20,374 nt of DNA from a virus, in IMG/VR virus record IMGVR_UViG_3300027733_000252, positions 1-20,374 of that record. One strand, given 5' to 3'. Numbering within the stretch: the first letter of the stretch is position 1; every line of letters starts with the position of its first letter. The translations under genes were made by a program, and so were the position numbers. A model generated the notes under the pieces. The model saw nothing but the letters and a program-made list of their open reading frames with translations, was not told where the DNA came from and made no database searches. This document shows positions 1 to 20,374 of the stretch, piece by piece.

Positions 1-762
1 CGGAAAAGTTGACTTCATGCGACCATCAATTTGGTCGAAATATTCAGCAGAGCGGGGATCCACTCCGTTTGTGACTAGTTTCTGATGCAGCCCTAGTGCG
101 TAGCTGGTGTATTCTTCAAACCCTTGCTGTCCGAACCACTGGTTTTTTGCCTGCCAGCGCAGAGTTTTTTCGTCGGGCTCAACCTTTGTAGGCTGGGTTT
201 GTTGTGTTTGTACCTCAAAATTTTCTTCCTGTAAAGGGGTAGGACGATAATTTTTTACTTGTTCTGCACGAATCTTTGCATCCGTAACTTCTTCTAGGGC
301 TGCAACAATTGCGTCGTTATCGTACGCTTCTTGTGCTGCTTTCAGCTTACCACGGGCTTTGTCCAAATCACTCTCGGCCTTTGACTTAGCGCCTTCAATG
401 ATGGCTTCTTGCCCTGTGTAAACGTTTTGTTTGAGACGTTTGTTCTCGTCAATCAACTGTTGTGTTAGACGCTCAAGTTCCTGCTTTTCACGCATTGTTG
501 CTTCTTTGACACGGCGCTCGTCATGACGGGCGTGGGTCAACTCTTTAATGCGTCCCTTGACTTTGTCAGAATAGGACTCGATTTCGTCTTCGGTTGGATC
601 CAACACTTCCCGGTCTAGGGGCTTGCGGCCTCTGTCGCGTTCGGGTGTATCGTCTTCGATTTCAATCTCTACTTCGCCCTCGCCTTCAATCTCAAACTCA
701 ACCTCTGCGGCCTTCTTGTCATCAATTTCGTCGGGGAATTTAAACTCGTCTCTTGTAGCCAT
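1..762 (-). CDS. Scaffold-like head protein, C-terminus cut by window edge
   Basis: The reading frame is open for 254 codons from ATG at 762 (MATRDEF) to the left edge, so the C-terminus is missing. A ribosome binding site, GAAAGGAAGAAT, lies directly before the start. Residues about 10-45 are very acidic. Residues about 65-170 are charged and Glu/Lys/Gln-rich with no prolines, as expected for a long helix or coiled coil. After that come a Gln/Thr-rich linker and a short aromatic patch. Acidic N-termini and long coiled coils are typical of capsid scaffolding proteins, and the place downstream of portal in a head operon fits that job. The next gene to the left would then be expected to be the major capsid protein. 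Function is inferred from composition and position only; no diagnostic motif is visible. Confidence 0.6.
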   Translation of the reverse strand, partial: MATRDEFKFPDEIDDKKAAEVEFEIEGEGEVEIEIEDDTPERDRGRKPLDREVLDPTEDEIESYSDKVKGRIKELTHARHDERRVKEATMREKQELERLTQQLIDENKRLKQNVYTGQEAIIEGAKSKAESDLDKARGKLKAAQEAYDNDAIVAALEEVTDAKIRAEQVKNYRPTPLQEENFEVQTQQTQPTKVEPDEKTLRWQAKNQWFGQQGFEEYTSYALGLHQKLVTNGVDPRSAEYFDQIDGRMKSTFP

Positions 763-772
763 ATTCTTCCTT

Positions 773-1204
773 TCAAGCGCGGGTTAAGCCGCGAGGGTCT
801 TGCACAACAGCATCAACTTGGTCGTCGTTGATGAGACGGAACTCTTTGCCAAAGATCTTGAATCTTGTGCCGGAGTAAGTACGTACTAACACAAAGTCGC
901 CCTCTTTACACCATGCTCCGTTAGGAAACTTGGCGGTGTCATTGTACGCGTCGGGGCCAACTTTTAAAACAAACAACACAGTGGTTGCTGTTTCTTCTTG
1001 GCGCATACTTTCAAGCGGTCGGACTAAGTCCAGACTTGTACCGTCAATACGTTCAGAGATGTCCGGCACGGCGCAAAGAATCTTCCAACCTGTGGGGATT
1101 GGGAGTTGCGTGGCCTTCTGCTCGTCAGTAGCTTCAGGAGCATCCAGAGGCTGGATGGGTTCAGGCAGTGCAAAAGCACCGGGGGTTAGATCAATGTCAC
1201 TCAT
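773..1204 (-). CDS. GroES-like co-chaperonin (Cpn10)
   Basis: This 143-residue protein matches the chaperonin-10 fold from about residue 38 to 135. A first strand around GWKILCAVPD is followed by a flexible segment (about 54-71) where GroES carries its GroEL-binding mobile loop. Next come a conserved VGPDAY block and a C-terminal block with GDFVLV, YSGTRFKI and RLINDD. The first 35 residues are an extra Pro/Ala/Asp-rich tail. Cpn10 proteins cap GroEL; phage versions such as T4 gp31 adapt the host chaperonin to fold capsid protein, which fits its place between portal and the scaffold-like gene. I chose ATG at 1204 over an in-frame TTG at 1234 because GAAGAA lies just upstream of the ATG and the conserved region starts well after it. 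The gene overlaps the end of the upstream gene by 8 bases. No GroEL gene is visible. Confidence 0.85.
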   Translation of the reverse strand: MSDIDLTPGAFALPEPIQPLDAPEATDEQKATQLPIPTGWKILCAVPDISERIDGTSLDLVRPLESMRQEETATTVLFVLKVGPDAYNDTAKFPNGAWCKEGDFVLVRTYSGTRFKIFGKEFRLINDDQVDAVVQDPRGLTRA

Positions 1205-1391
1205 CTGATTCTTCAACTTTCTGCGCAAGGTCAATTAAATAACGCTCTGCGAGGGCTAGACCCTGAATAATCCCGCAGAGTTTTTGGTACTCTTCAAAAG
1301 TACGGCACGAACCGCCAGCCAAGTCATCGGCATAGTTGTTCATGTCAGTGCGTATTTTTTCACGTAAAACGCGTACGAAGTCTTGGATCAT
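1197..1391 (-). CDS. Small head-operon protein, function unknown
   Basis: This 64-residue protein starts MIQDFVRVLREK. Its ATG overlaps the portal stop codon as ATGA, so it is probably translated by ribosomes finishing portal. The sequence looks all-helical: a basic first helix, a Gly-Gly-Ser-Cys turn near residue 28, a second helix with several aromatic residues, and an acidic end. There are no membrane segments or known catalytic motifs. The fixed position between portal and the GroES-like gene suggests a head-assembly or connector accessory role, but that is inferred from position alone. Confidence 0.7.
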   Translation of the reverse strand: MIQDFVRVLREKIRTDMNNYADDLAGGSCRTFEEYQKLCGIIQGLALAERYLIDLAQKVEESDE

Positions 1392-3883
1392 TTTCTAGAA
1401 CCTTGGTTCCTGCTATTTTGAAGCGCAGCAGTACGCGCTTGTAAATCCATCTGGGCTTTACTCTTTGCGATGTCAGCGCCCATCTGGAGGCCGGCACGTT
1501 CTTGTTCAAACTGCTGTTTGAATTCGCTCTCTTTAATTTGCGCACCTGTGCGAAGAGCATCCAACTCCAGTTTGCCGCTGACTTCTTGCTCTTTCAAAGC
1601 CTGTGCATCGGCCTTGGCAGCAGCGTCCATCATGATTTTCTGTTTTTTCAATTCCAACTCTTGTTGTTTGAGTTGTAGTTCTTGCATCTGCATCTGCACA
1701 ACTGGGTCTTGCATTTGTTGCTGTGCCTGCATCTGAGCCGCTTGTGCTTGGTTTTGCATCAGTACCTGTTGCGCTGCTTGAGCCATCATGCCCGACAAAG
1801 CAATCTCCACTTGCGGTGGCAACTTCTCGTCTTCGGGTGGCAACGGCATGCCCAGTTGTTGCTCAATTTTCTGACGCATCTGGTAACCAACGTGCTCTGC
1901 AATGTGGGCCGTAATTGCGCCCATGATTTTGGGAGCCTGTGGGTTTTGCCCAATGAACTGCTGAATCATTGGATCTTGTAACAGCATCATGTGTACTTGA
2001 ATATGCGCGGCGTGATCCTGATGCAAAAACGCTTTAAGTGGCGTGCCTTTGAGCGCGTTCTGATTCTCTTGCACGGGATCAATTGGCTTCATGTCTTCTT
2101 CAATCGGCACAAGCTTCTCAGCGTTCTTGATACCTAAGACGTTCAACATACCGCGATGGAGTTCTGGCAAGTTGTAAATGTCCGGAGCCATCTGCGCCAT
2201 CTGAATGACGGCTTGGTACTGGATAACGCGCTGAGACATGGTCGCAGCGTTGGGGTCTGACACGGGGATAACGTCCACCAAGTCATAGTCTTTCTTCTTG
2301 GCCTTACGCGTGCCGTACTCGGGTGTGTATGTGTAATCAGCGTCGGTATAGTCGCGGATGATGTTCTTCAAGAGTTTGAATTCTTGCTTCAACGCGAAGT
2401 GCACACGCGCCTGCACCGCAGTCATAACTTTAAGTTGACGCTCTAACAAAGCCAGCGTAGTACCCACGGGCGCGTTAGCGCTCATGTCAGACACCTTCAT
2501 GTCAGCAGTCGCGGCAAAACGACGACCTTCGTCTACGATGGTCTGCATCAGGTTAAACAACGTCTGGCTTGGCTCCTTGTATGGGAGTGGCAAGATATTG
2601 TCACGGATTGTGCCCGAACCAACGTCTACGTCACGGAACTCTCCGGGTGCGATCGGCGTGTCATCGCCCTTGATTCGCAAACCCCGTGTCTTGAGTCCAC
2701 CGGGCAAGTTGCTAAGGGTTCCTGCATCGACAAGTTGCCGCATGAGGGAGGTAGCGGATTTAGCAAAGCCTCCGATAAGATGGAAAAGTCCAAAGCCGTA
2801 AGCTCCAAAACCCGGGATATATTGGTAGTGCACAAAGTGCTGGCGCTTAAGGCGGAGGTCATCTTCTTCTTTCCAGTTGCGGCGGATTGACAAGATGTCG
2901 TTAGAGCCTTTAATTAACGTGACAACGTACGGCAGCATGATGCCAGTCTCTTCGTCTGCGTCATCTTTGTCCTCGTAACCTTCAAGGTTCAAGTCAACGT
3001 GGCACTCATACAGGGTGTAACGGTCGTCGTTTAAGTCACTAAAGCCTGTCTCTTTGTCCTTGGCTTTCTGAATATCCGTCAAGTCTTTGGGAGAGTCAGG
3101 CAAGTCAATGTCAAGGTAGAAGCCAACTTGCTGAAGTTTAATAATCTCGTTCTTGGTCTTGCGCATGACGTGCGTGATGCGGTAACAAGTATCCAAATCC
3201 GTTGTGCCGTACGGCAGATACATATCTTCCGCAGGAATAAACATGGAGACCTGACGTCCCAAATTGGGATCATAGTAGACCTTCTTAAACGCTGAGCCTG
3301 TGGCTGGCAATGACCAAAGCATGCGCTCATGTTCAGCGCGGTACTCCGTCATGACTTCCGTCAACTCGTAGTTCATGTCGTCTTCAACGTTAGACGCAAC
3401 TTCTTTCATCTCTGGCGTTTCTTTGCCAATCAATTTGCTACGCACAGGGCCAGAAGCTGGGAACGTCTCAGTGATTGTCTCGGCTTGGAAGCGCACAACT
3501 GCTTCTGTAATCATGGGGTGGAACACACCGCATGCGCCGTTCCAAGGTTCTGTACGCTCCTCCATCTGCAAGCCCAAAAGCTTCAGACCGTCAACATACG
3601 TCTTCTCCCAATCCTTGCGGCCATTCTTGTCGTTGTCAATGTCAGACACCAAGTCCCCAGCCAGCGACTGCAAGGCACCATCGGTTATGTACTCCGCCAA
3701 GTTATCGTCAAAGCCTTCTTCGGTATCTTCTTCTCCGGGCTTGAGGTTAATTTCCATCCCGTCCATACCGATGGTGACTTCTTCTGGATTAACAATCTCA
3801 ATCTCAAGGGGGGATTCTTGTTCGCCCAGCGCATCAATGCCCAGTGGTTGTTGGTACAGCGCTTTGTCGATGTTCGTTGCCAT
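1388..3883 (-). CDS. Portal (head-tail connector) protein
   Basis: This 831-residue protein is the large gene directly after TerL, the standard place for portal, which forms the dodecameric ring through which DNA is pumped. After an acidic lead of about 65 residues comes a long portal-type core with WEKTYVDGLKLLG, EPWNGACGVFHPM and VRFQAETITETFPASGP near the start and a mixed alpha/beta body to about residue 600. The last 160 residues are extremely Gln/Met/Ala-rich and predicted helical, like the coiled-coil barrel that some large portals extend into the capsid. The start at 3883 has AGGAA eight bases upstream and lies 9 bases after the TerL stop. The protein is at the large end for portals, closer to podovirus-type ones. 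Identification rests on family resemblance plus gene order. Confidence 0.88.
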   Translation of the reverse strand: MATNIDKALYQQPLGIDALGEQESPLEIEIVNPEEVTIGMDGMEINLKPGEEDTEEGFDDNLAEYITDGALQSLAGDLVSDIDNDKNGRKDWEKTYVDGLKLLGLQMEERTEPWNGACGVFHPMITEAVVRFQAETITETFPASGPVRSKLIGKETPEMKEVASNVEDDMNYELTEVMTEYRAEHERMLWSLPATGSAFKKVYYDPNLGRQVSMFIPAEDMYLPYGTTDLDTCYRITHVMRKTKNEIIKLQQVGFYLDIDLPDSPKDLTDIQKAKDKETGFSDLNDDRYTLYECHVDLNLEGYEDKDDADEETGIMLPYVVTLIKGSNDILSIRRNWKEEDDLRLKRQHFVHYQYIPGFGAYGFGLFHLIGGFAKSATSLMRQLVDAGTLSNLPGGLKTRGLRIKGDDTPIAPGEFRDVDVGSGTIRDNILPLPYKEPSQTLFNLMQTIVDEGRRFAATADMKVSDMSANAPVGTTLALLERQLKVMTAVQARVHFALKQEFKLLKNIIRDYTDADYTYTPEYGTRKAKKKDYDLVDVIPVSDPNAATMSQRVIQYQAVIQMAQMAPDIYNLPELHRGMLNVLGIKNAEKLVPIEEDMKPIDPVQENQNALKGTPLKAFLHQDHAAHIQVHMMLLQDPMIQQFIGQNPQAPKIMGAITAHIAEHVGYQMRQKIEQQLGMPLPPEDEKLPPQVEIALSGMMAQAAQQVLMQNQAQAAQMQAQQQMQDPVVQMQMQELQLKQQELELKKQKIMMDAAAKADAQALKEQEVSGKLELDALRTGAQIKESEFKQQFEQERAGLQMGADIAKSKAQMDLQARTAALQNSRNQGSRK

Positions 3884-3891
3884 GTGTGTTC

Positions 3892-5433
3892 CTAGTAGTA
3901 TTCGTGTCTTCTGCGGCGAAAGATTTCAAGCTCATCTTTCTCGTCCGTGTCCAAACTGATAAAGCCGCCTTGCCTAAAGCGTAGCAGCGCTTGTGTTGTC
4001 GTGTCCACGTAGTCGTCGTGCTCCCCAACTGGGAACGCGGCCATCTCTTCAATTACTTCCCGTGCCCAGCGAGTGTCGGGTGCCCAGACTTTACCACTGC
4101 TGAATAAATCCGCAACCGCATTAAGCCGTACCATTTTATCGTTGCCCCTGCTTGGGGAAAACTCTTGGACTGGGATTCCCAATGCCCGGAGTTCCTGAAT
4201 TAGTGGTGCGCCAGCCGCCTTTTTCTCCACAATGAACGCGTCAGGTTCCCACTCCTTGTACTGCTTGAGCGCAACAACCTTGAGTTCGGGAAACGCCATC
4301 CTGTCTTTAAGAGCGTCAAGCAAGATGACTTGAGGCGCGTTATTTTCTTCCTCGTTGTAGAAAATGCCCCACGTCGTACAGGCGGAATAGTCCGAGTTGT
4401 TCTTGGTTTCAAACGCGGTATCCCAAGACTGGATGATGTACTCGCACGTTGGCGGCTCGTCTGCCTCCCAGATCCGCCACATCTTTCTGGACACAATGGC
4501 CGAGTTTTCAGCGGTAGGCTGCTGCATGTACTGAGCGTTCCAATACCTTGGGTCAATACTTGCCTTGGTGGACTTTAGCGCCTCAAGCGACCACTGCTCT
4601 GGCCAGAGGGACTTCTCGTCTTCCTCTCCATCATTCAGGATGGCCGGCAACTCCACGATCTCCCAAGGCAGCGCTTCTGGGTTTTTGGTCTGGTAGTCAA
4701 TCAAGCGTCCGGTCAAATCCAAGAGCGACCAGCGAGTCATCACAATGATGATCCCACCACCCGGCATCAGACGCTGTAATGGGCCCGTTTGGAACCAAGA
4801 CCACGCCGTATCAAAGGCAAGTCTAGAGTTAGACTTCACATCTTGTTCAGAATGAGGATCGTCAATAACAAACAGATCAGCGCCACGACCGGCCAATGCT
4901 CCACCGACACCAGCAGCATAGTACTGACCACCAGCGCTAGTAGACCATTTTCCAGCAGCCTTTTGGTCATCTGCCACAAGCGTTTGAGGAAAGACTTCAC
5001 GGTACTCCTCCGAGTCAATCAAGTTCCTGATGCGCCTTCCAAAGTCTTCTGACAGACCCGCAGTGTGCGTGCCCATGATGATCTTCTTCTCTGGGTACTT
5101 GCCTAAAAAATAAGCAGGGAACAGGTAGGAGGAGAACTCAGACTTACCCATACGAGGCGCAATGTTGATAATCACCCGCTTCTTCCTGCCCTCAACTACG
5201 TCCGTAAAGATCTTAGCCAGCTTCCTGTGGTGGGGGCCGACCTTGAAGTTGGGGTATACCGCCTGTGCAAACCCAAGCATGTTGGTGCTAGCCGCTTTTA
5301 AACTGGCGCGTTTCTCCCGAAGTTCCAAGTCCTCAAAGAGTTCCATCTTTTCTTGCACGCTCATGTACGGGAGCGCCTTTTGCATGGCTTCCAACTCAAT
5401 CTTACTGAGTGTTGTAAAAGCGTCACGCTTCAT
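3892..5433 (-). CDS. Terminase large subunit (packaging ATPase/nuclease)
   Basis: The 513-residue protein has the two-domain layout of TerL. The ATPase domain shows a Walker A-type loop APRMGKSE at 92-99, Walker B LFVIDDP at 187-193 and a coupling motif VMTRW at 231-235. The C-terminal RNase H-like nuclease shows QSWDTAF (Asp338), VEKKAAG (Glu403) and HDDYVD (Asp473/474), in the right order and spacing for the metal-binding acidic triad. It should power DNA translocation through the portal and cut concatemers. Length is normal for the family. ATG at 5433 overlaps the end of the upstream gene by 11 bases, suggesting coupling to the small-terminase-like gene. All key residues are present, so it looks functional. 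Confidence 0.95.
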   Translation of the reverse strand: MKRDAFTTLSKIELEAMQKALPYMSVQEKMELFEDLELREKRASLKAASTNMLGFAQAVYPNFKVGPHHRKLAKIFTDVVEGRKKRVIINIAPRMGKSEFSSYLFPAYFLGKYPEKKIIMGTHTAGLSEDFGRRIRNLIDSEEYREVFPQTLVADDQKAAGKWSTSAGGQYYAAGVGGALAGRGADLFVIDDPHSEQDVKSNSRLAFDTAWSWFQTGPLQRLMPGGGIIIVMTRWSLLDLTGRLIDYQTKNPEALPWEIVELPAILNDGEEDEKSLWPEQWSLEALKSTKASIDPRYWNAQYMQQPTAENSAIVSRKMWRIWEADEPPTCEYIIQSWDTAFETKNNSDYSACTTWGIFYNEEENNAPQVILLDALKDRMAFPELKVVALKQYKEWEPDAFIVEKKAAGAPLIQELRALGIPVQEFSPSRGNDKMVRLNAVADLFSSGKVWAPDTRWAREVIEEMAAFPVGEHDDYVDTTTQALLRFRQGGFISLDTDEKDELEIFRRRRHEYY

Positions 5434-5998
5434 CAGAGTCCTCTTCCGTAACGTCTACAACGTCTATGACGCCCATGAACCTGTTGAGCTTGTCTTTGAT
5501 CCGCACTTCCAACTCGGTGTCTGACATCTCGGTCTTCTTGACCTCAATTTGTTCGGTAAAGAGTCCCACCTCCGTCACTTTACCTAGGGCAACCAGCGCT
5601 TTAAGGCGTACATTGGCGTTGGGGTGTTCGGTTTCTTCTACCAGCTTGGCCACTGTGTAGCCACGAATTTGTTTAGCTTGCTGTACAAATTCCCAGTCAT
5701 AGGCTGAAAGCATGCCCACAAGTCTTTGGACGGCTTCTGGCGTTTTGATATTTGCCAGAGAGGTATGCGTGATTTCCGCAGGTTTGGCGGTAACGATGTT
5801 GGTGAAAGCAGTACGTGCTGCTTGGCTTTGGTGCTCATTGACCAAGGTATCTGTGTCCACCGCGCCCAGTTCTTTCAGCCAATCGACTGTATTGGACATT
5901 CCATCCACGGCATCCGCTGGGTCAGTCTTGTCCATGGGGACGAAGTTACCCGGGTGCTCCTGCACCTCTGGCTCAAAATTGATTAAGTGATCTAGCAT
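5423..5998 (-). CDS. Probable terminase small subunit
   Basis: A 191-residue, mostly helical protein lies immediately upstream of TerL and overlaps it by 11 bases, the usual place for the DNA-recognising small terminase. The central part (about 85-165) looks like paired helices, with KQIRGYTVAKLVEE followed by VRLKALVALGKV; the C-terminus is acidic. I see no clear helix-turn-helix, so the call depends on gene order and on memory of similar proteins in phages. The frame is open back to a GTG at 6040, but that codon has no ribosome binding site and sits inside a perfect palindrome. ATG at 5998 is preceded by AAGGG at a plausible distance, so I prefer it. An in-frame TGA lies directly before the GTG. 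Confidence 0.65.
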   Translation of the reverse strand: MLDHLINFEPEVQEHPGNFVPMDKTDPADAVDGMSNTVDWLKELGAVDTDTLVNEHQSQAARTAFTNIVTAKPAEITHTSLANIKTPEAVQRLVGMLSAYDWEFVQQAKQIRGYTVAKLVEETEHPNANVRLKALVALGKVTEVGLFTEQIEVKKTEMSDTELEVRIKDKLNRFMGVIDVVDVTEEDSDEA

Positions 5999-6037
5999 CT
6001 GCGCATAAGCCCTTGAACCTGCGATGTAGATAATGTA

Positions 6038-6052
6038 CACTCAAATTGAGTG
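6038..6052. promoter_or_regulatory. Palindrome, candidate operator upstream of packaging operon
   Basis: CACTCAA-A-TTGAGTG is a perfect inverted repeat with 7-base arms and a one-base centre, just upstream of the preferred start of the small-terminase-like gene. A second perfect palindrome lies 5 bases further on. Symmetric sites here could bind a regulator of late transcription, or form a hairpin in the leftward mRNA leader. No promoter boxes were convincing on the minus strand nearby. Confidence 0.4.
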
Positions 6053-6057
6053 GGTGC

Positions 6058-6069
6058 GCAAGCGCTTGC
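6058..6069. promoter_or_regulatory. 12-bp perfect palindrome GCAAGCGCTTGC
   Basis: GCAAGCGCTTGC is its own reverse complement and lies 5 bases from the 15-base palindrome at 6038-6052, so the two may form a tandem binding site. On the minus strand it directly follows a perfect AAGGAGAAA ribosome-binding sequence (6071-6081) that has no start codon at the right distance. Confidence 0.35.
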
Positions 6070-6101
6070 TTTCTCCTTGATGGTAAGCAGTTGCCATCTT
6101 T

Positions 6102-6133
6102 AGCCCCGGCTCGCAAGGTCGGGGCTTTTTTTT
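6102..6133 (+). terminator. Rho-independent terminator, rightward
   Basis: AGCCCCGGC and GTCGGGGCT form a 9-bp stem (one G-T pair) with a 7-base loop, followed at once by eight T residues. This is a classic intrinsic terminator on the plus strand only; on the minus strand the stem is followed by A/G-rich sequence. It ends 16 bases before the early operator and promoter, so it would insulate that promoter from transcription arriving from the left. Confidence 0.85.
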
Positions 6134-6149
6134 GTCTGTACAGAGGGGT

Positions 6150-6165
6150 TGTCTAACGTTAGACA
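6150..6165. promoter_or_regulatory. 16-bp perfect palindrome, candidate operator O1
   Basis: TGTCTAAC-GTTAGACA is perfectly symmetric. Its right half supplies the -35 box of the promoter at 6160-6189, so a bound protein would block or contact RNA polymerase. A site with the same half-sites and length, differing at two central bases, occurs at 12590-12605 in another promoter. Confidence 0.65.
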
Positions 6166-6189
6166 CAGGTATTTCTCAATTTTTATAAA
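6160..6189 (+). promoter_or_regulatory. Sigma70-type early promoter P1
   Basis: TAGACA (5 of 6 to TTGACA) and TATAAA (5 of 6 to TATAAT) are separated by 18 bases. The -35 is embedded in the 16-bp palindrome. Transcription would start near 6196, giving a leader of about 285 bases before the first gene at 6481. Predicted from consensus only. Confidence 0.6.
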
Positions 6190-6341
6190 ATTTGTGGGGG
6201 GTGCCTTTTTAGTACTAAGTTATTACAAAGTTTGTTGTGCGGTTATGGAACAGTGTTCGTATGTGACAGGGGGTGGCATCGCCTATATGTGGTGGTGGGG
6301 GTAGGGTAGGGGTCGAATACAGCCAAAAACACCCCAAAACA

Positions 6342-6356
6342 GGGTCAAAGTGACCC
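6342..6356. repeat. Inverted repeat GGGTCA-N3-TGACCC, copy 1
   Basis: GGGTCA-AAG-TGACCC lies in the early leader, 124 bases before the first gene. It is the first of five copies between 6.3 and 8.7 kb. It is followed by GAAAA, like copies 3 and 4. Confidence 0.8.
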
Positions 6357-6480
6357 GAAAAGGTAGGGAAAAGGGGTAGATAAAGGCTCTCGATAGCGAT
6401 CAAAAGGGGGTGTATGCACAATAGAAGTTGTCTAAGGTAGTCAGCCCTAGGCAATTCAATCAACCTCAAGGAGAAACAAC

Positions 6481-6870
6481 ATGACAAACAAAGCAAAAGC
6501 ATTTAACACACTCAATACATTCGCTGACTCACGGGTCAAGCTCATACAGGGCATGAAGGATGCGGGTTACACCACAGTGGAAGCATGCAGACCTATCGTC
6601 ATCGAGTGGGCATGTACCAAGATGGAAGTGGGTAAAGCGGGTTTCAAGGTGCATGATGTCACGGGTAAGGTGTCACTCATCACGAAGAACCCTAAGTATG
6701 AAACCACGAAGACTGTGGTGCGTGACATGATGCACATGATCGAGGGAACTACACGCAGAACCTCAAGCGCAAGGAAAGAACCGCTTGACCCTGTTGCGAA
6801 AATCATCGAAGCCTTCAACAAGCTCACACCCGCAGAGCAACGCAAAGCCCTGAAAGCTCTCGTTGCATGA
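6481..6870 (+). CDS. First early protein, function unknown
   Basis: A 129-residue basic protein with AAGGAG seven bases before ATG, the first gene of the rightward early unit. Residues about 1-50 look helical (FADSRVKLIQGMKDAGY, then a segment centred on IVIEWACTKM). A Lys/Thr-rich middle follows, and the C-terminal 25 residues read AFNKLTPAEQRKALKALVA, a probable amphipathic helix. The basic charge and lack of any enzyme motif would suit a nucleic-acid-binding or host-takeover protein, but no family is recognised. A terminator-like hairpin starts 5 bases after the stop, so the gene may be expressed at a different level from those downstream. Confidence 0.75.
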   Translation: MTNKAKAFNTLNTFADSRVKLIQGMKDAGYTTVEACRPIVIEWACTKMEVGKAGFKVHDVTGKVSLITKNPKYETTKTVVRDMMHMIEGTTRRTSSARKEPLDPVAKIIEAFNKLTPAEQRKALKALVA

Positions 6871-6874
6871 TTTT

Positions 6875-6898
6875 CGGGTCACTGTGACCCAGTTTTTT
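6875..6898 (+). terminator. Terminator-like hairpin containing repeat copy 2
   Basis: GGGTCAC-T-GTGACCC at 6876-6890 is inverted-repeat copy 2 (7-base arms). It is followed by AG and six T residues, so in RNA it can act as a short intrinsic terminator just after the first early gene. It is the only copy of the family with a U-tract behind it. Efficiency is uncertain given the short stem. Confidence 0.6.
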
Positions 6899-6906
6899 CT
6901 GCGAAC

Positions 6907-6929
6907 CTGAGAGAAAGAGCTTCTCTCGG
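6907..6929 (+). other. 9-bp hairpin downstream of the first early gene
   Basis: CTGAGAGAA and TTCTCTCGG pair over 9 bp (one T-G) with loop AGAGC. The sequence after it is T-rich but interrupted (GTTTCGTTTCTTG). It may be a second, weaker terminator or an RNA-processing or stability element in tandem with the hairpin at 6876. Confidence 0.45.
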
Positions 6930-6996
6930 TGTTTCGTTTCTTGTCTAACGCAAATCGTATTGCGAATCACTCTCATTAACATTCAAGGAGAACCTC

Positions 6997-7176
6997 ATGT
7001 CCAAATTCAATCACTACTCACCCAAAGAAATCGCACTCGCTAAGTGGAACAACGAGCAACGCCCCAAGTACATGGAGAAGATCGAGCGTGATGTGAAGCG
7101 TGGCTTCATGCTCAGGCATGTCGAGGAGATGGAAGCGAGGCAAGAAATACGGGTCATAATGACCCGAAAGTCATAA
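6997..7176 (+). CDS. Small basic protein, function unknown
   Basis: A 59-residue ORF starts at ATG 6997 with AAGGAG seven bases upstream (6985-6990). It begins MSKFNHYSPKEIALAKW. The composition is strongly helical and charged (EKIERDVKRG, HVEEMEARQE), with no membrane segment. The last 10 codons run through inverted-repeat copy 3, so the C-terminus IRVIMTRKS is encoded by the repeat and its flank. That tail may be an addition created when the repeat arrived. The ribosome binding site and the position between early genes support a real gene; function is unknown. Confidence 0.65.
   Translation: MSKFNHYSPKEIALAKWNNEQRPKYMEKIERDVKRGFMLRHVEEMEARQEIRVIMTRKS
7151..7165. repeat. Inverted repeat GGGTCA-N3-TGACCC, copy 3
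   Basis: GGGTCA-TAA-TGACCC lies inside the last codons of the 59-aa gene. With the outer C and G at 7150 and 7166 the arms are 7 bases. It is followed by AAAG, as in copy 4. Confidence 0.8.
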
Positions 7177-7189
7177 ATGTGCATTAGTC
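7175..7189 (+). repeat. Direct repeat, left copy
   Basis: AAATGTGCATTAGTC overlaps the stop codon of the 59-aa gene. It matches 14 of 15 bases of the copy at 7515-7529, exactly 340 bases away. Confidence 0.7.
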
Positions 7190-7384
7190 TCACCATTTTC
7201 CTACCTATCCATAATTACTCAACAATTCCAGCGTCTCAGACACTGCAACCCCGCATGAATCCTAGCGTCCGCAAAAACTGTCTTATTATTATATCTTTTT
7301 AAATATATTTATATATATAGGAGTGTGTCTATATATGTGTGCATTTTTCCATGCGTTCAGACACCCTTGCTTTTATCCTTTGGT

Positions 7385-7413
7385 TTGTTTGTTATTTAAA
7401 AACGATATATAAT
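7385..7413 (+). promoter_or_regulatory. Sigma70-type promoter P2
   Basis: TTGTTT and a perfect TATAAT are spaced by 17 bases, just downstream of the AT-rich tract. The -35 is weak (3 of 6), which a strong -10 and AT-rich upstream DNA could offset. Transcription would start near 7420, about 110 bases before the gene at 7530. Confidence 0.5.
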
Positions 7414-7514
7414 CGAGACAGGTTTCGTGAGAGCCAGTGTTCATGCGGTCTTGCGATGTCCAATGTCTTGTCCGATGCGATTAGTTACGGACAGTTTCGT
7501 ACCCCTCAACATTA

Positions 7515-7529
7515 AAAGGTGCATTAGTC
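7515..7529 (+). repeat. Direct repeat, right copy
   Basis: AAAGGTGCATTAGTC ends at the base before the ATG at 7530. It includes AAAGG, which probably serves as that gene's ribosome binding site. Confidence 0.7.
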
Positions 7530-8354
7530 ATGGATACCCGACACATCAGGCGAACACCGCCCAAGCAAGTCAACCTCTACAAACTCAGCGCAAAGCAGCT
7601 TCACAACCATCTGATGCGTGAGCCGTTGCCCACATCCTTTCCCGAGGACGTCAAAGAAACCTTCAGGAAGGCGAAAATCAAAGTACCTGAGACGCTTGAG
7701 GAGTACCAAGAATATGTGCTTAATCAGAGGTATGCACTGCGTGACAAGGTACTCGCTGATAAGAACGCACAACGAACCGACAAGATCAAGCGAACACATC
7801 ACGCAAAGTTATGGCGTGACCTGATGTCACCGCTGAAGTACGAGATGACTAATGCACAAGTTGGAGTAAGGTACAAGAGCGTACATCCCACACCTGAGCG
7901 TGACCTTGCGTTCACCGCATACATCAAGGTGCTGGAAAAGATGTTGATGAAACTGGAGGGATACCAAATCCACGGACTCACGCCCTCCCAACTGGCACAA
8001 GACAGTGACATCCCAAACAACGGCTCGCATTGGACAGACTGGATGCCCGATCATAAGAAGCGTGAGATTACTGCACTCTTTGAGGCTATCCCTGTAACGC
8101 CACGCACCAAGCGCAAGCTACCCTTTCAAAGAACACAACGCCCTCCTGCACCGAGCAGGGGGCTGACCAAGATCGAGCGACTCAAGCAACGCACAACGAA
8201 AGAGCTTGAGTTAGTTCAGCGTGAGTACGCAGTCGCACCGACTGACAAGCGCAGAGAAACTATTGGCAAGATGAGGCAAGCCCTTGCATGGATGGAGGAC
8301 ATGAAACCAAGCGAGTTCGTACCTCCGACATGGCATGGGCTGTACCCATCCTGA
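7530..8354 (+). CDS. Basic early protein, function unknown
   Basis: The 274-residue protein starts at ATG 7530 with AAAAGG about 10 bases upstream. It is rich in Lys and Arg throughout: a basic N-terminal 90 residues with several helices, a central segment with WRDLMSPLKYEM and ERDLAFTAYIKVLEKMLMKLEG, a Pro/Arg/Lys-rich linker (about 195-215), and a C-terminal helical part with RLKQRTTKELELVQREY and IGKMRQALAWMEDMKP. The layout suggests two helical domains joined by a flexible basic linker, compatible with DNA or RNA binding. No family or catalytic motif is recognised. It has its own predicted promoter at 7385 and is followed by repeat copy 4. Confidence 0.75.
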   Translation: MDTRHIRRTPPKQVNLYKLSAKQLHNHLMREPLPTSFPEDVKETFRKAKIKVPETLEEYQEYVLNQRYALRDKVLADKNAQRTDKIKRTHHAKLWRDLMSPLKYEMTNAQVGVRYKSVHPTPERDLAFTAYIKVLEKMLMKLEGYQIHGLTPSQLAQDSDIPNNGSHWTDWMPDHKKREITALFEAIPVTPRTKRKLPFQRTQRPPAPSRGLTKIERLKQRTTKELELVQREYAVAPTDKRRETIGKMRQALAWMEDMKPSEFVPPTWHGLYPS

Positions 8355-8362
8355 AAGAAAAC

Positions 8363-8377
8363 GGGTCACGTTGACCC
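8363..8377. repeat. Inverted repeat GGGTCA-N3-TGACCC, copy 4
   Basis: GGGTCA-CGT-TGACCC starts 9 bases after the stop of the 274-aa gene. The arms extend to 7 bases with the outer C and G. It is followed by AAAG, as in copy 3. Confidence 0.8.
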
Positions 8378-8381
8378 GAAA

Positions 8382-8412
8382 GTGTGACTGCTTCGCCGTG
8401 TGGCAGTCGCAC
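8382..8412 (+). other. 10-bp intergenic hairpin
   Basis: GTGTGACTGC and GCAGTCGCAC pair over 10 bp (one T-G) around an 11-base loop, 4 bases after repeat copy 4. There is no U-tract, so it is not a classic terminator. It may stabilise the upstream mRNA end or be an RNA-processing site. Confidence 0.5.
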
Positions 8413-8455
8413 CCTACCTTGAAATCACACGGCACTTGTAACTTAAGGAAATGAA

Positions 8456-8653
8456 ATGAAAACAATCACAGAGAAAGCAGCAACCCTCATCTTTACCGCT
8501 ATGTGCATGGCGATGGTGTACATGGGGTTCACGATGATGGTGGAGGTAGGTGTCGGATACATCTGGCTGGCCATGTACACCCTCGGGGCGTACGGCTTGG
8601 CATATCAGGTCTTCGACTACTTCGTATCAAGCGCAACAAAGACAACCAACTAA
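8456..8653 (+). CDS. Small two-helix membrane protein
   Basis: A 65-residue protein with AAGGAA five bases before ATG 8456. It has two hydrophobic stretches, about residues 10-29 and 33-53, separated by only a few residues, so a helical hairpin in the inner membrane is likely. Short charged ends (MKTITEK and SSATKTTN) would face the same side. Size and topology resemble small holins, but it sits among early genes rather than a lysis cassette, so a role in altering the host membrane is equally possible. Repeat copy 5 begins 2 bases after its stop codon. Confidence 0.7.
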   Translation: MKTITEKAATLIFTAMCMAMVYMGFTMMVEVGVGYIWLAMYTLGAYGLAYQVFDYFVSSATKTTN

Positions 8654-8654
8654 C

Positions 8655-8669
8655 GGGTCACAGTGACCC
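8655..8669. repeat. Inverted repeat GGGTCA-N3-TGACCC, copy 5
   Basis: GGGTCAC-A-GTGACCC (7-base arms, one-base centre) fills the gap between two genes. It lies 6 bases upstream of AAAAGGAG, the ribosome binding site of the 573-aa gene. Confidence 0.8.
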
Positions 8670-8688
8670 ACTTTAAAAGGAGAAAGCA

Positions 8689-10410
8689 ATGACAACAACA
8701 AACAACACATACGACTGGCAAGACATGGTCGACACCATGCGCAGAGCATACGATGCAATACGCCGTGTCGATGGTGAGCTTAGACGCCAATGGCATCTAT
8801 CGGATGACGAGGATGTGATGAGGGCGATCCGCGACAAGCATGAGGCTAGGTACTGGATCATCCGCGAGTTCGACAAGTACCCTGTGCATCAGGTCATCAA
8901 TGCGGCCATCAAGCTAGTGCGTCCCAAAGACTGGCATCAACTGCTACTTGAGCATCCGCATGAGTCCCAAGGTGATCGCTCAAAGATTGCCTATACACAG
9001 AACGAGGCCAAGGGTCAGAAAGATATTCAGACTGTCACATCGGTCGGCAAGTATCTCACTCGCCACTTTGACTTACCCGATCACACCATCCGTGATCTTG
9101 TCTCACGCTACGGCTCAGCGGCTCGGTTCCAGTTCGTACACACTACCGCCGAGATGATCTACCATCTACATCGTGGGCCACAGTCCTGCATGGTATGGGG
9201 CGATGACCGAGGCGTTAAGTGCAGAGACGGCGTGACCCGTCACCCCTACGAGACGTATGACCCCAAGTTCGGATGGCACATGGCGGTGCGCATCGAGGGC
9301 GATGACACGATGGGGCGTGCGCTGTGTATGACCCAGCCCGTAGATGGCAAGAAGTATTTCGTGCGCAGTTACCTACGCCCAGCCAATGCGACCAGTTACA
9401 GTCAGACAGATGACGGCATGGATACGTGGCTTCGTGAGCAGGGCTATACCAAGGAGAACTACTGGGAGGATGGCGAGAGGCTGGCGTACCACGAGGCAAG
9501 CGATCACTTCCTTGCACCCTATCTTGATGGCGGTGAGAAGAACGTGACGATTGACGCAGGGGCTAAGGCGCTTGTGATCGACAGCGATGGAGAATATGCC
9601 TGCGATCAGACTGGCGGGTATCCCACCTACGACAACGATGAGGACTACTTCGAGTGCGATGACTGCGGTGACCGCACATCCAACGATGACGGGTACTGGG
9701 TTGGACGTGGTGAAGACACTCAGGTCTGCGACAGTTGCAGAAACGACAACTACCAGTATGTGTACGGCAGACGGGGTCATCAGTACTATGTGCATGAGGA
9801 CAACGTGGTGTATGTCGAGTCCAGTAGTGAGCATTACGACCAAGACTATCTCGGTGACAACAACATCGTTGAGCTTGAGAATGGTGACTACGAGGAGATG
9901 GACAACGCTGTCGAGGTTGATGGTGACTGGTATCACCTTGACGATGAGCGCATCTGTCGCACCGAGGACACCGATGAGTTCAAGAAGGTTGACGATGGCT
10001 GTTGGCAATGCGCTGAGTCAGGCAACTGGTACAGCGATGACTGCGAGGAGTGGACTGAGCACGAGGGTCAGCGTTACCACGACAACTACATACCACAGCA
10101 CATAGCAGATGCGACTGCTGACGAGCGCATTGATGAGGACGAGGGCATGCCTACCATGCTCACGATGGAGATGCTCGACAAGGTGCTGATGATATGGGAC
10201 TACTCGGTCGGTAACTTTAACGTCAAGATCAGCCTGACCTACACGCTTGATGGCAAGGTACTACTCGCTGAGCGCACCTTCGGTAGTGCCTTCGTCAGTG
10301 CTATGGACAACGATGTGTTTACCAAACAGATCCGCAACGAACTCAGCACCAACCTCATGGCACAAGCCAATGAGATCGCAAACAAATACTTAGAAACCCA
10401 AGGAGAATGA
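8689..10410 (+). CDS. Large acidic zinc-ribbon protein, function unknown
   Basis: This 573-residue protein has AAAAGGAGAAAGCA before its ATG. Residues 1-160 are helical and mixed-charge, with TSVGKYLTRHFDLPDH near 116-132. Residues 160-290 look like a beta-rich domain (CMVWGDDRG, ALCMTQPVDGKKYFVRSYLRP). A zinc ribbon follows: CDDC at 323-326 paired with CDSC at 347-350. A second Cys group is at 438, 441 and 452. The stretch between about 290 and 485 is heavily loaded with Asp, Glu and Tyr. The C-terminal 85 residues form a separate domain. Zinc ribbons often bind nucleic acid or mediate protein contacts, while the acidic surface could mimic DNA; neither is proven. It overlaps the metallopeptidase ORF region by its stop codon and is probably co-expressed with it. 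Confidence 0.7.
   Translation: MTTTNNTYDWQDMVDTMRRAYDAIRRVDGELRRQWHLSDDEDVMRAIRDKHEARYWIIREFDKYPVHQVINAAIKLVRPKDWHQLLLEHPHESQGDRSKIAYTQNEAKGQKDIQTVTSVGKYLTRHFDLPDHTIRDLVSRYGSAARFQFVHTTAEMIYHLHRGPQSCMVWGDDRGVKCRDGVTRHPYETYDPKFGWHMAVRIEGDDTMGRALCMTQPVDGKKYFVRSYLRPANATSYSQTDDGMDTWLREQGYTKENYWEDGERLAYHEASDHFLAPYLDGGEKNVTIDAGAKALVIDSDGEYACDQTGGYPTYDNDEDYFECDDCGDRTSNDDGYWVGRGEDTQVCDSCRNDNYQYVYGRRGHQYYVHEDNVVYVESSSEHYDQDYLGDNNIVELENGDYEEMDNAVEVDGDWYHLDDERICRTEDTDEFKKVDDGCWQCAESGNWYSDDCEEWTEHEGQRYHDNYIPQHIADATADERIDEDEGMPTMLTMEMLDKVLMIWDYSVGNFNVKISLTYTLDGKVLLAERTFGSAFVSAMDNDVFTKQIRNELSTNLMAQANEIANKYLETQGE
10400..10405 (+). promoter_or_regulatory. Ribosome binding site that decides the peptidase start
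   Basis: AAGGAG is only 1 base from an ATG at 10407 but 7 bases from the in-frame ATG at 10413, so translation should begin at 10413. Confidence 0.7.
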
Positions 10411-10412
10411 AC

Positions 10413-11579
10413 ATGAACAAGAAATCAATACTACACAAAACCCTAGCCCGTGCGTTGTCCGTCAAGCGTCCTCACAATACTGTGGCCGTCTCTGACTTCA
10501 CTGAGTGGCTATTCAATACCTTACCCGCAGAACTCAAGTCGTTCACATCCGTGGATGGTGCAGGCAACCTACACATCGACAACCGCATCGCAGGCAGTAA
10601 GACACTGTTCATCGCTCACGTTGATACAGTACACCGCGAGGTCGGGGCTAACAAGATCAGGAAGACCAAGTCTATGTGGTACGCAGACGGAGCACCTCTC
10701 GGTGCTGACGATGGTGCGGGTGTGGCCATACTCATGCACCTGATACATGCTGACGTCAAGGGTTACTACATCTTCAGCCAAGGCGAGGAGTGCGGAGGTA
10801 TCGGTGCTAAGCACATCGCTACGCATCACACAGACTTGCTTGCTCAATTCGATCGGGCTATTGCGTTCGACAGGCGAGGTATCGACAGCGTCATCAGTCA
10901 TCAAGGTATGGGTCGCTGTGCATCCGATGTGTTCTGTCAGGCACTGGCCAATGATCTCAACGCCTTTGACGATACGCTCATGTACTCACCCGATGACACT
11001 GGCGTGTATACCGACACTGCGGAGTTCACAGACATCATCCCCGAATGTACCAACATCAGCGTGGGCTACTACAACGAGCATGGTGACCGAGAGAACCTAG
11101 ACATTGTGCACTTCCAAGCCCTAGCGGATGCGGTACTCAAGGTGGTGTGGGATAGCCTACCCGTTGACCGCGACCCGACTGTGCCTGAGTACAAAACATA
11201 CAAGTACGACACAGGACTGACAGGGTGGTGGACTAAGTACGACAGCAAAGACTACGACAGTACTGTGTACGTTGACGAGTTCGGTAGTGCAAACAAACAG
11301 AGCGACAGCAAGTACTTCGGCCACTTGCATGATGATGACTACTGGGAGACAGAGGACTTGCTTGACGCTGTGCGTGATGCCATGGAGGGACGCTGTGACT
11401 TCTTGCTTGAGCTTATCAGCGAGGCGGTCTACCCTGAAGATCCACTGATTGCGGTGCGGTTTCTCAACCGCAAGCTACTCACCAAAGAATTATTACAAGA
11501 GGCCATCACAATGGCTCAAACCTACGAGTCATCGACTGTACTGTGTACGTTGTTCGATGCCATTCACTGTGAAGCATAA
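10413..11579 (+). CDS. M20/M28-like zinc metallopeptidase with C-terminal extension
   Basis: The 388-residue protein carries the co-catalytic zinc layout of the M20/M28/M42 clan. HVD is at 69-71. GADDGAG at 97-103 supplies the bridging Asp99. GEECGG at 124-129 gives the general base Glu125 and ligand Glu126. FDRRG at 152-156 gives Asp153. VHFQ gives His233. In the clan these residues bind two zinc ions and hydrolyse peptides, N-terminal residues or acyl-amino bonds; the substrate here is unknown. Residues from about 250 to the end form an acidic, Tyr-rich extension (LHDDDYWETEDLLD) that I do not recognise. The core is compact compared with cellular carboxypeptidases and seems to lack the usual inserted dimerisation domain. 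It follows the acidic zinc-ribbon gene directly. Confidence 0.8.
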   Translation: MNKKSILHKTLARALSVKRPHNTVAVSDFTEWLFNTLPAELKSFTSVDGAGNLHIDNRIAGSKTLFIAHVDTVHREVGANKIRKTKSMWYADGAPLGADDGAGVAILMHLIHADVKGYYIFSQGEECGGIGAKHIATHHTDLLAQFDRAIAFDRRGIDSVISHQGMGRCASDVFCQALANDLNAFDDTLMYSPDDTGVYTDTAEFTDIIPECTNISVGYYNEHGDRENLDIVHFQALADAVLKVVWDSLPVDRDPTVPEYKTYKYDTGLTGWWTKYDSKDYDSTVYVDEFGSANKQSDSKYFGHLHDDDYWETEDLLDAVRDAMEGRCDFLLELISEAVYPEDPLIAVRFLNRKLLTKELLQEAITMAQTYESSTVLCTLFDAIHCEA

Positions 11580-11594
11580 CCAAAGGAGAAAGCA

Positions 11595-11726
11595 ATGAAG
11601 TATGTAGTTAGAAACCACAACGGCACATTACTCGGGGAGTTTGCCACCAAGCGTGAGGCTGAGAAAGAAGCCAAAGAGTACCGATACCAAACAGGCAATG
11701 CCGCCTATGTAGAAAAGGAGAAATGA
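11595..11726 (+). CDS. 43-residue early protein, function unknown
   Basis: ATG at 11595 is preceded by AAAGGAGAAAGCA, the same leader as the 573-aa gene. The 43-residue product begins MKYVVRNHNGTLLGEF and continues with a Lys/Glu/Ala-rich helix (TKREAEKEAKEYR). The pattern of a short beta hairpin then a helix suggests a tiny folded domain. Its stop is one base before the next start, and its last codons form the next ribosome binding site (AAAAGGAG), so the two genes are coupled. Function is unknown. Confidence 0.65.
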   Translation: MKYVVRNHNGTLLGEFATKREAEKEAKEYRYQTGNAAYVEKEK

Positions 11727-11727
11727 T

Positions 11728-12093
11728 ATGCAAGGAATAGATAGCTACTACAACGGCCTACTGGCCGAGCACCAACGCTCGATAGATGAGCAAGCATACA
11801 AGGAGGAACAAAGCGAGAAACTCAAAGACGAGATCATTGAACTGCTCAACGAGAACCACCCCGCTGAGTTAGCGCGACTGACAGGGGAGGGTGACGAGAC
11901 ATGCAAGAAGATCGTGCACGAGTTGTACATGGAGAACTTCAATGACCCAAACTGTTGGCACGTTGAGCGATCAGGCGACATCTGGGTTATCTACGGCAAC
12001 ACCACAGATGAGTGGATAGACGAGAACGGCGACTACCTCGGCTTCGATACCAAAGAAGAAGCTATGGACTACATCAAGGAGAAATTTAAATGA
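11728..12093 (+). CDS. Acidic early protein, function unknown
   Basis: A 121-residue protein. The first 60 residues are strongly helical and acidic (EEQSEKLKDEIIELLNENHP). The second half looks like a beta-rich small domain with several Trp and Tyr (WHVERSGDIWVIYG, EWIDENGDYLGFDTKEEAMDYI). The start has AAAAGGAG seven bases upstream and the stop overlaps the next ATG as ATGA. No known family is recognised. The Asp/Glu-rich makeup matches its neighbours on both sides. Confidence 0.7.
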   Translation: MQGIDSYYNGLLAEHQRSIDEQAYKEEQSEKLKDEIIELLNENHPAELARLTGEGDETCKKIVHELYMENFNDPNCWHVERSGDIWVIYGNTTDEWIDENGDYLGFDTKEEAMDYIKEKFK

Positions 12094-12272
12094 AATACAT
12101 AGACAAATCTTTCACAGAGAACACAGGCGGGGGATGCTGGGTTGACTTCCTCATCCTGAACGATGGCCGATGCGTGGGCATCAACGATGAGTGCCTTGTG
12201 CTGTATCCCTCATACGATGCGGTATACGATGGGACTGACCCCTTAAAAGTAATTGATTTATTAGGAGATTGA
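12090..12272 (+). CDS. 60-residue acidic protein, function unknown
   Basis: Starts in an ATGA overlap with the preceding gene, with AAGGAG nine bases upstream. The 60-residue product (MKYIDKSFTENTGGG at its start) looks like a small beta-rich fold with two Cys (16 and 28) and an acidic surface. Its last codons carry the TAGGAG that serves the next gene. It could be a small inhibitor or adaptor, but nothing identifies a target. Confidence 0.65.
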   Translation: MKYIDKSFTENTGGGCWVDFLILNDGRCVGINDECLVLYPSYDAVYDGTDPLKVIDLLGD

Positions 12273-12273
12273 A

Positions 12274-12456
12274 ATGACTGACCAAGAAAAGATTGACCTG
12301 CTGAGTAACGCTTTGACAAACCTCATGCAGTCTGCTGACAACTACATTGACGATGGCTCGTGGATCGAGGACTTGACCATTGACATCGACACCGCCAAGG
12401 CTGTTGTAAAACTACTGTACCCTGAGCTTTGGGACTTTGGAGGGGACGACTCATGA
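12274..12456 (+). CDS. 60-residue acidic helical protein, function unknown
   Basis: ATG 12274 follows the previous stop by one base and has TAGGAG seven bases upstream. The 60-residue product is mostly helical and strongly acidic (MTDQEKIDLLSNALTNLMQS, then DDGSWIEDLTIDIDTAKAVV) and ends in GGDDS. No Cys or membrane segment is present. Its stop overlaps the next ATG. Function is unknown; it belongs to a run of four small acidic genes. Confidence 0.65.
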   Translation: MTDQEKIDLLSNALTNLMQSADNYIDDGSWIEDLTIDIDTAKAVVKLLYPELWDFGGDDS

Positions 12457-12545
12457 TGACCCCATGGGAAAAGTTTGAAAGGGTAATACTTTTGTTAGCG
12501 GTCATTGTCCTTGGCCTTGACCTCATGTACTGGCGTCCCTTCTGA
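12453..12545 (+). CDS. 30-residue single-pass membrane peptide
   Basis: ATGATG at 12453 overlaps the upstream stop, with GGAGGGG about 8 bases before. The 30-residue product starts MMTPWEKFER, then has one hydrophobic helix (about 11-24, VILLLAVIVLGLDL) and ends MYWRPF. The overlap, ribosome binding site and membrane pattern argue that it is expressed, though 30 codons could also arise by chance. It would sit in the inner membrane as a one-helix peptide. Confidence 0.45.
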   Translation: MMTPWEKFERVILLLAVIVLGLDLMYWRPF

Positions 12546-12568
12546 CTACTATCAACAACCTCTTTTCT

Positions 12569-12582
12569 AGGGGAATTCCCCT
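12569..12582. promoter_or_regulatory. 14-bp perfect palindrome upstream of P3
   Basis: AGGGGAATTCCCCT is perfectly symmetric and its last base is the first base of the -35 box TTGACT. This is the position expected for an activator or a second operator. It could also act as a short terminator stem for the upstream operon, but no T-run follows. Confidence 0.5.
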
Positions 12583-12611
12583 TGACTTCTGTCTAAGCCT
12601 AGACAAATAAT
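12582..12611 (+). promoter_or_regulatory. Sigma70-type promoter P3
   Basis: TTGACT (5 of 6) and AATAAT (5 of 6) are spaced by 18 bases in the 87-base gap before the 73-aa gene. Transcription would start near 12618, only about 15 bases before the ATG, so the mRNA leader is very short but still includes AAGGAG. The spacer is filled by the 16-bp inverted repeat. Confidence 0.65.
12590..12605. promoter_or_regulatory. 16-bp inverted repeat, candidate operator O2
   Basis: TGTCTAAG-CCTAGACA shares half-sites TGTCTA/TAGACA and length with the palindrome at 6150-6165. One base pair breaks its symmetry. It lies between the -35 and -10 boxes of P3, a classic repressor position. Confidence 0.6.
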
Positions 12612-12632
12612 GACTAAAATAAGGAGAAAACC

Positions 12633-12854
12633 ATGCAAAAGCACACACCCTACGACACAGGGAAGGTCAAAATTGGCCTGACCTATACACCACCGCCACC
12701 CCCTACTACGCCTGAGTCCGATTGGATACAGGGCGTTTTGCTTGAGGATAGGCGGGGCATGTCCGAGCTTGCGCTCGTGACAATTCAATCCCTCGGGCTT
12801 ATAGCCTTCATCATCATTGGCATTCTTTTACTAGGAGGAAACCCAAATGCCTGA
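12633..12854 (+). CDS. Tail-anchored membrane protein with proline-rich head
   Basis: A 73-residue protein with AAGGAG eight bases before ATG, the first gene behind promoter P3. The N-terminal half is soluble and contains YTPPPPPTTPE at about 18-28. Residues about 50-68 form one hydrophobic helix (SLGLIAFIIIGILLLGG) followed by a short tail. This is a C-terminal anchor with a proline-rich cytoplasmic head that could recruit another protein to the membrane. I recall similar small proteins in related phages but no function. It overlaps the next gene by 8 bases. Confidence 0.65.
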   Translation: MQKHTPYDTGKVKIGLTYTPPPPPTTPESDWIQGVLLEDRRGMSELALVTIQSLGLIAFIIIGILLLGGNPNA

Positions 12855-13449
12855 CATCCAAACTGCGCTTAACAACGCACTTAACAACCAACTTAGAAAC
12901 ACAATCAACGACTGGGAGAAAGACGATATGCAAACCACACAAGTTAAACCACAAGGCGCTAACTACGGACGAGGCACTAAAGCCTTTAGCGTCACCAACA
13001 ACGTGACCCGTGCCACCTTTGACTTTGTCAAGAAGAACCCTAACCTTACCTCGCCTGAGATATGCGCATCCATGGAACGCATAGGGTACAAAGCAAGTTC
13101 AGTGTCCTCATTGATCGCACAGTTCGCTGTGCAGGGCTTGGCTGAGAGAGACGATAGGGGTAGGTACATCACCATCGTGGACGAGTACAGCCCCTTGAAA
13201 GCCAAAAAGAAAACCCTCAAGATCGTGCCCAAGCCTGTTGAAGAACGCGTCAAGCGCAAGTACGAGAAAAGATCAGAAGGCATCGCCGCGCTACACACCG
13301 ATACTACTGACACCTCGCTCACCTTACCGCAACCCAAACGCTTCGTGACCCTTGTGCGTAGCAAGACGCCTGACGACATCCTCAAGGACATGACTGTGTT
13401 CCAAGCGCGTGAGTTGTATGACTACCTCAAGAAAATGTTTGGAGGCTGA
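12847..13449 (+). CDS. Winged-helix DNA-binding protein
   Basis: This 200-residue basic protein has TAGGAGG before ATG. Residues about 50-112 read as a winged helix: a first helix TRATFDFVKKNP, LTSPEICASMERIG, then a recognition-helix candidate KASSVSSLIAQFAVQG, then a wing RDDRGRYI. A Lys/Arg-rich linker (about 115-150) follows, and the C-terminus has a conserved-looking segment MTVFQARELYDYLKKMFGG. It probably binds DNA as a regulator or replication accessory. Its place as the second gene behind P3 and its operators makes it a candidate autoregulator, which is inference. Confidence 0.7.
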   Translation: MPDIQTALNNALNNQLRNTINDWEKDDMQTTQVKPQGANYGRGTKAFSVTNNVTRATFDFVKKNPNLTSPEICASMERIGYKASSVSSLIAQFAVQGLAERDDRGRYITIVDEYSPLKAKKKTLKIVPKPVEERVKRKYEKRSEGIAALHTDTTDTSLTLPQPKRFVTLVRSKTPDDILKDMTVFQARELYDYLKKMFGG

Positions 13450-13450
13450 C

Positions 13451-13600
13451 ATGACTGACGAAGAAAAGAAACGCATGGACTACCTTGAGCGCGTAGAGAA
13501 AGCAGCAAAGGATGTGGTGGGTGCGTTTACCAACGGCATCGACTACGACAACTGGGACAAAGCCCTTGACAGGCTTGAAGCCACACTCAAGGAGAGATGA
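13451..13600 (+). CDS. 49-residue helical protein, function unknown
   Basis: The frame is open from 13409, but ATG at 13451 is preceded by GGAGG within the last codons of the upstream gene and is the better start. The 49-residue product (MTDEEKKRMDYLERVEKAA) is highly charged and helical with a short turn around NGIDYDNW. Its stop overlaps the next ATG. Function is unknown; it may be a small partner of one of its two DNA-binding neighbours. Confidence 0.6.
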   Translation: MTDEEKKRMDYLERVEKAAKDVVGAFTNGIDYDNWDKALDRLEATLKER

Positions 13601-14394
13601 TGTACGAAGACGAACCAGTCAACGAGTACCGCATCAAGGTCACAGTTAGAAACAATCTGATCTTGAATGCGATTGAGAACGCGGGGTATAAAAGCGTGTC
13701 AGAGTTTTGTCGTGCGGCGGGTCTGCCTAAAACTGCGCTGACAGAACTGATAGCCATGCGTAAACCTCCGATCAATCAAAGCGGGGAGTTCAGCGATAAC
13801 GCCAAAGCACTCATGGAGGAGTTGTGCGCACTGCCAACCGATCTGTGGACAACGGAGCAACTAACGCTGAAACTTAAACGCAACAGCGCACAACGGGATG
13901 TTAGCTCCGAAGGTATGCGTGCCGCCCTTGGCATGCACGCTGAAGAACTGCTTGAGTTGATGAAGCCTGATGATCCTGACGAAGCTGTGCTCAAGCATGA
14001 GATGGTGAGCGTTGTGGAGGAACAACTGGAGTCGCTCTCCCCGCGTGCGGCTTTGGTACTGCGTATGCGCTTTGGTATAGGTTGTGAGGAGCATACGTTT
14101 GAGGAGATCGGAGATAAGTTTGATTTAACAAAAGAACGTGTCCGGCAGATCGAGGCTAAGGCTTTACGTCACTTAAAGCACCCATCAAGGTCTGATGAGT
14201 TGCGTCAGCTATTACCTACGTATGAAAGATCTCCCGAGCAAAAAGAAAAAGCAAAACTGCCTGCGTGTGAGAATGTGTACCACCAGTTCTACACGAACCC
14301 AAACGGGGTAAGTGTCTGCGCTCACTGCGGTGTTGGGGAAGAACGTTTTAACAACATCAAAGAGTATGCACATCTTATGAAGGAGACACCATGA
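13597..14394 (+). CDS. HTH / sigma70 region 4 / zinc-motif transcription protein
   Basis: The 265-residue protein has three parts. Residues about 18-60 look like a Cro-type HTH (NLILNAIENAGY, VSEFCRAAGL, KTALTELIAMRKPP). Residues about 134-207 are a near-textbook sigma70 region 4: LSPRAALVLRMRFGIG, TFEEIGDKFDLTKERVRQIE, then ALRHLKHPSRSDELRQLL, very like the end of RpoD. Residues about 224-246 hold Cys224 and CAHC (241-244), a possible zinc site with a nearby His229. Region 2, which binds the -10 box and the RNA polymerase clamp, is absent. Region 4 normally binds the -35 box and the beta flap, so the protein may compete with host sigma, redirect polymerase, or act as an activator. It lies in the P3 operon. 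AAGGAG lies immediately before the start, an unusually short spacing; a later start is possible. Confidence 0.85.
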   Translation: MMYEDEPVNEYRIKVTVRNNLILNAIENAGYKSVSEFCRAAGLPKTALTELIAMRKPPINQSGEFSDNAKALMEELCALPTDLWTTEQLTLKLKRNSAQRDVSSEGMRAALGMHAEELLELMKPDDPDEAVLKHEMVSVVEEQLESLSPRAALVLRMRFGIGCEEHTFEEIGDKFDLTKERVRQIEAKALRHLKHPSRSDELRQLLPTYERSPEQKEKAKLPACENVYHQFYTNPNGVSVCAHCGVGEERFNNIKEYAHLMKETP

Positions 14395-14594
14395 CCGAAC
14401 CACAACTGAATGTATGGGAGAGGGCTATGGGCTGGCGTAAGCGGCAGATGGTCGCGGCTCAAATTGACAACGAAGTGACGCAGAAGATTCGCAACGACAC
14501 GCTTGAGGAGGTAGCGCGTGAGTTTGACTCTATGAAAAACTTCGGTGATACATCTTCCAGCTTCGCCATATATGTGCGGGGCATGAAGCGATGA
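14391..14594 (+). CDS. 67-residue protein, function unknown
   Basis: Starts in an ATGA overlap with the sigma-like gene, with AAGGAG upstream. The 67-residue product is helical and charged, with a Trp/Arg patch near the start (VWERAMGWRKRQM) and a C-terminal FGDTSSSFAIYVRGMKR that looks like a conserved tail. It resembles small proteins I have seen in related phages, always without function. Its stop overlaps the next ATG. Confidence 0.65.
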   Translation: MTEPQLNVWERAMGWRKRQMVAAQIDNEVTQKIRNDTLEEVAREFDSMKNFGDTSSSFAIYVRGMKR

Positions 14595-14911
14595 AAGTTA
14601 TGGACTTAATTCAATATGACCCAGAGAAAGGATGTTTTGTTTTGAAAATTGACAAGCCACAATCACTCGCGCTCAACCCATGGGATGAGTTGCGTTTAGT
14701 CAAACGCCCTAGCATTTTTGCGACAGACCCACGTTTTCGTGCGAAGACATCATTGGGTACAGTACAAAATGAAGAAGGCTTAGGCTACAAACAGTTTGGT
14801 ACATACAGCCGTGCCAAAGAACCATCACCAAACAAACACGCAGGAACACTTGAACATGCCACGACCAAAGCCACCCGAGCCACTGATAGGAAGACAAGTA
14901 AGGATGTCTGA
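14591..14911 (+). CDS. 106-residue protein, function unknown
   Basis: Begins in an ATGA overlap (MKVMDLIQYDPEKG); a second in-frame ATG lies at 14600 and neither has a strong ribosome binding site. Residues 1-60 look like a small beta-rich domain. The rest is polar, basic and likely disordered (Ser/Thr/Lys/Ala-rich), and its last 19 codons overlap the next gene in another frame. That overlap may explain the odd composition of the tail. No family is recognised. Confidence 0.55.
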   Translation: MKVMDLIQYDPEKGCFVLKIDKPQSLALNPWDELRLVKRPSIFATDPRFRAKTSLGTVQNEEGLGYKQFGTYSRAKEPSPNKHAGTLEHATTKATRATDRKTSKDV

Positions 14912-15080
14912 CAGACAGTGGATTATGTTTAATGAATTGGGCGGAGCCGACTGGCTACGCAAGCTTGTCGAGAAGAAAGCACCAATGCCCAAGAAGTATT
15001 ACGACAACGAGTTGGCGCGTATCAGCAACCCCGCTGACGCCACATTTTTAAAACAAAGAAAAGGAGAAATAAATGATTGA
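14856..15080 (+). CDS. Small conserved phage protein, possible DNA binder
   Basis: I start the gene at ATG 14856 (MPRPKPPEPLIGRQVRMSD), preceded by AGGAACA, although the frame opens at 14796. The 74-residue product has a Pro/Arg-rich lead, then VRMSDRQWIMFNELGGADWLRKLVEKK. A short strand followed by two helices recalls ribbon-helix-helix proteins, but this is only a suggestion. Similar proteins are familiar to me from phages and genomes of freshwater betaproteobacteria. It overlaps genes on both sides. Confidence 0.65.
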   Translation: MPRPKPPEPLIGRQVRMSDRQWIMFNELGGADWLRKLVEKKAPMPKKYYDNELARISNPADATFLKQRKGEIND

Positions 15081-15648
15081 TCTTGCAACAGAAACCGATG
15101 GCACAGAGCCAACTTATGTGAGCCTCTACGAAGGCGCTACGCTTGAGCAAGCTGGCCATATATGGAACAGCGTCATCAAAAGCGATGGTGGCCATTGCCC
15201 TGTGTGCGATAGGTGGGGTAAGCTGTACAGGCGCGGTATCAGTGCGTCTATGGCGAGGCAGTTAATATGGTTGTGCTTACAAGACCCGCGTGAGGACGGC
15301 TGGATCGACGTACAACGCACCGCACCCGATTGGTTGCTTCGCTCCCCGCAGATAGGTACGTTGCGGCACTGGAGCATGGTAATAGATGCACCAGTCAGCG
15401 GAGTTAAGAGTCGTAGCGCGGGGCTGTGGAAGCCGACAGCCATTGGCTTGGAGTTTGCGTATCAACGCATCTCCGTGCCCAAGTACAAGTACATCTACAA
15501 CGACACTGTGTTTGATACCGAAGGCTCTGACGTCACCATACTTGACTGTATTGGTGAACACTTTGACTACAACGAACTTATGAATGCGAACTATTATGGC
15601 GAATACACCGGAATGGAAAGTGAAGAAGGCGGTGAGGGTTCTTCTTGA
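15073..15648 (+). CDS. Conserved phage protein with zinc-knuckle-like motif
   Basis: The 191-residue protein starts at ATG 15073 with AAAGGAG upstream, overlapping the previous gene by 8 bases. It has a CPVC pair near 42-45 followed by DRWGKLYRRGISASMARQL, then a segment with RTAPDWLLRSPQIGTLRHW and a C-terminal part with GLWKPTAIGLEFAYQRISVPK. The middle resembles a winged-helix-like arrangement, and the Cys pair could bind metal together with other ligands. I recall this protein type next to replication nucleases in many phages, with no assigned role. The last 22 codons overlap the VRR-NUC gene. Confidence 0.65.
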   Translation: MIDLATETDGTEPTYVSLYEGATLEQAGHIWNSVIKSDGGHCPVCDRWGKLYRRGISASMARQLIWLCLQDPREDGWIDVQRTAPDWLLRSPQIGTLRHWSMVIDAPVSGVKSRSAGLWKPTAIGLEFAYQRISVPKYKYIYNDTVFDTEGSDVTILDCIGEHFDYNELMNANYYGEYTGMESEEGGEGSS

Positions 15649-15907
15649 TAAGCTGGGCATCTACCACTTCATGCCGCCTGCTAACGGCTTTGGCCGTGCG
15701 GGGATACCTGACATCGTTGGCTGTATGGACGGACACTTCATCGCCATCGAGTGCAAGGCAGGCAAGGGGCAGACCACGCCCTTGCAAGACAGAGAACTTA
15801 ACCTAATCCTCAACGCAGGGGGTACTGTGTTCATTGCGCGTGAGCACAACATCCCTGACTTGGAACTACTACTGAAGGAGAAACAAAATGAGTTACGTAC
15901 AAGGTGA
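15584..15907 (+). CDS. VRR-NUC domain nuclease
   Basis: This 107-residue protein is a stand-alone VRR-NUC domain of the PD-(D/E)XK superfamily. It shows an N-terminal Glu10 (TPEWKVKKAV), GIPDIVG with Asp43, AIECKAGKG with Glu56 and Lys58, and TTPLQ with Gln68, in the usual order and spacing, and it has normal length for a phage version. Members cut structured DNA such as Holliday junctions or flaps and often accompany phage SNF2-type helicases; a helicase starts at 20084. The gene begins inside the previous gene with a weak ribosome binding site; MANTPEW at 15596 is an alternative start. Confidence 0.9.
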   Translation: MRTIMANTPEWKVKKAVRVLLDKLGIYHFMPPANGFGRAGIPDIVGCMDGHFIAIECKAGKGQTTPLQDRELNLILNAGGTVFIAREHNIPDLELLLKEKQNELRTR

Positions 15908-16184
15908 CTTCTCAATGACAGAGGAGGAACTCGAACGCAGGGTCGAGGCCATGTCGGATGAGGAGCAACACCATTTCAGATTACTGATTCACAAGATCGT
16001 GATGTGTTATGGCCAAGGTAAGGCACAGGGCGTGTTCATCATTGGACGCGCTGAAGATAATGTCGCAGGAGTCGTTACCCTAAACTGTAATGAGATGGAG
16101 GCGTCGCAACTCATGTTGGCGGCAAACGATTTTTTCGGCTTTCTAAACGTCCTCGACGCACCACCCAAGGAGAACTTTAATTGA
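15888..16184 (+). CDS. 98-residue conserved phage protein, function unknown
   Basis: ATG 15888 has AAGGAG seven bases upstream, inside the end of the nuclease gene. The 98-residue product has an acidic helical lead (MTEEELERRVEAMSDEEQ), then a compact alpha/beta part with VFIIGRAEDNVAGVVTLNCNEMEASQ and a C-terminal FLNVLDAPPKENFN. It is not an enzyme I recognise. Similar proteins seem common near phage DNA polymerases. Its stop overlaps the TTG start of the next gene. Confidence 0.65.
   Translation: MSYVQGDFSMTEEELERRVEAMSDEEQHHFRLLIHKIVMCYGQGKAQGVFIIGRAEDNVAGVVTLNCNEMEASQLMLAANDFFGFLNVLDAPPKENFN
16167..16172 (+). promoter_or_regulatory. Ribosome binding site supporting a TTG start
   Basis: AAGGAG lies 8 bases before TTG at 16181, and the TTG overlaps the upstream TGA stop as TTGA. 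This supports an unusual start codon for the 61-aa gene. Confidence 0.6.
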
Positions 16185-16366
16185 ACAGAGAAGACATTAT
16201 TCGCATGGCACAAGAGACGGGCGTTACGGCGGAGCGCGTGCGTGACCTTGTAAACTTTGCCGCCCTTGTCGCTTCTGCCGAGCGTGAGGCTATTCTTGCA
16301 GTCATTGGGGATAACCAATGCGAGTGCCGATGTTCAGAGGTTGTGAGAGATAGGGGTCATTCATGA
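16181..16366 (+). CDS. 61-residue protein with TTG start
   Basis: The 61-residue product (MNREDIIRMAQETGVT at its start) is read from a TTG that overlaps the upstream stop and has a well-placed AAGGAG. It looks like a small helical protein: a first helix-turn (EDIIRMAQETGV), then LVNFAALVASAEREAILAV, then a short Cys-containing tail (CECRC) that might bind metal. Proteins with this pattern are frequent in phages and are of unknown function. The stop overlaps the DNA polymerase start as ATGA. Confidence 0.65.
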   Translation: MNREDIIRMAQETGVTAERVRDLVNFAALVASAEREAILAVIGDNQCECRCSEVVRDRGHS

Positions 16367-18333
16367 CCGCACCATACAAACAGATCATTACGATCGACTT
16401 CGAGACGGCGTGGAATACCAAGGAAGGTTACACGCTGAGTAAGATGACAACAGAGGAGTACATACGTGACCCAAGATTCAAAGCCTTTGGCGCCTGCATC
16501 CATGAGTTCGGATCAGACAAACGATCACAGTGGTACAGAGGAGAGGAGCTTCCTAGAATCATGGCTTGTTATGATCCTTCTACTACTGCAGTTCTGGCTC
16601 ATAACGCTCAGTTCGATATATCTATATTGGAATGGATATATGACTGGCATCCATGCTTCATTTTTGATACTCTCTCCATGGCTCGTGCTCTACGGGGTGT
16701 TGAGGTTGGCAATTCATTGATGAAGCTGGCCGAGGCTTTTGGCTTACCGCCCAAGGGTACGGCTGTGTACACAACCAACGGCTACACGGAGCTTGCGCCT
16801 TCCATGGAGCAAGAACTGGCTGAGTACTGCGCACACGATGTGTACCTGTGTGAGCAAATCTTTAGGCGCTTGGTCAAGGGCTACCCGTCCAGTGAACTCA
16901 GACTCATCGACATGACACTCAAGATGTACACACGCCCAGTGTTGCAGCTTGACGCCCTCATGCTACATAACGCAATCGAAAAGGAGAGAGAAGATCGTGA
17001 ATCATTACTACAAAGGCTTGGCGTGGAGGAAACTGCGCTTGCGTCGAACCCGAAGTTTGCGGACGCCCTCATTGCGCTGGGCATCAAACCCCCAACTAAA
17101 ATCTCTAAGACCACAGGTAAGGAGGCGCTTGCTCTTGCAAAGAACGATGCGCTATTTCAAACTCTCCTCAACGGTGAACGTGAAGACGTTGCCCTCCTTT
17201 GTCAAGCGCGCCTTCGGGTTAAGTCCACAACCGAGCGCACCCGTGCACAGCGATTCCTCGACATCAGTCAGCGCGGTGCGCTTCCTGTCCCCCTCTCCTA
17301 CTATGGGGCTCAGACGGGTAGGTGGACAGCGGCCAAAGGCTCGGCCATCAACATGCAAAACCTCAAGCGAGGTTCGTTCCTACGCAAAGCAATTTTGGCT
17401 CCCGACGGGTATCAACTCGTGGTCGGTGACCTCTCGCAGATTGAGCCTCGCGTCCTTGCGTGGCTATCGGATTACCAAGATATGCTCACGATCTTCAGGG
17501 CAGGTGGTGACCCTTATGCCGCGTTTGGTGCGCAAATGTTTAACATTCCCGGACTTAGTAAAGAGACTCATCCCGATCTACGGCAGTCAGCAAAAAGCGC
17601 GTTACTCGGTTGTGGGTATGGACTTGGTTGGGCGGCGTTTGCATCGCAACTTCTTGTTGGATTTCTTGGTGCACCACCCGTTCGGTATGAGAAGGATTTT
17701 GCGAAGAAGCTTGGCGTAGATGGCCGGTACATCGACAAGTTCCTTGAGTGGGATGAGAACCACACGAAGATGATGGAGATACCCCACACCTGTACCGATC
17801 TGGAGCTACTCATTCACTGCGTAGCAGCCAAGAAGATCATCGACAAGTACAGGGCTACAGCGCACCCCATTGTGAGCTTCTGGGACATGTGCTCTGGCCT
17901 CATACAAACAGCCCTTGCAGACGGCAATGAGTTCGTGTATAAATGTATTACCTTCAAGAAGGGGGAGATAGTTTTGCCCAACGGCATGAGCTTGCTCTAC
18001 CCTGACTTGCGACAGCAGAAGGACGAGAAAGGTAGGAGCCAGTGGATATACGGGCCAGACGCTACCAAGCTGTACGCAGGCAAGATCACGAACAATGTGG
18101 TGCAGGGCACTGCGCGTATTGTGATGACGGATGGGATGCTACGAACCGCAAAGAGGTACTTTGTGGCGGGAACGGTGCATGACGAGCAGATCGTTGTTGT
18201 GCCCGATGCAGAGGTTGAGGAAGCTAAGACTTGGGTCTTGGCTCAGATGGTCATGGAGCCGCCCTATATGCAGGGTATCCCATTGGACGCTGACGGTGGT
18301 GCTCATCGTCGTTATGGATTAGCAAAAAACTAA
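16363..18333 (+). CDS. DNA polymerase, family A, with 3'-5' exonuclease
   Basis: The 656-residue protein has both Klenow-type domains. Exonuclease: DFE at 12-14, NAQFD at 81-85, YCAHD at 155-159. Polymerase: motif A GDLSQIEPR with Asp355, motif B RQSAKSALLGCGYG with Arg407, Lys411 and Tyr419, and motif C VHDEQ with Asp607. There is no 5'-3' exonuclease domain, as usual for phage enzymes. Aligning motif B to E. coli Pol I puts Leu415 at the Phe762 position; Leu variants are common in uncultured virus polymerases and have been linked to slower, possibly temperate replication. All catalytic residues are intact, so it should replicate the phage genome. The start overlaps the previous stop and lies in a small inverted repeat. 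Confidence 0.95.
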   Translation: MTAPYKQIITIDFETAWNTKEGYTLSKMTTEEYIRDPRFKAFGACIHEFGSDKRSQWYRGEELPRIMACYDPSTTAVLAHNAQFDISILEWIYDWHPCFIFDTLSMARALRGVEVGNSLMKLAEAFGLPPKGTAVYTTNGYTELAPSMEQELAEYCAHDVYLCEQIFRRLVKGYPSSELRLIDMTLKMYTRPVLQLDALMLHNAIEKEREDRESLLQRLGVEETALASNPKFADALIALGIKPPTKISKTTGKEALALAKNDALFQTLLNGEREDVALLCQARLRVKSTTERTRAQRFLDISQRGALPVPLSYYGAQTGRWTAAKGSAINMQNLKRGSFLRKAILAPDGYQLVVGDLSQIEPRVLAWLSDYQDMLTIFRAGGDPYAAFGAQMFNIPGLSKETHPDLRQSAKSALLGCGYGLGWAAFASQLLVGFLGAPPVRYEKDFAKKLGVDGRYIDKFLEWDENHTKMMEIPHTCTDLELLIHCVAAKKIIDKYRATAHPIVSFWDMCSGLIQTALADGNEFVYKCITFKKGEIVLPNGMSLLYPDLRQQKDEKGRSQWIYGPDATKLYAGKITNNVVQGTARIVMTDGMLRTAKRYFVAGTVHDEQIVVVPDAEVEEAKTWVLAQMVMEPPYMQGIPLDADGGAHRRYGLAKN

Positions 18334-18344
18334 AAGGAGAAAGT

Positions 18345-18653
18345 ATGAAGTTACCAACGCGTATGCGCGTGGGCAAGAAATGGTACAGCGTGGAGGTGGT
18401 GGAAGCCATGCTTCACCGCCGAGATATGGGGCGCACGTTCTATCCAGAGAAGTGCATCCGGCTTGGCAAGACAAGCAACGTGACGGGGCGTAGGTTCAGC
18501 AGTCAAGAGTTAGCTGACACGTTCTGGCATGAGGTTGTCCACGCCATACTGGAGGACATGGGGCAGTACGATCTCAACAAGAACGAGGCGTTTGTCACCC
18601 AGTTTGCCAACCGATTAACAGTAGCAATAAAGACTGCGAAGTTTGATGACTAA
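18345..18653 (+). CDS. Small HExxH zinc metallopeptidase-like protein
   Basis: A 102-residue protein with AAAAGGAG before its ATG. HEVVH at 62-66 is a zinc-protease active-site motif inside a helix (ELADTFWHEVVHAILEDMG), and Glu81 in NEAFVTQFANRL is a suitable third ligand 15 residues later, as in minimal gluzincins. The N-terminal 55 residues look like a beta sheet. Length is normal for stand-alone phage minigluzincins, whose substrates are unknown. It lies between DNA polymerase and a nuclease, so it could process a replication or host protein. It overlaps the next gene by 8 bases. Confidence 0.75.
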   Translation: MKLPTRMRVGKKWYSVEVVEAMLHRRDMGRTFYPEKCIRLGKTSNVTGRRFSSQELADTFWHEVVHAILEDMGQYDLNKNEAFVTQFANRLTVAIKTAKFDD

Positions 18654-19314
18654 ACCGATTACATGGAGCCACTCATCCCTCAAAGACTACGAGGGCTGTG
18701 CCCGTAGGTATCACGAAGTGAAGGTCTTGAAGAACTACAAGTTCCAAGAGACTGAAGCGACGCGCTACGGCACGGTACTACACGAAGCCGCTGAGTTGTA
18801 CATCAAAGAAGGCAAGCCTATTCCCAAAGAGTTTGAGTACATCAAGGACACACTCGATGCACTCAATGCCAAGGCGGGGCGCAAGCTGTGCGAGTACAAG
18901 ATGGGGGTGACTGTTGACTTGCACCCCTGTGAGTTTCTTGGCAAAGATGTGTGGCTTCGCGGTATCGCTGACTTGCTTATCATTGATGATGACAACTTAA
19001 CTTGTTGGGTTGTGGACTACAAGACAGGCAACAACAAGTACCCTGATCGTGAACAACTCAAACTGATGGCGCTCATGGTGTTCGCCCACTTTCCCCATAT
19101 TAGAAAAGTCAATGCAGCACTGCTGTTTGTTGTCAAGAATGATATGGTTAAGGCGGCATACACAGTAGACCAAGCTGACGCTGAGTGGTGGCAGTATCGC
19201 CAACGCGTAGCTAGGATTGAACAAGCGCATGCAACAGGCGTATGGAACCCAAGACCCTCACCATTGTGTCCTTGGTGTCCCGTTACGACCTGCGAAAACC
19301 ACCCAAAACATTAA
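18646..19314 (+). CDS. Cas4/RecB-like PD-(D/E)XK nuclease with Fe-S Cys set
   Basis: The 222-residue protein (ATG 18646; a TTG one codon earlier is less likely) has the RecB/Cas4 nuclease signature: SHSSLKDYEGCARRYHE, GTVLHEAAE with His46, GIADLL with Asp109, VVDYKTGN with Asp124 and Lys126, and REQLKL with Gln137. Four cysteines, Cys18 near the N-terminus and Cys208, 211 and 216 near the C-terminus, match the layout that holds a 4Fe-4S cluster in Cas4 and AddB-type nucleases. It is probably a DNA exonuclease or end-processing enzyme for recombination or replication. No CRISPR array or cas1/cas2 is present, so this is a phage recombination enzyme rather than a CRISPR system. Length is normal. 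Confidence 0.88.
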   Translation: MTKPITWSHSSLKDYEGCARRYHEVKVLKNYKFQETEATRYGTVLHEAAELYIKEGKPIPKEFEYIKDTLDALNAKAGRKLCEYKMGVTVDLHPCEFLGKDVWLRGIADLLIIDDDNLTCWVVDYKTGNNKYPDREQLKLMALMVFAHFPHIRKVNAALLFVVKNDMVKAAYTVDQADAEWWQYRQRVARIEQAHATGVWNPRPSPLCPWCPVTTCENHPKH

Positions 19315-19324
19315 GGAGAAAATT

Positions 19325-19612
19325 ATGAACGTGTACGACATCGACATCGTGACAGACTCAGACGAAGGCCGCACAGTAAATGTGTGGACACTCAACGCCA
19401 ACAACATGGCCGACGCGTTGCTTGATGCGTTTGAGAAGAATAAGAACTCACTGAAAGACGTAACAGAAGGCGCTGTCATGGTGACGATCATTAAAAAGTT
19501 TTCAAAGCAAGCAGAAATGTCCCACTTTGAAGCGCAAAATAAAGTACGTATCATGGTGGCTGAGACTGAGCAGTCCATCATGGATTTAATTAAACCCCCT
19601 GTTAAACACTGA
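19325..19612 (+). CDS. 95-residue protein, function unknown
   Basis: ATG 19325 has AAGGAGAAAATT just upstream and is preferred over the longer open frame from 19217, which would overlap the nuclease by 98 bases. The 95-residue product starts MNVYDIDIVTDSDEG. It looks like a small alpha/beta protein: two strands, a helix NNMADALLDAFEKNK, a strand GAVMVTIIKKF and a C-terminal helix. No motif was found. It may be an accessory to the replication genes around it. Confidence 0.65.
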   Translation: MNVYDIDIVTDSDEGRTVNVWTLNANNMADALLDAFEKNKNSLKDVTEGAVMVTIIKKFSKQAEMSHFEAQNKVRIMVAETEQSIMDLIKPPVKH

Positions 19613-19622
19613 GGAGACCGGT

Positions 19623-19826
19623 ATGGATTTAATTGAATATCTGTGTATACACACACCGAGAAAAGAGTATAGACATCTGTACCCTATCAAAATAAACTTG
19701 GTACGTGCAGCTAGCCGCAAAGAAGCGTTGAAAGAATTTAACCCGTTTCACCCTAATGAACCGTTTATAAAACGCTACAACAAACCCTACGCAGTAAGCG
19801 CCACCGAAACCCACTACATTGGATAA
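19623..19826 (+). CDS. 67-residue basic protein, function unknown
   Basis: GAGGAG lies six bases before ATG 19623. The 67-residue product has a short hydrophobic lead (MDLIEYLCI), then basic and aromatic residues (HTPRKEYRHLYPIKINLV) and a helix AASRKEALKEF. A probable small strand-helix domain of unknown function. The first 12 bases repeat a stretch near the end of the upstream gene (ATGGATTTAATT). Confidence 0.6.
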   Translation: MDLIEYLCIHTPRKEYRHLYPIKINLVRAASRKEALKEFNPFHPNEPFIKRYNKPYAVSATETHYIG

Positions 19827-19838
19827 AGGAAAAAAATC

Positions 19839-20072
19839 ATGGCCACACGTAACTACCGCAGTGAGTACGACAACTACCAAGGCACACCCGAGCAGATCAA
19901 GAAACGCGCAGGCCGAGTCAAGGCTCGCCGCGTGATGGAGAAGACGGGTGCGGCCACCAAGGGTGACGGCAAAGATGTGGATCACATCAAGCCCATGCGC
20001 TCAGGCGGTACGTCAGCGAAGGGCAACCTCCGTATGCGAAGTAAGTCAGCGAACAGATCAGATAATAAATAA
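19839..20072 (+). CDS. Small HNH-type endonuclease domain protein
   Basis: The 77-residue basic protein begins MATRNYRSEYDNYQGTPEQ, a lead shared by many small phage HNH proteins as I remember them. A basic helix KKRAGRVKARRVME follows, and then the HNH core: DVDHIKPMRSGG with Asp48-His49, NLRMRSK with Asn63, and SANRS with Asn72. HNH enzymes nick or cut DNA using one metal ion. The domain is complete but minimal. It is not beside the terminase, where HNH proteins often help packaging, so a recombination or host-DNA role is equally likely. AAAGGA is the ribosome binding site. Confidence 0.8.
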   Translation: MATRNYRSEYDNYQGTPEQIKKRAGRVKARRVMEKTGAATKGDGKDVDHIKPMRSGGTSAKGNLRMRSKSANRSDNK

Positions 20073-20083
20073 ACGGAGAAAGC

Positions 20084-20374
20084 ATGGAAATCATCGAGGA
20101 CAAAGCACTTGTCTTTCGCACCCGCAACCCAGAGAAGTATCAGGTAATCCCAAAACACAAAATCATTGAGCGCATGGATGGTGGCTTTGATGTCGCTGTC
20201 TATTGGGGTCTTGATGAATGTCGGGTACTGCGCAATCTCGGTGTGAAAAATATTCAGTCACCTATCATTAGGCGCTACAACTGGCCGGGGAAATACAAAC
20301 CCATGGCGCATCAGATCGACACCTCGTCTTTCTTAACGCTCAATCGCAAAGCCTTTGTGTTTAGTGAGCCGGGC
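20084..20374 (+). CDS. SNF2/superfamily 2 helicase, N-terminus only (cut by window edge)
   Basis: The frame runs open for 97 codons from ATG 20084 (CGGAG upstream) to the right edge. An N-terminal domain of about 65 residues with RTRNPEKY and VYWGLDECRVL is followed by YNWPGKYKPMAHQ, with the Gln of a helicase Q-like motif, then SSFLTLNRKAFVFSEPG. The sequence ends exactly where a Walker A loop (GTGKT) should continue. In phages this type of SNF2-family helicase often pairs with a VRR-NUC nuclease, which is present at 15584. Most of the protein lies outside the window. Confidence 0.8.
   Translation, partial: MEIIEDKALVFRTRNPEKYQVIPKHKIIERMDGGFDVAVYWGLDECRVLRNLGVKNIQSPIIRRYNWPGKYKPMAHQIDTSSFLTLNRKAFVFSEPG

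Follow-up and report, generated by a model that had tools for sequence, protein, structure and literature searches.

What reads the two palindromes at promoter P3 of this phage, and how far does its control extend beyond P3? We examined a window of 20,374 nucleotides, the whole stretch of DNA analysed (positions 1 to 20,374 of IMG/VR virus record IMGVR_UViG_3300027733_000252). The original prediction placed both palindromes at P3, related one of them to a palindrome at a second promoter, P1, and nominated two proteins of the operon behind P3, a winged-helix (WH) protein and an HTH/sigma-region-4 protein, as possible regulators of both promoters. As judged from comparative sequence analysis, the 16-bp inverted repeat in the P3 spacer is real, strongly conserved and probably an operator, the WH protein is its well-supported candidate reader, and the circuit that they would form belongs to an already known kind.

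Architecture of P3 in the window

The predicted layout was recovered in full (Table 1). P3 reads TTGACT-N18-AATAAT at 12582-12611, with a perfect 14-bp palindrome at its -35 and a 16-bp inverted repeat filling its spacer, and the outer half-sites of that repeat recur at P1, 6.44 kb away where about 6.4 kb had been claimed. The core of the 14-bp palindrome spans 12570-12581, and the palindrome's final T, at 12582, doubles as the first T of the -35 hexamer. In the 16-bp repeat, which adjoins the invariant -10, each outer arm is 6 bp long.

Table 1. Positions of promoter elements, palindromes and genes in the window
Feature	Position	Strand	Remarks
P1 operator (proposed), TGTCTAACGTTAGACA	6150..6165	.	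Half-sites as at P3
P1 core promoter, TAGACA-N17-TTATAA	6160..6188	+	Kept in relatives (TTGACA-N17-TTATAA in L001); operator overlaps -35
Perfect 14-bp palindrome, AGGGGAATTCCCCT	12569..12582	.	Centre ~-42.5; putative activator site, subclade-specific
P3 -35 hexamer, TTGACT	12582..12587	+	Hexamer scan; TTGACTT invariant in group A alignment
16-bp inverted repeat, TGTCTAAGCCTAGACA, proposed P3 operator	12590..12605	.	Occupies P3 spacer, ~-28 to -13
P3 -10 hexamer, AATAAT	12606..12611	+	Promoter scan and group A alignment; spacer to -35 of 18 nt
Predicted P3 transcription start	12618	+	Placed by distance from the -10; may be off by 1-2 bases
First P3-operon gene, 73-aa protein	12633..12854	+	Hydrophobic C-terminal stretch; 18/18 group A and 17/20 group B genomes
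WH protein, 200 aa	12847..13449	+	Second in P3 operon; proposed binder of TGTCHA-N4-TDGACA
265-aa protein	13597..14394	+	HTH-like N-terminus, RpoD-like sigma region 4, Cys-rich C-terminus; accessory
Gene 15073, 191-aa protein with CPVC motif	15073-15648		phrog_2693

Promoter-like sites around P3 are not enriched (3 found against 7.3 expected from shuffles), so the identification of P3 as a promoter draws on conservation and position. Likewise, the bare 12-bp palindrome occurs once in the window against 0.45 expected with up to two mismatches, and its support therefore comes from conservation. The half-site motif TGTCHA-N4-TDGACA behaves differently: with exact half-sites it occurs twice in the 20.4-kb window, at P1 and P3, against 0.00 expected. 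At up to three mismatches it shows no enrichment (9 seen, 7.1 expected), which makes only the exact form informative. P1 is missing from the consensus promoter scan because the scan demands T as the last base of the -10.

Conservation of the two palindromes

A search of GenBank found no near-identical DNA from a close phage, but many relatives are present in IMG/VR. The palindromes could have proved to be missing from close relatives, and an alignment of 18 group A loci gave no such refutation. All 16 positions of the spacer repeat and all 6 of the P3 -10 are invariant, as are 11 of the 14 positions of the palindrome window, compared with 6 of 117 in the upstream gene. The stretch at 12457-12568 is fairly conserved too (52/88 and 18/24 positions invariant), indicating that the entire P3 promoter region is constrained. 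Within it, ACTACTATCAACAAC at 12544-12558, upstream of the 14-bp palindrome, shows no variation across group A and matched no named element.

Their distribution sets the two P3 palindromes apart: these phages generally have the 16-bp repeat, and keep it even where the sequence upstream of it is entirely different, whereas GGGGAATTCCCC is limited to one subclade and to P3. Seven loci (L003, L012, L016, L018, L031, L034 and L056) carry the GGGGAA palindrome twice, the additional copy lying 19-20 bp upstream; in most of them the arms of the proximal copy are intact but separated by one added central base. Scanning 2.9 million viral contigs for the full P3 architecture TTGACNNNTGTCNANNNNTNGACAAATAAT, a pattern of 21 specified bases, returned 115 stretches. 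The pattern GGGGAANTTCCCCTTGAC, for which a few chance matches are expected, was found in four further contigs (L193-L196). None of the papers searched contains the operator sequences, and a keyword search was likewise empty; the matches to GGGGAATTCCCC were all in unrelated texts, for instance papers on NF-kappaB sites and on primers.

A proposed shared operator at P1, P3 and P4

Relatives carry up to three sites of the dyad, at P1, at P3 and at a further promoter, P4, that lies outside the window. In group A, some 8-10 kb separate the WH gene from P4 further downstream, and the gene behind P4 matches a PHROG annotated as "minor head protein". The dyad also occurs, in clade-specific variants, in relatives from groups B and C. 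Across sixteen long loci of relatives we counted 33 sites in 317 kb, against 0.15 expected under a Markov model. The P1 sites are the more variable across relatives, with AGTC in several. In group C, no recognisable P1 site was found; there the dyad stands about 3.5-4.3 kb upstream of the WH gene, at the head of an operon that contains it, and again at P4.

At each promoter the dyad overlaps core elements, yet never in the same place: it overlies the -35 at P1, fills the P3 spacer and spans -10/+1 at P4. These differing positions suit a repressor better than an activator, as steric exclusion can explain all three and one fixed activating geometry cannot. The arrangement also has the other marks of an early-promoter autorepressor circuit, with the dyad present at a second early promoter as well as at the one in front of the candidate regulator, and the candidate gene located inside the controlled operon.

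The WH gene accompanies the proposed operator

The WH gene is present in every genome compared (18/18 in group A, 20/20 in group B and 9/9 in group C), and in the distant group C its product is 40-49% identical. A WH homologue lies within 3 kb after 105 of the 110 P3-architecture sites checked; for the remaining five the contig supplies no more than 659 nt beyond the site. In contrast, the gene for the sigma-region-4 protein (6/18, 1/20 and 0/9 genomes of groups A, B and C) follows only a few of the P3-architecture sites. At P3, the subtype of the operator follows that of the WH protein, a match that fits co-evolution but is confounded by ancestry, and the linkage between operator and WH gene is itself partly explained by shared ancestry.

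Residues 53-109 of the WH protein are predicted to form a winged helix, with low to moderate model confidence (pLDDT ~75-84 in the wHTH, 59 overall). Its nearest folds are IclR/MarR regulators, with Foldseek probability near 1 but weak E-values (best 0.015). The C-terminus, at about 13390-13446 of the window, carries a nearly invariant MxxxQARELYDxLKxMFGG that ends in Gly-Gly, in proteins otherwise ~40-50% identical. Among GenBank phages, the only match to the protein was weak (MW202879). The phage's terminase resembles those of HTVC023P, HTVC027P and DSL-LC04, but the early regions of those phages look different.

A model for the P3 circuit

We consider it likely that the WH protein is an autorepressor of P3 that also shuts P1 and P4. 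It would bind TGTCHA-N4-TDGACA, probably as a dimer on two half-sites, and would thereby exclude RNA polymerase from the spacer region at P3, from the -35 at P1 and from the segment across -10/+1 at P4. As the protein accumulated, transcription from P1, P3 and P4 would fall, giving negative autoregulation together with cross-control, Cro-like in function. We infer this binding, dimerisation, repression and timing, and the activator considered below, from the observed sites, their conservation and positions and their linkage to the WH gene. Of the autoregulation and cross-control first suggested for the P3-operon proteins, then, the part assigned to the WH protein gains support, since the 16-bp site is kept at P3, at P1 and at a third promoter and always travels with the WH gene; the part assigned to the HTH/sigma-region-4 protein does not.

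The 14-bp palindrome may have a different role. Class II and class I activators bind at about -42.5 and about -62, respectively. In the window's subclade, GGGGAA(N)TTCCCC occurs at one or two sites, at about -42.5 and, where there is a second, about -62, positions that suggest activation of P3 by some factor and, by analogy, a class II-like activator site. A host factor could read this palindrome. In the window's subclade only, a factor bound at GGGGAA(N)TTCCCC would activate P3 first, and the repressor would then close it.

Other readings of the palindromes

The WH protein could owe its association with the 16-bp repeat to a shared operon alone, the true reader being either a regulator of the host or some other phage protein of universal occurrence. 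Several non-HTH genes are about as universal as the WH gene (those for the VRR nuclease and the DNA polymerase, and gene 15888), and we regard this explanation as rather unlikely. Of the genes compared, only the WH gene is universal and also encodes a predicted DNA-binding fold, and the half-sites vary by clade together with WH subtype, unlike the site of a single host factor. It is improbable that the spacer repeat is instead an activator site at which the WH protein remodels a long spacer in the manner of MerR. A dyad that fills an over-long 18-bp spacer does have the MerR geometry, and AATAAT is a weak -10; but such a mechanism cannot work at P1, where the dyad lies over the -35, or at P4, where it lies across -10/+1. 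Some group B members, moreover, combine a TATAAT -10 with the same dyad, and the nearest folds of the WH protein are IclR/MarR.

The XRE-like/sigma-region-4 protein had seemed a natural reader of one or both palindromes, redirecting RNA polymerase, as it is encoded in the P3 operon and joins a strong RpoD-like region 4 to an N-terminus resembling an HTH. Its distribution largely refutes that role, which we now hold to be very improbable: it is missing from 12/18 group A, 19/20 group B and 9/9 group C genomes, from most genomes with the 16-bp repeat and from many with GGGGAATTCCCC, and the L013, L021 and L049 contigs lack it while keeping both the P3 operator and GGGGAATTCCCC. We give still less credence to the idea that the palindromes serve as RNA or structural elements (a terminator or a processing hairpin, for instance) in read-through transcripts from P1. 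GGGGAATTCCCC scored as a weak terminator-like stem, and where it is duplicated the two copies could form a hairpin; against this, no T-run follows the palindromes, there is no Rfam match, and the 16-bp repeat, with its 6-bp outer arms abutting an invariant -10, never varies in group A and so offers no compensatory change.

In the sigma-region-4 protein, region 4 was matched strongly (Sigma70_r4, 1e-16; RpoD chains, 8e-26), while the searches gave no match to sigma region 2, which recognises the -10. Its XRE/HTH-like N-terminus is accompanied by conserved cysteines (C224, C241xxC244) and a patchy presence, and it could act as a redirector of RNA polymerase.

Relation to known regulatory systems

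In lambdoid phages, two or three early promoters carry dyads, the Cro/CI operators (OR/OL), to which a small HTH protein binds. The operator described here has a similar dyad length and site-specific centres, and its candidate reader is likewise encoded in the controlled operon. Unlike the Cro/CI system, the proposed reader has a winged-helix rather than a lambda-repressor fold, the operators are single rather than in triplets, and no relative was found in sequenced bacterial genomes. The latter result comes from one scan of GTDB genomes for prophages, where a CI-like lysogeny repressor would be expected to occur. The predicted winged-helix fold (weak Foldseek E-values notwithstanding) and a palindromic operator overlapping its own promoter are also features of MarR/IclR-type autorepressors. 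However, the WH protein scores 17.1 bits against Pfam MarR_2, under the gathering cut-off of 27 bits and hence outside that family, and it carries the extra conserved C-terminal module.

An uncultured but widely sampled phage lineage thereby gains a concrete, testable transcriptional circuit comprising P1, P3 and P4, with a candidate regulator named by no family library and a promoter architecture that could be read from metagenomic conservation alone.

Dispersed palindromes and the region upstream of P1

A further class of palindrome, GGGTCA-N3-TGACCC, is scattered along the P1 operon, with five copies in the window (6342, 6876, 7151, 8363 and 8655), in the P1 leader and mostly just past stop codons. 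Long group A relatives examined have 4-6 copies, and four group B and C loci checked have none. Other subclades have classes of their own (GCGGACA, GTGGAGA, GTGGTCA, GGGGAAC, GGGGAAA, GGGGAC, GGGGAGA, GATTCAG and GCGGAAC, among others), each with 3-7 copies whose arms are identical within one genome. Of 119 loci that are 9 kb or longer, 69 have such a class, against none in 40 shuffles. Among 100 copies examined, 83 fall outside ORFs having a ribosome-binding site, and copies often follow directly on a stop codon. These clade-specific palindromes, which may be a more surprising feature than the P3 operator, may be stoperator-like, nut-like or REP-like. Mycobacteriophage stoperators (PMC9283540, PMC6550527) are read by a monomeric repressor and are asymmetric sites (PMC9283540). 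The dispersed elements resemble stoperators in having several copies at gene junctions and a clade-specific sequence, but differ in being palindromic and in having no linked protein.

Gene 15073 co-occurs almost perfectly with GGGGAATTCCCC (it is in 17/18 group A, 0/20 group B and 0/9 group C genomes), and its product has no Pfam or PDB match. It is a lead for a clade-specific DNA-binding protein that might read GGGGAATTCCCC, though this co-occurrence is confounded with clade. More speculatively, and in our estimate doubtfully, regulation might have two layers, a common WH operator and fast-evolving subclade palindromes (those of the P1 operon and the P3 GGGGAA(N)TTCCCC) read by a clade-specific protein, perhaps that of gene 15073. 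Were this so, related phages would hold mutually exclusive regulatory specificities, as phage immunity types do.

Directly 5' of P1, at 6102-6133, lies a strong plus-strand terminator whose hairpin sequence changes among relatives while its structure seems to be kept. The genes to its left lie on the minus strand, and the element suggests a short plus-strand RNA or an insulator.
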